Assembly: GCA_012520795.1 (NCBI GenBank)
Contig: JAAYNP010000024.1
Location: 1-60,267 of the forward strand
Source of the DNA: Bacillota bacterium
GTDB taxonomy: Bacteria > Bacillota > Limnochordia > Darwinibacteriales > DTU012
Direction: 5' to 3'
DNA: 60,267 nucleotides
Numbering within the stretch: the stretch's first letter is position 1; each line of letters begins with the position of its first letter. A model generated the notes under the pieces. The model was not told the origin of the DNA. It saw only the letters and a program-made list of their open reading frames with translations, and ran no database searches. The position numbers were made by a program, and so were the translations under genes. This document shows positions 1-60,267 of the stretch, one piece after another.

Positions 1-2
1 AG

Positions 3-122
3 CTTGCGCCTATGGAAGGGGTTCAAAGCACAGCGACCCATTTTGTCCTGAAAAAGTATAAGCAGGAAGGTTTTGTCTTTGGGCCTGAGACAAAAGATCA
101 GCGGGCGGCGATCTGGCTATGA
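3..122 (+). CDS. alaR: Lrp/AsnC-family regulator, C-terminal fragment (AlaR-like)
   Basis: The window opens inside this gene; only the last 39 codons are present. The visible tail (VQSTATHFVLKKYKQEG and on to the stop) is the conserved end of the ligand-sensing RAM domain of Lrp/AsnC regulators. The stop overlaps the start of the next gene by 3 bases (ATGA), so the two are translationally coupled. A regulator of this family directly before an AlaT-type aminotransferase matches the Bacillus alaR-alaT pair, where the regulator responds to alanine. The DNA-binding half lies outside the window, so the specific name rests on the fragment and on context. Confidence 0.8.
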   Translation, partial: LAPMEGVQSTATHFVLKKYKQEGFVFGPETKDQRAAIWL

Positions 123-1285
123 GCAAACCCTGGGTCAACAGCAAAGTTCAAAGCCTGCACCCGTCAGGCATACGCAAATTCTTTGATATTGTAGCCCAGA
201 TGGAGGATGTGGTGTCCTTAGGAGTGGGCGAGCCTGATTTCCTCACACCTTGGCATGTCCGGGAAGAGGGGATCTACACTCTGGAAAAGGGGCTGACTAC
301 ATACACATCGAATTCGGGCTTGCTTGAGCTGCGCCAGGAGGTGAGCCGATATCTGGCTGAACAATACGGGTTAGAATACCAGGCGGAAGACCAGGTTCTG
401 ATTACGATTGGCGCAAGCGAAGCCATTGATTTGGCCATGCGGACTGTACTCGAGCCGGGAGACGAGGTTTTGATTCCCGAACCTTCCTTCGTTTCCTACG
501 CGCCCTGTGCAATTCTGGCAGGGGGAGTTCCAGTTGCTGTCCCCACCACCGAGGAGACTGAGTTTCGCCTGACAGGGGCCGACCTGGAAAAGACGATCAC
601 CAAAAAATCCAAGATTCTGGTTTTGCCCTTCCCAAACAATCCCACCGGCGCGATTTTGGAACAGGCTGATCTGGAGCAGTTGGCGGAAGTAATCCGTAGG
701 CATGATCTGCTGGTTGTCTCCGATGAAATCTACAGTGAGCTGACTTACGGGACAAAGCATGTTTCTATTGCATCGCTGCCGGGAATGAAGAATCGGACGA
801 TTGTGATCAACGGCTTTTCCAAAGCTTTCGCCATGACCGGGTGGCGTTTGGGTTATGCGGCTGGGCATCCGGAGATCATAGCCGGAATGACGAAGGTGCA
901 TCAATTCACGATCATGTGTACCCCGACAATCAGTCAGTATGCAGCCGTTGAAGCGCTGCGAAACGGCATGGAATCGGTGAAAATGATGCGCAATGAATAT
1001 GATCTGCGGCGCAAATTCGTGGTGCACGCTTTCCGCAAGATGGGGCTGGATTGTTTTGAGCCCAAAGGCGCGTTTTATGTTTTCCCTTCCATAAAGTCAC
1101 TGGGTTTAAGCAGCGAAGAGTTCTGCAACCGGCTCTTGGCGGAGGAAAAGGTTGCCGTTGTGCCGGGAACCGCTTTTGGGCGCTGCGGTGAAGGATATAT
1201 CCGCTGCTCTTATGCATATTCATTGAGCAACCTGGAAAAAGCCCTGGTGAGGATTGGCCGTTTTGTGAAGAGGATGCGGAGCTAG
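119..1285 (+). CDS. alaT: PLP-dependent class I/II aminotransferase, AlaT-like
   Basis: A 388-residue fold-type I aminotransferase that moves an amino group between an amino acid and a 2-oxo acid in the cytoplasm. Visible landmarks are the N-terminal PSGIRKFFD segment, GVGEPDF, the NNPTG loop near residue 175, the SDEIY motif and the PLP-binding lysine K235 in NGFSKAFAMTGWRLGY. The length is normal for the family. The start overlaps the stop of the upstream Lrp-type regulator, and an aspartokinase follows after 24 bp, so the three probably share a transcript. The neighbouring AlaR-type regulator favours alanine-pyruvate transamination, but aspartate or aromatic substrates cannot be ruled out from sequence. 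Confidence 0.9.
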   Translation: MSKPWVNSKVQSLHPSGIRKFFDIVAQMEDVVSLGVGEPDFLTPWHVREEGIYTLEKGLTTYTSNSGLLELRQEVSRYLAEQYGLEYQAEDQVLITIGASEAIDLAMRTVLEPGDEVLIPEPSFVSYAPCAILAGGVPVAVPTTEETEFRLTGADLEKTITKKSKILVLPFPNNPTGAILEQADLEQLAEVIRRHDLLVVSDEIYSELTYGTKHVSIASLPGMKNRTIVINGFSKAFAMTGWRLGYAAGHPEIIAGMTKVHQFTIMCTPTISQYAAVEALRNGMESVKMMRNEYDLRRKFVVHAFRKMGLDCFEPKGAFYVFPSIKSLGLSSEEFCNRLLAEEKVAVVPGTAFGRCGEGYIRCSYAYSLSNLEKALVRIGRFVKRMRS

Positions 1286-1309
1286 GCAGTATAAGGAGGG
1301 CAATCGCAA

Positions 1310-2623
1310 GTGGAGATAAAGGTGGCCAAGTTCGGCGGCACATCTCTGGCGTGTGCAGAAACATTTAGAAAAGTAAAAGCGATCATCGAAAAAGATCCGA
1401 GCCGGTGCTTCGTTGTGGTTTCAGCACCGGGAAAACGCAGTGCTGCTGATCACAAGATTACGGATTTGCTGTATGCCTGCCACAGCCGGGTTTGCCAGGG
1501 TGGGGGATATGATGATTTGTTTGCGTTGATCGGGGATCGCTATCGATCAATTGCTGCCGCATTAGGCCTGAATCTGGATCTTGACGGGCTGCTTGACGAA
1601 ATTCATCAGCGTTTACCCTATGAGCAGCACCCCGATTATGCTGCAAGCAGGGGAGAATTCCTAAACGCGATTCTTTTGGCGGCTTTTCTGGGATATGAAT
1701 TTGTTGATGCAGCCGGTTTGATTCGTTTCAACGAGCAGGGTTTTTTGGACTTGGCTGCCACAGAGGAATTGATTGAAGCAAAGCTGAAGCCTGGAATGTG
1801 TGCTGTGGTCCCCGGGTTCTATGGAACCCTTCCTGACGGATCCATAAAGACTTTTCCCCGCGGCGGTTCTGATATTACCGGCGCTTTGGTTGCCCGGGGC
1901 GTAAAAGCCAGTGTCTACGAGAACTGGACCGATGTGTCGGGCTTTTTCATGGTTGATCCCAGGCTTGTTGATGATCCAAAACTGATTTCGCTGATAACCT
2001 ACAAGGAGCTGCGGGAATTGGCATACAACGGTGCCAATGTCCTGCATGAAGCGGCCATCTACCCTGTGAGTGAAATCGGCATCCCGATCAATATCCGCAA
2101 TACAGATTGCCCGGATCATCCAGGAACGATGATCGTAAAAACGATTGCTGACCTGGAAAGCAGAGAGGTTACAGGGATTGCGGGCCAAAAGGGTTTTGTC
2201 GTTATTCAGGTTGAGAAAGCACTGATGCATTCGGAAATGGGTTTTGTCAGGCGGCTGCTGTCGATACTTGAGGAACTGCGGATTTCCTTCTCCCACATGC
2301 CTTCCGGTATTGACATGGTATCGCTGGTGATTCACAAAGCGGAACTGAACGGAAAACTGGACCAAGTCCTTCATCTGATTCGTGAACGCCTGAATCCGGA
2401 CAAAGTGGAAGTCATCGATGAGATCGCCTTGATTGCAACCGTGGGGTTGGGTATTGCCAACCGCTATGGAATAGCTGCCAGGCTGTTTACGGCATTGGCT
2501 CAGGAAAAGATCAACGTGCGCATGATTGACCAGGGTGCAAGTGGGATCAACTTGATTGTCGGTGTGGAAAGCGGTGATTTTGAGCAGGCTGTGAAGGCCA
2601 TTTACCAAGCTTTTGTCAGTTAG
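1310..2623 (+). CDS. thrD: Aspartate kinase (monofunctional, YclM/ThrD type)
   Basis: Phosphorylates L-aspartate, the first step to threonine, methionine and lysine. 437 residues: an amino-acid kinase domain (KFGGTS at residues 7-12, VVVSAPGKR, the GGSDITG substrate loop) followed by two C-terminal ACT domains (about 295-437, with HMPSGIDMVSL and a final NVRMIDQGASGINLIVGV). The overall pattern fits Bacillus YclM, the aspartokinase III/threonine type, rather than the LysC alpha/beta type. The start is GTG at 1310, with AAGGAGG at 1293-1299. It lies 24 bp behind alaT. The ACT domains predict feedback control by threonine and/or lysine; which one is not visible here. The other threonine genes sit at 24-27 kb in a separate operon. 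Confidence 0.92.
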   Translation: MEIKVAKFGGTSLACAETFRKVKAIIEKDPSRCFVVVSAPGKRSAADHKITDLLYACHSRVCQGGGYDDLFALIGDRYRSIAAALGLNLDLDGLLDEIHQRLPYEQHPDYAASRGEFLNAILLAAFLGYEFVDAAGLIRFNEQGFLDLAATEELIEAKLKPGMCAVVPGFYGTLPDGSIKTFPRGGSDITGALVARGVKASVYENWTDVSGFFMVDPRLVDDPKLISLITYKELRELAYNGANVLHEAAIYPVSEIGIPINIRNTDCPDHPGTMIVKTIADLESREVTGIAGQKGFVVIQVEKALMHSEMGFVRRLLSILEELRISFSHMPSGIDMVSLVIHKAELNGKLDQVLHLIRERLNPDKVEVIDEIALIATVGLGIANRYGIAARLFTALAQEKINVRMIDQGASGINLIVGVESGDFEQAVKAIYQAFVS

Positions 2624-2680
2624 CTCATGCTTTCATGGCAGAAGCGTTGAAAAACGATCGGTTTTGCAGGAAATATGTAC

Positions 2681-2709
2681 TTAAATAAATGCTAATTATT
2701 TGTTATAAT
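2681..2709 (+). promoter_or_regulatory. Candidate sigma-A promoter for the 2744 lipoprotein
   Basis: A perfect TATAAT at 2704-2709 lies 17 bp downstream of a weak -35 (TTAAAT, 2681-2686), in an AT-rich stretch. GAGGAGGT at 2728-2735 is the ribosome binding site. Only the -10 is strong. Confidence 0.45.
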
Positions 2710-2743
2710 TATTACAGAATAATCATGAGGAGGTAGTTATTTA

Positions 2744-3544
2744 ATGCGGAGATGGAGAACTGTTGTCAGTATTGCTGTTTTGGCATTTTTGGCAATTGCC
2801 CTGGCAGGATGCGATGACACAGCTGTGGTTGTTGATATTACTGGGGTGGAAGATGGCGCAGCCTATTCTGAAGCTGTTACCCCTGTTATAGTAGTGGAAC
2901 CGGAAAACGCCGAAGTATCAATCACTTTGAACGGACAACCTTATGATGGCGGGCCTATCTCTGAGAATGGCGATTACACGTTGACTGTCACAGCTACACT
3001 TGATGACAAATCCCGGTCCCAGTCGGTCAGCTTCAAAATCATGCTTGGCGTGTCCAACTACTACCTGATTGATAATTTTGCCGGCTTGGATGGTTTCTCG
3101 ACTGAAAACGACGCCGCCCTCAGCCATACGACTGATCCTGCATTTGTCAAGTCCGCGGGCGGTGCTTTGAAAGTTACCAAGTCAGGCAGCGACGCCAGAT
3201 CCATGACACGGCTTCGCAATTACCACGCCAGGTTTGTCACTGATTTGACACCATACAACCGGTTAGGGTTCTGGGTTTACTTCCCCCAAGCCTCATTGTT
3301 GAGAGAGGATGTAGCGCTGCAGGTTTGCTTCTGGCTGCCCAGCGGCGGCAAGATCAATTACACATACCCAGCTGCAGATTTTGTGGATGGCTGGAATTAT
3401 GTGGAAGTTGACCTTGCAGATCCCGAGAAGTATTTTACCCGGACCAGTGTTGACCTGATTGAATTCCAAGTCCGCACAGCAGATGGTGCTACCGCCATGG
3501 ACTACTATTATGATGACATTGCATTGTGGTGGCGGCAGGACTAG
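2744..3544 (+). CDS. Lipoprotein with Ig-like repeat and CBM-like C-terminal domain
   Basis: 266 residues. A lipoprotein signal peptide ends in the lipobox LAGC (cysteine near residue 23). Residues about 28-100 form one Ig-like module with the pattern ITGVEDGAAYSEAVTP ... ISENGDYTLTVTA. Residues about 105-266 look like a beta-sandwich of the galactose-binding/carbohydrate-binding kind (PYNRLGFWVY, DGWNYVEVDL, YYYDDIALWW). Both modules recur in the convergent gene at 3696-4772, so the two are paralogues. It is probably anchored on the outer face of the membrane and may bind polysaccharide; no catalytic residues are recognisable. A good ribosome binding site and a TATAAT box precede it, and a hairpin terminator follows. 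Confidence 0.8.
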   Translation: MRRWRTVVSIAVLAFLAIALAGCDDTAVVVDITGVEDGAAYSEAVTPVIVVEPENAEVSITLNGQPYDGGPISENGDYTLTVTATLDDKSRSQSVSFKIMLGVSNYYLIDNFAGLDGFSTENDAALSHTTDPAFVKSAGGALKVTKSGSDARSMTRLRNYHARFVTDLTPYNRLGFWVYFPQASLLREDVALQVCFWLPSGGKINYTYPAADFVDGWNYVEVDLADPEKYFTRTSVDLIEFQVRTADGATAMDYYYDDIALWWRQD

Positions 3545-3600
3545 AGTAGAGTAAAGCAATATATAGCAATATAAAGCAACACAAACAACAGAAATAAGGA

Positions 3601-3632
3601 GGCTGCAAACCAGAAGGCTTGCAGCCTTTATT
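3601..3632 (+). terminator. Rho-independent terminator of the 2744 lipoprotein gene
   Basis: Stem GGCTGCAA (3601-3608) pairs with TTGCAGCC (3619-3626), followed by TTTATT. Confidence 0.7.
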
Positions 3633-3636
3633 GCTA

Positions 3637-3671
3637 AGAAAAAAACCGCAGGATGAAGGTCCTGCGGTTTG
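3637..3671 (-). terminator. Rho-independent terminator of the 3696-4772 gene
   Basis: Perfect 11-bp stem AAACCGCAGGA (3643-3653) / TCCTGCGGTTT (3660-3670) with a 6-base loop. On the minus strand it runs into a T tract (plus-strand A run at about 3639-3645). It abuts the opposing terminator, as expected between convergent genes. Confidence 0.85.
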
Positions 3672-3695
3672 CTTGGTTCTCTCCCCTAGGATAGG

Positions 3696-4772
3696 TTACT
3701 CGTCGCTTGGATTGTAATGGCCTGAGTTGTACAAGATAATGTTGTCAAAATATACAGTTGTTGCCTCGGTTTCGCTGCGCACGAGAAACTCCATCCAGAT
3801 GTCATCGTTATCTGCCATATTCTTTAGGTCATCCATGTTTGTCATTATATCGGCGAAGGCGAAGTCCAGCCGATTCCAGCCATTGTTAAGCTGGCTCAAG
3901 TCGAATGAGTAAGTGTTCCCCTTGTCATGGGGATTCGATGGTGTATACAGCTTGTAATCCAACTCATCGATCTTGTTTTTGTCAACGATGTAGATCCAGC
4001 ATGAGAATCTATTGTACGGGCTCCAGTCATTGATCCAGTCCGGATGATATTTGGTTCTCCTGTGGATCCGAAATGCCGACTTTTTGTCCACCTCATTATC
4101 AAACTGCAGACTTCTTTCGCCGGTCTTGACATAATCAGGGTCTGTATTAACTGCTACTGAACCTTTGTCGGCTGTAAATCCAGTTCCGCTTGCGTTAATG
4201 GTAAACTCATGCACCGGGCTTAGAATCCTGAATGTGATAGTTACCTCAGATGACTCGTTGTCAGCATTAGTGGCGGTTACCTTGAGGGTATATTCTCCTA
4301 CTTCACTGATTGGAGTGTCCAGGGTGAATTCCTCGTCATCCAGTGTGGCGGTGATAATGTCTTCGGGAGCGAGTGTAGTTGCCTCCGGCGTTACAGCCTC
4401 AAAATAGGCTCCTCCGTTTTCGACGCCGGTAACACGGATGATTGGCTTGGTGATATTCACGGTAAAGCTGTATTCAAAGGTCTTCGTTGTACCCTTCTTA
4501 TGTTCCGCAACGATAACCAGTGTATATTCGCCGTTTTCAATAATCTCTGTGCCGCTCTCAAATGGTTCATCGTTCAGAGTGATTTCCTTGATGGTTGTAT
4601 CTTTCTTCGCGGTAATTTCAGGGGTAACAGGTTCATCATATGTCGCACCGTCTTTTATACCTGCAACGGTGATCTCCGGTTCAGCTTTTTTGAACAGCCC
4701 AAAACATCCGGACAACAACATACTCATGATCAAGACTGCCAAAAACCCATGTGTCCTAAACTTCCTAAACAT
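3696..4772 (-). CDS. Lipoprotein with two Ig-like repeats and CBM-like C-terminal domain
   Basis: 358 residues from the ATG at 4772, which is preceded by AAGGAGGG; a longer reading frame to 4871 lacks a ribosome binding site. The lipobox LLSGC follows a hydrophobic stretch. Two consecutive Ig-like modules (VAGIKDGATYDEPVTP... and VTGVENGGAYFEAVTP...) precede a C-terminal beta-sandwich (SPYNRFSCWIY, NNGWNRLDFAF, TVYFDNIILY) of the same type as the protein at 2744. The two genes therefore differ by one module. It is probably a cell-surface protein with carbohydrate- or wall-binding ability. No enzyme motif is seen. Confidence 0.8.
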   Translation of the reverse strand: MFRKFRTHGFLAVLIMSMLLSGCFGLFKKAEPEITVAGIKDGATYDEPVTPEITAKKDTTIKEITLNDEPFESGTEIIENGEYTLVIVAEHKKGTTKTFEYSFTVNITKPIIRVTGVENGGAYFEAVTPEATTLAPEDIITATLDDEEFTLDTPISEVGEYTLKVTATNADNESSEVTITFRILSPVHEFTINASGTGFTADKGSVAVNTDPDYVKTGERSLQFDNEVDKKSAFRIHRRTKYHPDWINDWSPYNRFSCWIYIVDKNKIDELDYKLYTPSNPHDKGNTYSFDLSQLNNGWNRLDFAFADIMTNMDDLKNMADNDDIWMEFLVRSETEATTVYFDNIILYNSGHYNPSDE

Positions 4773-5078
4773 GGAAACCCTCCTTTTTTTAATACTGTGT
4801 TTGTCCACACATAGTTTGCGCACTGCTGCCCCTAATCTGACTGCACCACCTCCATACGACTTATCCTCCAAAGTAGTGCTCTTATTACCATTATAGTTAA
4901 ATGTTTGTTAAATAACTATACATATTTGCCAATCATTTTTGGTAATTTCATCATTTCTGCTAATAAGGCCGGTTGTTGTAGGAGTCACTGCCGCAAAAGT
5001 GAAAGTATACCTAACACAGGTACTGCGGGATGGGCGGAGATGATTACAGGCATAAATGGTAGTAAAGGTGGGAGTGCG
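4773..5078. promoter_or_regulatory. Divergent intergenic region between two lipoprotein genes
   Basis: About 300 bp without a supported gene. On the minus strand a perfect TATAAT (4890-4895) could serve the gene ending at 3696, but no good -35 is visible. On the plus strand TTGCCA (4926-4931) and CATCAT (4949-4954) with 17-bp spacing could serve the beta-helix gene. Open frames of both flanking genes extend into it without ribosome binding sites and are treated as non-coding. Confidence 0.4.
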
Positions 5079-6206
5079 GTGCGCAGGTTTCCAGTTACTA
5101 TTTTGATTACAGTGTTAGTTCTTTCAGGCTGCCTGTTGTGGCGCAGGGAACCAGGGATTAACGTCACCAGATACGGTGTCCGGGCCAACGCCACGGAATG
5201 TCAGGCCAACGCCATCAATGCGGCGATTAATGATCTGATCGAGCGTGATGGAGGCGGGACGCTTTACTTCCCAAAAGGGAAATATTACATCGGCCCCGGC
5301 CAGCACATCCGCCTTCAGCCAGGAGTCAATCTTGTGGGGGCTGGAATAGGCAAGACCATTATCTGGGGTGAAGACAGCGATGACTACTTGCTCAAGCGGA
5401 AATCTGGCAAGTTGGACGTGGCTGTCTCCCACGTGACTTTAGAAAACCCAGTACGTTTGATTTTGATGGAGACCGTTTCTAATATCAGCTTCTATAAAGT
5501 AGAATTCCGCAAGGGCATGGTCCGCTTTGAGAAGAACAGCAGCAACATTGTGATCGATCACTGCCATTTTGTCGAAAATCTCGGCAAAGCCGCCTATGCC
5601 AGTGATGAATGTGCCAATGTAACGTTAACCTATAATGAGGTAATCAACCCTGCTGAAGGCGGTTTCAACTTAAGCAGGCACCAAAACAGCTATGTGGCTT
5701 ACAACTACATTTATTCTGACACCAACATCGACTCCGGTTATGCCGGAATCAGGCTGCCGAACAGTGCTCACAACAACGTGGTGGAGCACAATGAAATTAT
5801 CCGCATGGGCAGGGGGATTTTTATCCTATCCAGTTCTGAACGAAATGTGGTTGAAAATAACAAGATAGTGCAAAGTACATCCCAAGGGATATTGATCCAG
5901 TCATCCTATAACACGGTTCGGAATAACATAATCCAAGACGCCGGTGCCGAATCCATTTATGTCGTTGATGCCACTTCCGATACGTCGCCTACTCCTTCGA
6001 AGGCTAACTATAATACTATCGAAGGCAATCAGGTCTTGGACACATACCGTATTCCAGGCATTGAGTCCGAGCGCAACCTTGGGCTGCGGATCTACGGGCA
6101 GGGCAACGAAGTCCGGGGCAATACAGTCAGCACGAAATACGGCCGTGGGTTTAAAGAGATCAGTGCCGGCAACATTGATGCTGACAACGTGGATATTCCC
6201 GACTAA
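5079..6206 (+). CDS. Beta-helix lipoprotein, pectate-lyase-3/NosD-like
   Basis: 375 residues from the GTG at 5079 (AAAGGTGGGAG just upstream); an ATG at 5040 is an in-frame alternative. The signal peptide ends in the lipobox LVLSGC. The mature protein opens with INVTRYGVRANATEC ... GGGTLYFPKGKYYIG, the signature start of the single-stranded right-handed beta-helix (Pectate_lyase_3 / GH28-like) fold, followed by many short rungs with Asn ladders (HNNVVEHNEIIRM, RNVVENNKI, YNTVRNNIIQD). It is likely a surface-attached polysaccharide-active or polysaccharide-binding protein. The catalytic residues of a specific lyase or hydrolase family cannot be assigned, so the substrate is open; the genomic setting suggests pectic polymers. 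Confidence 0.78.
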   Translation: MRRFPVTILITVLVLSGCLLWRREPGINVTRYGVRANATECQANAINAAINDLIERDGGGTLYFPKGKYYIGPGQHIRLQPGVNLVGAGIGKTIIWGEDSDDYLLKRKSGKLDVAVSHVTLENPVRLILMETVSNISFYKVEFRKGMVRFEKNSSNIVIDHCHFVENLGKAAYASDECANVTLTYNEVINPAEGGFNLSRHQNSYVAYNYIYSDTNIDSGYAGIRLPNSAHNNVVEHNEIIRMGRGIFILSSSERNVVENNKIVQSTSQGILIQSSYNTVRNNIIQDAGAESIYVVDATSDTSPTPSKANYNTIEGNQVLDTYRIPGIESERNLGLRIYGQGNEVRGNTVSTKYGRGFKEISAGNIDADNVDIPD

Positions 6207-6214
6207 AAACAGGA

Positions 6215-6276
6215 CTCCTTTACTAACACCAGACTACTTATTCCTAATAGAATATAGCGAGGTTTTAGTAAAGGAG
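6215..6276 (+). promoter_or_regulatory. Long hairpin burying the ribosome binding site of the LysM gene
   Basis: CTCCTTTACTAA (6215-6226) is perfectly complementary to TTAGTAAAGGAG (6265-6276). After one mismatch the pairing continues for 3 more bp (6228-6230 with 6261-6263). The 3' arm contains the AAAGGAG ribosome binding site of the gene that starts at 6284. No T tract follows, so this is not a plain terminator. It could control translation of the LysM protein. Confidence 0.6.
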
Positions 6277-6283
6277 GGTTATT

Positions 6284-7252
6284 ATGCATAGCGGACGCGT
6301 TCCTGCTTCCTGCCCCCCGGGGTTTCAGGGGCGTTATACAGTAAGGCCTGGAGACAGCATGTTTTTGATTGCCCAAAGATTTGGCGTTAGTCTAAATGCC
6401 CTGATTGCCGCCAATCCCCACATTTCCAATCCCAGCCAAATCTTTCCTGGAGATGTGCTTTGTGTGCCGGGGCAGCAGCCACCATGCCGGCAGCCTGCTT
6501 CCTGCCCGCCGGGGTTCCAAGGCCGGTACACGGTTCAGCCTGGGGATACCATGTTCACCATAGCCCAGCGATTCGGGGTCAATGTCAATGCTTTGATTGC
6601 CGCAAATCCGCACATCACTAATCCAAATTTGATTTTCCCCTGCGATGTCCTGTGTGTCCCCGGAGCGCAGCCATGCCGCGTACCTGCTTCATGCCCGCCT
6701 AGGTTTGAATGCCGGTACACGGTTCAGCCTGGGGATACCATGTTCACCATAGCCCAGCGATTCGGGGTCAATGTGAATGCTTTGATTGCCGCAAATCCTC
6801 ACATCACTAATCCGAACCAGATTTTCCCCTGCGATGTGCTGTGTGTTCCCTGCAAGAAAGATGTGGAACCGCCATGTGTCGTTTTGCTTAAACGCACCGG
6901 AAGCATGATCTCAGATGCCGCCGGGAGTGCTTTGATCCGGTTTTTGAATACTAACCAACGCTCCATCAGCGTTGTTGGTGTTGGGATTCCCGAACCATCA
7001 GAGCTTGGAGGGTTCAACGGCTACCAGGCAAGAGTTGCGTTCCCGCCGCCGGAGAATACCACTTACCAGTTTACCTTGCTGCCGGTTACACTTGGTCCAA
7101 GTGATCCTGTGACATGGGCTGGGACTCACAATTTCATACCTGGTACTGGGTGGCCGGTCGATACTATGATAGTTGTCCGCCCCCTCAACCGGGATACCGG
7201 GCAAACCGGGGCGGTGGTATTAACCGGCACTTTGACCAACTGCTGTGATTAA
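6284..7252 (+). CDS. Protein with three LysM domains and a C-terminal beta domain
   Basis: 322 residues. Three LysM repeats (about residues 11-60, 75-125 and 138-187) share the pattern [33 protein letters not shown] and a cysteine-containing end (CDVLCVPG). LysM modules bind peptidoglycan or chitin. They are joined by short Cys-Pro-rich linkers. The last ~125 residues are an unrecognised, probably beta-rich domain ending in NCCD. There is no signal peptide or transmembrane segment; LysM proteins of this kind in Bacillota are often spore-coat or non-classically exported proteins. Repeats 2 and 3 are almost identical at the DNA level, indicating a recent duplication. Confidence 0.85.
6522..6812 (+). 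repeat. Near-identical 100-bp direct repeats inside the LysM gene
   Basis: The segments at about 6522-6623 and 6711-6812, 189 bp (63 codons) apart, differ at only a few positions. They encode LysM repeats 2 and 3. Confidence 0.85.
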
Positions 7253-7269
7253 TCAGCGACAATTTGGAA

Positions 7270-7302
7270 AATATCTCCCAATGCAGTGCATTGGGAGATA
7301 TT
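7270..7302. repeat. Perfect 33-bp palindrome with 1-base centre
   Basis: AATATCTCCCAATGCA (7270-7285), G, then its exact reverse complement (7287-7302). It lies between the LysM and GH95 genes. A second small inverted repeat (TGCAT/ATGCA) follows at once. There is no T tract, so it is a poor classical terminator; it could be an mRNA-end structure or a protein-binding palindrome. Confidence 0.6.
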
Positions 7303-7392
7303 GCATTATTATGCAGGAATTTTGTTTTCACGAACAGAATATGTAAACAGATTATTAGGAGGTGTTCGCCAACAGTTCAAGGAGGATTGCTT

Positions 7393-9762
7393 ATGTCAGG
7401 GACGGACAGCACTCACCGCAAACTGTGGTACCAAAAGCCGGCAGCAGCATGGGTTGAGGCGCTGCCTATAGGCAATGGGCGTTTGGGGGCAATGGTTTTT
7501 GGCGATGCGAAGCAAGAGCGGATACAGCTTAACGAGGACACGCTTTGGTCCGGCAGGCCGCGGGACCGCAACAACTATGAAGCTTACAGCCATTTGTCTG
7601 AAGCACGGAAGCTGATTTTTGCCGGTGAATACCACAAAGCCCAAGAGCTGATTGAAGCAAAGATGCAGGGAACATATGCTGAAGCTTATCAGCCATTAGG
7701 CTATGTGACTATCCAATATGACCTTGATGGTGAAGTTTCTGACTACTACCGGGAGCTGGATTTGGATCGTGCTGTTGCCACCGTTTCATTTGCAACCAGG
7801 ACTGCGAAGCATGTCCGGGAGGTTTTTTGTTCCTATCCCGATCAGGCTGTGGTGATTCACCAAAGAAGTGATCAACCCGGCCAGATTAGTTTCCGATTGG
7901 CATTGGGCAGCCTGCACCGGTTTCAGATAGGCACCGAAGGGGATAACCTGGTGCTTGACGGCAGGTGCCCTGTGTCAGTCGTGCCCCGTTATGCGGCGAA
8001 GTTGGACAGCTATGTCATTTATGAGGATGACGTCAGTGAAGGGATGCGTTACCGCATTCAGGTACAAGCACTGCTTGAGAACGGTTCGCTTGATATTGAG
8101 GACGGTAAGTTGTCGGTTACAAATGCCGACTGCGCCACACTTATCTTGGTGGCAGCCACCAGTTTCAATGGTTTTGATAAAAACCCCTATTTGGAAGGGC
8201 AAGATCCTAAAGCTATTTGTGCCGGTATGATCGGAAATCTTTCCGGGAAGACATATCCGGAATTGCTGCAGGCGCATGTTAAAGACTATCAGGAGCTGTT
8301 TTACCGGGTTAAGCTCGATCTGGGCAAGCCTCTCTACCCCAGTCTGCCGACAGATGAGTGGCTGGATCGGGTCAGAAAAGGTGAGTGTGATCCGGCATTG
8401 GCAGCTCTTTACTTCGATTTCGGCCGCTATTTATTGATTGCCTCATCGCGGCCGGGCAGCCAGCCGGCAAATCTGCAGGGGATCTGGAACGATCAGGTAG
8501 AACCGCCGTGGAGCTGCAATTATACGACAAATATCAACTTAGAGATGAATTACTGGCCAGCTGAAGTCTGCAATCTGGCTGAATGCCACACACCTTTGTT
8601 TGACCTGATTGACGATCTGGTGATTAACGGAGGGAAAACAGCCAGGATCCATTACAATGCCCGGGGCTGGACGGCCCATCACAATGTGGATTTATGGCGT
8701 CATTCCGCCCCGGTATGCGGGTCGGCCAAATGGGCATTTTGGCCTATGGCCGGGGCATGGTTGTGCCAGCATCTCTGGAAGCACTATGCCTTCAGCGGTG
8801 ACAGGGACTTTCTGCAAAAACGGGCCTATCCCATAATGAAAGGCGCAGCCTTGTTTTGCCTTGATTGGCTGACAACTGACACTGAGAGTAATTTGGTGAC
8901 GTGCCCGTCTACCTCGCCGGAAAATGAGTTTGTTAGTACCGGCGGTGGCAAAACTGCTGTGGCATTGGGCTCAACCATGGATCTGTCCCTAATCTGGGAT
9001 TTGTTCACCAACTGCATTGAAGCAAGTGAAGCCCTGGATGTGGACGCGAGTTTCCGCAGAGACCTGGACGCAGCCAGAGAGCAGCTGCTTCCTCTAAAAA
9101 TAGGCAGCCATGGGCAGCTGCAGGAATGGCACGAAGACCTTGAAGAAGCTTCACCGGGGCATCGGCATTTGTCCCACTTGTTTGGGCTCTATCCCGGCAG
9201 GCAGATTCTTAAGCACAAACATCCGTTATTAAGCAAGGCTTGTGAGGTTTCCATCAAGCGGAGGATCGAGCATGGGGGCGGCAGTACCGGATGGAGCTGT
9301 GCCTGGTTGATCTGCCTTCTTGCGCGCCTGGAAGATGGAGAACAGGCACATACCTGCTTAGGCAAGCTGCTGCGGGACTTCACCTACGACAATCTTTTCA
9401 ATGCCCATCCGCCTTTTCAGGTTGACGGCAATTTTGGCGCAACCGCCGGAATCGCGGAAATGCTGCTGCAGAGCCATGCCGATGAGTTAAGCCTGCTGCC
9501 GGCTCTGCCCCAAAACTGGCCTGCAGGATCCGTTACTGGATTGCGGGCCCGCAACGGATTCACGGTAGATCTGGCTTGGAACAACGGGCTTCTGGCCACT
9601 GCCAAAATCAAAGCCAATTTGCCGGGCCCGTGCCGCATCCGCTACACTCATCCCCTGGAAGTCTTTTGCGGCGATCAAGAGGCTGCAGTGGAGAAAGAGG
9701 GAGATGTAATCAGTTTCCCAGTGGAAGCAGGGCAGGTTTGCAGAATAACAAGGTGTAAATAA
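7393..9762 (+). CDS. Glycoside hydrolase family 95 (alpha-L-fucosidase type)
   Basis: 789 residues from the ATG at 7393 (AAGGAGG at 7379-7385); the in-frame extension to 7264 crosses the palindrome and has no ribosome binding site. GH95 enzymes hydrolyse alpha-1,2-linked L-fucose, and in some members alpha-L-galactose, with inversion. Family landmarks are the N-terminal beta domain opening [18 protein letters not shown] and LNEDTLWSG, and in the (alpha/alpha)6 barrel [19 protein letters not shown] with the catalytic-site asparagines, [22 protein letters not shown] and [17 protein letters not shown]. No signal peptide, so it should act in the cytoplasm on imported fucosylated oligosaccharides such as xyloglucan or rhamnogalacturonan fragments. 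It fits with fucI and a FucU-like gene elsewhere in the window. A hairpin terminator follows. Confidence 0.9.
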
Positions 9763-9776
9763 GGGAAGCTGGAATG

Positions 9777-9806
9777 TAAGTTCCCAATCGGGAACTTATT
9801 TTTTTT
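9777..9806 (+). terminator. Rho-independent terminator of the GH95 gene
   Basis: TAAGTTCCC (9777-9785) pairs with GGGAACTTA (9790-9798), followed by eight Ts. It overlaps the last codon of the convergent AraC gene. Confidence 0.85.
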
Positions 9807-10647
9807 GTTTGCGGAAAGTAAGAGGCGAGGTGCCTGTGTATTTTTTAAACACACGACCAAAATGGGTGACGCTGTCAAAGCCTACCTGCTCGGCTATTTC
9901 TGAAACGCTGAGATCGGTACCGGCAAGCATATATTGGGCGTGTTTGATTCTCAAGTTGTTGAGGTACTCTACAAATGTGAAGCCGGAGGCTTCCTTGAAT
10001 GTTTTGGTGAAACAGCTGGTGCTGATAAAGAACTTCTCGGTAATCACGGGCAGGGAAAGGCGCTTCATGTAATTGTTGTTGATAAAGGCAATGATGTCGG
10101 AAATCTTTGCCAGTTTGGGGTTGCTCATCTGGGGTACGGCTGTCAGTGAGCCGGAGATGCAGCGCTTAAGATAAAACAACAGCTCAATAAAGAGCACTTC
10201 CACGTAGTTCTGGTAGTTCTCCTGCTGTTCCAAGCATTCCCGGGCGATTTTGAGAATCTGATTGTTGATGAACTGCTGATCTTTTTCCGCCAGATTGAAC
10301 ACATGCAGATCGAGATCAAAGATGGAAAAAAGGCGGGCGTGAGGGTACCGGCGGTTGAGTTCATCCTCAAATTCCTTGTCATAGTAGAACAAAGCCCGCT
10401 CATAGCCTTTGCTGCTGACGCCGATGGTGCGGTGGATTACACCGTGGTTGATCAGCACAATGTTCCCGGGCTTAACATGATAAGTGCGGTTGTCGATGAA
10501 ATAGTCCCGTTCGCCTGATACCAGGTAGTAAATCTCGTAGTAGTCATGGAAATGGAAAATCTGCATGTCCTGCTGTTTCTGAAGGCGGTTGAACTCAAAA
10601 GCAAAATTGTCGAAGCTATTTATAAATGACGCAGGGATGAACTCCAT
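9796..10647 (-). CDS. AraC-family transcriptional regulator with cupin sensor
   Basis: 283 residues. The N-terminal half (about 25-110) is an AraC-type cupin (HFHDYYEIYYLVSGE, VKPGNIVLINHGVIHR) that would bind a sugar-like ligand. The C-terminal ~100 residues hold the two helix-turn-helix motifs of AraC/XylS proteins (LPVITEKFFISTSCFTKTFK and DLSVSEIAEQVGFDSVTHFG, then PLTFRKQKK). It is convergent with the GH95 fucosidase gene and divergent from mrfA. Regulators of this build usually activate nearby sugar-use genes, so GH95 is a reasonable but unproven target. The ligand cannot be told from sequence. Confidence 0.9.
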   Translation of the reverse strand: MEFIPASFINSFDNFAFEFNRLQKQQDMQIFHFHDYYEIYYLVSGERDYFIDNRTYHVKPGNIVLINHGVIHRTIGVSSKGYERALFYYDKEFEDELNRRYPHARLFSIFDLDLHVFNLAEKDQQFINNQILKIARECLEQQENYQNYVEVLFIELLFYLKRCISGSLTAVPQMSNPKLAKISDIIAFINNNYMKRLSLPVITEKFFISTSCFTKTFKEASGFTFVEYLNNLRIKHAQYMLAGTDLSVSEIAEQVGFDSVTHFGRVFKKYTGTSPLTFRKQKK

Positions 10648-10841
10648 TCTGGATTCTCCTCTTATGTGGTTATAAGTGGTAGTTTGGCCTCTCCATCATC
10701 AACTTGGGTTGTCTTTACAGCTATTGATAGCTTACCATATTTGCCACATCGTGTAAAGCAAAATCCATGCGCGGCAGGGAAGAGGGTATCCAGGATCGAA
10801 CTTATATTCTATCAATGCGGGTTGATGTGGAGGTTAGGATC

Positions 10842-13124
10842 ATGGTTGCCCAGGTATTGGAACAGCTTCGCAAAAGCGAACTGGCAAAGAATATCACCTT
10901 TTGGCAGGCTGTACCGGCAAAGCCTGCCGAGTACTGTCCGTTTCCGTCGAGTCTGAACCCAAGAATAGCAGAGCTTTTACAGGGCAAAGGCATAAACATG
11001 CTCTACACCCATCAAGCCCGGGCCTTTGAACTTGTCAGTTCTGGGCGGGACGTTGTGGTAGTCACCCCCACGGCATCGGGAAAGACATTGTGCTATAATC
11101 TACCGGTTTTGAACCACATTCTGGAGAATCCTGCAGGCCGTGCCTTGTATTTGTTTCCGACCAAAGCATTGGCCCAGGATCAGGTTGCGGAACTGATGAG
11201 CATGGGCGAGCAGTTGGGCCATGCAATCAAGACATACACCTACGATGGCGATACGGCCAGTGATGCCCGCCAGGCGATCCGTTCTGCAGGCAATATTGTG
11301 GTCACCAATCCGGATATGCTCCATTCAGGGATTCTGCCTCACCATACCAAGTGGATGGGTTTGTTTGAAAACTTGAGTTATGTCGTCATTGATGAGCTGC
11401 ACATTTACCGCGGTGTATTTGGCAGCCACGTGGCCAATGTAATCCGCAGGCTGCAGCGGATCTGCCGGTTTTATGGCTCCAATCCAGTATTTATCTGTGC
11501 TTCGGCCACCATCGCCAATCCCGGTGAGCACAGCCGGCGCCTGATTGGCCGGGAGACGGTGGTTATCGACGAAAACGGGGCGCCTTCAGGGCCCAAAGAG
11601 ATCATTTTTTACAACCCTCCCGTGGTCAATCAAGCATTGGGCATCCGCCGCAGTGCCCTGTTGGAGACTCGCCGCATCGCAGAGGAGTTTATCGGCAAGA
11701 AGATCCAAACCATGGTTTTTACCAGGGCACGGGTGGATTTGGAAGTGCTGGTTTCTTATCTTCAGCGCTCGTTTAAGCGTTTGGGGGATTTGACTGAAAA
11801 GATTAGAGGGTACCGCGGCGGTTACCTGCCTAAGCAGCGTAGGGCGATTGAGCGGGAGCTGCGGGAAGGGAAAGTGCTGGGCGTTGTCAGTACCAATGCC
11901 CTGGAACTGGGAGTGGATATCGGCAGTCTGCAGGCAGTCGTAATCAACGGTTATCCCGGCACCATCGCCAGTTTGTGGCAGCAGATCGGCCGTGCCGGCC
12001 GCAAGCATGAATTGGCTGCCGCTGTGCTGGTGGGCAATTCCAGCCCATTAAACCAGTATATTGTCAACCATCCTGAGTTTGTCCTGGGGCGGGGCGCAGA
12101 GCGGGCCCTGATTGACCCCGATAATCTGTATATTATCTTGAGCCATTTGAAGTGCGCCGCCTTTGAGCTGCCTTTCCAGGATGGAGAGTCGTTCGGGGAG
12201 GAAAGTGTGGCAGAATACCTCAATTTCCTGGTCGATCAGGAGATCCTCCGTTTTGTGGAAGGGCGCTACTACTGGATGAGCGAGGCTTACCCTGCCAGCG
12301 ACATCTCGCTGCGCAGCGCTTCACCGGACAATTTTGTGATCATCGATATTACTGAGGGGGCCAGTAATGTCATCGGCGAGGTTGACCGCTTCAGTGCCCC
12401 GATGCTGATCCATGAAGGCGCCATCTACATGCATGAGGGCAGCCAGTACCATGTGGACGAACTGGATTGGGAACGGCAAAAAGCTTACGCCCACCGGGTG
12501 AAGGTGGATTATTACACCGATGCCAACCTGGATGTTGACCTGAAAGTCCTCAGTGTGGGCGAAAGCAGTCAACCAGAAGGGCAGCCGGCCGCGCACGCCT
12601 GGGGAGAGGTGTTGGTCACCGCCCAGACTCATTTGTATAAAAAAATCCGGTTTTACACTCATGAAAATGTTGGCTGGGGCCCAATATCCCTACCTGAACA
12701 GGAGATGCACACCACCGCCTTTTGGTATGCCCAAGAACTGGACTTGGACCCGTCAGTCCCGTCCGCAGTGGTTCAGAATGCCCTCAACGGCGTTGCCCAT
12801 TTGTTACTGAACACAGCGCCCCTGGAATTGATGTGCGAACCGGGTGATCTGGGCGTGGTGGCGCAGGTCAAGTCGCCTTTTACCCAGCTGCCCACGATTT
12901 ACGTCTATGAGAAGTATCCCGGTGGTGTCGGTTATGCCAAGCAGTTGTTTGACTTGTCCAGCTCAGTGTTGGAGCGGGCTTATCAGCTGTTGATGGACTG
13001 CGGCTGTGAGCAGGGCTGCCCTTCATGCATCGGCCCCCAGGTGGATACCGATCAGGCGGCAAAACAGTACTCACGGTTGTTTTTGGAGGAGGCGCTAAGG
13101 CATGGATCTCAGCCAAAAGCTTAG
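10842..13124 (+). CDS. mrfA: MrfA/YprA-type DEAD/DEAH-box helicase
   Basis: 760 residues from the ATG at 10842 (GGAGG 8 bases upstream); the frame stays open to 10767 but without a ribosome binding site there. Superfamily 2 helicase: Walker A PTASGKT near residue 78, motif II DELH near 184, SAT-type ASATIAN, the second RecA domain with TNALELGVDIG and QQIGRAGRK, and a C-terminal DUF1998-like zinc module with four cysteines (CGCEQGCPSC, residues ~721-731). This layout matches Bacillus MrfA (YprA), which with MrfB removes mitomycin-type DNA adducts independently of UvrABC. The next gene, overlapping by 23 bp, is the MrfB partner, which strongly supports the call. Confidence 0.92.
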   Translation: MVAQVLEQLRKSELAKNITFWQAVPAKPAEYCPFPSSLNPRIAELLQGKGINMLYTHQARAFELVSSGRDVVVVTPTASGKTLCYNLPVLNHILENPAGRALYLFPTKALAQDQVAELMSMGEQLGHAIKTYTYDGDTASDARQAIRSAGNIVVTNPDMLHSGILPHHTKWMGLFENLSYVVIDELHIYRGVFGSHVANVIRRLQRICRFYGSNPVFICASATIANPGEHSRRLIGRETVVIDENGAPSGPKEIIFYNPPVVNQALGIRRSALLETRRIAEEFIGKKIQTMVFTRARVDLEVLVSYLQRSFKRLGDLTEKIRGYRGGYLPKQRRAIERELREGKVLGVVSTNALELGVDIGSLQAVVINGYPGTIASLWQQIGRAGRKHELAAAVLVGNSSPLNQYIVNHPEFVLGRGAERALIDPDNLYIILSHLKCAAFELPFQDGESFGEESVAEYLNFLVDQEILRFVEGRYYWMSEAYPASDISLRSASPDNFVIIDITEGASNVIGEVDRFSAPMLIHEGAIYMHEGSQYHVDELDWERQKAYAHRVKVDYYTDANLDVDLKVLSVGESSQPEGQPAAHAWGEVLVTAQTHLYKKIRFYTHENVGWGPISLPEQEMHTTAFWYAQELDLDPSVPSAVVQNALNGVAHLLLNTAPLELMCEPGDLGVVAQVKSPFTQLPTIYVYEKYPGGVGYAKQLFDLSSSVLERAYQLLMDCGCEQGCPSCIGPQVDTDQAAKQYSRLFLEEALRHGSQPKA

Positions 13125-14319
13125 GCGGTTTGTTTCTGGGCCTGAACATATGCAAAAGCGTGGGCAGACAGCTGATCTTCGGTTCTTGGGCGGGAAAGAA
13201 ATGGCGAACCCTTTTGGCAGCTATTATCTGGTGGAGCATTGTTATGGATTGGATTACGGCCATGGGCGGTTTACGCTTGCCTGCATCCTGGCCGTGGATT
13301 GGGATCGGATGGCATTTGTGGCCAAGGATGAGGCTGTACAGAATATCGAACTTGACAAAACCATCTTTTTGGACACAGAGGCAACTGGGCTCTCCGGTGG
13401 AGCTGGCACCTATGTTTTTTTGGTCGGCGTTGGTTTTGTCCAAGCCGGTACAGTGATCGTGCGCCAGTATCTGATGCGGGACTACCACGAAGAAGCAGCC
13501 ATGCTCTTTGATTTATACCAGCTGATCAAACAGTTTGACGCCATTGTCACTTTTAACGGCAAATGCTTTGACTGGCCGCTTTTAAGAGATCGCTTCACGC
13601 TCGCCCGGTTTGAGCCTTTGCGCAAAAACTACATTCATCTTGATCTGCTGCATGCGGCGAGAAGATTGTGGCGGGATTCTCTGCCCAGCTGCAGCTTGGA
13701 CAGCCTGGAGGCGTTCGTGCTAAAAGTGGCCCGGGAACGGGACATTCCCGGCAGCGAAATCCCCCAGCGTTACTTTGATTTCATACGCACGGGGAGAGGT
13801 GAACTGCTTGTCGACATCCTCGAGCACAACCAGGCTGATGTCCTGTCTTTAGTCACCTTGGTGGGCAGCCTCAATCTGGCAGTAGGCAAGCCGGCCGTGG
13901 AAATCAAGTCGGATTCATTGTGTTTGGCGTTGGCCAGGTTATCCATCCAACACCGGCAGTGGCACCGGGCAATCGAGTTTCTGCAGAGGGGGATCAGCCT
14001 GGCCAGATCAAACAAAACCCGCTGTTCCGCCTGTACTCAGCTTGCCCTGATCTACCGGCGCCTTTCTCTGTGGGAGCAGGCAGAAGAAATCTGGCTGATG
14101 CTGGCGGAGGAACACGGCGATGTTCAAGCCTGTGAGGAACTGGCGAAGTACTATGAGCATGTCTGCAGGGACTTTACCAGGGCCAAGACACTTGCCAAGC
14201 GGGGACTGGCTTTGGCTTTAGCCCGGGAACCCTCGCGCACTGCCGCTTTTGAGTACCGGCTTGACCGGTTGGACCGGAAGCTGGCCCGATTGGAACAGCA
14301 ATCTCTACAAGTTAACTGA
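13102..14319 (+). CDS. mrfB: MrfB/YprB-type DEDD exonuclease with TPR tail
   Basis: 405 residues. The RNase H-like 3'-5' exonuclease core has its acidic residues in FLDTEATGL, VTFNGKCFDWPLL and HNQADVLSL. The C-terminal ~120 residues are helical TPR-like repeats (residues ~285-400). This is the domain order of Bacillus MrfB (YprB), the nuclease partner of the MrfA helicase in repair of mitomycin-type adducts. The ATG at 13102 lies inside the end of mrfA, with GGAGG 13 bases upstream, so the two are co-translated. msrA follows 14 bp after the stop and may be on the same transcript. Confidence 0.9.
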   Translation: MDLSQKLRRFVSGPEHMQKRGQTADLRFLGGKEMANPFGSYYLVEHCYGLDYGHGRFTLACILAVDWDRMAFVAKDEAVQNIELDKTIFLDTEATGLSGGAGTYVFLVGVGFVQAGTVIVRQYLMRDYHEEAAMLFDLYQLIKQFDAIVTFNGKCFDWPLLRDRFTLARFEPLRKNYIHLDLLHAARRLWRDSLPSCSLDSLEAFVLKVARERDIPGSEIPQRYFDFIRTGRGELLVDILEHNQADVLSLVTLVGSLNLAVGKPAVEIKSDSLCLALARLSIQHRQWHRAIEFLQRGISLARSNKTRCSACTQLALIYRRLSLWEQAEEIWLMLAEEHGDVQACEELAKYYEHVCRDFTRAKTLAKRGLALALAREPSRTAAFEYRLDRLDRKLARLEQQSLQVN

Positions 14320-14333
14320 AGGGGATGAACACA

Positions 14334-14876
14334 ATGACAGGCAAATTGGAGCAGGCTACCTTTGGCGGAGGCTGTTTTTGGTGCTTGGAAGCAGTTTTTG
14401 CCGATCTTAAAGGTGTAGAACAGGTGCTGCCGGGATATGCAGGGGGCACGGTGCCCAATCCCAGCTACGAACTGGTTTGCACCGGCACTACCAATCATGC
14501 AGAGGTAGTCCGGGTTATCTATGACCCGGCGGTGATCTCCTATGAAGAATTGCTGGATGTGTTTTTCAGCATTCACGATCCCACGACGCCCAACCGTCAA
14601 GGCGAAGATATAGGCACGCAGTACCGTTCGGTTGTGTTCTATCACGATCAAGCGCAAAAAGCAGCAGCAGAAAAGGCAGTCCGCACTCATCAGCAGTATT
14701 GGGCGGATCCCATCGTCACGGAAATAGCCCCTTTGACTGCCTTTTATCCCGCTGAAGATTATCACCGGGAGTACTTCCGCAACAACCCCGATCAGAGCTA
14801 CTGCCGTTTGGTGATCAACCCCAAAGTCCAGAAGTTCAGGGCAAAATACAAGGATATGCTGAAAAGGCAAGCTTGA
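14334..14876 (+). CDS. msrA: Peptide methionine sulfoxide reductase MsrA
   Basis: Reduces the S-epimer of methionine sulfoxide in proteins. 180 residues from the ATG at 14334, 9 bases after AAGGGG (14319-14324); the ATG at 14325 directly touches that site and is less likely. The catalytic motif FGGGCFWC is at residues 9-16, and YAGG, GTTNHAEVV, FSIHDPTTPNRQG and DIGTQYRS are all typical. Only one domain; no MsrB is fused or adjacent. It lies directly behind mrfAB, giving a small damage-repair block. Confidence 0.95.
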   Translation: MTGKLEQATFGGGCFWCLEAVFADLKGVEQVLPGYAGGTVPNPSYELVCTGTTNHAEVVRVIYDPAVISYEELLDVFFSIHDPTTPNRQGEDIGTQYRSVVFYHDQAQKAAAEKAVRTHQQYWADPIVTEIAPLTAFYPAEDYHREYFRNNPDQSYCRLVINPKVQKFRAKYKDMLKRQA

Positions 14877-14902
14877 GATAAAGTGAACTGCCGTTTCCAG
14901 CC

Positions 14903-16141
14903 TTAGATAAGGTGGATAAACAAACCACTCAGCAGTTTCGGTTCAAACCAGGTCGATTTGGGAGGCATCACCATCCCGGCATCCGCCACCTGCATCACAT
15001 CCGCAACTGAAGTGGGGAACAGGGAAAAGGCTATTTGCATGTCTTGGTTGGCCCTGCGTTCCAGTTCCTCAAGCCCCCGGATACCGCCGATAAATTCAAT
15101 CCGCTTGTCGGTGCGGGGATCGGCAATACCCAAAACAGGGCTTAGAAGATTGTTCTGCAGAATTGCGGCATCAAGCCTGTTGACTGGATCACATTCATTG
15201 ATAAACTCTGCTTTGGCTGTGAGCTTGTACCACTGGCCCCTGAAATACATGCCGAATTGATGCGGCTCTTCCGGTTCATAGGGCGAAACCGGGGCTGGGG
15301 CCAAATCAAACCTCTCTTGAATGCGGCTGAGAAATTCTTGATCAGACAAAGTGCCGAGATCCCGGACAACGCGGTTATACGCCATGATTTTCAGCTGTGA
15401 AGCCGGAAATAATACTGACAGGAAATAATTGAACTCTTCACTCCCGTCAAAACCGGGTTTTTCCCGGCGCTTCTTCAACGCCACCCGCAGTGCTGCTGCG
15501 CTGCGGTGATGGCCGTCGGCAATATAAATGTGGGGTACTGCGGTAAGCAATGCCTGCAGCTTGGCTATGGTTTCTTGATCCGCGATTACCCAGCAGATTT
15601 GTTCCACACCGTAGGCTGTAAACTGATAGACAGGCTGATGCAAATCAGCCCAGTCCTCAAGAATGGCCGTAATCTCTTCCTGATCGGGGTAAGTCTGCAA
15701 TATCGGCCCTGTGTGGGCCCCGACGGTTTCTATATGGTTGGCCCGGTCGATTTCCTTTTCCGGGCGGGTATGTTCATGCTTTTTGATTACATCGTTGAGA
15801 TAATCATCAACCGCGGTGGTGCACACAAGCCCAGTTTGGCTTCTCCCGCCCATGATTTGGCGGTAAATATAGAAACACTCATGGGGTTCCAATAGATAAT
15901 GGCCTTGGGCAGTCATCTCCTTCAGAATGCTGTTCGCTTTTGCGTACACTTGCGGCTGGTAGGGATCCACGGAAGTGGGGAAATTGACCTCGGCCCGATC
16001 AATCCGCAGGAATGAATAGGGTTTGCCGGCTACCATCACTCTTGCTTCAGCTGTGTTCATCACATCATAGGGTAAGTCGGCAATTCTGTCGGTCAATGCT
16101 GGATGTGGCCTTAAGGCGCGAAATGGTTTAATAACAGCCAT
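14903..16141 (-). CDS. DUF1015-family protein
   Basis: 412 residues beginning MAVIKPFRALRPHPALTDRI, the typical start of DUF1015, with DLPYDVMN, the conserved IADGHHRSAAALR segment and an MGGRSQTGL region. The family is predicted to have a ParB/sulfiredoxin-like fold; archaeal members of that superfamily include a serine kinase, but bacterial DUF1015 has no firmly established reaction that I know of. In Bacillota these genes often lie near serA and serC, which are here at 20-23 kb. The protein is cytoplasmic, with no signal or membrane segment. A good extended -10 promoter is visible upstream. Confidence 0.85.
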   Translation of the reverse strand: MAVIKPFRALRPHPALTDRIADLPYDVMNTAEARVMVAGKPYSFLRIDRAEVNFPTSVDPYQPQVYAKANSILKEMTAQGHYLLEPHECFYIYRQIMGGRSQTGLVCTTAVDDYLNDVIKKHEHTRPEKEIDRANHIETVGAHTGPILQTYPDQEEITAILEDWADLHQPVYQFTAYGVEQICWVIADQETIAKLQALLTAVPHIYIADGHHRSAAALRVALKKRREKPGFDGSEEFNYFLSVLFPASQLKIMAYNRVVRDLGTLSDQEFLSRIQERFDLAPAPVSPYEPEEPHQFGMYFRGQWYKLTAKAEFINECDPVNRLDAAILQNNLLSPVLGIADPRTDKRIEFIGGIRGLEELERRANQDMQIAFSLFPTSVADVMQVADAGMVMPPKSTWFEPKLLSGLFIHLI

Positions 16142-16168
16142 GATTGTCCTCCTCTCCTCGCTTGCTTC

Positions 16169-16196
16169 ATTATATCACAGCTCAATCGCGAGTGAA
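16169..16196 (-). promoter_or_regulatory. Extended -10 promoter for the DUF1015 gene
   Basis: On the minus strand TGATATAAT (TATAAT = 16169-16174 with the extended TG) is preceded at 16 bp by TTCACT (16191-16196), a 4/6 match to the -35. Confidence 0.55.
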
Positions 16197-16272
16197 AGCA
16201 GCAGGAAATGAAGAATTTAAGCGGAAGCATTATTATTAGTAAAAGAATTGTTGGGAAAGGGGAAGGAGAATC

Positions 16273-17538
16273 ATGCCGGATAAGCAAAAAATGATTGAGT
16301 CAAGCTATGAACAGGCAAAAGTACTATATGCCAAACGGGGTGTGGATACAGACCGAGTGCTGGACGAACTTGCCAAGATCAGGGTGTCGATCAACTGCTG
16401 GCAGGGTGATGATGTCCGCGGTTTTGAGGGAGCAGAAGAGCTGACAGGCGGGATTCAGGTTACCGGAAGCTACCCGGGGGCAGCCCGCAACCCTGAGGAA
16501 CTGCGGCAGGATTTGGAGAAAGCTTTGTCCTTGATTCCAGGCAAGCACAAAGTGAACATCCACGCCATGTATGCCGAAACAAAGGGGGTAAAGGTCGATC
16601 GCAACGAGCTTAAGCCTGAGCATTTCCAAAACTGGGTGGATTGGGCGAAAAGGCTCGGCATCGGCTTGGATTTCAATCCTACATACTTTTCGCATCCCCT
16701 AAGTGATGACGGGTTTACTTTGAGCCATCAGGATCCCAAAATCCGCCGGTTCTGGATTGAGCACGGCATTGCCTGCCGCCGCATCGGCGCCTACTTTGGG
16801 CGAGAACTGGGGATCCCGTGTGTGACCAACATCTGGGTGCCTGACGGTTATAAAGATCTCCCGGCGGATCGGTTTGCCCCCCGCAGGCGCTTGATGGAAT
16901 CCCTTGATCAGATCCTGGCCGCGGATATTGACCCGGAACACAACATCGATGCCGTGGAAAGCAAGCTGTTTGGTATTGGTTCCGAAAGCTATGTTGTGGG
17001 TTCAAACGAGTTCTACCTTGGCTATGCAGTGAAAAACAAGATCACCCTCTGCCTTGATGCAGGGCATTTCCATCCTACCGAGATGATTTCCGACAAAATA
17101 TCGGCAGTCTTAACCTATGTTGACCGCCTGCTGCTGCATGTAAGCCGGCCGGTGCGGTGGGACAGCGACCATGTAGTGACTTTCGATGACGAGCTGCAGC
17201 GGATTATGGAAGAGATTGTGCGTGGCAAGGTTGCTGATCGGGTTTTCATTGCCCTGGATTTTTTTGACGGTAGTATTAACCGGATCGCCGCCTGGGCGAT
17301 TGGTACCCGGAATACCCTGAAGGCACTTTTGAAAGCAATGCTGGAGCCTGGTGAAATCCTGAAGGAATATGAAGCAAAAGGCGATTTCACATCAAGGCTG
17401 GCATTAATGGAAGAATTGAAAGCATATCCGTGGCCGGCCGTTTGGGACTATTACTGCCTGCGGCACAATGTGCCGGTACGGGATGAATGGCTTGCTGAAG
17501 TCAAGGTGTACGAACAGGAAGTGTTGCTGAAAAGATAG
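16273..17538 (+). CDS. rhaA: L-rhamnose isomerase
   Basis: Converts L-rhamnose to L-rhamnulose. 421 residues, the normal length. Recognisable RhaA blocks are [60 protein letters not shown], the metal-binding [11 protein letters not shown] and the [12 protein letters not shown] segment. The ribosome binding site is AAGGAG. A Gfo/Idh oxidoreductase gene follows after 39 bp and a strong terminator closes the pair. The matching kinase rhaB lies 17 kb away in another operon, which is unusual since rhaA and rhaB are normally adjacent. Cytoplasmic and metal dependent. Confidence 0.95.
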
Positions 17539-17577
17539 CTTGAGTGAGGGATAAGTTCAGGCAAAGGAGGGGTGAGT

Positions 17578-18567
17578 ATGCGAGTTTGCATTATTGGAGG
17601 CAGCGGCCATGCCAACTTCGTCTTCCAAGGCATGGACCAGGATCCCAGCATCCTAGTGGTGGGTGTGGCGCCGGGATCAGAAGGGGAAGATGTGGGCAAA
17701 TTTTTGAATGCAGCCCAGAAGCGGGGCCAGCTACCTCAATACTATGAAGATTACCGCAAGATGCTCGATGAGCTTAAACCGGATATTGTGGCGGTGAACT
17801 GCCATTTTGGCGATCACGGCAAGGTCAATTTTGAAGTGCTCAGCCGCAAAATGCATCTGTTCGCGGAAAAACCTTTGGCTACGGCCATGGAAGAACTGAC
17901 TGTCCTCAAGCGGGAATACGACCGGTCGGGTGCAGAAGTGGCAGCCATGTTCGGCCTGCGCTACAACCCGGCATTCTACACCGCCTGGCATGCAGTCCGA
18001 GAAGGGAAGATCGGGGAAGTGCGGTTGATCAACGCCCAGAAATCTTACCGCCTGGGCAGCCGGCCGGAGTTTTTCAAGCACCGCCAGAGCTACGGCGGGA
18101 CAATCCCCTGGGTGGGCAGTCATGCCATTGACTGGGTGTACTGGTTCTCCGGCCAGGAGTTTGTATCTGTCATGAGCCACCATTCCACCATGGCCAACCG
18201 GGGGTTGGGGAGCATGGAGATGACAGGGCTGTGCCATTTCAGGCTGACCAATGAGGTCTTTGCTTCAGTGAATATTGATTACCTGCGGCCGAGCACCGCT
18301 GAAACCCACGGTGATGACCGCGTGCGGGTGGCTGGTACCAGGGGCGTTATTGAAGTGCGGCACGGCAGGGTTTATCTGATCAGCGAGGAAGAGCAGGGCA
18401 CCCGGGAACTGTCGCTGATGGAGACTGACGGTATCTTCTTGGACTTCGCGAGACAAGTGCGCGGGGAAGGGAAGTGTCTGGTGAGCGCCAAAGATTCGTT
18501 TGTGGTGACCGAGGCATGCCTGAGAGCTCGGGAAGCTGCTGATAAAGAGGAGATTGTTTATTTTTAG
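17578..18567 (+). CDS. Gfo/Idh/MocA-family oxidoreductase
   Basis: 329 residues from the ATG at 17578 (AAAGGAGG seven bases upstream). The Rossmann start MRVCIIGGSGHANFVFQG binds NAD(P). EKPLA near residue 100 is the family's cofactor/catalytic loop lysine, and the C-terminal alpha/beta domain has the catalytic-site histidine region GSHAIDWVYW. These enzymes oxidise or reduce sugars, sugar acids or inositols. It is co-transcribed with rhaA and ends before a terminator, so a rhamnose-related or keto-sugar substrate is a reasonable guess only. It differs clearly from the two other Gfo/Idh genes near 30-32 kb. Confidence 0.85.
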   Translation: MRVCIIGGSGHANFVFQGMDQDPSILVVGVAPGSEGEDVGKFLNAAQKRGQLPQYYEDYRKMLDELKPDIVAVNCHFGDHGKVNFEVLSRKMHLFAEKPLATAMEELTVLKREYDRSGAEVAAMFGLRYNPAFYTAWHAVREGKIGEVRLINAQKSYRLGSRPEFFKHRQSYGGTIPWVGSHAIDWVYWFSGQEFVSVMSHHSTMANRGLGSMEMTGLCHFRLTNEVFASVNIDYLRPSTAETHGDDRVRVAGTRGVIEVRHGRVYLISEEEQGTRELSLMETDGIFLDFARQVRGEGKCLVSAKDSFVVTEACLRAREAADKEEIVYF

Positions 18568-18590
18568 CCTCTATGCGGCTCGCTTTCGAA

Positions 18591-18640
18591 AAAACAGCGC
18601 TGTCAGCTTAAGCTGCAGCGCTGTTTTGTTTTTTTTTTAC
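18591..18640 (+). terminator. Rho-independent terminator of the rhaA operon
   Basis: AAAACAGCGCTG (18591-18602) pairs perfectly with CAGCGCTGTTTT (18616-18627). The loop itself contains AGCTTAAGCT, and a run of eleven or more Ts follows. Confidence 0.92.
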
Positions 18641-19890
18641 TGCTGAAGCTCTTCGGGGACAGCGCCCAGCGTTAACGGCAGCAGTAAAGTCCGGCCGCTG
18701 CGCCAAACCGTGATCATGACCTGATCTCCGGGTTTGTATTGACTGAGGGCATTAAGCAGATCCTTTTCTTCGAGGATGTCATGCTGATCAAAACGGCGGA
18801 TCACATCTCCGGCTTTGATGCCTGCCTTTTCAGCCGGCGAGCCTTGGACAATGTCGGTTACCAAGATTCCTTTGCGATCCGGCAGGCGGAAGTAGCGGTA
18901 TATATCTTCATTGATATCTGTGTACCAAAAGCCGATCCACGGTTTTGGTTGCTGGACACTTGGCCGTTGGACACTGCCGAACTCAATCAAATCCTGCAGC
19001 ACCTCTTTGGCCACATTGATTGGGATGGCAAAACCGATTCCCTGTGCCTGGGTATGAACTGCTGTGTTGATTCCGATAACTTCTCCTTTAATGTTGAGCA
19101 GAGGGCCGCCGGAGTTGCCGCTGTTGATGGCAGCGTCGATCTGCATCAGGTTTTTGTAGACTTGAGTGGACCCGGTGGGGTCGAGAATCTCAATCTCCCG
19201 CCCTTTGGCGCTTAAAATCCCGAATGTTACCGTATGATCAAGCTGGCGGCCGTACGGATTGCCAATAGCGATGACCCATTCGCCTTGACGGGCACTATCC
19301 GAGTCGCCAAGGGGTATGGTCGGGAAGGGGCCTGCTCCACCTTCGATCTTAAGGACAGCAAGATCGAGCGCAGCATCGGAACCGAGGATCCTGGCTTTGA
19401 AATCGCCGCTGATGTTTGGCGATGTGACTGTGACAGTAATCTCCTGCTCTTGGCCGGCACTGCCGACAACGTGCTGGTTGGTGAGGACAATTCCTGATTC
19501 ATCGATTATAAAGCCGCTGCCCTGTGTAATAGGCTGTGTTGGTTGCGAGAAGGGCATTCCCCAGAAGAAATCAAAGAAGGAACCAAACGGGAGGCTCATC
19601 CGGTATCTGGATGTTGGATCCTGCATTGGCCATTTTACCTGGATATACACTGTTGCGGGATTGGCAGCTTCAGCAATGTCGGCAATCTGGTACGGATTGT
19701 CAAGAAATACCGGTATTGCAGAGACAGTCCGTGGCTCTGACTCCGGGTAAGTAGTTGGTGCTGTTTCAGCGCTTTGCTGAGGTTCGCCTTCCGCTGAGAC
19801 AAAAAGATTAGGATATTGGCTAGCTATCAACAACCCCACAAGTAGTAAAAAGGCAACTATAACCACAGATGATAATCTTTTGCGTTGCAT
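18637..19890 (-). CDS. HtrA/DegP-like membrane-anchored serine protease
   Basis: 417 residues. An N-terminal transmembrane/signal-anchor helix (residues ~8-25) puts the enzyme outside the membrane. The trypsin-like (S1C) domain has the triad H140 (TNQHVV), D176 (LDLAVLKIE) and S260 (GNSGGP). One PDZ domain (about 315-410, with PAEKAGIKAGDVI) follows. HtrA proteases degrade or refold damaged exported proteins. A single-gene unit with its own promoter; it is convergent with the rhaA operon, whose terminator abuts its 3' end. Confidence 0.93.
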   Translation of the reverse strand: MQRKRLSSVVIVAFLLLVGLLIASQYPNLFVSAEGEPQQSAETAPTTYPESEPRTVSAIPVFLDNPYQIADIAEAANPATVYIQVKWPMQDPTSRYRMSLPFGSFFDFFWGMPFSQPTQPITQGSGFIIDESGIVLTNQHVVGSAGQEQEITVTVTSPNISGDFKARILGSDAALDLAVLKIEGGAGPFPTIPLGDSDSARQGEWVIAIGNPYGRQLDHTVTFGILSAKGREIEILDPTGSTQVYKNLMQIDAAINSGNSGGPLLNIKGEVIGINTAVHTQAQGIGFAIPINVAKEVLQDLIEFGSVQRPSVQQPKPWIGFWYTDINEDIYRYFRLPDRKGILVTDIVQGSPAEKAGIKAGDVIRRFDQHDILEEKDLLNALSQYKPGDQVMITVWRSGRTLLLPLTLGAVPEELQQ

Positions 19891-19930
19891 AAAGTAACCC
19901 CCTCTTTTTCAGGTTAAGGTAGCTTCTATT

Positions 19931-19960
19931 ATTATATACGTCAGTTTTTTGCTTAATCAA
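19931..19960 (-). promoter_or_regulatory. Candidate promoter of the htrA-like gene
   Basis: Minus-strand TATAAT (19931-19936) and TTGATT (19955-19960), separated by 18 bp. Confidence 0.5.
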
Positions 19961-20050
19961 GGGGTAATTTCCAACGAATTTTCCAATAAAATCAGCGCCG
20001 GCAAAAAACAAATCCCGGCCCTGATGTTAGAACCCTAAACGTGTCTGCTG

Positions 20051-21622
20051 TTAGAATTCAATGGCGGTGATTCTGGTTACTTCATCCACCTTGACCAGTT
20101 CGGCTTCCACTTCTGGAGTGACATGCTTGTCAATGTTGATAATCATCAGGGCAGCACCGCCCTGCTGTTTACGTCCTACCTGCATAGCACCGATATTGAT
20201 GCTGTTACTGCCCAAAACCTGGCCGATCTTGCCGATTACACCAGGCTTGTCCAAGTGTTCCACAACCAGGACACTGCCTATGGGTGCCAAATCGATATCG
20301 AAGCCGTCAATATTCACAATGCGGGGGCCGTATTCCCGGATGCAGGTCCCTTCCAGGACGAAAGGCCCTTGATCAGTTGTGGCCACGGCTTGAATCAGGT
20401 TAGTATAGACTGAGCCGTTGTCGAAATACTTCTCTCCATAGACAATGCCGTATTCCTTGGCAATGATTGGCGCATTGACATCATTAATGATGAAATCCAC
20501 CTTAGGCTGCAGGAATCCGGCTAGAAGCCCCCGGGTAATCCAAGATGTTTCCATAGTGGTGATTGGGCCGCTGTAGTGCACATCCAGCACTTTGACGGCT
20601 CCCTTTGCCAGTTTGGAGATTACTTTCCCCATGATCTTGGTCAGTTGGTAATAGTGGCTGATTCGTTCCAAGACTTCACTGGAGACGGAAGGTAGGTTGA
20701 CGCCGTTGTGCACTGGTTTGCCTTCAGCAAATGCCCGTACTTCTTCGCTGACAATTATGGCCACATTGAGCTGAGCCTCCCGGGTGGAGGCGGCGATATG
20801 CGGTGTGGCCAGCACATTTTCCAACTGAAGCAGCTCTTCATCCTGCGGTGGTTCCGATTCATAAACATCCAAAGCTGCCCCGGCAATATGCCCATTCTGC
20901 AGATAATGCTTCAAGGCAGCTTCATCCACTATGCCGCCGCGGGCACAGTTAATGATCAGGACTCCCGGTTTGGTGATCTTGAGAGAATCCATGTTCAGCA
21001 AACCTTTGGTTTCTGGGGTAAGGGGAGTATGGATTGTGATGATGTCAGACTTGACAAGCAGCTCATTGAGACTGGCCTGGGAGACACCGCGTTTTTTAGC
21101 CCTTTCTTTGGTAAGAAACGGGTCGTAGGCCAGCACTGTCATCTCAAATGACGTGGCTCTTTTGGCTACTTCTGATCCTATCCGCCCGAAACCGATGATT
21201 CCCAGGGTCTTGCCTTTCAACTCCATCCCCTGAAACGCCGACCGGTTCCAAAGGCCGCTTTTGACTGAGTTGTTGGCGGGGCAAATCTTGCGGGCCAGCG
21301 CCAGCATCATTGCAAAAGTGTGTTCGGCTGTGGAAATCGTATTGCCCGCCGGAGCGTTGACAACAAGAATCCCACGCCTTGTGGCGGCGTCCAGATCAAT
21401 ATTGTCCACTCCCACACCGGCTCGGGCGATAATCTTCAGATTGGCCATCTTGGCCAGCAGTTCTTCGGTGACCTTGGTGGCACTGCGGACCAGCAGGGCG
21501 TCGAATGAATCCAAATCCTCAGTATCATTAACCTCCTGAATCACACACTCAATACCGGGGCTTTCCAACAATGGAGTAAGGCCTTCTTTGCTAATCTTGT
21601 CTGTAACCAGCACGCGAAACAT
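20051..21622 (-). CDS. serA: D-3-phosphoglycerate dehydrogenase
   Basis: First step of serine synthesis: oxidises 3-phosphoglycerate to 3-phosphohydroxypyruvate with NAD+. 523 residues, the long form: catalytic and NAD domains (LGIIGFGRIGSEVAKRA near 145-160, ARGGIVDEAAL, HIAASTREAQ with the active-site histidine), an intervening domain (about 315-450) and a C-terminal ACT domain (about 452-523, beginning LVVEHLDKPGVIG) that usually gives serine feedback. It is transcribed away from serC, with 240 bp between them. Confidence 0.96.
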   Translation of the reverse strand: MFRVLVTDKISKEGLTPLLESPGIECVIQEVNDTEDLDSFDALLVRSATKVTEELLAKMANLKIIARAGVGVDNIDLDAATRRGILVVNAPAGNTISTAEHTFAMMLALARKICPANNSVKSGLWNRSAFQGMELKGKTLGIIGFGRIGSEVAKRATSFEMTVLAYDPFLTKERAKKRGVSQASLNELLVKSDIITIHTPLTPETKGLLNMDSLKITKPGVLIINCARGGIVDEAALKHYLQNGHIAGAALDVYESEPPQDEELLQLENVLATPHIAASTREAQLNVAIIVSEEVRAFAEGKPVHNGVNLPSVSSEVLERISHYYQLTKIMGKVISKLAKGAVKVLDVHYSGPITTMETSWITRGLLAGFLQPKVDFIINDVNAPIIAKEYGIVYGEKYFDNGSVYTNLIQAVATTDQGPFVLEGTCIREYGPRIVNIDGFDIDLAPIGSVLVVEHLDKPGVIGKIGQVLGSNSINIGAMQVGRKQQGGAALMIINIDKHVTPEVEAELVKVDEVTRITAIEF

Positions 21623-21824
21623 TGGTTCTCTCTCCTTGTGTAACGTGATTTTTTTAGCTTGGTTCCATACAGTCCTATACCTCGGTTTAGCTAACGCTTC
21701 ATTAACCTATTGTACTATTATCTCACGAAAAAAGAAATAAAAAAAACGTAAAATAGCGGATGCCGATGTAAATATGATGAAAAAATAATAATTTCGTATT
21801 TCCAGTTCGCTCGTTTTGTGATAG

Positions 21825-21830
21825 TATAAT
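21825..21830 (+). promoter_or_regulatory. -10 box of the serC promoter
   Basis: A perfect TATAAT 33 bases before the serC start codon; no clear -35. The 240-bp serA/serC gap is AT rich and shows no T-box or riboswitch that I can recognise. Confidence 0.45.
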
Positions 21831-21862
21831 ACATAGTCTATTTTTCGTAAAGGGGTGAGACA

Positions 21863-22939
21863 ATGGCCTATAATTTCAATGCCGGCCCGGCAGCACTGCC
21901 GCTGCCCGTTTTGGAGGCTGTCCAGGCTGAGTTTGTCAATTTCAAAGGCACAGGCATGTCCATAGTGGAGTTGAGCCACCGGGGCAAGGACTATGAGGCG
22001 GTTCACAACCATGCCAAGTCGATGCTGTACAAACTGCTGTCAATACCTGACGACTATGAAGTATTGTTTGTGCAAGGCGGCGCCAGCCTTCAGTTTGCGA
22101 TGGTGCCCATGAACTTCTTGGCTTCGGGCAGGACTGCCAACTATATACTGACTGGATCCTGGTCGGAGAAAGCACTCAAGGAAGCAGAAAAAATCGGCAA
22201 TACATACATCGGCGGCAGCAGTGAAGACCGCAACTACAGCTATATCCCCAGCCCTGACCAGATCCAGATCGAACCGGACCATGCCTATGTCCATATCACG
22301 TCAAACAATACCATTTTTGGCACCCAGTGGCATCAATTCCCTGATCCAAATGGCGTGCCCTTGGTGGCCGACATGTCCAGTGACATTCTTTCCAGGCCTA
22401 TTGACGTAAGCCAGTTTGGCTTGATTTACGCCGGGGCGCAGAAGAATCTGGGGCCGGCAGGAGTTACGGTGGTAATCATCCGGCGTGACTGGATGGAGGC
22501 AGCCGCCGACAAGAATCCCATCATGCTTAAGTACACAACACATGCCAATGCCAATTCTTTGTACAACACTCCGCCGACATTTGCCATTTACCTGTTAGGC
22601 AAGGTGTTGGACTGGGCCGACGGGCTTGGCGGCGTGGAAGCCGTTCTTGCTCAAAACAAAGCCAAAGCCCAGCTCTTGTATGATGCAATTGATGAGAGCG
22701 ATGGTTTCTATCAAGGGCATGCCGAGCGGGAAGCCCGTTCGATGATGAATGTGACCTTCACTCTTGCCGATAAAGAACTGGAAAGCAAGTTCCTGCAGGA
22801 GGCAAAGGCAAGAGGGTTTGTGGGAGTAAACGGGCACCGGTCTGTCGGGGGGTGCCGCGCTTCGATTTACAATGCGGTGCCAATGGAAGCCTGCGAAGCA
22901 TTAAGAGATTTCATGATCGAATTTCGATCCCGCAATTAA
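21863..22939 (+). CDS. serC: Phosphoserine aminotransferase
   Basis: Second step of serine synthesis: makes O-phosphoserine from 3-phosphohydroxypyruvate and glutamate (PLP enzyme). 358 residues with YNFNAGPAALP at the N terminus, VQGGASLQFAMVPMN, the PLP lysine in YAGAQKNLGPAGV and the C-terminal GHRSVGGCRASIYNA. The ribosome binding site is AAGGGGTGA. Divergent from serA; followed by a strong terminator. No phosphoserine phosphatase (serB) is found in the window. Confidence 0.97.
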   Translation: MAYNFNAGPAALPLPVLEAVQAEFVNFKGTGMSIVELSHRGKDYEAVHNHAKSMLYKLLSIPDDYEVLFVQGGASLQFAMVPMNFLASGRTANYILTGSWSEKALKEAEKIGNTYIGGSSEDRNYSYIPSPDQIQIEPDHAYVHITSNNTIFGTQWHQFPDPNGVPLVADMSSDILSRPIDVSQFGLIYAGAQKNLGPAGVTVVIIRRDWMEAAADKNPIMLKYTTHANANSLYNTPPTFAIYLLGKVLDWADGLGGVEAVLAQNKAKAQLLYDAIDESDGFYQGHAEREARSMMNVTFTLADKELESKFLQEAKARGFVGVNGHRSVGGCRASIYNAVPMEACEALRDFMIEFRSRN

Positions 22940-22951
22940 GGGCTTGCCGGT

Positions 22952-22987
22952 ATAGAGATGTTGGACGCCAGCATCTCTATTTTTTTA
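22952..22987 (+). terminator. Rho-independent terminator of serC
   Basis: 13-bp stem ATAGAGATGTTGG (22952-22964) / CCAGCATCTCTAT (22968-22980) with one G-T pair and an ACG loop, then T7. It overlaps the end of the convergent GNAT gene. Confidence 0.92.
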
Positions 22988-23408
22988 ACCTTTTGCGCAT
23001 GGTCCGGTGGGGGATGCCGGCGTCGTCATACAGTTCTCCTTCGGCCGCAAAACCTGCCTTTTCATAAAAGCCGATGGCTTGGACTTGGGCTCCCAGGTAT
23101 ACTTCGGCCAAGCCTGATTCTATACAGTAGCTGACTATGTAGTTCAAAAGCTGCATTCCGGCTCCCTGGCCCCGGTATGGCTTAAGAATGGCCAAGCGGC
23201 CAATTTTTCCCCTTTGCCCCTTGATCATCACCCTGCCCGTACCGATCATCTGATCCTGATCAAATGCCCCAAAATGGATTGCTTTCTTGTCATCGTGATC
23301 ATGTTCAACCTCTGGCGGCACGTTTTGCTCGCCAACAAAGACTTGCCAGCGGATACTCAATGCCTGAGCAAACTCTGCTTCTGTGAGGGAGCGGCAGGTA
23401 ATCTTCAT
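22977..23408 (-). CDS. GNAT-family N-acetyltransferase (YjcF/ElaA-like)
   Basis: 143 residues covering one GNAT domain. Residues ~13-45 carry the RWQVFVGEQNVPPEVEHD segment typical of the YjcF/ElaA branch, IGRLAILKPYRGQGAGMQLL is the acetyl-CoA pyrophosphate loop (RGQGAG), and IGFYEKAGF lies near the end. It transfers an acetyl group to an unknown amine, possibly a small molecule. Convergent with serC and divergent from luxS across about 80 bp. Confidence 0.9.
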   Translation of the reverse strand: MKITCRSLTEAEFAQALSIRWQVFVGEQNVPPEVEHDHDDKKAIHFGAFDQDQMIGTGRVMIKGQRGKIGRLAILKPYRGQGAGMQLLNYIVSYCIESGLAEVYLGAQVQAIGFYEKAGFAAEGELYDDAGIPHRTMRKRLKK

Positions 23409-23432
23409 TGCCTAAGTCCTCTCCATTCGTTG

Positions 23433-23438
23433 TATAAT
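23433..23438 (+). promoter_or_regulatory. -10 box of the luxS promoter
   Basis: A perfect TATAAT 50 bases before the luxS start. The best -35 candidate (TTGCCT at 23408-23413) is 19 bp away. Confidence 0.4.
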
Positions 23439-23488
23439 ATAGCTGAACGGTTCGATCTTGTTCAATCCACAGGAAGGAGGCTGGAGCC

Positions 23489-23926
23489 ATGGATCAAGTG
23501 GTTGTTGAGAGTTTCACTCTGGATCATACGAAGGTTAAAGCCCCATTTGTGCGCAGCTGCGGACGGACGATCACTCCGAAAGGGGATGTGATCCTCAAGT
23601 TTGACCTTCGTTTTACTCAGCCCAATCTGGGCATCATGCCAACGGGAGCTGTGCATGCCCTGGAACATCTGCTGGCAGGTTTTATCCGTGAAGAACTGGA
23701 CGGGGTGGTGGACCTCTCTCCCATGGGCTGCCGGACCGGGTTTTATTTGGTTAAGATTGGCGAAGCCACTGTTGATGAAGTCAAGAAAGCCTTAATCAGT
23801 GCGCTGCAAAAGGTTCTAAGGGCAGTGGAAGTGCCTGCAGCCAATGCTGTCCAGTGCGGCAACTACCGTGATCTGTCGCTGGAACAGGCACAGAAATACG
23901 CCCGGCAAGTTCTGAACGCTCTTTAG
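23489..23926 (+). CDS. luxS: S-ribosylhomocysteine lyase LuxS
   Basis: Splits S-ribosylhomocysteine into homocysteine and the autoinducer-2 precursor DPD, as part of the activated methyl cycle. 145 residues. The metal site is H56-A-L-E-H60 plus C123 (AVQCGN), and the catalytic cysteine is C81 in SPMGCRTGFYL. The ribosome binding site is AAGGAGG. No pfs or metK gene is adjacent. Whether AI-2 serves as a signal here or is only a by-product cannot be told. Confidence 0.96.
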   Translation: MDQVVVESFTLDHTKVKAPFVRSCGRTITPKGDVILKFDLRFTQPNLGIMPTGAVHALEHLLAGFIREELDGVVDLSPMGCRTGFYLVKIGEATVDEVKKALISALQKVLRAVEVPAANAVQCGNYRDLSLEQAQKYARQVLNAL

Positions 23927-23959
23927 CTCAGGTACCTCCAGCTGTTACCCGTAGAACGC

Positions 23960-24871
23960 CTATCCGGCTAAGACTGCTCCTGTGGTGCAGATTTCAGTGA
24001 GGATGGGCCTACTCTTGATGCCGTGCACGGCAAAGGCGTGCTGCATCTTTGCGGCTGTTTCCACAGCCTTTTCTTTGGAACTACGGTCCACAAAACCGAT
24101 TACTGCAGGCCCGGCTCCGCTTAAGGCGGCACCAATCCCTCCTGCTTCGTAACAGGCATCGATTACCGCATTTAGTCCCGGAATCAGCCTTGCCCGGTAG
24201 GGTTGGTGCAGTTTGTCCTCCATGGCGAAGCGCAAATAGCGGTAGTCACCGGATGAGAAACAGTTGAGCAAAAAGGCGGTCCTGCTCATGTTGTGCACTG
24301 CATCGGCCAACAAGACCCTTCTTGGTAGGGCTTGGCGCGCCCTGGATGTGGAGAGGTGGAAATCAGGACTGATCACAATCACATATGGTGGGTTGTCCGG
24401 TTGGATTTGATACCAGGTAACCTTGCCGGAATCTGTCCCGCTCACCACCAATCCGCCCAACAAAGCCGGCGCTACATTGTCAGGGTGGCCTTCGATTTCT
24501 ACAGCCAGCCCAAGCAGGCGATCTACAGCCAGGGGACTGCCCAATAGGTGGTTCGCCGCCATCAGCCCTCCCACGATTGCTGCAGCGCTGCTGCCCAACC
24601 CTGAAGCGATTGGGATCCGGTTGAGTTGCCGGATGTACAGCGGCGGCACTGCTTCCCCTACTGCTTCAAAGACTTTGGCGGCGGCTCGGTAGGACAGGTT
24701 CTGCTTTCCTTTGGGCAGGGCGGCTCCGCCTTCTCCTTCAATCTCGATAGTTGGGATCCTGGTTTCAGTATCGATTTCCAGTTCATTATAGATCTTCAGT
24801 GCCAACCCAAGGGTATCAAAGCCCGGGCCCAAATTGGCGCTGCTGGCTGGAGTCAGGACCTTGACATGCAT
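23960..24871 (-). CDS. thrB: Homoserine kinase
   Basis: Phosphorylates L-homoserine. 303 residues, GHMP-kinase family: [18 protein letters not shown] at the N terminus, the ATP loop [16 protein letters not shown] near residues 87-102 and the C-terminal [14 protein letters not shown]. The last gene of hom-thrC-thrB; its start overlaps the end of thrC by 19 bp, which implies translational coupling. Confidence 0.96.
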
Positions 24872-25935
24872 GGTTCTGCCTCCAGATCGAGTATGCCTGT
24901 GAGAGCTTTCAGATCAGCGGCCACTACCTTGGGTTTGACACCGACAGATATCGCAGTATCGGGATCCTTCAAGCCGGTGCCGGTCAGAATACAGACCACT
25001 TTGCTGCCGGATTGGAAGTATCCCGACCGGGATAGTTTGATCATCCCGGCCACCGAAGCAGCCGATGCCGGTTCAGCAAAAATCCCTTCCGCCTGGGCCA
25101 GGAGTTGGTATGCTTCAAGGATATCTTCATCGGTAACACTGTCGATCACACCGCCGCTTTCGGCTTTTGCCTGGACTGCCTTGTGCCAGCTGGCCGGGTT
25201 TCCGATGCGGATTGCCGTGGCGATCGTTTCCGGGTTTGGCACCGGCTGTCCCAAGACGATGGGAGCTGCACCGGCTGCCTGGAAACCGCACATTTTCGGC
25301 AGCTTTTTGCTCAACCCTGCCTCGTAATACTCGCGAAAACCCTTCCAATAAGCCGTGATGTTGCCGGCGTTGCCTACGGGGATCACTAGGTAATCGGGGG
25401 CGTCGCCAAGCTGATCGCAGATTTCAAAAGCAGCTGTTTTCTGCCCCTCAATCCGATCAGGGTTGATGGAGTTTACAATAGTGATCGGATAGTGTTCTGC
25501 CAGCTCTCTTACGAGCTTCAGTGCTTGATCGAAATTGCCTTCCACCGCGACAACCTCAGCTCCGTATACCACTGCCTGAGCCAGTTTTCCCAGTGCTATC
25601 GCATCTTTGGGAATTAGGACCAAACATTTGATTTGGGCCCGGGCGGCATAGGCGGCGGCAGAAGCGGAGGTGTTGCCGGTGGAAGCGCAGACAACAGCCT
25701 TGGCACCTCTGGCTGCCGCCTTGGTCACAGCCACGGTCATGCCCCGGTCTTTGAACGAACCGGTGGGGTTCTGCCCCTCAAACTTGAGATACAGTTCGAA
25801 ATCCAGCTTCAGCATGGCTGCCAAATTGACAGCCTGCAGAAGCAGAGTATTGCCTTCGTGAAGGGTGATTATTTTTGCACCGTCATCCACCGGCAGGAAG
25901 CGGCGGAAGCATGAAATGATCCCTTGGTAGTGCAT
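24853..25935 (-). CDS. thrC: Threonine synthase
   Basis: Converts O-phosphohomoserine to threonine (PLP enzyme). 360 residues, the short form of the family. The PLP lysine is in [11 protein letters not shown], the phosphate-binding loop is VPVGNAGNI, and [16 protein letters not shown] is typical. The start lies 3 bp after the hom stop and the end overlaps thrB, so hom-thrC-thrB is a tight operon. Confidence 0.96.
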
Positions 25936-25938
25936 GGA

Positions 25939-27243
25939 TTAACTCCTTTCCAGAACGCGGATCACATTGCTGATATTGCGAATGGAGTCGATTTTTTTGA
26001 TCCGCTCCAATGCCTGATAAAAATCATGTTCAACGACTTCATGGGTAACCAGGACGATTTCCGCCAGGTTTACTTCCCGGCGGGTCTGCAGAATCATGTC
26101 GAGGCTTACATGGGCATCGCCAAAGACCGTGGCGACACTGCCGAAGACCCCTGGCTGATCCTTTGCCTTCAGCCGCACATAAAACCGGGACTGGCTTTGG
26201 GACAATGGTACTACCGGTTTGGCTGCATAGTTTGTTTCAATTGCATGGTTCTCGATTTCGTGATTGATGTTGCGGACTGCTTCTATAATATCGGCAACAA
26301 CCGCGCTGGCAGTTGGCAGTGATCCGGCGCCGCGTCCGTAAAACATCAGCTCGCCAACGGAATCGCCAACCAAAAACAGAGCATTGAATTCATTGTGCAC
26401 CGAGGCCAGTGGATGCTCTTTCGGCACCAGCGTCGGATGCACCCGCAGTTTCAGCCCGTCCCGGTTCTCTTCTCCAATAGCCAACAGCTTGATTACAAAA
26501 CCCAATTCCTCGGCATACATGATGTCCCGGACACTGACGTCGGAAATGCTCTCAATTGAGATGTCTTCAACCTTGACAATGCTCTGAAAAGCCAAACCAG
26601 CCAGGATTGCCAGCTTATACGCGGCATCCCTTCCTTCCAGATCATTCGAAGGGTCTTGCTCGGCAAAGCCTTTGGCCTGGGCTTCAGCCAAAGCATCCTG
26701 AAAATCCTTCTTGGCAATGGTCATCTGGGTGAGGATGTAATTCGTAGTTCCGTTGATAATCCCCATAATGCTTTTGATTTTATTCGCAACCAGACAGTGT
26801 TTGATCGGCCGAATCAAAGGAATTCCGCCGCCGACGCTGGCTTCATAGTAGATATTCCGGTTGTGTTGTTGCGCAACAGCGAACAGTCTGCGGCCGTGGA
26901 GGGCCATCAGGTCCTTATTGGCTGTCACCACATGCTTGCCTTGCTCAAGGGCAGTGGTAATATACTGTCCGGCAGGCTCCAGCCCACCCATCACATCGAC
27001 AACAATGTCAATGTCGGGATCGGTGAGGATTGGATCCGGATCGAGTGTCAGCTCGACGGCTGGATCGAGATGGGGGCGCTGTTTGTGCAGATCCCGCACC
27101 AAAGCTTTGGTTATCCGCAGTTCACTCCCGGTCTTGGCTGCGATGTCGGCCCGGTTTGCGTTGATGATCTGCATGGTCCCGGTACCAACCGTACCCAACC
27201 CAAGCAGCCCGATATTGATCGTGCTATTACCTGAGATATTCAC
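25939..27243 (-). CDS. hom: Homoserine dehydrogenase
   Basis: Reduces aspartate semialdehyde to homoserine. About 434 residues: NAD(P)-binding GLLGLGTVGTGT at the start, VVTANKDLMA, the catalytic region YEASVGGGIPLI and GTTNYIL, and a C-terminal ACT domain (from about residue 355, with KDQPGVFGSVATVFG) expected to sense threonine. Two in-frame GTG starts are possible, 27252 and 27243; the second has GGGGTGA five bases upstream and is preferred. First gene of hom-thrC-thrB. The upstream gap holds no T-box. Confidence 0.95.
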   Translation of the reverse strand: MNISGNSTINIGLLGLGTVGTGTMQIINANRADIAAKTGSELRITKALVRDLHKQRPHLDPAVELTLDPDPILTDPDIDIVVDVMGGLEPAGQYITTALEQGKHVVTANKDLMALHGRRLFAVAQQHNRNIYYEASVGGGIPLIRPIKHCLVANKIKSIMGIINGTTNYILTQMTIAKKDFQDALAEAQAKGFAEQDPSNDLEGRDAAYKLAILAGLAFQSIVKVEDISIESISDVSVRDIMYAEELGFVIKLLAIGEENRDGLKLRVHPTLVPKEHPLASVHNEFNALFLVGDSVGELMFYGRGAGSLPTASAVVADIIEAVRNINHEIENHAIETNYAAKPVVPLSQSQSRFYVRLKAKDQPGVFGSVATVFGDAHVSLDMILQTRREVNLAEIVLVTHEVVEHDFYQALERIKKIDSIRNISNVIRVLERS

Positions 27244-27331
27244 GATTTTCACCCCAGATCGTCGGTTTTAGGATGGAAGGGAAATTCCATTCAAGCATAG
27301 AATAAGATTCAGAGACGCTGTATTTTGGAAG

Positions 27332-27964
27332 TTAAAGGGCGCCTACCGCCTCCAGCCAGGCTTTGGCGATCAGGCCGTGCCCCGCCGGCGCAGGATGGAC
27401 ACCATCAGGGCACCAGAAGCCGGGTTCCTGCTTCCGGGCAGCTTCTTGCATGACGGCGTCAATGGGGACAAAAATGGCATCATACTTATGCGCCAGTTCC
27501 TTGACAGCTTCTCGTTTCGGATCCAGATCTGCCCGCCACAGTGGACGGTCATCGCTCGTGTGCAGAACATATGGTTCCATCAAAAGCACCTGGGCATCCA
27601 GATTCTCCCGGATCATCTGCAGTATCGTACTGTAATTCAGAGTGAACTGTTCCAGTGATACAGTCTCAATTCTTTTGTTGAAAGCATGCCAGACATCGTT
27701 GATGCCGATCATGATTGAGACAAAATCCGGTTTCAGATCAATACAGTCTTCCTGCCAGCGGGCCACCAGGTGTTCAGTCCGGTCGCCGCCGATACCCCGG
27801 TTGATGAACTTGACGTTAAGCTCCGGGAACAGTGCCGGAAACATACTGGCTATAACCAGCGGGTAGCCGTTTCCAAGGCTGTCAGGATCTTTGCGGTCCC
27901 GGCCCCAGTCGGTGATGCTGTCTCCTTGAAACAAAACAGTAGAATTTGGTTTAATGATTGTCAT
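27332..27964 (-). CDS. GDSL/SGNH-family esterase
   Basis: 210 residues with all SGNH blocks: nucleophile serine in FQGDSITDWGR (block I), INRGIGGDRTEHL (block II glycine), MIGINDVWHAF (block III asparagine) and the Asp-His pair in CPDGVHPAPAGH (block V). The closest recognisable type is the cytoplasmic carbohydrate acetylesterase that works on rhamnogalacturonan or xylan oligosaccharides. No signal peptide. AAGGAG precedes the ATG. It is divergent from the seven-gene sugar operon at 28-36 kb, which supports a deacetylase role on imported oligosaccharides. It reads in the same direction as hom, 90 bp upstream, so read-through into the threonine genes is possible. Confidence 0.88.
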   Translation of the reverse strand: MTIIKPNSTVLFQGDSITDWGRDRKDPDSLGNGYPLVIASMFPALFPELNVKFINRGIGGDRTEHLVARWQEDCIDLKPDFVSIMIGINDVWHAFNKRIETVSLEQFTLNYSTILQMIRENLDAQVLLMEPYVLHTSDDRPLWRADLDPKREAVKELAHKYDAIFVPIDAVMQEAARKQEPGFWCPDGVHPAPAGHGLIAKAWLEAVGAL

Positions 27965-28106
27965 GGCCGATCTCCTTTTTTTTTGTTAATTTAACTACAT
28001 GCTATTCTCCAAATCTGAGATTAATCCTGCAATTATCAAATATAAAACGACTGAGTTTGGCGGGCGCCTGCTGCACAGTAGATTTCACAAAGGAGGAAAT
28101 GGATTC

Positions 28107-29429
28107 ATGCAGCAAATGAGGTTTAACTACAAAACACTTCAAGATTTCACAGCCGATTTGGTAAGGTTTAACTTGGATTTGCCCATTTCGACTGATGTGT
28201 CGGTTCTGCAGACAGCGGTTTCGGTTGGAACCAAGGCGATTCACAACCGGCTCAGCATTCAGCCCATGGAAGGCTGTGATGCATTGGCAGACGGTTCCCC
28301 CGGAGAGCTGACCTTCAGGCGTTATGAACGTTTCGCCCGGGGCGGTGCCGGGTTGATCTGGTTTGAAGCGACTGCTGCATGCGAAGCAGGGCGCGGTAAG
28401 CCAAGCCAGCTTTATCTCCATGAAAGCAATGTCGGCAGCTTCGCAAAGCTGGTGAGCCAAACGCGTCAAGCTGGGCTGGAAGCCACCGGCAGAGCGCCTT
28501 ATCTGGTCCTGCAGCTGACCCACGCCGGCCGCTACGGTGACGGCAAGGTGATCGCCGTCCATGAGCCTGAACTGGACAATCGGGCCGGGGTAGATCCGGG
28601 CAAGCCGGTGATAACCGATGCGGAACTGCGGGTTCTGGAGGATGAATTTGTGGCCGCAGCCCGCCTTGCCTCCCAGGCGGGTTTCGACGCCGTGGATATC
28701 AAAGCCTGCCACCGCTACCTGATCAGCGAGCTTCTGGGCGCTCATGACCGGCCGGGGGAATATGGGGGCAGTTATGAAAACCGTACCCGCTGGCTCAAGA
28801 ATGTAATCACCAAGATCAAGGATGCCAAAATCGGCATTGAAATAACCACCAGGCTTAACGCCTATGATGCGATCCCTTACCCCTACGGCTGGGGCTGCGA
28901 CAGTGAGGGCGGAATCGATTTGACCGAGCCAAAGCGCCTTGTCCGGGAATTGGCCGGCCTTGGCCTGACCATGATCAATATCACGATTGCCACGCCCTAT
29001 TTGAAACCTCACATTTCCAGGCCGTACGATCAACCGGGCCGCAATGGTTATCCGCAGCCGGAGCATCCCATCATCGGTATAGCCCGGATTCTTAATGTGG
29101 TCAAAGAAATGCAAAAAGCGGTCCCGGATTGTGTCATTGTTGGGACTGGCTTTAGCTGGTTGAGGCAGTTTGCACCCTATGTAGCAGCGGGAATGGTCAA
29201 GGAAGGCTGGGCCTCTATTTGTGGGTTTGGACGGGGAGGCTTCGCCTATCCCGATTTTGCCAATGATATTTTCACCGCCGGAGAAATGTCTCCCAGGAAA
29301 GTGTGCATCAGCTGCAGCAAGTGTTCGGAACTAAAGGGGGCCGCCCGACTGACAGGATGCGTGGTCAGGGATTCAAAGGTTTATGCGCCGATCTATCAAA
29401 AATTCCTCGAGGAGACGGCAGGAAAATAG
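28107..29429 (+). CDS. Old-yellow-enzyme-type NADH:flavin oxidoreductase with C-terminal Cys cluster
   Basis: 440 residues from the ATG at 28107 (AAAGGAGG at 28089-28096). The FMN-binding TIM barrel shows NRLSIQPMEGCDA, LQLTHAGRYGD, the DIKACHRYLISELLGAH segment with the substrate-binding histidine, and NRTRWLKNVI. After the barrel lies C400-x2-C403-x2-C406-x11-C418, which resembles the 4Fe-4S motif of 2,4-dienoyl-CoA reductase and 2-enoate reductase. The FAD/NAD domain that normally follows (total ~670 residues) is missing. First gene of a seven-gene operon with sugar genes, so the substrate may be an unsaturated or oxidised sugar derivative. The reaction is not known. Confidence 0.85.
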   Translation: MQQMRFNYKTLQDFTADLVRFNLDLPISTDVSVLQTAVSVGTKAIHNRLSIQPMEGCDALADGSPGELTFRRYERFARGGAGLIWFEATAACEAGRGKPSQLYLHESNVGSFAKLVSQTRQAGLEATGRAPYLVLQLTHAGRYGDGKVIAVHEPELDNRAGVDPGKPVITDAELRVLEDEFVAAARLASQAGFDAVDIKACHRYLISELLGAHDRPGEYGGSYENRTRWLKNVITKIKDAKIGIEITTRLNAYDAIPYPYGWGCDSEGGIDLTEPKRLVRELAGLGLTMINITIATPYLKPHISRPYDQPGRNGYPQPEHPIIGIARILNVVKEMQKAVPDCVIVGTGFSWLRQFAPYVAAGMVKEGWASICGFGRGGFAYPDFANDIFTAGEMSPRKVCISCSKCSELKGAARLTGCVVRDSKVYAPIYQKFLEETAGK

Positions 29430-29474
29430 AAGTGGGAAACCAAAAGAGTTGACAGACAAGGAGGAGGTAGAGCT

Positions 29475-30242
29475 ATGACAAAGCCAATCATTGCAGCCCA
29501 GCTTTATACAGTGCGGGAGCAGATGCGCACTCCGGAGCAGATTGCCGAGGGGCTGGGCAAGATCAGGGCGATTGGTTATACATCTGTGCAGGTATCGGGC
29601 ATCGGTGAGATTGCCCCAGAGCATTTAAAGGAATTATTGGACCGGGAGCAGCTGACGGTATGCGCCACCCATGTGCCGTGGGGGCGGCTGCAGCAAGATT
29701 TGGACAACCTGATTGCTGAACACAAATTGTTGGGCTGCAAGCACATCGGCCTTGGGGCAATGCCCGGCGAGTACAGGCAGGATCGGGAAGGCTGGGTCAG
29801 GTTTGCCCGGGAAGCCGATGCGATCGCCTTGAGGATCAAGGATCAAGGTTTGCAGTTCATTTACCACAACCATGCTTTTGAATTTCGGAAGTTTGACGGC
29901 ATAACCGGCTTGGAAATCCTTATTGAAGAAACCAATCCGGATGCATTCCAATTTGAGCTGGACACTTATTGGATTCAGGCCGGGGGCGGCAATCCGGTGG
30001 CCTGGATTCTAAAGGTTGCCGGCAGAATGCAAGTGGTGCACTTTAAGGACATGGGTAATGCCGGTGATAACAGCCCGATCATGACTGAAGTCGGCGAGGG
30101 CAACCTGGAATGGCCCAGGATTATCGAGGCATGCCAACAGATTGGCGTTGAGTACGCCGCTGTGGAACAGGATATCTGCCGGCGGGACCCGTTCGAGAGT
30201 CTGGCGATCAGTTACCGCAATCTGAAGCAGCTGGGCTTGTGA
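29475..30242 (+). CDS. Sugar phosphate isomerase/epimerase-type TIM barrel
   Basis: 255 residues of the AP-endonuclease-2/xylose-isomerase-like TIM barrel family (IolE/hydroxypyruvate-isomerase relatives). Metal-site residues are visible in FIYHNHAFEF, FELDTYWIQAGG, VVHFKDMG and the final YAAVEQD. The opening AAQLYTVREQM is typical of the branch often encoded with Gfo/Idh oxidoreductases. The ribosome binding site is AAGGAGGAGG. Members of this family include 3-keto-glycoside-processing and C-deglycosylating enzymes as well as simple isomerases, so the exact reaction is open. The gene sits 45 bp after the flavoenzyme and 45 bp before a Gfo/Idh gene. Confidence 0.87.
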   Translation: MTKPIIAAQLYTVREQMRTPEQIAEGLGKIRAIGYTSVQVSGIGEIAPEHLKELLDREQLTVCATHVPWGRLQQDLDNLIAEHKLLGCKHIGLGAMPGEYRQDREGWVRFAREADAIALRIKDQGLQFIYHNHAFEFRKFDGITGLEILIEETNPDAFQFELDTYWIQAGGGNPVAWILKVAGRMQVVHFKDMGNAGDNSPIMTEVGEGNLEWPRIIEACQQIGVEYAAVEQDICRRDPFESLAISYRNLKQLGL

Positions 30243-30287
30243 GATCATTATGTCAAGCATGTCTGGGTGAAGAAAGGGGAGAACAAG

Positions 30288-31445
30288 TTGGAGCGGATAC
30301 GGGTAGGAGTTATCGGGATTGGCAACATGGGTTCGAGCCATGCCCGGCAGTTTGCAGCCGGAAAGGTACCCGGGGCGGCCCTGACAGCTGTTTGTGACAT
30401 CAACCCACAGAGGCTTGAGTGGGCCAAAACCCGCTTAGGTACGGATGTAGGGCTTTTTGCCAATGCTGATGAGTTTTTCGAAGCAAAGTGTGCCGATGCT
30501 GTTGTCATTGCCACACCTCATTATGATCACCCGCCTCTGGCCATTGCCGCATTCGAGCAGGGACTGCATGTATTGGCGGAAAAACCTGCCGGTGTTTACA
30601 CCAAACAGGTGCGGGAAATGAACGAGGCTGCCGCCAAGAGCGGCACAGTTTTCAGCATGATGTACAATCAGCGCACCAACCCAATTTACCAGAAGGTGCG
30701 GGATTTGGTTCACAGCGGAGAGCTTGGAGAACTGAAGCGAGTAATTTGGATCATCACCAACTGGTACCGCTCCCAAAGCTACTATGATTCAGGAGGCTGG
30801 CGGGCCACTTGGGCAGGGGAAGGCGGTGGGGTGCTACTTAATCAAGACCCGCACCAGCTCGATTTGTGGCAGTGGATCTGCGGAATGCCCAAACGGGTAC
30901 GGGCTTTTTGCTATTACGGGAAATACCATGATATTGAAGTGGAAGATGATGTGACTGCCTATGTGGAGTATGCCAACGGTGCCACGGGATTGTTTATAAC
31001 ATCCACTGGCGAGGCGCCGGGCACTAACCGCCTTGAGCTGTCTGGTGACAGGGGCAAAATCGTGGTTGAAGATGACCGGCTGACGTTTTGGCGCCTGCGC
31101 GTTTCCGAACGGGAGTTCAACGCTGCCTACAAGGGCGGCTTCGGCAGCCCTGAAGTATGGAAATGCGAGGTGCCCGTGACAGGGGAAAACAGTCAGCACT
31201 TGGGGATTTTCAAGAATTGGATCAATGGGATTTTGAAAGGGGCGCCGCTGTTGGCTCCCGGCCATGAAGGGATTAGAGGCCTTGAGCTGTCCAATGCGAT
31301 GCATTTGTCAAGCTGGACTGATGCCTGGGTCGATCTGCCCATTGATGAGGATTTGTTCTACCAAATGCTGCAGGAACGCATCAACAAGTCCACGTTCAGA
31401 AAGAAAACCAGTGATCGGACTCTGGATGTGTCCGGCACATTTTGA
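30288..31445 (+). CDS. Gfo/Idh/MocA-family oxidoreductase (operon copy 1)
   Basis: 385 residues from the TTG at 30288, six bases after AAAGGGGAG; the GTG at 30267 has no such site. NAD(P)-binding IRVGVIGIGNMGSSHARQ, VIATPHYDHPPLA, the catalytic lysine in AEKPAGVYTKQ and HQLDLWQWICGMP in the C-terminal domain are typical. It oxidises or reduces a sugar or sugar acid. It is the third gene of the operon, after the flavoenzyme and the TIM-barrel isomerase, and is followed by a second, clearly different Gfo/Idh gene 34 bp later. Confidence 0.88.
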   Translation: MERIRVGVIGIGNMGSSHARQFAAGKVPGAALTAVCDINPQRLEWAKTRLGTDVGLFANADEFFEAKCADAVVIATPHYDHPPLAIAAFEQGLHVLAEKPAGVYTKQVREMNEAAAKSGTVFSMMYNQRTNPIYQKVRDLVHSGELGELKRVIWIITNWYRSQSYYDSGGWRATWAGEGGGVLLNQDPHQLDLWQWICGMPKRVRAFCYYGKYHDIEVEDDVTAYVEYANGATGLFITSTGEAPGTNRLELSGDRGKIVVEDDRLTFWRLRVSEREFNAAYKGGFGSPEVWKCEVPVTGENSQHLGIFKNWINGILKGAPLLAPGHEGIRGLELSNAMHLSSWTDAWVDLPIDEDLFYQMLQERINKSTFRKKTSDRTLDVSGTF

Positions 31446-31479
31446 AGATATCAAAAAAAAAGAGATAGGAGTGGGTGAA

Positions 31480-32694
31480 ATGGTACGGTTTGCCATTGTT
31501 GGTGTCAGGAATTATGCTCATTCTCATTATCGGAGAATAAAGCAGCTGGAGGAACTTGGGGAAGGCAAGTTGGTTGCGGTGGTTGTCAGCGATCAGGTGC
31601 GAAATGCCAAACGTGTGGAGGAGCTGAAGGCAGAAGGGGTCACAGTCTATGATAGCTTCGAGCAGCTGCTGAGAGAAGGCAGTGATACGGTGGACATCAT
31701 TACTCTGCCTACTTCGATCCCGACCCACGGGGAGCTGGCATCCAAGGCTATGCTGGCAGGCTATAATGTGATTATGGAAAAACCGCCTGTCCCCACCATA
31801 GACGAGATGGATTACCTGCGCCAGATTGAAAAGGAGACCGGCAGATTCTGTTCAGTAGGGTTTCAGTTTATGCACAGCGTTACCATTCATAGGCTGAAGA
31901 AGATGCTTTTGGAGGGCGAGCTTGGCAAGCTGGAAAAAATGACCTGCCGCGGGTACTGGCCGCGCTTGGAATCATACTACCAGCGCAATGGCTGGGCCGG
32001 CTGGGTAATCTGGCGCGGGAAACTGGTGCTGGACGGGCCGGTACACAATGCCTTGGCTCATTACCTGCAGAACATGATCTTCCTTGCTGGGCGGATTCCG
32101 CAGGACAGCGCCGAGCTTAAAACGGTCAGGGCTGAGATGTATCGCGGCCATACATATATTCAATCAGATGACACTACCTGCCTTGAAATCGAGACAGTCG
32201 ACGGAATTAAGCTCTACTTTTACGTTACTCACTGTTCAGATATTAACTGGGGCCCAATCATGGAGATCCACACCGACAAGGCTGTAGTGACCTGGAACAA
32301 CAAGGAAAACACGAAGATAACCTGGCACGACGGCAGAGTGGACGAATTTGACAGCGGAGGAGTGGATCCGTACCTGGAAGTGTTCCGGATTCCAGCCCGC
32401 AAGCACCGGGGCGAATTGGGTCAGCTGCCGTCGAACCTGGATAATACTCGTTCATTCCAGGTTGCCGTAAACGGCATGTATCTCTCGGCGAAGAAGATAA
32501 GGGAGATTCCCGCCGAGTACATCAGCGAATTTCCGGAAAAGGGCGAGCTGCGCACGAACCTTAAAGACATCGTCCAGCTGATGGATCAGGCTTGTGCCGA
32601 GGGCAAGCTGCTGTCGGACATCGGTGTTGAGTGGGCTCATCCCACTGAAGCCGTCCATGTGGAAGGATTGACAGAATTCAACCCATTCAAATAG
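31480..32694 (+). CDS. Gfo/Idh/MocA-family oxidoreductase (operon copy 2)
   Basis: 404 residues from the ATG at 31480 (AGGAGTGGGTGA upstream). The reading frame is open for another 72 codons inside the previous gene, but that stretch is not coding. MVRFAIVGVRNYAHSHYR is the nucleotide-binding start, MEKPPVPTIDEMDYL carries the catalytic lysine and VGFQFMHS follows. The C-terminal domain is longer than in copy 1. The substrate is unknown. Together with copy 1 and the TIM barrel it suggests a pathway in which a sugar is oxidised, rearranged and reduced again. Confidence 0.86.
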   Translation: MVRFAIVGVRNYAHSHYRRIKQLEELGEGKLVAVVVSDQVRNAKRVEELKAEGVTVYDSFEQLLREGSDTVDIITLPTSIPTHGELASKAMLAGYNVIMEKPPVPTIDEMDYLRQIEKETGRFCSVGFQFMHSVTIHRLKKMLLEGELGKLEKMTCRGYWPRLESYYQRNGWAGWVIWRGKLVLDGPVHNALAHYLQNMIFLAGRIPQDSAELKTVRAEMYRGHTYIQSDDTTCLEIETVDGIKLYFYVTHCSDINWGPIMEIHTDKAVVTWNNKENTKITWHDGRVDEFDSGGVDPYLEVFRIPARKHRGELGQLPSNLDNTRSFQVAVNGMYLSAKKIREIPAEYISEFPEKGELRTNLKDIVQLMDQACAEGKLLSDIGVEWAHPTEAVHVEGLTEFNPFK

Positions 32695-32750
32695 AAAAAA
32701 ATGGCAAAATGCAGGAATCCGGGCCGGGATTTGGGAAATAGTTTCGTTAG

Positions 32751-34283
<1,533 letters not shown>

Positions 34284-34301
34284 AACGGAGGTATTGCCGA
34301 T

Positions 34302-34727
34302 ATGTTAAAGACAAAGCTGATCCATCCGGACATCATCCGGGTGCTTGCGGCTGCCGGCCATGGGGCTCAAGTCCTGATTACCGACGGCCATTATCCTGCT
34401 TCCACCAAGACACCGGCCGATGTAAGAAAGATTTATCTGAGCATCAGCCCCGGCTTGGTTGCGGTAACAGATCTTCTGCAGGTTTTGGCTGATACCATAG
34501 AAATTGAGGCAGCATATGTCATGGCTCCGGAAGCAGGCCCAATGCCGGAGATTTTTGAGGACTTTGCCAGAATCCTTCCTGAGAGTGTCGAGCTAAATAA
34601 GCTTGGCCGTTTTGAGTTTTATGATCGTGTTGTCAAAAACGAGGATCTTTGCCTGGTTCTGGTATCGGGAGACACCAGAAAGTACGCCAATATTCTGGTT
34701 ACGATTGGCGTATGCGAACATGAGTAG
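34302..34727 (+). CDS. RbsD/FucU-family sugar mutarotase-like protein
   Basis: 141 residues aligning end to end with FucU (L-fucose mutarotase) and RbsD (ribose pyranase): MLKTKLIHPDIIRVLAAAGHG, ITDGHYPAS, GRFEFYDRV and RKYANILVTIGV. These proteins interconvert sugar anomers for the next enzyme. The histidine of the GHG motif is kept, but the following Asp-Glu of FucU (GHGDE) is Ala-Gln here. It lies 14 bp before the rhamnulokinase gene and in an operon with GH51, so L-fucose, L-rhamnose or L-arabinose are the likely sugars. Calling it fucU outright is not justified. Confidence 0.82.
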   Translation: MLKTKLIHPDIIRVLAAAGHGAQVLITDGHYPASTKTPADVRKIYLSISPGLVAVTDLLQVLADTIEIEAAYVMAPEAGPMPEIFEDFARILPESVELNKLGRFEFYDRVVKNEDLCLVLVSGDTRKYANILVTIGVCEHE

Positions 34728-34741
34728 GCTGAGGTGATAAC

Positions 34742-36172
34742 ATGGGATCGAAGTTGAGTTTGCTTGCCTTTGATTTGGGTGCATCCAACGGCAGGGCGAT
34801 CGTAGGCAGGTATGACGGTGAACGGCTGGATCTGGTGGAAGTACACAAGTTCCCCAATGGGCCGGAGAATATCCACAGCCACCTCTACTGGAACATCTTG
34901 GATCTGTTCGCCCAGATCAAAACGGGATTGGTCAAAGCTTGCAACGCAGTAGACGGCAAAATTGACAGCATGGCCATCGATACCTGGGGTGTTGACTACG
35001 GCCTGCTGGATGCCAATGACACCTTGCTTTCCAATCCATACCATTATCGGGACAAACGCACCGATGGACTTCTGGAAGAGATCTATTCCAGAATCAGTGC
35101 CGAAGAAGTCTATGCCAACACCGGGATCCAGTTCATGCAGATTAACACCTTGGTCCAGCTCTATGCCGAGCGCCGTTGGCGGCCCTGGGTTTTGGACAAC
35201 GCCAAAAGCCTGCTGTTCATCCCCGATCTGCTCAACTTTTTCCTGACGGGGCAGAAATATAACGAATACACCATCAGCTCGACTTCACAGCTGCTCCATC
35301 CATCGGCCCATACATGGGTGGAACAGATTTTCAAAGCCCTTGAAGTGCCTGCAGACCTGATGCAGCCTTTGGTGTTCCCGGGGGCTGTAATTGGCACTGT
35401 AACTGAACTGATTAAGGCTGAAACAGGGATCGGCTGGGATCTTCCGGTGATTGCCGTTGGCAGCCATGATACCGCATCAGCGGTGGTGGCTGTACCCTTT
35501 ACTGACAGGGAAAACAGTGTTTACATCAGCAGCGGCACCTGGTCCTTGCTGGGAGTGGAACTGGAGACCCCTGTAATCAACGAGCATTCCCGGCGGGAGA
35601 ACTTCACCAATGAAGGAGGCGTGGGGAAGACCATCCGTTTCTTGAAGAACATCAGCGGGTTATGGTTGATTCAAGAGTGCCGGAGAATCTGGCAGCGGGA
35701 TGGCCTGGACCTGGCCTGGGATCAAATCAGCCGGGCCGCTGAACAAGCCCCTTTGAAGGCGCTGATCGACCCTGATGATCCGCGCTTCCTCAATCCGGAC
35801 AATATGCCGGAGGCTATTGCAGCCTACTGCCGGGAAACCAATCAGGATATACCGGAAAACTACGGTGAAATGGCCCGCTGCGTCTATGAAAGCCTGGCGG
35901 CAAGCTATCAGAAGACCATTACCAGGCTTGAGGTAATGATCGGCCGCAGGATCGAGACGATTCATATGGTCGGCGGTGGGATTCAAGCTGAAATTCTGTG
36001 CCAGTATACAGCCAACGCCACCAACCGCAAAGTGGTTACCGGCCCCATTGAGGCAACGGCCATGGGTAATATGCTGGGGCAATTGATGGCCAAAGGAGAG
36101 ATTAACAGTCTTGGGGAAGGCCGGGATCTGATCCGTCGGTCGGTTGCACTGAAGACATACCTGCCCCAGTGA
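34742..36172 (+). CDS. rhaB: Rhamnulokinase
   Basis: Phosphorylates L-rhamnulose to L-rhamnulose-1-phosphate. 476 residues of the FGGY family with strong RhaB features: LAFDLGASNGRAIVG (ATP phosphate loop), SMAIDTWGVDYGLLD (catalytic aspartate), HYRDKRTDG, VGSHDTASAV, ISSGTWSLLGVE and IHMVGGGIQAEILCQYTANA. Last gene of the seven-gene operon, closed by a terminator. rhaA is 17 kb upstream and no rhaD aldolase is in view. Some RhaB enzymes also accept L-fuculose, which would let one kinase serve both isomerases in this window; that is an inference. Confidence 0.95.
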   Translation: MGSKLSLLAFDLGASNGRAIVGRYDGERLDLVEVHKFPNGPENIHSHLYWNILDLFAQIKTGLVKACNAVDGKIDSMAIDTWGVDYGLLDANDTLLSNPYHYRDKRTDGLLEEIYSRISAEEVYANTGIQFMQINTLVQLYAERRWRPWVLDNAKSLLFIPDLLNFFLTGQKYNEYTISSTSQLLHPSAHTWVEQIFKALEVPADLMQPLVFPGAVIGTVTELIKAETGIGWDLPVIAVGSHDTASAVVAVPFTDRENSVYISSGTWSLLGVELETPVINEHSRRENFTNEGGVGKTIRFLKNISGLWLIQECRRIWQRDGLDLAWDQISRAAEQAPLKALIDPDDPRFLNPDNMPEAIAAYCRETNQDIPENYGEMARCVYESLAASYQKTITRLEVMIGRRIETIHMVGGGIQAEILCQYTANATNRKVVTGPIEATAMGNMLGQLMAKGEINSLGEGRDLIRRSVALKTYLPQ

Positions 36173-36205
36173 CGGGCAGCGGTATTTGGCCACAAGGAAT
36201 TACCG

Positions 36206-36250
36206 CACCATTTGCCTGGGTGTTTGGTTTCCGGGTAAATGGTGTTTTAT
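36206..36250 (+). terminator. Rho-independent terminator of the flavoenzyme-to-rhaB operon
   Basis: CACCATTTGCC (36206-36216) pairs with GGTAAATGGTG (36234-36244) with one G-T pair, then TTTTATTAT. Confidence 0.8.
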
Positions 36251-36308
36251 TATACCCCTTTTCAAAGCACACTAAGAAGACTAGAGATGAGCGGGGGAAT
36301 GGTGACTT

Positions 36309-38291
36309 ATGCAAACGCGGCTGAACTTTTCCAGCCAGGAGTTTACTGATAAATATCATTACCACGGCCAGGATCTCGGCGCAACCTATCACTTTTCAAG
36401 CAGCAGTTTCCGAGTATGGGCGCCCAGTGCAGAAAATGTGGTGTTGGTTACATACCCCACTGGACATGATTCCAGCGGTGAGCACCATCCAATGCGCAAG
36501 AGCGTTTGCGGCACCTGGCATTTGGAATTGCCGGGGGACCTCCATGGTGTGTACTACAACTACCTGGTCACGATCGATGGTGTCAGTGCGGAAGCAGTTG
36601 ATCCCTATGCCAAAGCCTGCGGTGTCAACGGTATGCGGGGTATGGTGGTAGACTTGGAACGGACCAACCCGGAAGGCTGGGATCAGCTGAAAACAGCACC
36701 ACTGCATCATTTTACTGATGCCATCATCTATGAGCTGCACATCCGTGATTTTACCATTGACCACGATTCAGGTGTGGTCAACAAAGGCAAATACCTTGGA
36801 TTGGCAGAGCACGGCACTTACAGCCCTCAAAAGCTTGCCACCGGACTTTACCACTTGAAGGAACTAGGCGTAACACACGTCCAGCTCATGCCCATCTTTG
36901 ATTTCTTCACTGTAGATGAAACCAAGCTGGACAACCCGGAGTACAACTGGGGCTATGATCCACATAACTTCAACGTTCCTGAAGGCTCTTATGCTACTGA
37001 CCCTTACAATGGTGCTGTACGGATCAGGGAACTGAAGCAGATGATCAAGGCTTTGAAAGAGCAGGGCCTGAGAGTGATTATGGATGTGGTTTACAATCAT
37101 ACTTACCTGAGTGAGAATTCACATCTGAACACCATAGTGCCTGGGTATTATTACCGCCAGGATGCCCACGGCAATTTTCACAACGGTTCAGGCTGCGGCA
37201 ATGAACTGGCGACTGAACGGTTCATGGTTCGGAAAATGATCGTTGATTCAATTTGTTACTGGGCCAGGGAGTACAAAATTGACGGATTCCGCTTTGACTT
37301 GATGGGGCTTTTCGATCTTGCCACCATCAACGAAATCCGCAGCCGGCTGAATGAAATTGATCCTACGATCATCATGTTCGGTGAAGGATGGGTTGGCGGG
37401 CATTCACCCCTTCCGGATCACATCAAGGCCATCAAGGGCAATGTGGGGCAGCTGCCGGGAACCGGAGTCTTCAACGATGATTTCCGGGATGCAATCAAGG
37501 GTCACGTCTTTTTCCACCATCAAGCAGGGTTTGTCAATGGCGCCACCGGCATGGAGGAAAGCATCAAGTGTGGGATTGTGGCCGCCACCGCCCACGATCA
37601 GGTTGACTATTCCCAAGTGTTGTATTCCCATTCTGCCTGGGCTGCAGAACCGTCCCAGTCGATCAACTACAACTCCTCCCATGACAACCTCACCCTGTGG
37701 GACAAACTGCAGGAAACCAACCCTGGCGAAAGCCAGGAAAACCTAGTGGCTATGCACAAGCTGGCGCTGGCCATTGTCCTTACTTCACAGGGAATCCCAT
37801 TCCTCCATTCTGGATCGGAACTCCTCCGTACCAAACATGGGCATCACAACAGTTACAATGCACGTGACCGGATCAACAAGATTGATTGGTCCCGCAAGTC
37901 CCGCTATTTCCATGTCTTCCGCTACGTCCAGGGATTGATTCTGCTTAGGAAAACCCATCCCGCCTTCCGGATGCAGACTGCCGAAGCGGTCAGGGAGAAA
38001 CTGCGGTTCTTGCCCATGCCGGCCGGGCACATGGTAGGCTATGTGATTTCAGAAGCAGATATGGATCCCTGGCGCCAAATTGTGATTGTTTTCAATGCCA
38101 ATCAGATCCCTAAGACGATACACCTTCCGGGAGTCAATTGGGTGGTTGTGGTCAATAAGGATCAGGCGGGAGTGCTTCCTCTGGAGACGATCAGTGTACC
38201 TTATGTGACAGTCCCGGCACTGGCGGCCTATGTCCTAGTGGATGCCGCAAGTATCGGAGATCCTAAAGTGCCTGGTGAAGTTGTAAACTAA
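36309..38291 (+). CDS. pulA: Type I pullulanase (GH13), cytoplasmic
   Basis: Cleaves alpha-1,6 branches in pullulan, glycogen and starch dextrins. 660 residues: an N-terminal CBM48 domain (about 35-125, FRVWAPSAENVVLV), then the GH13 barrel with the type I pullulanase signature YNWGYDP near residue 212, MDVVYNHT, nucleophile aspartate in DGFRFDLMG, acid/base glutamate in FGEGW and SHDNLTLWDKL. It lacks a signal peptide, so it probably debranches internal glycogen or imported maltodextrin. It has its own transcription unit after the rhaB terminator. No other starch gene is adjacent. Confidence 0.95.
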   Translation: MQTRLNFSSQEFTDKYHYHGQDLGATYHFSSSSFRVWAPSAENVVLVTYPTGHDSSGEHHPMRKSVCGTWHLELPGDLHGVYYNYLVTIDGVSAEAVDPYAKACGVNGMRGMVVDLERTNPEGWDQLKTAPLHHFTDAIIYELHIRDFTIDHDSGVVNKGKYLGLAEHGTYSPQKLATGLYHLKELGVTHVQLMPIFDFFTVDETKLDNPEYNWGYDPHNFNVPEGSYATDPYNGAVRIRELKQMIKALKEQGLRVIMDVVYNHTYLSENSHLNTIVPGYYYRQDAHGNFHNGSGCGNELATERFMVRKMIVDSICYWAREYKIDGFRFDLMGLFDLATINEIRSRLNEIDPTIIMFGEGWVGGHSPLPDHIKAIKGNVGQLPGTGVFNDDFRDAIKGHVFFHHQAGFVNGATGMEESIKCGIVAATAHDQVDYSQVLYSHSAWAAEPSQSINYNSSHDNLTLWDKLQETNPGESQENLVAMHKLALAIVLTSQGIPFLHSGSELLRTKHGHHNSYNARDRINKIDWSRKSRYFHVFRYVQGLILLRKTHPAFRMQTAEAVREKLRFLPMPAGHMVGYVISEADMDPWRQIVIVFNANQIPKTIHLPGVNWVVVVNKDQAGVLPLETISVPYVTVPALAAYVLVDAASIGDPKVPGEVVN

Positions 38292-38386
38292 GTTAACTAA
38301 CAGTAAGAAATAGGGGGCGATGCAGGATTTGGTCAGATCAAGAGCAAATAACCAAGTGAAATCTCTTATGGAAGGGACTTGGGAAA

Positions 38387-40333
38387 ATGGGCTTGAATCT
38401 GACACAGAAGTTGATTAAGTCTCACTTGGTTGATGGTGAGATGCTACCCGGATCGGAAATAGGGATTGTAATCGACCAGACCCTAACTCAGGATTCTACC
38501 GGGACCATGGCTTATTTGCAGCTCGAAGCCATGGGTATTGACAGGGTCAAGACCAGGCTGTCTGTGGCATATATTGATCACAACATGCTGCAGGAAGGCT
38601 TTGAAAATGCAGATGATCACTTATACATCCAGACTGTGGCGAACAAGTACGGAGTCCACTTTTCAAGGCCGGGCAACGGCATCTGCCACCAGGTGCATTT
38701 GGAACGTTTTGGCGTTCCAGGCCAGACTTTGCTCGGTTCAGACAGCCACACGCCAACCAACGGCGGCATTGGCATGCTGGCTATTGGAGCCGGCGGCCTC
38801 GATGTGGCGGCGGCCATGGCAGGTCAGCCCTACTACTTGGTTATGCCCAAAGTTGTCAAAGTTGAGTTGGCCGGCAGATTGGCTCCCTTTGTAACGGCAA
38901 AAGATATTATCTTGGAACTTTTGCGCCGCTTGACAGTCAAGGGTGGCGTTGGGAAAGTGTTTGAATACACAGGTGAGGCTCTGGCGGATTTGTCGGTTCC
39001 TGAACGGGCAACCATTACTAATATGGGCGCAGAGCTCGGGGCAACCACCTCAGTCTTCCCAAGCGACGAGGTAACCCGGGCTTTCCTGCGTGCCCAGGGG
39101 CGGGAATCCGCATGGGTGGAACTGCAGGCAGATCCTGAAGCTGAATATGATGAGGTTGTTACCATTGATTTGAGCCGGCTTGAACCGCTGGCTGCCAAAC
39201 CTCACAGCCCGGATAACGGGGAAGCGGTCAGCCGGATTGGCAGGATCAAAGTCGATCAGGTATGCATCGGCAGCTGTACCAACAGTTCATATCAAGATCT
39301 GATGAAAGTGGCCCGGATTCTCAAGGGAAAAACCATCCATCCCAATGTCAGCCTGGTGATTTCTCCCGGCTCCCGCCAGGTTTTGGCGATGCTGGCTGCC
39401 AACGGCGCCTTGGCGGATTTGATCAGCGCCGGAGCCCGGGTTTTGGAGTCGGGCTGCGGCCCTTGTATTGGTATGGGTCAGGCGCCGGCCACCAATGCCG
39501 TTTCCTTGCGGACATTCAACCGCAACTTCAAAGGACGCTGCGGCACCCTTTCAGCTGAAGTATACTTGGTGAGCCCGGAAACTGCTGCGGCCAGTGCTGT
39601 AGCCGGAGTACTGACTGATCCCCGCAGCCTTGATGTGGATTTGGATATACCCATGCCGGAACGGTTCTTGATCAACGATAACATGATTGTCCCACCTGCT
39701 TCAGAACCTCGACAGGTGGAGATCATCAGAGGCCCGAACATCAAGCCGTTTCCCCAAAATGTGCCTTTAGGGGGCAGCTTGGACGGTACAGTCTTAGTTA
39801 AATTAGGTGACAATATTACCACGGATCATATCATGCCTTCCAATGCCAAGCTGCTGCCGTTCCGCTCGAATATACCCTACTTGGCACAGTACTGCCTGAC
39901 GCCGTGCAGCCCTGATTTTCCCCGGCTTGCGGAGGAACATGGAGGCGGGATCATCGTTGCCGGCGAAAACTACGGGCAAGGCTCCAGCCGGGAACATGCA
40001 GCTTTGGTTCCGCTGTACCTGGGAATCAAGGCGGTGATGGCAAAGAGTTTCGCCAGGATTCACCGGGCAAACCTGATCAATTCGGGGATAGTCCCGTTGA
40101 CATTCACAGATCTGCCGCAGTACGACACAATTCAGGAGTTTGACCAACTGGAGATTGAGGATGTATCAGCCCAGCTTCGAGCCGGTGGTGATATTATTGT
40201 CAAAAACAAAGCCCAAGCCTGTACCTACCAGCTTCGCTGTGAACTGACTGACAAGGAATTGGCTGTAATTCTGATGGGAGGCAAGATAAACTTGATAAAA
40301 AACCAATTAAGGGAGAAAAACGGATATAAATGA
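38387..40333 (+). CDS. Aconitate hydratase (monomeric, short clostridial type)
   Basis: Interconverts citrate and isocitrate using a 4Fe-4S cluster. 648 residues, shorter than the ~900-residue AcnA and typical of anaerobic Bacillota. The cluster cysteines are in CIGSCTNSS and SGCGPCIGMG. GSDSHTPTNGGIGMLAIGAGG, GDNITTDHI and the swivel-domain GQGSSREHAALVP are all present. Aconitase is chosen over homoaconitase or isopropylmalate isomerase because large and small domains are fused and the length fits. It probably supplies 2-oxoglutarate for glutamate. No citrate synthase or isocitrate dehydrogenase is next to it; kdgK follows 66 bp later. Confidence 0.92.
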   Translation: MGLNLTQKLIKSHLVDGEMLPGSEIGIVIDQTLTQDSTGTMAYLQLEAMGIDRVKTRLSVAYIDHNMLQEGFENADDHLYIQTVANKYGVHFSRPGNGICHQVHLERFGVPGQTLLGSDSHTPTNGGIGMLAIGAGGLDVAAAMAGQPYYLVMPKVVKVELAGRLAPFVTAKDIILELLRRLTVKGGVGKVFEYTGEALADLSVPERATITNMGAELGATTSVFPSDEVTRAFLRAQGRESAWVELQADPEAEYDEVVTIDLSRLEPLAAKPHSPDNGEAVSRIGRIKVDQVCIGSCTNSSYQDLMKVARILKGKTIHPNVSLVISPGSRQVLAMLAANGALADLISAGARVLESGCGPCIGMGQAPATNAVSLRTFNRNFKGRCGTLSAEVYLVSPETAAASAVAGVLTDPRSLDVDLDIPMPERFLINDNMIVPPASEPRQVEIIRGPNIKPFPQNVPLGGSLDGTVLVKLGDNITTDHIMPSNAKLLPFRSNIPYLAQYCLTPCSPDFPRLAEEHGGGIIVAGENYGQGSSREHAALVPLYLGIKAVMAKSFARIHRANLINSGIVPLTFTDLPQYDTIQEFDQLEIEDVSAQLRAGGDIIVKNKAQACTYQLRCELTDKELAVILMGGKINLIKNQLREKNGYK

Positions 40334-40399
40334 TAGTATTCGGCAGGAGAACTTTGATTAATGCCGAAATTAATTATTCAATGCGGGAGGCATGTTTAA

Positions 40400-41425
40400 A
40401 TGGCAAAGAAAGTAGTTACCATGGGAGAAATCATGATGCGGTTGTCACCTCCGGATTATCTCCGCTTTGTGCAGGCTGACGCTTTTGATGTGGTCTATGG
40501 TGGCGGTGAGGCGAATGTCGCCGTGTCTTTGGCCAACTATGGCCTGGATGTGTACTATGTTACGAGGCTGCCGAAGCACGAAATCGGGCAGGCGGCAGTA
40601 AACAGTCTGCGCCGCTATGGTGTCCATACAGACTATATTGCCCGGGGCGGCGATCGCCTTGGCATCTATTTTGCCGAAACGGGTGCGTCAGTCCGGGCTT
40701 CAAAAGTGATTTACGACCGGGCAAACTCGGCAATTGCAGAGGCAGATCTGTCTGACTTTGACTTTGACCGGGTTTTTGCTGGAGCCGAATGGTTTCACTG
40801 GACCGGAATAACACCGGCACTCAGCGACAAAGCCATTGAGCTGATCACCGAAGCTTTAAAGACTGCCAAGAAGCATGGTGTTACCGTCAGTGTGGATCTC
40901 AATTACCGGAAAAAGCTGTGGTCTCCGGAAAAAGCCCGCAGGGTAATGACAGATTTGATGCAATATGTGGATGTTTGCATCGGCAATGAAGAGGATGCCG
41001 AGACTGCCTTGGGCTTTAAGCCGGGCACAAGCGATGTGACGAAAGGTGAATTGGACATCGAAGGCTACAAAGAGATCTTTAAGCAGATGAAGGACACATT
41101 CGGCTTCAAGTATGTAGCCTCAACACTGCGGGAAAGTTACTCTGCATCAGACAACGGATGGTCGGCACTCATCTATGACGGGAAGGAGTATTACCGGTCT
41201 CGAGTCTATAAACTGCATATTGTGGATCGGGTTGGCGGTGGAGATTCATTTGCTGCCGGTCTGATTTACGGATTGATTTCCGGGAAATCCACGGCTGATG
41301 CTTTGGAATTTGCGGCGGCAGCCTCGGCTCTAAAACACACGATTCCCGGTGACTTCAATCACGCAAGTCTAGCGGAGGTTGAAGCACTGGCTGGGGGAGA
41401 TGCATCAGGACGGGTTCAAAGATAA
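40400..41425 (+). CDS. kdgK: 2-keto-3-deoxygluconate kinase (PfkB family)
   Basis: 341 residues. PfkB-family sugar kinase: GEIMMRLSPP at the start, VYGGGEANVAVSLANYG, GIYFAETGASVR, SVDLNYRKKLW, and the ATP-site DRVGGGDSFAAGLIYG with the catalytic aspartate. The pattern is that of KDG kinases, which phosphorylate 2-keto-3-deoxygluconate from galacturonate, glucuronate or unsaturated uronates. That fits pectin breakdown by the PL11 lyases, although the other uronate genes (uxaC, uxuA, kduI) are not in the window. The ribosome binding site is GGGAGG. Confidence 0.9.
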   Translation: MAKKVVTMGEIMMRLSPPDYLRFVQADAFDVVYGGGEANVAVSLANYGLDVYYVTRLPKHEIGQAAVNSLRRYGVHTDYIARGGDRLGIYFAETGASVRASKVIYDRANSAIAEADLSDFDFDRVFAGAEWFHWTGITPALSDKAIELITEALKTAKKHGVTVSVDLNYRKKLWSPEKARRVMTDLMQYVDVCIGNEEDAETALGFKPGTSDVTKGELDIEGYKEIFKQMKDTFGFKYVASTLRESYSASDNGWSALIYDGKEYYRSRVYKLHIVDRVGGGDSFAAGLIYGLISGKSTADALEFAAAASALKHTIPGDFNHASLAEVEALAGGDASGRVQR

Positions 41426-41427
41426 AA

Positions 41428-41460
41428 GAAGCCTGATTCCCAAAGAATCAGGCTTCTTCC
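41428..41460. terminator. Bidirectional hairpin between kdgK and the CPBP gene
   Basis: Perfect 12-bp stem GAAGCCTGATTC (41428-41439) / GAATCAGGCTTC (41445-41456) with a 5-base loop. The minus-strand gene's stop codon is inside the stem. The T tracts are short on both sides. Confidence 0.7.
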
Positions 41461-42272
41461 TTGGAAGTGCCGTTTTTGGCGAGCAAGCAGGCGAAAACAA
41501 CGGCCGCAGCGGCTCCTAAGGCCAGATCAAGTGGGATGGGGCCATAAAGGTTGTAATTGCCGGTAAGCAGAGCCCGTTTTTCGCTGCCGGCAGTGCCTAA
41601 AACCAGGCTGTGTGCAGCATCCCAAACAGCACGGAATACAATTACGGCGGCAATACTGCCCTTGGTTTGGAAATAGCAGTAGGCTAGGGGAAAAGCCATT
41701 ACGAAAGTTGACGCCCCTGCAATCAGGCAGGGAAGCCAGAGATTTTCACTGCCTTGATTTGCCAGATAAACTGCGGGCAGATGATAGGCCACCCAGATTA
41801 GGCCGACGATCGCAGCTGCCTGAAGCCTGCCGCAGCGGGTGGCCAGGGCAGGCAAGAGAAAACCGCGCCAGCCATATTCCTCACCGAAAGCTATGACCAT
41901 CAACACCAACGTAAAGAGGATGGCGGCCACCAGTTCAGGTGCAGCCGGAAGGTTACCGCTGTTGACAGACGCCTTGCCGCTTGCCAAGGCGACAACTGCA
42001 AGCAGGATTACGAAAACAGCTGGATACAGGACGGCGAAAGCGATCGATCGCCGGGTCGTTCCGGTAAACGCAGGTTGATAGATGTTGGAGATGTCTTTGT
42101 GGTACAGAATATTCAAGGCTATGGCAACCGCCGTGGGGATTGCATAGGTAATGCCGGCTATTCCTACCAGAGCCGGGTTTTTATAGATCAGGCCGGCAGC
42201 GCCCCAACTTATCAGCAGTGTGACGAAGATGAACGCTGTTAAGTGTGAAGCTGATACGTTTTTTGGCCACAT
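41448..42272 (-). CDS. CPBP-family intramembrane metalloprotease
   Basis: 274 residues with about eight hydrophobic helices. The CPBP (Abi) motifs are visible: EEYGWRGFLLP near residues 130-140 (glutamate pair and arginine), YHLPAVY with a histidine, and a later conserved segment with Asn/Asp near VVIFRAVWDAAH. These membrane proteases process prenylated or other membrane proteins; in bacteria some give bacteriocin self-immunity. The substrate is unknown and no bacteriocin gene is visible nearby. It is convergent with kdgK. Confidence 0.87.
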   Translation of the reverse strand: MWPKNVSASHLTAFIFVTLLISWGAAGLIYKNPALVGIAGITYAIPTAVAIALNILYHKDISNIYQPAFTGTTRRSIAFAVLYPAVFVILLAVVALASGKASVNSGNLPAAPELVAAILFTLVLMVIAFGEEYGWRGFLLPALATRCGRLQAAAIVGLIWVAYHLPAVYLANQGSENLWLPCLIAGASTFVMAFPLAYCYFQTKGSIAAVIVFRAVWDAAHSLVLGTAGSEKRALLTGNYNLYGPIPLDLALGAAAAVVFACLLAKNGTSKEEA

Positions 42273-42375
42273 GACAGCATCGCTCCCTGTTATGAGTACT
42301 GACTGTCTATTCGTTCGGTTGATAGAGTTTTCCTGCTCAAATAAGGTTAGGGGGATCGTTTTTGAAGGTGTTTAA

Positions 42376-42487
42376 TGAACCCATAAAGTGAGATACAAAA
42401 ATAGAAAAGTAAGTTATAATGGAAGCATGAAAAAGAGAAATCAATATTCAGCCGATTTTAAAAGCAAAGTAGTACTTGAGGTACTTA
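42376..42487 (+). mobile_element. Left-end relic of an IS3-family insertion sequence
   Basis: TGAACCCATAAAGTGAGATAC (from 42376) looks like the terminal inverted repeat of IS3/IS150-type elements. A TATAAT box (42415-42420; weak -35 GATACA at 42392-42397) and the first codons of an OrfA transposase follow. The similarity fades at about 42487 and no right end or OrfB is present. Confidence 0.6.
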
Positions 42488-42537
42488 ATGGGGGGCATTA
42501 TAGTGCGTCACAGGATCAACGAAAAATTCGGGTATAG
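42427..42537 (+). pseudogene. IS3-family OrfA transposase, N-terminal remnant
   Basis: A 36-codon frame starting MKKRNQYSADFKSKVVLEVL, the typical start of IS3-family OrfA helix-turn-helix proteins. After about residue 22 the sequence leaves the family and soon reaches a stop. It overlaps, in another frame, the start of the sensor-kinase-like gene at 42488. Confidence 0.65.
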
Positions 42538-43369
42538 AGTTTTCATAATTTCTTGTGCTTTATCTATGGTCACAATCTTATATGTTATGCTAAACATAAC
42601 TTATTTCAGAACAGGGTCATCTGCTGTTACTCTTGTGGCCGCCTTAATGGGTATCAGCCTCTGTTTGTTGGTCTTTTTCATCGGGATTCTGGTGCATATC
42701 CACAGATTGGAGCGGTGCCAGCAGTTGGAACAAAAAATTAAAGAGGCACAGCAGGAATATGTGGAAAAGCTGTTGAGCCTCGTTGATGAGCAGCGCAATG
42801 ATATTTTGAATGCCATCTCAGTTGTAACAGCCTACCTGCAGATCGGAGAATTCCGGCGGGCTCAGAGATACTTGGAATTCATTGCCGCTGATCAGCTCGA
42901 CAAATTTGATTATCACAGCAAGACCTGGCTGTCTGATCCTTGGGAGGCGACTCTCAAACAAAAGCAAAAGGAAGCTCTAGTGCACGGGATTCTGTTTACG
43001 GTTGAAGAAAAACTGAGACCTCCAGAGGACGAGCGTGAGAGGCGGTTGGTGGCCAGGCTGATGGCCAACCTAATCGAGGATGCATTTCAGGGGGTGCTGG
43101 ATGTTCAAGACCGCCATGTTTGGCTGCGGTGGCACCTTGAGGACGGGAAGGCCGTCCTGGAAGTGAAGAACAATCAGCCGGGACAGGCATCGCACTTCTC
43201 GGAGCAGGGTGCAGAGATGGAACCGGCCGGTCGTTACCTGGAGGATGATATCCCGGAAAAGTACATCTGGAGATTGCCGATCTGCCGCCAGATTGCGGCA
43301 GAAGCAGGCGGTATACTTACGGTGACCAACAGCGGCCAGACCACAACTTACCGCTTTGTGCTCCAATAG
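42488..43369 (+). CDS. Membrane Spo0B-like sensor protein, degenerate histidine kinase
   Basis: 293 residues from the ATG at 42488 (GAGGT five bases upstream); GTG at 42503 is an alternative. Two transmembrane helices (about 15-40 and 45-70) are followed by a helical region with the Spo0B-type pattern QRNDILNAISVVTAYLQIG. In Spo0B and related kinases the position of N104 is the phosphorylated histidine (RHDxxN). The C-terminal ATPase-like half keeps only traces of the N-box (ANLIEDAF) and lacks a glycine-rich lid. It probably does not phosphorylate itself and may be a pseudokinase or a signalling scaffold. Its promoter and ribosome binding site lie in IS3 debris, so the N terminus may be altered. 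Confidence 0.7.
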   Translation: MGGIIVRHRINEKFGYRVFIISCALSMVTILYVMLNITYFRTGSSAVTLVAALMGISLCLLVFFIGILVHIHRLERCQQLEQKIKEAQQEYVEKLLSLVDEQRNDILNAISVVTAYLQIGEFRRAQRYLEFIAADQLDKFDYHSKTWLSDPWEATLKQKQKEALVHGILFTVEEKLRPPEDERERRLVARLMANLIEDAFQGVLDVQDRHVWLRWHLEDGKAVLEVKNNQPGQASHFSEQGAEMEPAGRYLEDDIPEKYIWRLPICRQIAAEAGGILTVTNSGQTTTYRFVLQ

Positions 43370-43387
43370 CCGTGGGGCGCGGTGATA

Positions 43388-44071
43388 TCAGCCGTGAACT
43401 GAGGGAATCTGCCAATCCACCGGTTCCAACCCGCCGGCTTGTAAAAAACTGTTGGTTTTTGAAAAATGCCGGCAGCCAAAAAAGCCATAATAAGCGGAAA
43501 AAGGGCTTGGGTGGGGAGCAGTCAGGATCAAGTGCTTGGGATTGGTAATCGCCTTGGCCTTCTGCTTGGCATCATTACCCCAAAGGAGAAACACAATTGG
43601 GGTATTTTTTTGATTCAAGAGCTCGATGACCCGATCGGTAAACTGTTCCCAACCTTGATTGCGGTGGGACTTGGGCTGGTTTGCTCTGACAGTGAGCACG
43701 GCATTCAGGAGTAAAACACCCTGCTTGGCCCAGGGCACCAGATAGCCGTTATCGGGAATCTCGCAGTTGAGATCACTTTGCAGTTCCTTGAAAATATTCA
43801 GAAGCGACGGTGGAATGGCCACCCCCGGTTTGACGGAAAAGGCAAGGCCGTGTGCCTGATTCGGGCCGTGATAGGGATCCTGGCCAATTATGACAACCTT
43901 TGTATCGGCATAAGATGTGAGCTTAAGCGCAGTAAAAATTTCATACATATCAGGGTAGACTGTGTGGCTGCGGTACTCCTGGATCAAAAACAGCCGCAGT
44001 TTTTGATAGTATTCCTTCGCAAACTCATCTTTTAAAAGTTGATCCCAATCATTGTTCAATACAACCGCCAT
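43388..44071 (-). CDS. ung: Uracil-DNA glycosylase
   Basis: Removes uracil from DNA. 227 residues, normal family-1 length. The catalytic aspartate is D65 in VIIGQDPYHGPNQAHGLAFSV; the uracil-specificity region is LLLNAVLTVR, and the DNA-binding loop with the second catalytic histidine is TAPHPSPFSA. The gene reads opposite to its neighbours, converging on the sensor gene and diverging from fucI. Confidence 0.97.
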   Translation of the reverse strand: MAVVLNNDWDQLLKDEFAKEYYQKLRLFLIQEYRSHTVYPDMYEIFTALKLTSYADTKVVIIGQDPYHGPNQAHGLAFSVKPGVAIPPSLLNIFKELQSDLNCEIPDNGYLVPWAKQGVLLLNAVLTVRANQPKSHRNQGWEQFTDRVIELLNQKNTPIVFLLWGNDAKQKAKAITNPKHLILTAPHPSPFSAYYGFFGCRHFSKTNSFLQAGGLEPVDWQIPSVHG

Positions 44072-44138
44072 TGCTCGAACCTCCCAGAGTTGTGCCAGCC
44101 GCCTTTCGCGCCTGGAATACCTTCAGGTGTGGCAGGAT

Positions 44139-44167
44139 TTGCCAAACGGCTTCTCTAATATTATAGC
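44139..44167 (+). promoter_or_regulatory. Candidate promoter of fucI
   Basis: TTGCCA (44139-44144), 17-bp spacer, TATAGC (44162-44167); 5/6 and 4/6 matches to consensus. Confidence 0.5.
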
Positions 44168-44199
44168 AGAGATAGTTATCAAGCGGGAGGGAAGTTTTG

Positions 44200-46002
44200 A
44201 TGTTGGATTCGAACAAGTGGCGTTTGCGAGGGCAGCTTCCGAAGGTAGGCATCCGGCCCATAATTGATGGCAGGCGTAAAGGTGTCAGGGAATCACTGGA
44301 AGATCAAACCATGGGTTTGGCACAAGCAGCTGCCAGATTGATCAGTGAGAACTTGAGGTATCCCGATGGCAGCCCTGTCCAGTGTGTCATTGCCGATACC
44401 TGTATTGGCGGTGTGGCTGAGGCGGCCATGGCAGCGGACAAGTTTGCCAGAGAAGGAGTTGGAGTGTCCTTAAGCGTTACTCCGTGCTGGTGCTACGGCA
44501 GTGAGACGATGGACATGGATCCCTTCATTCCCAAGGCTGTGTGGGGGTTCAACGGCTCTGAACGCCCGGGAGCGGTGTATTTGGCTGCAGTATTGGCTGC
44601 CCACAACCAAAAGGGTTTGCCTGCATTTGGCATATACGGCCGCGATGTCCAAGATGCGGCTGATGACACTATTCCTGCGGATGTAGCTGAGAAGATTCTC
44701 CGATTTGTGAAGGCAGGGTTGGCTGCGGCCATGATGCGCGGCACCTCATATTTGTGCATGGGTTCTGTATCCATGGGGATCGCAGGCTCAATGGTCAACG
44801 AGGATTTGTTCCAATGCTATCTAGGCATGCGCAATGAGTATATTGACCAATCGGAATTCCTCCGCCGGATAGAAGTGGGGATTTATGATCATGACGAGTA
44901 TGAACGGGCATTGGCCTGGGTGAAAGCCAACTGCCAGGAGGGCCCGGATGTCAATCCGCCTGAATGGAGGGCATCCCGGGAGCAAAAGGACAAAGATTGG
45001 GAATTTGTGGTCAAGATGACCTTGATTGCCCGCGACTTGATGATCGGTAATCCCAAGCTTGCAGAGATGGGCTTTGGGGAAGAAGCTTTGGGGCGGAACG
45101 CCTTGGCCGCCGGCTTCCAGGGTCAAAGGCAGTGGACCGATCACTTCCCCAACGGCGATTTCATGGAATCAATCCTCAATTCGTCGTTTGACTGGAACGG
45201 CATCCGCCAGCCTTTTATTGTGGCTACTGAAAATGATTCGCTGAACGGTATCTGCATGATTTTGGGCCATTTGTTGACCAATACCGCGCAGGTATTTGCC
45301 GATGTCCGTACTTACTGGAGCCCCCAGGCTGTCCAGCGGGTTACAGGGCACAAGCTTGCCGGCAGGGCGGCTGACGGCGTGATTCACCTGATCAACTCCG
45401 GTTCGGCAGCCCTTGATGGGTCCGGTGAGCAGAGCCGGGACGGGCAGCCGGTGATCAAACCATTCTGGGAGATTAGCGAAGAAGAAGTGAAAAGGTGTCT
45501 GGCGGCAACACCGTGGCGTCCGGCAAACCGGGGCTATTTCCGGGGCGGCGGATTTTCGGCCAACTTCAAGTCCCGGGGAGGTATGCAGGTCACACTTACT
45601 CGTTTGAATGTAGTCAAAGGCTTGGGCCCGGTACTGCAGATTGCTGAAGGCTATACTGTGGATCTGCCTGACAAAGTGCACCAGATTATCAATGACCGCA
45701 CTGATCCCACCTGGCCTACAACCTGGTTCGTACCAAATACCACAGGCAAAGGAGCCTTCAAAGATGTCTATTCTGTGATGGCAAACTGGGGTGCGAACCA
45801 CGGTGCTTTCAGTTATGGCCATATCGGTGCCGATTTGATTACGCTGGCATCCATCCTGAGGATACCAGTGGCCATGCACAATGTGCCCGAGGAGAAAATC
45901 TTCAGGCCCAGCTATTGGACAGCCTTTGGAACTCAGGATTTGGAAGGGGCGGACTTCAGGGCATGCAAAGCCCTGGGCGCGCTGTACGGGCAGTACCGCT
46001 GA
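44200..46002 (+). CDS. fucI: L-fucose isomerase
   Basis: Interconverts L-fucose and L-fuculose (and often D-arabinose and D-ribulose), Mn2+ dependent. 600 residues from the ATG at 44200 (GGGAGG nine bases upstream), normal length. FucI blocks are [80 protein letters not shown] and the C-terminal [19 protein letters not shown]. It forms a single-gene unit between ung and a terminator. No fuculokinase or fuculose-phosphate aldolase is near; the GH95 fucosidase at 7.4 kb and the RbsD/FucU-like protein at 34.3 kb are likely partners. Confidence 0.95.
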
Positions 46003-46025
46003 GACGGGTAGGGCCTGAAAAGAAG

Positions 46026-46056
46026 AGCCGGTGCCAGAGAGGGCACCGGCTTTTTT
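46026..46056 (+). terminator. Rho-independent terminator of fucI
   Basis: AGCCGGTGCC (46026-46035) / GGCACCGGCT (46042-46051), loop of 6, T6 tail. Confidence 0.92.
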
Positions 46057-46084
46057 GGCGCGAGTGATAACGGCAAGAGAGATA

Positions 46085-48016
46085 CTACCAGTGAATCCTG
46101 ATGCTGTCCAAGGCCTGTTCGAAGCTGTCGGCGAAGAGTTCATAATACATGGCCGGGACGGTAAAGACAATTGAATAGTACATGTCATCAATCGACAGCA
46201 GCACGATTTCCTGGTAGAGTATCAGGCCTTCGTATACCAAGACCCAGTTGGCTGTTAATGCCTTGTGGCCGTCAATAACGCGGGTGGAGACTTGTTCCGG
46301 GCCGTAGAAAGTGGAGTCCGGCAGTGCAAGCGCCGCCCCCTGGAGCTGTTGGTCCATCAGCTTGGATAGGTCATACCCGGGTACCAGGAAGGCAAGTTCC
46401 ACAGCGATATTTGCCAGTTGATTGTCAGGCTGCGTAAGAAAAGATTCGGTGGCAACCTGGGCAAAGGACCATTGCTCCGGGATTGTGATCGAAAAGGCAA
46501 AATCCTCATTGGTAAAGGTTTGGCCGCTGACACCAGTTTCCAGCACTGCTTTGGGACGCCTGAAGTAGGAATCAACCAGCCTAATTGCTATTTCCACGTT
46601 GAGAATTTCAGAGGCGGTCTGGAGCATCGCCCCGGTTACAGTTGAGTTGTCGTTCAGTTTTACCAGCAGGGCATCAGGGGCCAACTGCCCATGGCTGGGG
46701 TCCACCGCAATCCATTCACCAATCCAGACCTCATTCCACATATGCCCGAACCAAAAGCCGGAGGAATAGCGGAAGCCTTCCGCCACCCTGGTTGGTATAC
46801 CGGCGGCTTTCGCCAGGGACGCAAAGAGAATTGCATACTCTTTGCAGTTGCCTACAGGCTCGGCGAGGATTTGGGCAGTTGTTTTTGGTGCGACTGTAAG
46901 CCCGCTGTCCAGGTAGTTAAACACCCAGTTTGTCAGTTTGGCCACGCTGCGCCAGGCATCGGTTTCCCCCTGCAGGATCTGGGCTGCCAGCCTCTGAATT
47001 TCCAGAGAGGTAGGATCAATATAGTAATCACCTTTCAGGAAAACATCCAATTCTGCGTTGGTGATGGGCAGTTTATACTTCCCTTGATGGGTGCGGCTGT
47101 CTTTCTTGATTTCAAGCAGCACTTCTGTCTTGCCGTTTACCTGCTTTTGTTCGATGATTTTCTGACGGTTGTCTTCCAGATTGACAGCATTATATAACAG
47201 GTTGGAAACGGTGATCCGGCTGCGTACTGCCCGATATGGGCGGGCTATGTAAATGTTGGCCCCCTTTGTGGTAAGATCAATCGAAAAAGCGCCAAGTTCC
47301 GGCAGCTCTTCTTCATTCACGCGGCGCGACACCAGGCTCGGCATTGCCGGCGAAGTGCTGTAAATCATCCTGCCTGTTTGATCCGTATACAAATCAACTA
47401 CCATGCCTTGGATGTGAAATTCGATGTGATGGCCTGTAAACCGCTTGCCGGCTATTTCAAAATCACCAGGGTCGCCGATGACATAAGATCCCGGTTCCAG
47501 CCTGAAACCACTATCTTCAAAGAACAGGAAATCATATTTGTTTCCGGGGATTAGGCCATCTGATGCCACAACCATGTCTAAAGTAGTGTCGGGGTAGTAT
47601 ACCTTTTGCCCAGGCTCGAGCTGGTATGTTTCAGTGTGTGCCAAGCCCTGCTCATTGAGGATTACAGTGACCAGGGGCTGGGCTTGACTGTAATCGATTT
47701 CTATGGTGGAATAGGTTTCAAAACCGTTTACATTGCGGTTGTCCCATGCGGATACAATGGCGCCGTCATGGTTCAGTTCTATCTCAAGATACTGCCGCAT
47801 TGTGCTGATTTGGCCAAGGACTTCGGTCATCATAATGAAGTCGATTGTATACAGGTAACCGGTATCAGTCTGATAAAACTCTTCTTTGGAAATTGCCACC
47901 GGCTGATTATCCTTTTCGGTAAGGAATATCGAGCGTTCGACTAAGGTTTTGGCAGATCCCAGAGTAACTGCCAGAGTAAAGAGGAGCAGTGTCACAAGAA
48001 TAAGTTTTTTGGACAT
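46085..48016 (-). CDS. Exported transglutaminase-like protein
   Basis: 643 residues from the ATG at 48016, eight bases after AAAGGA; an ATG three codons earlier touches that site. The signal peptide ends near GSAKT. The first ~330 residues are beta-rich and unrecognised. The transglutaminase/protease-like core (about 360-450) has its Cys-His-Asp triad in VGNCKEYAILFA, GHMWNEVW and AVDPSHG. Another ~170 residues follow with a DUF-like segment (FAFSITIPEQWSF). Such proteins act outside the membrane, as peptidases or cross-linking enzymes on cell-wall or surface proteins; the substrate is unknown. Convergent with fucI. Confidence 0.85.
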   Translation of the reverse strand: MSKKLILVTLLLFTLAVTLGSAKTLVERSIFLTEKDNQPVAISKEEFYQTDTGYLYTIDFIMMTEVLGQISTMRQYLEIELNHDGAIVSAWDNRNVNGFETYSTIEIDYSQAQPLVTVILNEQGLAHTETYQLEPGQKVYYPDTTLDMVVASDGLIPGNKYDFLFFEDSGFRLEPGSYVIGDPGDFEIAGKRFTGHHIEFHIQGMVVDLYTDQTGRMIYSTSPAMPSLVSRRVNEEELPELGAFSIDLTTKGANIYIARPYRAVRSRITVSNLLYNAVNLEDNRQKIIEQKQVNGKTEVLLEIKKDSRTHQGKYKLPITNAELDVFLKGDYYIDPTSLEIQRLAAQILQGETDAWRSVAKLTNWVFNYLDSGLTVAPKTTAQILAEPVGNCKEYAILFASLAKAAGIPTRVAEGFRYSSGFWFGHMWNEVWIGEWIAVDPSHGQLAPDALLVKLNDNSTVTGAMLQTASEILNVEIAIRLVDSYFRRPKAVLETGVSGQTFTNEDFAFSITIPEQWSFAQVATESFLTQPDNQLANIAVELAFLVPGYDLSKLMDQQLQGAALALPDSTFYGPEQVSTRVIDGHKALTANWVLVYEGLILYQEIVLLSIDDMYYSIVFTVPAMYYELFADSFEQALDSIRIHW

Positions 48017-48185
48017 TTTATTCATCCTTTCCCTTAATCTGAAAACGGTCCCCGCACAAAGGGCTTAACCTTAATATTGGCCAATGGGGATCGATTCCCT
48101 TCTTAACGGCTGCAGGAATCTCAAACCTGATCCAGAACTAGAGCATATATTCCATCTTGTTACTCTGTCTTAAAGGAGTGATCGC

Positions 48186-48869
48186 ATGCAATTGGTCTAT
48201 GAAGGCAAGACCAAGAATGTGTACCGTCTGGGCGACGGTAATTATCTGCTGAAATTCAAAGATGATCTTACCGGTAGTGACGGGGTTTTTGATCCCGGTG
48301 CCAATACAGTAGGCCTTCAAATGGAAGGCGCCGGCAGGGCAGGCCTGCGGCTTACCAAGTATTTTTTTGAACTGCTTAAGCAGCACAACATTCCCACCCA
48401 TTATCTTGAAGCTTCGTTGGCTGACGCTTCCATGATAGTCAAACCGGCTCAGTTTTTCGGCCGCGGGATGGAAGTGATCTGCCGCTATCGGGCTTACGGC
48501 AGTTTTCTGCGCCGCTACAGGCTGTATGCTGCAGAAGGGCAGCCATTGGACGGTTATATTGAGTTTACCCTTAAGGATGATGCCGCGGGTGATCCGCTGA
48601 TCACGAAAGACGGATTGGTGATGCTGAATATCCTGTCTGAAGATGAATACGAGACAATCAAAGCTTTGACCCGGAGGATTGCGGATCTGATCCGGGAAGA
48701 TCTGGCCGGGAAACAATTGGATTTATATGATTTAAAACTGGAATTCGGCCTGGTTGGCCCTGCCCGGGAAATCGCCGTCATTGATGAAATCTCCGGAGGC
48801 AATATGCGCGTATTCCACAACGGCAGGTTCCTTGATCCATTGGAACTCGCCCAAAAAGTGCTGGCATAA
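48186..48869 (+). CDS. purC: PurC-like SAICAR synthetase, divergent branch
   Basis: 227 residues, typical PurC length. The fold features YEGKTKNVYRL, FKDD, LDLYDLKLEFGL and VIDEISGGNMRV are clear. Several sites differ from the usual bacterial PurC: a GSDGVFDPGANTVG segment replaces the common TAFNG region, RAGLRLT stands for NNEIS, and CRYRAYGSFLRRY for VRNIAAGS. PurC joins aspartate to CAIR in purine synthesis. No other purine gene lies nearby, so this could be the sole PurC of a distinct lineage or a paralogue with a changed amine substrate. The ribosome binding site AAAGGAG precedes the ATG. Confidence 0.82.
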   Translation: MQLVYEGKTKNVYRLGDGNYLLKFKDDLTGSDGVFDPGANTVGLQMEGAGRAGLRLTKYFFELLKQHNIPTHYLEASLADASMIVKPAQFFGRGMEVICRYRAYGSFLRRYRLYAAEGQPLDGYIEFTLKDDAAGDPLITKDGLVMLNILSEDEYETIKALTRRIADLIREDLAGKQLDLYDLKLEFGLVGPAREIAVIDEISGGNMRVFHNGRFLDPLELAQKVLA

Positions 48870-48909
48870 AAAAGTGAATCCAATAAGGCTCAGCAGGCCT
48901 TATTGGATT
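48868..48909 (-). terminator. Terminator of the small coiled-coil gene
   Basis: Perfect 13-bp stem 48877-48889 / 48897-48909 (AATCCAATAAGGC and complement), loop of 7. On the minus strand it is followed by CAC and T6. It may also stop purC transcription weakly. Confidence 0.8.
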
Positions 48910-49081
48910 GGTTAATCAGGTCTTTGACCCGCTTGTGGATCAATTCCAGTTCCCGAATGGTGTGTTCCAGTTTTTCATGCCTGATCTGATCGGACTGGAT
49001 AAACGGTTTGAGGTTGACTTGTTCGTATTTCAACTCATGGATCCGGTTCCGTATCAGTGATAGTATTTCCTGCCTCTGCAT
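48890..49081 (-). CDS. Small helical/coiled-coil protein of unknown function
   Basis: 63 residues from the ATG at 49081, which has GGGGAG seven bases upstream; an ATG five codons earlier (49096) has no such site. The whole protein is charged and heptad-like (ILSLIRNRIHELKYEQ, LEHTIRELELIHKRV), suggesting a two-helix coiled coil. No signal peptide, and I recognise no family. A ribosome binding site and a strong own terminator support a real gene. It lies between purC (convergent) and galM (same strand, upstream). Confidence 0.65.
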   Translation of the reverse strand: MQRQEILSLIRNRIHELKYEQVNLKPFIQSDQIRHEKLEHTIRELELIHKRVKDLINQSNKAC

Positions 49082-49173
49082 CTTGCGGCTCCCCATTGCT
49101 TATTCATTACTACTAGCTGTTAACGCTTATTAATTGTTTTCTGCCTTTCTATACTCTGGCAAGGCCTTGATTG

Positions 49174-50217
49174 CTATTCGGATTTGACTTTGAATCGGTA
49201 CACTGTGGTATGGCTGTAGACTGTGCCCGCCCTCAGGACCGGGGAGGGGAAATGGCTGTAATTGGGCGAATTTGGAAAATGCTGTGTTTCCAGGCACAAG
49301 CCGCTGTGCAGGCCATAACCGGCTCCATTCTTCCCGGCAACCGGCCCTTTCAGGAAGTTGCCTGAATAGAACTGAATTCCGGGCTTGGTGGTATAGACTT
49401 CCATTAAGCGCCCGGATGTGGGCTCATGCAGTTCGGCGGCGAGGTACAGCTTGGACCCTGGTTCGCCGTCATAAGCCACCTTCCGGTTCAACACCCAATT
49501 GTGATCAAAACCGCTGCCGTTTTTGATCTGGGGACGGTTAAAGTCCAGGTTGTCTTTGATTGCAGCCAGTTTCCGAAAATCCATTGGCGTTTGGGCAACC
49601 GTGGCAATCTCTCCGGTGGGTATCGTCTGGTCGTCGATGGGAGTATAGAAATCAGCATGGATTCTCAGCCGGTGATCAAGGATGTCTCCCTGATCGTGCC
49701 CCTTAAGGTTAAAGTAGGCATGATTGGTAAGATTGACGATTGTGTCCTGATCGCTTACGGCCCAATAGTCAATCCGAAGCTCGTTGTGATCAGTCAAGGT
49801 GTAAGTTACCTGTACATAGAGGCGCCCCGGATAGTTCTCTTCCTTGTCTGCACTGATATATTCAAGTTTAAGCTGGTTTTTGCTTACGGCCACCGGAGTC
49901 CAGATTACTTTGTCAAATCCGCGCCCACCGCCATGCAAATGGTTGGGCCCATCATTCTGGGCCAGTTCGTAGCGTATTCCGTCCAAGCAGAATCGGCCTT
50001 TTTCAATCCGATTTGCATAACGGCCGATTATGGCACCCAAGTAAAAGGTGTCTGTTTCGTACTCGCTGACGGTATCATAGCCGAGCACTACATCACCGCA
50101 GAGCCCCGATTTATCCGGTACAGACAGAGAAAGGATAATTCCGCCGTAATTCGTGATTCTGCAGGCAATCCTGTCATTGCTTAAGGCAAAGGTTTTAACC
50201 TCTTTGGTGTTCAACAT
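49174..50217 (-). CDS. galM: Aldose 1-epimerase (galactose mutarotase)
   Basis: Interconverts alpha and beta anomers of galactose, glucose and related aldoses. 347 residues from the ATG at 50217, where alignment with GalM proteins begins; the frame is open to a GTG at 50250 that overlaps a GGAGGTGA sequence. Landmarks are NYGGIILSLSVPDKSG, GRYANRIEKGRF, NDGPNHLHGGGRGFDK with an active-site histidine, NLTNHAYFNLKGH with the second histidine, and the C-terminal GLCLETQHFPNSPN with the catalytic glutamate. A good promoter lies upstream. No galK, galT or galE is adjacent. Confidence 0.93.
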   Translation of the reverse strand: MLNTKEVKTFALSNDRIACRITNYGGIILSLSVPDKSGLCGDVVLGYDTVSEYETDTFYLGAIIGRYANRIEKGRFCLDGIRYELAQNDGPNHLHGGGRGFDKVIWTPVAVSKNQLKLEYISADKEENYPGRLYVQVTYTLTDHNELRIDYWAVSDQDTIVNLTNHAYFNLKGHDQGDILDHRLRIHADFYTPIDDQTIPTGEIATVAQTPMDFRKLAAIKDNLDFNRPQIKNGSGFDHNWVLNRKVAYDGEPGSKLYLAAELHEPTSGRLMEVYTTKPGIQFYSGNFLKGPVAGKNGAGYGLHSGLCLETQHFPNSPNYSHFPSPVLRAGTVYSHTTVYRFKVKSE

Positions 50218-50277
50218 AGGCTTTCCACAGCAGCAGGCTGTGGCAGTCACCTCCTGGCAGTCTTTTCCACCATTACA

Positions 50278-50306
50278 ACAATATAGGTTTTTGTGGACCG
50301 TGTCAA
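50278..50306 (-). promoter_or_regulatory. Sigma-A promoter of galM
   Basis: Minus strand: consensus TTGACA (50301-50306), 17-bp spacer, TATTGT (50278-50283, 4/6). Confidence 0.65.
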
Positions 50307-50350
50307 GCTATTTAGACGTTGGAAACTGTGATATAGACATTTTTTGACCT

Positions 50351-50362
50351 TTTGTATACAAA
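50351..50362. promoter_or_regulatory. TTTGTATACAAA palindrome, GntR-operator-like
   Basis: A perfect 12-bp palindrome between galM and the GGDEF-EAL gene. Its TTGTATACAA core resembles operators of GntR-family sugar regulators. It lies next to a TTGACC (50344-50349) that could be a -35 for the rightward gene. No GntR gene is in the window. Confidence 0.35.
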
Positions 50363-50502
50363 TATTGATTTTATATTAGATATTGCTTGGATCTTCGTTG
50401 TTGTTTGGAGGATAATCAGGGTTATGGGCGAATAGAGTATCTAGGCAGTAACCAGACGTAGATTAGATGTGGTTCTTGGACGTTTATGAAGGGCGGTGTA
50501 GC

Positions 50503-51780
50503 ATGCCAAGCCTCTCGCAGTGGCCAAAACGTGACGATTTGTACCGCTACCTGGACTCCATCCTGTCGGCGTCACCAGATCCAGTGGCCTTGATTGCACT
50601 TTTGATCATTAATCTGGACAACTTCCGAGATTTATGTGAGCTTTTCGAATACCGGGACATTGAAGAGTTTTTGGCGCAGGTTGGACAAATTATCATGAAT
50701 TCATGCCCCGATTACAGTTACATGGCATGGCTGGGCTCTGATGAATTTGCAGTTGTACTGCCGAAAGCGACCAAAGAAGATGTGGAGCGCACAGCGGCGG
50801 CCATTTGTCAGAATCTCGCCGAACCGATGGCTTTTCATGAAAGGCAAGTTCACATTACCGGAAGTTTGGGGTACGCGTTGTTACCTGATGATGCCAAAGA
50901 CCGCTATGAAATCATCAAGAATGCAACGATGGCCATGAACTGGGTTAAGAAACAGGGTAAGAACGGATATGCCCGATTCGAGGCTGCCATGGGCCAACAG
51001 GTGAACCGGAAACTGAAACTGATAAACGATTTTGGCACAGCCTTGGAGCAAGGCCAGTTCAGACTCCAATACCAACCGCAGGTCAGTGTGGCCAGCAGGA
51101 GCATTGTCGGCGCCGAAGCGCTGCTGCGCTGGCAGCATCCTGAGTTCAACCTGATTCCCCCTTTGGAATTCATTCCCCTTGCAGAAGAATCCGGATACAT
51201 CCATCATATAGGTGAATGGGTATTGTATCAGGCAGCCAGTGATTTCAGTGCCTGGCTTCAGAAAGGAATTATACTGGAAAGATTGGCAGTGAATGTGTCC
51301 ATTGTCCAGCTGCAGAAACCAGATTTTGCCAAACGTTCCCTGCACATTCTGGAAGAAACCCATTTGGATCCGGCCTATTTGGAATTGGAAATAACGGAAA
51401 GCCAGTCAATGGATCTTCCCAAAGTAAGGCCCCAGATCGAGCAGCTGCGCAATCACGGGGTCAGATTTGCGATTGATGATTTTGGCACGGGCTTTGCCTC
51501 GTTGAATCACCTGCGCTACATGGGGTTTGACACTATCAAGATTGATAAGGCCTATATCCACAACATTCTTACCAACAGCCGGGATCAGGTTATTGTCAAT
51601 TCGATTCTCAATATGGCCAAGATGCTTCGGCTTGGAATTATTGCCGAGGGAGTTGAGACCGACGATCAATGGCAGTATATTGTGCAGGCGGGCATCAAGG
51701 AGGTGCAGGGATATTACTGCAGCCCTCCTGTGGATCAGCCGGTGTTTGAGGAACTGGTGCGAAAGGAGTTCTGTTTTTAG
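50503..51780 (+). CDS. GGDEF-EAL protein (probable c-di-GMP phosphodiesterase)
   Basis: 426 residues from the ATG at 50503. There is no membrane or sensor domain, only a GGDEF domain (about 15-165) followed by an EAL domain (about 180-426). The GGDEF signature is GSDEF (residues 77-81) with no RxxD inhibitory site before it, so cyclase activity is doubtful. The EAL domain looks complete: E205-A-L, NVSIVQLQKPDF, ELEITES, DDFGTG near 325 and IKIDKAYI. It most likely hydrolyses c-di-GMP, with the GGDEF part perhaps binding GTP. No c-di-GMP riboswitch is seen upstream. A terminator separates it from the downstream lyase cluster. Confidence 0.9.
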   Translation: MPSLSQWPKRDDLYRYLDSILSASPDPVALIALLIINLDNFRDLCELFEYRDIEEFLAQVGQIIMNSCPDYSYMAWLGSDEFAVVLPKATKEDVERTAAAICQNLAEPMAFHERQVHITGSLGYALLPDDAKDRYEIIKNATMAMNWVKKQGKNGYARFEAAMGQQVNRKLKLINDFGTALEQGQFRLQYQPQVSVASRSIVGAEALLRWQHPEFNLIPPLEFIPLAEESGYIHHIGEWVLYQAASDFSAWLQKGIILERLAVNVSIVQLQKPDFAKRSLHILEETHLDPAYLELEITESQSMDLPKVRPQIEQLRNHGVRFAIDDFGTGFASLNHLRYMGFDTIKIDKAYIHNILTNSRDQVIVNSILNMAKMLRLGIIAEGVETDDQWQYIVQAGIKEVQGYYCSPPVDQPVFEELVRKEFCF

Positions 51781-51832
51781 AGCTTAGGCACTTATCTATA
51801 AGTCATTCCTGACGATGATTCTTTTGCTTAGG

Positions 51833-51863
51833 CAGGGTGTACACAGCGTGCACTCTGTTTTTT
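51833..51863 (+). terminator. Terminator of the GGDEF-EAL gene
   Basis: CAGGGTGT (51833-51840) / GCACTCTG (51850-51857), an 8-bp stem with two G-T pairs, then T6. Confidence 0.65.
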
Positions 51864-51956
51864 GCGTGTTGCAATTTTTACCAAAGCAGAAGGCATCTCT
51901 GCTGTTGGTATTGAATTACTTACAAGAGAAAAGGACGAGATCTGGAGGGTTGGATC

Positions 51957-54701
51957 ATGAGAATTCAGTTCCGGGTTATGATCACAGTATTAGCCGCAGT
52001 AGTTGGCGTGGGTTTACTCAGCATTTCCTGTCTTGGGCAGACCGATCTTGATGCCTTGATGCAGGGATTTCTTTCCGGCAACTTCGCTGAATCCTCAAAG
52101 GCTCAGGATGCCCTAGTGGAGTTGGGCGATACTGCTGTACCGAAAATGGCAGAGATTCTGCAGCGTAACCGCGACCAGTGGAACCGCGTCAAGGCAGTAA
52201 ATGTGTTGGGAAGGATCGGTACGGCCAACGCCATTGAGGTATTGGTTACAGGGATTGCGGACAGCGACAGCATTGTCCGGGACAGCACAGCCGGAGCCAT
52301 AAAAAAGCTGGATCAATCGGGAAAGGTAATAGCTACCCGGCACCTGGCTTCCTATTTGGTACATAATCAGTTGACTGCCCGCAGTGCCGCAGGCAAGCTG
52401 CTTGAAGAGTTAGGTGTTGGGAAGGCGGATATTGCCCCAGGGCTGGCAGGCGTGATTGCCGCCGGGCAAGGACAGCAGCGGGAACTGGCCTTACGGGAAC
52501 TTGCCAAGCTCGGTAGAGAGGCAAGCGGTGTCATTAGGGATCTCTTACCTCTGGTGAACCTTAGTGATCCAAATCTGCGGAAAGCGTCGCTGGAAATACT
52601 GGAAACCCTTACCTTTATCGGCACCAGCGACAACCGCGATCTGGTGGATATTTTGATGGATTTGCTGTTCAGCATCGATTTCGATCTGCGCCAGGAAGCG
52701 ATATGGGGACTAAGGCGCATGCAAGTAGGCGGCCGCGAAATGGTGGAGCCGGTGATGGCACGCTTGATTGGCTCCGATTATGTGGGAGATCGAGAGCTCG
52801 GCGTGGATATTTTGATTCAATTGGCGATCACTCAGCCTGAAGCTGTGGAGGCTTTAAAGGAGATTGCTCAGAAAGTTGATTGGGACTTGCCCATCGCCCA
52901 GCAGGCGGTCGCCGGGCTGAAATCCCTCGTGCCGGCGCTGGAATACCATCTCGACAGGGGATTGATCGCTGTACTGACTGAGGAGGGTGTGTTTTTAAGC
53001 TGGCGGCTGTTGGGCACCGAGCCTTTGGATCTTGGTTTTCATATCTACCGCAATGGTGAACCGATCACCTCGCAGCTGGTTGTCAACAGCACAAACTACT
53101 TAGACCTCCAGGGCACGGTCCATGATCAATATACAGTTGTACCAGTCCTAAGCGAACCCAAGACGGAGCCAAACCAGGCAGTGGGTGTATGGCCGCAAAA
53201 CTACCTAAGCATACCTCTGGCAAGGCCGGAAGGCGGGGTTACGCCCGCTGGTGAGCGGTACCGCTATTCCGCCAATGACGGGAGCGCCGCTGATCTGGAC
53301 GGAGACGGGCGTTATGAAATTATCCTCAAATGGGATCCTTCCAACGCCAAGGACAATGCCCATGATGGTTATACCGGGAATGTCTATATTGATGCCTATA
53401 CATTGGAAGGGGAGATGCTTTGGCGGATCGACTTGGGGAAGAACATCCGGGCGGGAGCCCATTATACTCAGTTTATCGTCTATGATCTGGATCTTGACGG
53501 CAAGGCTGAACTAGTTGTCAAGACTGCCGATGGCACGGTCGACGGCCAGGGCAATGTAATTGGCGACCCGAATGCCGATTACCGGGATTCCAGAGGGAGG
53601 ATCCTGAGAGGGCCTGAATACCTTACGGTCTTTGACGGCGAAACGGGCAGGACTATGGCTACTATCGATTATAAGCCGCTCCGGGGTAATGTGGGCAGCT
53701 GGGGAGACGGATATGGCAACCGCTCTGACCGCTTCCTAGCGGGTGTGGCTTATCTGGATGGCGTGCGCCCGAGCGTAATCATGGCCCGGGGTTATTATAC
53801 ACGTACTGTTTTGGTAGCTTACAATTGGGAGGACGGAGAACTGAAAGAAGTCTGGACCTTTGATACAGCCAGTGATCCAGCCTTGAGAAGCTGGGAAGGC
53901 CAGGGTAACCATCAGCTGTCAGTGGCGGATGTGGATTACGACGGCAGGCAGGAGATCATCTATGGTGCCATCGCCATTGATCATGACAGCACCGGGTTGT
54001 ATAACACCAGATTGGGCCACGGCGATGCCCTCCATGTGGCTGATCATGATCCCGGCCGTGTCGGTTTGGAAGTCTGGGCGGTTCACGAGTCGGTGTCTGG
54101 GATGAACCTGAGGGATGCCAGGACCGGGGAGGTGCTATGGGGCGTTCCCACAGGTTATGATGTCGGCCGCGGTGTGGCGGCCAATATCGATCCCCGCCAC
54201 AGGGGCAGTGAGGCGTGGGCCAGCGGTTCTCAACTGATGGATATTGACGGCAATGGGATCAGCCGTACGGTCCCTTCCATGAACTTCACTATATGGTGGG
54301 ACGGAGATCTGCAGCGGGAGCTGCTTGACGGTACCGCTATCAGCAAGTATGACTGGGAGCGGGATACAATCGTCGCGCTTCTGTCGCCAAGGGAGGTGGC
54401 CAGCAACAACGGCAGTAAGGCGACGCCAACCCTGCAGGCGGACCTGTTCGGTGATTGGCGGGAAGAAGTTGTCTGGCGCACTCATGACAGCGGTGAGCTG
54501 AGAATATATACGGCAACGGATTTGACTGAACACAGAATGTACACACTGATGCACGATCCCATGTACAGGGTGGCAGTGGCCTGGCAGAATGTTGCTTACA
54601 ATCAGCCGCCCCACCCAAGTTTCTATGTGGGCGAGGATATGGAACCGCAGGTTTATCATCCAGGATCGATTAAGGGTTTTCTGGAAGAAATAGGATACTA
54701 G
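51957..54701 (+). CDS. HEAT-repeat + PL11 rhamnogalacturonan lyase, copy 1
   Basis: 914 residues. A signal peptide (residues 1-~28, ending LLSISCLGQ; the cysteine might be lipidated) is followed by about 290 residues of HEAT-type helical repeats (LVELGDTAVPKMAEIL, VNVLGRIGTANAIEVL, then more to ~320). From about residue 326 (LEYHLDRGLIAV) to the end runs a complete family 11 polysaccharide lyase like Bacillus YesW/YesX, which cleaves the rhamnogalacturonan I backbone. Calcium-type DxDxDG loops (DLDGDGRYEI, DLDLDGKAEL, DVDYDGRQEI) and the GHGDALHV, FGDWREE and AWQNVAYNQPPHPSFYVG motifs are present. Known PL11 proteins start at the lyase domain, so the HEAT part is an unusual addition. First of three tandem paralogues. 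Confidence 0.93.
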   Translation: MRIQFRVMITVLAAVVGVGLLSISCLGQTDLDALMQGFLSGNFAESSKAQDALVELGDTAVPKMAEILQRNRDQWNRVKAVNVLGRIGTANAIEVLVTGIADSDSIVRDSTAGAIKKLDQSGKVIATRHLASYLVHNQLTARSAAGKLLEELGVGKADIAPGLAGVIAAGQGQQRELALRELAKLGREASGVIRDLLPLVNLSDPNLRKASLEILETLTFIGTSDNRDLVDILMDLLFSIDFDLRQEAIWGLRRMQVGGREMVEPVMARLIGSDYVGDRELGVDILIQLAITQPEAVEALKEIAQKVDWDLPIAQQAVAGLKSLVPALEYHLDRGLIAVLTEEGVFLSWRLLGTEPLDLGFHIYRNGEPITSQLVVNSTNYLDLQGTVHDQYTVVPVLSEPKTEPNQAVGVWPQNYLSIPLARPEGGVTPAGERYRYSANDGSAADLDGDGRYEIILKWDPSNAKDNAHDGYTGNVYIDAYTLEGEMLWRIDLGKNIRAGAHYTQFIVYDLDLDGKAELVVKTADGTVDGQGNVIGDPNADYRDSRGRILRGPEYLTVFDGETGRTMATIDYKPLRGNVGSWGDGYGNRSDRFLAGVAYLDGVRPSVIMARGYYTRTVLVAYNWEDGELKEVWTFDTASDPALRSWEGQGNHQLSVADVDYDGRQEIIYGAIAIDHDSTGLYNTRLGHGDALHVADHDPGRVGLEVWAVHESVSGMNLRDARTGEVLWGVPTGYDVGRGVAANIDPRHRGSEAWASGSQLMDIDGNGISRTVPSMNFTIWWDGDLQRELLDGTAISKYDWERDTIVALLSPREVASNNGSKATPTLQADLFGDWREEVVWRTHDSGELRIYTATDLTEHRMYTLMHDPMYRVAVAWQNVAYNQPPHPSFYVGEDMEPQVYHPGSIKGFLEEIGY

Positions 54702-54733
54702 CGTCAGTATAGACTGGACAGGGAGCTGAAGCG

Positions 54734-57490
54734 ATGTCAAGGTTAAAGTGGACTGTGATTTTGGTGCTGATTGCACTGCTGCCAATCGTTGCTGCGGCCG
54801 AGGAACCGCCGGTTGACCAAGAATATATATCAAAACTGATGACGGATCTCCGCTCACAGAATTTCGGCGTAGCCTTAAAAGCTCAGGAAGCGCTAATCGA
54901 AATCGGGGAACCGAGCATCCCGCATTTGCGGATCCTGTTAAGCCGCACCCAGGATCGCTGGGAGAAGATGAAAGTTATCGCTGTCCTTGGGGGGATCGGC
55001 AGCGAGGCAGCTGTCCGGGCTTTGCTGAGTGTCATTGGCGATCCGGAGCCTTCAGTACGCGATGCCGTTGTATCTGCCGCCAAAAACCTCGATCCAGAAC
55101 AGGCGCAGGCCGCTGCACCGCTCTTTGTCGAGCATTTGGTCAGTGATCGGAAAGAAGCGAGGGATACGGCGGGCGAAGCGCTGCAGGCTATGGGCATAAC
55201 AAAGGCAAGGCTGGCGGATATCTTGACTGAGACCATCGTGGACGCATCTGGCAGCAGGCGCCGGAATGCTCTGCTTGAATTGGGGAAACTTGGCTCTGAG
55301 GCAGCCCATGCTGTGCCCCAACTGCTGCCGCTGGTTGAAGCAGCCGAGTTTGAAGAAGCCTTGCAGATACTCGAAGCTTTATCCAGGATAGGCAGCCCAA
55401 CTATCCTGACTCGTGCTGTTGAGCTGGTTGAGCCGATGATTCTCTCTGAGGATTGGGCAGTCCGTCAAGAGGCGATTCGAGTAATGCAGCAGTTAGGGCT
55501 TGATGGTGAGCCGATGATTGCGCCTGCGGTTAAACTTCTGGCCAGCGGGGACGAGGCAGAGCAGTTTTTCGGAATTGATATTCTGGCTCATATAGGCATT
55601 TCGCAGGGTGCAGCTGTGAATCAGCTTGCTGAAGTGCTTGCTGATTCCAGTCACGGCCATGCTTTGCGGTGGAAGGCCTTTAAAGCCCTGCAGAGCTTGT
55701 ATTCACAGATGGAGTACCATATTGGCCGGGGCTTTACCGCAGTCACAACCGATGAGGGAGTCTACCTCGGATGGCGCTTGTTGGGTACTGATCCCTTTGA
55801 CTTGGGATTCAACATTTACCGCGATGGCGTGAAGTTAAACGAGAGCCCGATTAAAACCAGCACCAATTATCTCGATCCCGACGGCAGCCCCGATGCCCGC
55901 TATGTCCTGGCAGTGGTGGATCACGAGGGAGAGACGGTTGCTGCAGAAACCGCGCCTTGGCAGCAGAACTACCATACCATTCCACTGCAGCGCCCTCCGG
56001 GAGGCAGGACTCCAAACGGCGAGGATTACCAGTATTGGGCCAACGATGCCAGTGCAGCAGATTTGGATGGAGACGGAGAGTATGAAATCATCCTGAAATG
56101 GGAGCCGTCAAACGCCAAAGACAATTCGATCCGGGGTTATACCGGGACTGTCTTCATTGATGCCTATAAACTGGATGGGACTTTAATGTGGCGTATTGAC
56201 ATGGGGCGTAACATCCGGGCCGGGGCTCACTACACACAGTTTATCGCCTATGATCTCGATGGAGACGGGCAGGCGGAGGTTGCTGTGAAAACAGCTGACG
56301 GTACCGTGGATGGAACCGGGCAAGTGATTGGGAACCCAAACGCTGATTACCGCAACAGCCAAGGCTTGATCCTCTCCGGGCCGGAATACCTGACCATTTT
56401 TGATGGGGAAACCGGAGCTGCTTTAGTCACAATCGATTACGAGCCGCCCCGGGGAAGTGTTACCAGCTGGGGTGACAACTACGGTAATCGTTCTGACAGG
56501 TTTCTGGCAGGAGTGGCCTACCTGGACGGCAGCCGGCCAAGTTTGATCATGTCCCGAGGTTACTATACCCGCACCGTGATCGTGGCCTACAACTGGCGCG
56601 ATGGCGAACTGACAAAGCTGTGGACATTTGATACGAACCAGCCGGGATTATCTGGTTATGCCGGGCAGGGTAACCATCAGCTTTCCATTGCTGATGTGGA
56701 TGGAGACGGCAGAGACGAGATTGTTTTCGGCGCTATGACCGTTGATAATGACGGCAGGCCCTTGTACAATACCGGATTTGGCCACGGAGACGCTCTTCAT
56801 GTGGGGGATTTTGATCCCCGCCGCCCTGGATTGGAAGTGTTTGGCGTCCATGAGAACCGGCCCCATCCCTCCGGCATCAATTTCCGGGACGCGGGAACCG
56901 GCGAGGTGATCTGGGGTGTGCGCACAGAGTATGATGTGGGGCGCGGATTAATCGCCGACATTGACCCCAATTATCCCGGTGCTGAGGCCTGGGCGACCGG
57001 CACTTCCGGCAATGTAAGGTGCGCTGACGGCGAAACGCTGACAATTGCCCGCCCATCAGTCAATTTTGCCATTTGGTGGGATGATGATCTGCTGCGGGAG
57101 CTTTTGGATGATATTACCATTACCAAGTGGGACTGGAATACCAGGCAAATTGTACAGCTGCTGTATGCCCAAGGCTGCGCTTCCAACAACGACACCAAGA
57201 AAACACCCGCATTGACCGCGGATTTGTTTGGAGATTGGCGGGAAGAAGTAGTATTCCGAGCCAACGGCAACCGGGAACTGAGGGTTTATACGACTACGGA
57301 TCTTTCAGAGCACCGGATCTATACCTTGATGCACGATCGGCAGTACCGGGTGGCTGTGGCCTGGCAAAATGTAGCCTACAACCAGCCGCCGCATCCGAGT
57401 TTTTATATCGGCCCGGATCAGCCGCCTCCCACTTATAACCCTGGGTTCATCCATAATGCGATTCAGCAATATGGTGAGGAGTTTCAGTGA
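54734..57490 (+). CDS. HEAT-repeat + PL11 rhamnogalacturonan lyase, copy 2
   Basis: 918 residues. Clear signal peptide (about 1-22, ending VAAAEE). HEAT repeats occupy about 28-320 (LIEIGEPSIPHLRILL, IAVLGGIGSEAAVRALLSVI). The PL11 domain begins near residue 326 (MEYHIGRGFTAV) and keeps the DLDGDGEYEI, DLDGDGQAEV and DVDGDGRDEI calcium-type loops, RAGAHYTQF, GHGDALHVGD, FGDWREE and the AWQNVAYNQPPHPSFYIG end. The gene starts 33 bp after copy 1 with GGGAG upstream, so they share a transcript. The lyase part is very similar to copies 1 and 3, the HEAT part much less so. Exported; anchoring is unknown. Confidence 0.93.
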   Translation: MSRLKWTVILVLIALLPIVAAAEEPPVDQEYISKLMTDLRSQNFGVALKAQEALIEIGEPSIPHLRILLSRTQDRWEKMKVIAVLGGIGSEAAVRALLSVIGDPEPSVRDAVVSAAKNLDPEQAQAAAPLFVEHLVSDRKEARDTAGEALQAMGITKARLADILTETIVDASGSRRRNALLELGKLGSEAAHAVPQLLPLVEAAEFEEALQILEALSRIGSPTILTRAVELVEPMILSEDWAVRQEAIRVMQQLGLDGEPMIAPAVKLLASGDEAEQFFGIDILAHIGISQGAAVNQLAEVLADSSHGHALRWKAFKALQSLYSQMEYHIGRGFTAVTTDEGVYLGWRLLGTDPFDLGFNIYRDGVKLNESPIKTSTNYLDPDGSPDARYVLAVVDHEGETVAAETAPWQQNYHTIPLQRPPGGRTPNGEDYQYWANDASAADLDGDGEYEIILKWEPSNAKDNSIRGYTGTVFIDAYKLDGTLMWRIDMGRNIRAGAHYTQFIAYDLDGDGQAEVAVKTADGTVDGTGQVIGNPNADYRNSQGLILSGPEYLTIFDGETGAALVTIDYEPPRGSVTSWGDNYGNRSDRFLAGVAYLDGSRPSLIMSRGYYTRTVIVAYNWRDGELTKLWTFDTNQPGLSGYAGQGNHQLSIADVDGDGRDEIVFGAMTVDNDGRPLYNTGFGHGDALHVGDFDPRRPGLEVFGVHENRPHPSGINFRDAGTGEVIWGVRTEYDVGRGLIADIDPNYPGAEAWATGTSGNVRCADGETLTIARPSVNFAIWWDDDLLRELLDDITITKWDWNTRQIVQLLYAQGCASNNDTKKTPALTADLFGDWREEVVFRANGNRELRVYTTTDLSEHRIYTLMHDRQYRVAVAWQNVAYNQPPHPSFYIGPDQPPPTYNPGFIHNAIQQYGEEFQ

Positions 57491-57521
57491 TTTGATTAAT
57501 GACTAAGAAAGGAGTGCTGGT

Positions 57522-60158
57522 ATGCGTAAAGCTGTGGTAGCAGTTTTGATAATCACCATAGCCTGGCTCAGCAGCGCACTGATCCAGGCGGCGGAAGCGG
57601 ATGCACTTTCCAGCCTGATTGAAGATTTGCTCAGCTCCAATTTCGTGGTATCCACCAAGGCGTCCGACGAACTGGCAGGCATGGGCACAGAAGTGATTCC
57701 CCGCATCGCAGAAGATGTCTTGACGGATCCCGCCTGGGCGAACCGGTTCAAGGGGATCACTGTATTGAAAAATATGGGGGCAGTGGAAGGAATACCGCAT
57801 CTGATGCATCTTTTAGACGATGAACAGCAGCGGGTCCGCACCTATGCCCGTGAAGTTGTTGATGGGATTGCTGCCGCCTGCGGTGAAGCCGCCGAACAGG
57901 TTCTTGCTCAATTACTGGTGGCAGAGAAGGCGGTTGTGCGCAGTACGGCGAAAGAGCTTTTGAATAATGCTGGTTGGACGAAGGGTGAAATTGAGGCGGG
58001 CATCATACAAGCTCTGCAAGGGCAGGATCCAATTGAAAGAAGGGTAGCAATCGAGCTGTTGAGCCTGGAAAACTACCGGCACCGTACCTTTTTTGACCAA
58101 GTGGCTTCATTGATCAGCGATCCTGAACCTATGGTACAAAAACAAGCTGTCAAAGGCCTAAGTGTCCTCGGGTTTACTCCGGAGGAGATTTTTGGCCAGA
58201 TCCAAGCTCAGCTGCTTGCTGACAAGCCCGATTGGGACGTTGTCACGGAACTGTTTACCCAAATGGTGCAGGCTGACCACGCAGCGGCTCAGATTCTGAT
58301 GGATATAATAACCGATCAGAGCCGGGATCAGTCTTTGCGCAAGGCTGCATATGACGGGTTGGCCGTGGCCGTGCCTCAACTTGAGTATCATCTCGACCGG
58401 GGTTTGGCGGCGGTCAAGGTGGATGGCGGAGTGTACTTGAGCTGGCGCTTGTTGGGGACCGATCCCTTTGATCTTGGGTTTAATGTGTACCGGGATGGGG
58501 TCAAGATCAACTCAGCGCCGATCGTTTCGAGTACCAATTATCTTGACCCGGAAGGGGCGCCGGAAGCAAACTACTGCATAACCGCCGTCATTGACGGGGT
58601 AGAGGTTGAGCAATCCGAGACAACGGCAGTGCTTCCCCAGGCGTATATTGCCATTCCCTTGGAGCCGCCGCCGGGCGGGCGCACTCCGGATCGCGTCTCG
58701 TATTCCTACACAGCTAACGATGCCAGCGCTGCCGATTTGGACGGCGACGGCCAATATGAGATTATTTTGAAGTGGGATCCCACCAATGCCAAAGATAATG
58801 CCCACAGTGGTTACACCGGCAATGTATATCTCGATGCCTACAAGTTGGATGGTACAAGACTGTGGCGGATTGATCTGGGCCACAACATCCGGGCAGGCGC
58901 TCACTACACCCAGTTTATGGTTTATGATTTCGACGGCGACGGCAAAGCGGAACTCGCTGTCAAGACAGCCGATGGCACCGTAGACGGTGTAGGTAATGTG
59001 ATCGGTGATCCCACCGCCGATTACCGGAATTCAAGCGGATATGTTCTTGCCGGGCCGGAGTACCTGACTATGTTTGACGGTGAAACAGGAGCAGCCTTGG
59101 CCACAATTGAATACATACCACCGCGGGGCAATGTCTCCGCTTGGGGCGATGGTTACGGCAACCGGGTGGATCGTTTTCTGGCAGGCGTGGCCTATCTTGA
59201 TGGCGTAAGGCCCAGTCTGTTGATGGCCAGGGGGTACTACACCCGGGCGGTGATCGCTGCATTCAACTGGGTGGACAAGCAATTTGTCCCGGTTTGGACT
59301 TTTGACAGCAATGATCCCGGCAGCTATATTGCAGCGGGGCAGGGCAATCATCAGCTGTCGGTGGCCGATGTGGACGGCGACGGCAAGGATGAGATTATAT
59401 ACGGTGCAGTGACTATTGACGATGATGGAACCATCATGTATGCAACCGGGCTGGGGCACGGTGATGCGCTGCATGTATCGGATATTGATCCCAGTCGGCC
59501 TGGTTTGGAGGTATTTGCCGTACATGAACCTGTACCGAACACTGCCGGGATTGAACTGCATGATGCCCGGACTGGGGAAATCCTCTGGGGCATCCCCACA
59601 GATTATGACGTGGGCCGGGGCATCAGCATCAATATTGATCCCAATCACTACGGCAATGAGTGCTGGGCATCGCGGAGTCCCTTGTTTAATGCTAAGGGTG
59701 AAGTTATCTCCCAAAGTGTCCCCAATTCCATCAACCATGCAATCTGGTGGGACGGGGATCTGCTGCGGGAACTGTTGGATCACACCGGCACGGGCGGTGC
59801 AGGCAAAATCGACAAGTGGGATTGGGAGAACAGGCGGACGGTTAATCTTGTGATTTTCGGCGGCACCTCATCGAACAACGGAACCAAGGGCAACCCATCA
59901 CTAACCGCGGATATCCTTGGCGACTGGCGGGAAGAGGCTGTCTTTAGAAGAAATGACAACCGGGAACTGCGGATCTACCTGACTACACATCCCACCGAAC
60001 ACCGCCTGTACACATTCATGCATGACCGGCAGTACCGGGTGGCCATTGCCTGGCAGAATGTGGCCTACAACCAACCGCCGCATCCAAGCTTTTATGTAGG
60101 CGACGACATGGAGCTTCAGGATTTCCATATAGGACAGGCTTACCGGGTACTGGATTAG
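57522..60158 (+). CDS. HEAT-repeat + PL11 rhamnogalacturonan lyase, copy 3
   Basis: 878 residues. Signal peptide about 1-25 (ending LIQAAEAD). The HEAT region is shorter (about 28-280), by roughly one repeat compared with copies 1 and 2; LAGMGTEVIPRIAEDVL and ITVLKNMGAVEGIPHLM are typical repeat units. The PL11 domain starts near residue 288 (LEYHLDRGLAAV) and is complete, with DLDGDGQYEI, DFDGDGKAEL, DVDGDGKDEI, GHGDALHVSD, LGDWREE and the conserved C-terminal AWQNVAYNQPPHPSFYVG. The ribosome binding site is AAAGGAG, 32 bp after copy 2. A terminator follows, closing a three-gene unit. Confidence 0.93.
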   Translation: MRKAVVAVLIITIAWLSSALIQAAEADALSSLIEDLLSSNFVVSTKASDELAGMGTEVIPRIAEDVLTDPAWANRFKGITVLKNMGAVEGIPHLMHLLDDEQQRVRTYAREVVDGIAAACGEAAEQVLAQLLVAEKAVVRSTAKELLNNAGWTKGEIEAGIIQALQGQDPIERRVAIELLSLENYRHRTFFDQVASLISDPEPMVQKQAVKGLSVLGFTPEEIFGQIQAQLLADKPDWDVVTELFTQMVQADHAAAQILMDIITDQSRDQSLRKAAYDGLAVAVPQLEYHLDRGLAAVKVDGGVYLSWRLLGTDPFDLGFNVYRDGVKINSAPIVSSTNYLDPEGAPEANYCITAVIDGVEVEQSETTAVLPQAYIAIPLEPPPGGRTPDRVSYSYTANDASAADLDGDGQYEIILKWDPTNAKDNAHSGYTGNVYLDAYKLDGTRLWRIDLGHNIRAGAHYTQFMVYDFDGDGKAELAVKTADGTVDGVGNVIGDPTADYRNSSGYVLAGPEYLTMFDGETGAALATIEYIPPRGNVSAWGDGYGNRVDRFLAGVAYLDGVRPSLLMARGYYTRAVIAAFNWVDKQFVPVWTFDSNDPGSYIAAGQGNHQLSVADVDGDGKDEIIYGAVTIDDDGTIMYATGLGHGDALHVSDIDPSRPGLEVFAVHEPVPNTAGIELHDARTGEILWGIPTDYDVGRGISINIDPNHYGNECWASRSPLFNAKGEVISQSVPNSINHAIWWDGDLLRELLDHTGTGGAGKIDKWDWENRRTVNLVIFGGTSSNNGTKGNPSLTADILGDWREEAVFRRNDNRELRIYLTTHPTEHRLYTFMHDRQYRVAIAWQNVAYNQPPHPSFYVGDDMELQDFHIGQAYRVLD

Positions 60159-60201
60159 TATCGGGAGGAATTCAGCGGCTAGCGTGGCCTTAAGATGATT
60201 G

Positions 60202-60231
60202 GAGCTCGGCGATGTGACAGAGCTCTTTTTT
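60202..60231 (+). terminator. Terminator of the PL11 cluster
   Basis: GAGCTC (60202-60207) pairs with GAGCTC (60220-60225), then T6. Confidence 0.7.
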
Positions 60232-60267
60232 CGTGTGCCCGGCATGTCTACCGAGCCGATGGGTTGA

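Follow-up and report, generated by a model that had tools for sequence, protein, structure and literature searches.

The described systems closest to the locus treated here are the AgrC-type kinases of agr quorum sensing, which have the same two domains (SPOB_a and GHKL) as the protein below, and Spo0B, with which it shares the helical domain and a degenerate ATPase half. Spo0B depends on its histidine and is identified by its genome context beside obg. According to a survey of Spo0 pathways, SPOB_a alone is insufficient to identify Spo0B (PMC6136694). Spo0B-TM of Paenibacillus is described as a membrane-bound Spo0B with two N-terminal membrane helices, as in the protein below, and its best-conserved region is that of the histidine (PMC12826061).

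DivL of Caulobacter, like the protein below, is a natural and conserved acceptor replacement in a retained kinase fold; it is described as differing in having Tyr rather than Asn at the position, PAS domains, ATP-site motifs that are kept and a different DHp family (PMC4211667). In C. difficile, the orphan kinase-like membrane proteins PtpA and PtpB are reviewed as holding Spo0A down, and PtpB as repressing sporulation without need of its His. Both differ from the protein below in carrying His, HisKA and PAS domains, and the comparison is made at the level of the general kinase fold (PMC11210211). Among pseudo-histidine kinases, literature searches turned up DivL and examples from plants, fungi and elsewhere, none recognised as belonging to the family of the protein below; in the same searches no paper was found on Asn replacing the acceptor His and none on an AgrC-type pseudokinase was recognised.

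The window is the whole stretch of DNA that was analysed, 60,267 nucleotides from a Bacillota bacterium with a draft genome (G000) of 2.37 Mb in 154 contigs, 99% complete. It contains an ORF, judged real, that an earlier note had described as encoding a Spo0B-like membrane protein without its phosphoacceptor histidine, perhaps a pseudo-histidine kinase serving as the dominant partner of a phosphorelay or as a ligand-gated scaffold. The features of the gene are collected in Table 1; residue numbering counts from ATG 42488.

Table 1. Features of the pseudo-histidine kinase gene and of the region upstream of it, in window coordinates
Feature	Position	Strand	Basis or remark
Remains of ancestral ribosome-binding site and TTG start region	42349..42364	+	Comparison with orthologues in G003 and G004
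113-bp left-end remnant of an element assigned to the IS3 family (start of orfA), in the former 5' end of the gene	42373..42485	+	Sequence comparison
Pseudo-histidine kinase gene	42488..43369	+	293 aa counted from ATG 42488; alternative start GTG 42503 with upstream GGGGGG
Membrane helix 1, about residues 15-40	42530..42607	+	AlphaFold helix 7-40; hydropathy peak from residue 14
Membrane helix 2, about residues 44-75, continuous with DHp helix 1	42617..42712	+	AlphaFold helix 45-118; hydropathy peak 42-75
DHp helix 1, SPOB_a type, residues 79-118, with invariant RNDILN (103-108)	42722..42841	+	Profile and alignment
N104 codon, phosphoacceptor-histidine position	42797-42799	+	Alignment and profile
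N108 codon, Asn of H-E/D-x-x-T/N; invariant in 30/30	42809..42811	+	Alignment; motif as described in PMC3510030
DHp helix 2, residues 122-144	42851..42919	+	AlphaFold model
GHKL (HATPase) fold, residues 150-293, without the N-box Asn (198), G1 (230), lid and G2 (260, 262) residues	42935..43366	+	Model, fold comparison and alignment

Domains and the acceptor position

The Spo0B-type dimerisation helix of the earlier note is supported by the SPOB_a profile (PF14689), which covers residues 86-132 with a score of 28.6 bits (cut-off 28.1) and is matched at E <= 0.01 by 30/30 homologues of the alignment used here (A2). The HATPase_c score is 18.1 bits, below the cut-off of 26.4. An AlphaFold2 model with the 30 homologues as input (mean pLDDT 84.8, pTM 0.62) consists of two membrane helices, a long first DHp helix that ends at residue 118, a second one spanning 122-144, and a GHKL ATPase-type fold whose lid region (about 238-256) is of low confidence. 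By fold comparison, the C-terminal half has the GHKL fold and resembles the ATP-binding domains of DesK, AgrC and VraS (Z about 15); Spo0B is absent among the 50 fold matches listed in this comparison, which mostly tested residues 121-293. The AgrC structures 6E52/4BXI are matched both by profile (E 1.5e-7 and 2.8e-5) and by fold (Z 15.2). For the profile of the helical hairpin, the best solved structure is that of Spo0B (E 0.0034), with its RHDxxN motif aligned to the N104 column.

In a comparison of structures with the helix profile from the 30 homologues, N104 sits ungapped in the column of the conserved His, as had been claimed, and the column aligns to the RHD of the Spo0B structures 1IXM/2FTK, 9PHZ and 1F51 (E 0.0034-0.0087). 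Unlike the His-dependent Spo0B, the window protein therefore has Asn at the column equivalent to His30 of 1IXM, and the phosphoacceptor His of a functional GHKL histidine kinase is missing.

A homologue search returned 41 matches in 40/60 genomes, 30 of which make up A2. The motif alone was read in three more (the partial copy of G008, G037 and the second copy of G059); the copies in G028, G031, G033, G034, G038, G042 and G050 are absent from the motif count, as is L031 of G051, where stop codons occur and the motif was not found. The L031 homologue, from another family of the class, is broken by one TGA and two TAA inside the match and is a probable pseudogene.

Asn occupies the acceptor position in 6/6 readable members of one clade, namely the window protein and its counterparts in G001-G005 (together five congeners and a sister genus), so that N104 is conserved among close orthologues. 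His is found in 27/27 other readable homologues (24 rows of A2 and the three copies read separately), including those of three further genera of the same family (G006, G007 and G008). In a tree built without the acceptor column, the six Asn rows form a single clade with support 100/100, with one change on the tree, and the replacement of His by Asn occurred once. The direction from His to Asn is best supported because all other readable members, like Spo0B, have His.

Decay of the ATP pocket and retained selection

The N-box Asn, invariant in 24/24 His-bearing homologues, is Asp198 in the window protein, which also reads Q230 for the G1 glycine (G230) and I260 and R262 for the G2 glycines (G260, G262). 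The residues that a functional GHKL kinase requires for ATP and Mg are thus lacking, the lid residues are gone too, and the description of a degenerate ATPase half with Asp in the N-box proved accurate. The 24 His rows share thirty invariant columns. Residues missing from these columns in the window protein include H104, N198, G230, G260 and G262, and those retained are R103, N108, Y116, L187, L195, A199, V226, L263, I265 and C266. The sister-genus copy, L007 of G005, is intermediate, with Asn at the acceptor position, yet N198, G230 and G260 retained. The acceptor was therefore lost at or before the onset of pocket decay.

The earlier note had allowed that a different histidine might serve as acceptor. 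None of the eight His of the window protein (0/8) is kept in 6/6 clade rows; H72 is present in 4/6. Kinase or phosphotransfer activity could be imagined to persist via another residue such as H143 (codon 42914-42916), which is found in 5/6 clade rows, that is, in 5/5 congeners. However, H143 is absent from the sister genus, and in the model it falls where the second helix ends, in a stretch of low confidence; with the Mg and glycine residues required for ATP use also gone, such retained activity is extremely improbable.

Mean identity within the Asn clade is 0.585 and 0.60 for the two DHp helices versus 0.458 for the ATPase half, and the reverse is seen within the His group (0.477 and 0.443 versus 0.502). 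Conservation has thus shifted from the ATPase half to the dimerisation helices in the Asn clade, where the longest invariant run is R103-N108 (RNDILN). The frames are open in 6/6 clade genomes, at 37-64% identity to the window protein. NG86 dN/dS is 0.138 for the window and G004, 0.176 for the window and G003 and 0.192 for G003 and G004, which are rough values given dS of 1.3-1.9, near saturation; of the remaining twelve pairs, eleven are saturated and that of G004 and G001 gives 0.294. The window copy evolves no faster than its sister copies, and selection still acts on the gene.

The 5' end of the gene has been disturbed in the window strain. The orthologues in G003 and G004 have a TTG start behind AGGAGG; the equivalent in the window is AGGGGG and TTGAAG, followed by the 113-bp remnant, immediately after which the kinase frame resumes. 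The remnant is 89% identical to the left end of a fuller element at G000:C146 (L092), including the start of orfA. The fuller copy carries orfA and an integrase-like ORF, and the assignment to the IS3 family is a reading of these two ORFs. The first approximately 10 residues of the window protein have been remodelled by the remnant. Because the remnant occupies the former first codons, the start codon is uncertain (TTG 42476, ATG 42488 or GTG 42503), and because the gene start has been rebuilt in this strain, expression of the gene is not certain. A promoter scan returned one sigma-70-like site, a number below the average for shuffled sequences.

This insertion, together with the several parts lost in sequence, is what would be expected if the gene were decaying and had no present function. 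That explanation is quite unlikely, given that the gene is open in all six genomes despite their divergence, that dN/dS is 0.14-0.19 with no acceleration of the window copy, that RNDILN is invariant, and that the frame has stayed open although the remnant has diverged by 11% from its sister copy. With a conserved loss of the acceptor, loss of the ATP-site residues, and a fold and selection that are retained, the window protein is a pseudo-histidine kinase, as had been proposed.

Relationship to split agr kinases

AgrB was found in 8/60 relatives and, within the family, is present in G006 and G008 and absent from G000-G005 and G007. The gene order in G006, G008 and G018 is agrB, a 41-residue AgrD-type peptide, a membrane receptor half as an ORF of its own, and a SPOB_a/GHKL kinase ORF; the AgrD model TIGR04223 is matched by 4/4 peptides tested (G006, G008, G018 and G037). 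In other relatives a single ORF of about 440-480 residues encodes a fusion of receptor and kinase. The agr operon of G008 follows the same aconitase, sugar-kinase and CPBP-family genes as the window gene, separated from them by a pectate lyase gene, and its kinase, truncated by the contig end, reads REQRHDIIN, with the His intact. This synteny was established by sequence clusters, and the window protein falls in the same family cluster as the agr-encoded kinases, pointing to common descent. The neighbours of the window gene are presumably an aconitase, a sugar kinase, a CPBP protein and a uracil-DNA glycosylase-like protein, names that were assigned by eye.

Since a split agr operon lies beside the same neighbours in G008, the window clade keeps only the kinase half of a split receptor, and gene order and clustering place the window gene, with little doubt, as a descendant of a split agr quorum-sensing kinase of the AgrC/SPOB_a type. 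Unlike AgrC in an agr system, it has lost the His and the ATP-site residues, has no receptor half beside it and no adjacent AgrA-type regulator, and belongs to a genome without agrB. The label "Spo0B-like" accordingly holds for the helix domain and fails for the ancestry, which is that of an agr-type sensor kinase; the genome context, with the neighbours named above and no Spo0F candidate, is also not that of Spo0B. The ligand gating suggested earlier is unlikely because the peptide-binding receptor half is missing.

Split-AgrC agr operons were located at L038 6046-8350, L043 9850-12007 and L051 about 5500-7817, with no adjoining regulator gene seen. In G006 a REC-GGDEF regulator is encoded on the opposite strand, about 3 kb downstream of the kinase, a distance too great for it to be called the partner of that kinase; the same domain make-up is also found among the orphan regulators of G000.

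Putative function and candidate targets

T/N four residues after the His position, the mark of a HisKA-type phosphatase, is present in the window protein as N108 and in 30/30 homologues. In HisKA kinases, as reported for the motif H-E/D-x-x-T/N, the acidic residue is needed for kinase and the T/N for phosphatase activity, and CrdS H371A keeps most of its phosphatase activity, with a half-life of the phosphorylated regulator of 2.6 min versus 53.5 min without CrdS (PMC3510030). PtpB, which needs no His to repress sporulation in C. difficile, is a further precedent (PMC11210211). Loss of the His and the ATP site with the Asn kept is what a kinase-minus, phosphatase-plus protein, or at least a receiver-docking bundle, would be predicted to show. 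The reading tentatively preferred here, with somewhat less than even confidence, is that the window protein is a kinase-dead, membrane-anchored binder of a response regulator and a probable phosphatase, or at least a receiver-docking bundle.

Homology, the single change from His to Asn, selective retention, descent from agr and the lack of a second SPOB_a protein are established here; regulator binding, phosphatase activity and the target are what we infer. The ancestral protein was the kinase part of a peptide receptor in two pieces, whose genes stood together with agrB and agrD. The window lineage then lost agrB, agrD and the receptor part, Asn took the place of the acceptor His, and the ATP pocket decayed. 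The remaining membrane-anchored four-helix bundle may still dock a response regulator via its conserved RNDILN face, and the retained DxxN asparagine, N108, could dephosphorylate an orphan regulator and so keep it off, without kinase activity.

Several points count against phosphatase activity. D105 is also invariant, and its HisKA counterpart serves the kinase and not the phosphatase reaction, such that selection for phosphatase alone leaves it unexplained. The nucleotide-bound ATPase domain assists many histidine kinase phosphatases, and here that domain is degenerate. PleC H610A loses both activities, as cited in PMC3510030, and DivL is reported to lack phosphatase activity and to stabilise the phosphorylated regulator instead (PMC4211667).

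The case of DivL suggests another role, that of a sensor or scaffold that binds a phosphorylated regulator at the bundle and relays information or titrates the regulator without catalysis. DivL, with Tyr for His and a conserved patch around the Tyr, is described as working without kinase or phosphatase activity (PMC4211667); its structure 4Q20 is among the fold matches of the window protein, and D105 is kept though unneeded for a phosphatase. However, in the same account DivL retains the ATP-site motifs that the window protein lacks, and its PAS domains, absent here, shape which state of the regulator is bound; moreover, no partner kinase gene lies near the window gene. A DivL-like role is possible, if somewhat unlikely.

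Inventories of the window genome bear on the partners of such a protein. HATPase_c has nine matches in G000: four sensor kinases, each beside a regulator, CheA, GyrB-, MutL- and SpoIIAB-sized proteins, and the window protein, the last below the cut-off; CheA and the three sized proteins are what we take them to be from length, position and family. The HisKA profile has 2 matches, both paired with regulators, and HATPase_c_5 has none in G000. Domain scans of three of the four paired sensor kinases gave a HisKA or HisKA_3 bundle in each. None of the profiles HATPase_c, HisKA and HATPase_c_5 revealed an unpaired intact histidine kinase in G000; these counts come from profile searches of draft genomes and could miss an orphan kinase of another type. 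SPOB_a matches exactly one protein in each of 9/9 family genomes.

The last count leaves the window protein without a like kinase to act upon as the dominant partner once suggested. It could still be a dominant-negative heterodimer partner of another histidine kinase, in that DHp bundles dimerise and the kinase region of RetS has been solved with the DHp domain of GacS (7N0E). Given that it is the sole SPOB_a protein, that the other sensor kinases of G000 each adjoin their own regulator and that the three scanned are of HisKA or HisKA_3 type, this is very unlikely.

No regulator gene adjoins the window gene, and the target of the putative phosphatase was guessed from the regulator inventory. 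G000 has eleven receiver domains. Among the receiver proteins with no kinase gene next to them are two of Spo0A_C type (L063 4634-5386, G000:C45, and L064 431-1231, G000:C99), a REC-GGDEF protein and a REC-HD protein; the two Spo0A-type regulators would be the best candidate targets, with the other two as alternatives. That Spo0A itself is the target is nevertheless rather unlikely. The Spo0A_C protein beside an rsmB-like gene scores 249 bits; the other, encoded behind a spoIVB-like gene, is divergent in its receiver and scores 164 bits, below the Spo0A cut-off of 200. At least two Spo0A_C proteins occur in 55/60 genomes of the class. No Spo0F candidate was seen in G000, where the sole free-standing receiver is CheY-like and beside CheA, and on this inventory the earlier suggestion of a partner in a phosphorelay finds no support.

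At +7, +8, +11 and +12 from the phosphosite, offsets that we take to be those of the specificity residues, the window protein reads S, V, A and Y, which matches neither of two published sets. Most kinases that act on Spo0F have T-x-G-F, and a pair of orphan kinases from C. acetobutylicum have N-V/I-S-A, one of the pair having been shown to phosphorylate Spo0A directly; CA_C3319 of the same species, with S-V-G-L, illustrates the looseness of the code (PMC6136694). In C. difficile, agrB and agrD are reported to affect sporulation (PMC8534292). Small acid-soluble spore proteins are present in 9/9 family genomes, so the lineage is likely a spore former. An agr-kinase relic, in a sporulating genus without the usual unpaired intact kinase, might then have become a kinase-dead phosphatase or brake on Spo0A, with sporulation control shifted from the on-signal of a kinase to release of the brake, a proposal that is unlikely as it stands.

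The locus and its relatives provide an ordered series for the birth of a pseudo-histidine kinase, from an intact agr operon, through an orphan kinase with His and a protein with Asn and a half-decayed ATP site, to one with Asn and a lost ATP site, in a family where the literature search found none described. They also constitute a clean natural experiment on whether phosphatase activity is what selection maintains in a DHp bundle that has Asn in place of the acceptor His. Were Spo0A the target, the finding would bear on how Spo0A is controlled in sporulating Bacillota without a phosphorelay.

Follow-up and report, generated by a model that had tools for sequence, protein, structure and literature searches.

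Three adjacent genes near one end of the analysed window (a stretch of 60,267 nucleotides that constitutes a whole contig, contig 116, of a 2.37-Mb assembly of 154 contigs) encode exported rhamnogalacturonan lyases of family PL11 with an N-terminal HEAT alpha-solenoid, and the same kind of arm is carried by unrelated exported enzymes, mostly pectinases, of this lineage, an uncultured family that probably belongs to the Bacillota. We hold the architecture, its single origin and the wider distribution of the HEAT arms to be very well supported. For the arm we favor, at a probability of roughly 0.45, an extracytoplasmic role in positioning the enzyme and contacting other proteins. PL11 itself is a known family; what is new, within the scope of our tests, is its combination with HEAT repeats and the occurrence of such arms in several enzyme families of one lineage. 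Where a polysaccharide-degrading enzyme acts is decided by its accessory modules. The HEAT arm adds a new type of building block for the processing of pectin, one that is present lineage-wide and overlooked when these proteins are annotated by their catalytic domain alone.

The three-gene cluster and its proteins

The three genes, referred to as A, B, and C (Table 1), are separated by intergenic gaps of 32 bp (A/B) and 31 bp (B/C), matching the gaps of about 32 bp reported in an earlier note on this DNA. Each start codon is preceded by a ribosome-binding-site-like motif, and each protein begins with a hydrophobic export segment. The earlier note had read every gene as a signal peptide followed by HEAT repeats and a complete PL11 lyase. 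This reading was correct, with exact coordinates and frames and with the domains recovered by Pfam, by AlphaFold (A and C), and by Foldseek (C). The proposed HEAT length of 250–290 residues applies to C (approximately 262 residues) but is too short for A and B (approximately 300 residues).

Table 1. Coordinates and layout of the HEAT-PL11 genes, their flanking features, and a fused HEAT pectinase elsewhere in the genome.
Feature	Position	Strand	Layout or remarks	Basis
HEAT-PL11 protein A, 914 aa	51957..54701	+	export signal ~1–27; HEAT solenoid ~28–324; RGI_lyase beta domain 331–412; RGL11_C propeller 416–897	ORF, Pfam, AlphaFold, PDB sequence match
HEAT-PL11 protein B, 918 aa	54734..57490	+	signal peptide ~1–22; HEAT ~26–326; PL11 325–896	ORF, Pfam
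HEAT-PL11 protein C, 878 aa	57522..60158	+	signal peptide ~1–23; HEAT solenoid 28–283; PL11 290–865	ORF, Pfam, AlphaFold, Foldseek
GGDEF-EAL protein	50467..51780	+	upstream neighbor, conserved in the genus	Pfam, synteny
Terminator-like hairpin, then T run	51830..51861	+	upstream of A, end of GGDEF-EAL gene	-19.7 kcal/mol, z -2.65
Terminator-like GAGCTC hairpin, then six T	60201..60229	+	downstream of C	fold z -0.10
HEAT-PL1-HEAT-CE8 protein, 1597 aa	L049:2555-7348 (contig 109 of the window's genome)	-	exported	

In all three proteins, Pfam detected HEAT_2 repeats (8e-13, 1e-17, and 8e-14 for A, B, and C, with 49–65 bits against a curated cut-off of 27.7 bits), the RGI_lyase beta-sheet domain (2e-24 to 3e-29), and RGL11_C (1e-243 to 1e-250, over the full length of the model), in this order. 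With RGI_lyase and RGL11_C both full length, A, B, and C belong to PL11. The search of the N-terminal region returned HEAT (HEAT_2) and no known PL11 accessory domain, and no SLH or CBM domain was found in the three proteins by Pfam. Structure prediction of A and C as single proteins agreed with this order: the AlphaFold2 models (mean pLDDT 85.0 for A and 85.5 for C), whose input alignments consisted of the window proteins and PL11 domains from named genomes, contain an unbroken series of helices at residues 28–324 in A and 28–283 in C, followed by the lyase beta-propeller. A Foldseek search with C retrieved YesX, YesW, and the B. licheniformis PL11 enzyme as top matches (TM-score by target 0.94–0.97) and next the solenoids of alphaRep, PP2A PR65, importin-alpha, and YibA. 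On the sequence level, A matched PDB entry 4cag with 1.5e-242, the structures nearest to the lyase part were those of the B. licheniformis enzyme, YesW, and YesX, and the HEAT parts matched designed alphaRep and armadillo proteins and one bacterial HEAT protein. The N-terminal part of A, B, and C is a HEAT alpha-solenoid, and hydropathy periodicity in this part gave no significant signal. YesW and YesX of B. subtilis and the B. licheniformis enzyme (2z8r, 2zuy, 4cag) resemble A–C in the whole catalytic part, with about 60% identity and conserved substrate residues, but their solved chains start at the lyase domain and have no HEAT arm.

The alignment identified in A, B, and C the NxKDN motif, the propeller Asp, the Arg of DVGRG, the Lys of NNxxK, and the Tyr of AYNQPPH; the roles of Arg, Lys, and Tyr in the PL11 substrate site have been described (PMC8787155). 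In the substrate-site motif of B, NNG is replaced by NND, and the same holds for the B orthologues of three of four species. Since the residues that hold the substrate are present, all three proteins are expected to be catalytically complete RG-I lyases. A and C lack the insertion of YesX (WGIDPPGNDGMSY), which we take to be the cause of exo action in that enzyme, and endo action is expected of both on this basis. A fourth HEAT-PL11 protein, D, in which the NNGxK motif of the substrate site is lost, is encoded in the congeneric genome G004 (L029:2563-5376, reverse strand); a gene fragment with CBM_4_9 lies next to it. The window's genome also contains, on contig 138 near ABC transporter genes (L031:6741-8606, reverse strand), a gene for a HEAT-free protein that resembles PL11 but is highly divergent and lacks the canonical residues of the site. 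This protein is conserved in the congener G001 (L032).

The earlier note had placed terminators at 51833–51863 and 60202–60231 as a frame of the cluster. Hairpins are visible by eye at both positions, but a fold more stable than that of shuffled sequence was obtained for the upstream one alone, and a pattern scan for terminators listed neither. The contig ends 109 bp past gene C (60160–60267), with the terminator-like hairpin in between, and further genes may follow downstream. Upstream, the GGDEF-EAL gene is a conserved neighbor; in G001, another gene lies between it and A. Elsewhere in the window, genes for an alpha-L-arabinofuranosidase (32757–34283), an FGGY sugar kinase (34742–36172), an L-fucose isomerase (44197–46002), and an aldose epimerase (49174–50250) are consistent with the use of plant-wall sugars.

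Distribution and origin of HEAT-PL11

The window's own genome (G000) was compared with four congeneric genomes (G001–G004). The three-gene cluster is present in four of these five genomes, with gene content and order unchanged and the same GGDEF-EAL gene alongside in G001, G003, and G004; G002 gave no PL11 match. Since the whole cluster is kept in three other species, it cannot be a product of chance or of an assembly error. Orthologues are 76–91% identical in the PL11 part and 42–66% identical in the HEAT part, and the corresponding values for the paralogues are approximately 60–69% and 19–43%, with the arm of C only about 22–24% identical to those of A and B.

Among 398 genomes sampled evenly across the phylum, 27 matched RGI_lyase, in some cases weakly, and HEAT-PL11 was found only in the own genus and in the two genomes examined from another class (G111 and G152), each with one such gene. 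PL11 frames of 750–1819 aa in other families of the phylum were considered as further candidates but, in spite of their length, contain other modules or none. A sample of named genomes, which comprised the best 80 of 583 confirmed PL11 candidate loci found by full-length alignment and was the extent to which Planctomycetota and Verrucomicrobiota were covered, contained no HEAT arm in any of its 84 PL11 frames. The multi-modular exported PL11 and PL1 enzymes of Paenibacillus and Bacillus (1500–2300 aa) are likewise large lyases with extra modules, but no HEAT arm match was obtained for the PL11 enzymes of these genera among the frames of this sample. None of 21 plasmid records with PL11 covered 80% of the query, none of 12 among the matches listed reached the body of the arm, and viral contigs contained no relatives. 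The architecture is thus missing from every examined PL11 outside the two lineages. Searches of 5.39 million open-access papers brought up no account of HEAT arms on PL11 enzymes, pectate lyases, pectin methylesterases, or CAZymes generally, in line with the claim of the earlier note that an extracellular HEAT scaffold is not a known PL11 partner.

When 109 PL11 domains were placed in a maximum-likelihood tree, the HEAT-PL11 proteins, 15 of 15, grouped in one clade (SH-aLRT 98), with the enzymes of Paenibacillus and Bacillus as the nearest group. Genomes resembling Paenibacillus belong to the phylum sampled here, which is on this ground presumably the Bacillota. Inside the clade, the proteins of G111 and G152 were the sister group of A+D, B, and C, the paralogues of the genus. 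The grouping of all HEAT-PL11 proteins in one clade points to one fusion followed by triplication, and the simplest reading of the tree would be a single HEAT-PL11 fusion with a tandem triplication before the genus diversified. Either ancient descent or transfer between the two classes could explain the presence in both. In G111 and G152, the HEAT-PL11 gene lies near genes for GH106 rhamnosidase-like and GH65-like proteins (L030:10722-18912 and L154:1869-12047), and G152 encodes downstream a propeller protein with weak similarity to RGL11_C. The co-directional arrangement of HEAT-PL11 and the GH106 rhamnosidase-like gene in G111 is consistent with the use of RG-I.

HEAT arms on other exported enzymes

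A HEAT_2 profile search of close genomes, combined with reading of the ORFs, showed that the HEAT arm is a general accessory of unrelated exported enzymes of the families PL11, PL1, CE8, PL4, and GH16. The partnering that the earlier note had singled out is therefore not peculiar to PL11. HEAT-PL1 proteins (pectate lyases) are encoded in G000 (contig 7), G001 (three genes), G003, G004, G005, G008, and G111, so that the second class is represented among these other HEAT enzymes too. Their assignment to PL1 is based on a PDB match to 9buj (“Pectate lyase”) and on similarity to NCBIfam PelZ, the Pfam pectate-lyase model being weak or silent. HEAT-CE8 proteins (pectin methylesterases) occur in G001 and G008, HEAT-PL4 proteins (rhamnogalacturonan lyases) in G001 and G003, and a HEAT-GH16 protein in G001. 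In G004, a HEAT region occupies the center of a beta-helix protein, and G001 encodes a further CE8 protein of 626 aa whose N-terminal region has no Pfam HEAT match and is weakly related to the arms of HEAT-CE8. HEAT-PL1 in the families f35 and f98 had been suggested by frame length, but other modules or none were found there, and the PL1 candidates in G021 and G023 carry a different N-terminal module.

G001 encodes HEAT-PL1 and HEAT-CE8 in tandem (L196), whereas G000, G003, and G004 have them as a single HEAT-PL1-HEAT-CE8 chain, so that every catalytic unit retains its own arm either way. In G008, a HEAT-PL1 gene is directly followed by a gene (L204:2596-3795, forward strand) for a HEAT protein that stands alone and bears an export signal; this protein is related to the arm of the neighboring HEAT-PL1 (126 bits) and is a candidate partner. 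The arms of the different enzymes are mutually related, and that of PL4 is collinear with those of PL11 (blastp 2.7e-23, hhalign 99.4%). Cytosolic HEAT regions of this lineage, namely those of QueG and an ECF sigma factor, shared with the exported arms short repeats only (E at least 0.002) and are no close kin of them. CpcE/CpcF, NblB, QueG, PP2A PR65, and alphaRep (HEAT/PBS-lyase HEAT) have the same fold and repeat type as the arms, but they are cytoplasmic or designed proteins, and none is an N-terminal arm on an exported polysaccharide lyase. The ECF sigma factor, encoded in G001 (L194:905-2887) and G007 (L207), has an unusual architecture with a long C-terminal HEAT region and is apparently cytosolic. 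The same genomes further encode pectinases without HEAT repeats (a PL1 lipoprotein, a CE8 protein without a signal, and the divergent PL11), so that this class of activity does not depend on the arm.

Possible functions of the arm

The arms are under purifying selection, with dN/dS ratios of approximately 0.09–0.14 (0.03–0.06 for the PL11 part) in the comparisons that allowed an estimate of dS. The ratios are rough because dS is near or beyond saturation, so that only the contrast is usable. Across four orthologues, 39–51% of the hydrophobic but only 19–35% of the polar arm positions were invariant. Nearly all arms are acidic (net charge -10 to -34, pI about 4.4–5), contain few aromatic residues (1–6 Trp per arm), and have no match to CBM families in Pfam; the number of residues ahead of the catalytic domain varies by enzyme from 264 to 611. 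The combination of acidity, few aromatics, and variable polar positions speaks against a pectin-binding arm as well as against a single dock conserved among the arms.

A solenoid arm that is common to five unrelated catalytic families and kept even upon gene fusion points to a common function outside the cytoplasm. As a rigid, elongated structure, the HEAT solenoid would position its enzyme and provide protein contacts, keeping the catalytic domain away from, or against, a partner in the envelope or matrix. Several pectinases would thereby act near the cell, and the contacts with the partner would evolve quickly. The low polar conservation of the arms fits this contact module and a bare spacer equally well, and a passive role, in which the solenoid extends, shields, or stabilizes the lyase and binds nothing, is the next most probable, if doubtful, alternative. 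Fast evolution around a preserved hydrophobic core and the variable arm length would be expected of such a spacer, but not the long-term retention of the arm by unrelated catalytic folds across two classes, and for a spacer the stand-alone exported HEAT protein of G008 would be superfluous.

Pectinases with a shared accessory are known from the Clostridium cellulosome, in which unrelated enzymes carry one non-catalytic module (PMC4319962). The dockerin-bearing PL1, PL9, and PL11 (Rgl11Y) enzymes of that system parallel the HEAT enzymes in having one kind of module on several unrelated pectinases, but their module is a dockerin that binds cohesin, whereas here it is a HEAT solenoid. No dockerin was found in A–C (Pfam) or across seven genomes, and the HEAT-PL11 system is thus not a cellulosome; a cohesin-bearing scaffoldin would lack anything to bind there. 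The same absence leaves the dockerin's role vacant for the arms, which according to the earlier note could bind each other or a common scaffold in a dockerin-free multi-enzyme pectinolytic complex. Such an assembly would be in keeping with the three adjacent HEAT enzymes and their very short gaps, with the same module on the complementary enzymes PL11, PL4, PL1, and CE8, with the fusion of HEAT units in one chain, and with the free HEAT protein that adjoins a HEAT enzyme in G008. However, a shared dock should conserve its polar positions, which are variable in the arms even among orthologues, and the arms of C and A/B have diverged strongly, so that we regard this assembly as rather unlikely. 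Still less probable is that the solenoid is a carbohydrate-binding module with pectin or a different wall polymer as its ligand, a possibility also raised in the earlier note. CBMs are frequent among the accessory modules of pectinases, PL11 included, and solenoids offer long grooves, but an acidic arm with few Trp residues would be a poor match to a polyanionic ligand, the polar positions are unconserved, and no CBM family was matched.

Positioning and protein contact outside the cytoplasm remain the preferred function of the arm, and binding of pectin by the arm itself is less likely. A broader proposal, which we put forward only tentatively and consider doubtful, is that dedicated exported HEAT solenoids replace CBM, dockerin, and SLH modules and recruit PL11, PL4, PL1, and CE8 enzymes either to one partner that they share or to one another. 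If true, this would be a second, dockerin-independent way to organize polysaccharide degradation.

The compartment in which the arms act depends on the cell envelope. SLH proteins exist elsewhere in the window's genome, and one of them, encoded on contig 143 (L284:846-2150), combines SLH with a coiled coil and a C-terminal membrane segment and resembles Omp-alpha. A diderm envelope is therefore possible, and “exported” may mean periplasmic; the Omp-alpha-like protein is a possible hint at an outer membrane in this lineage.
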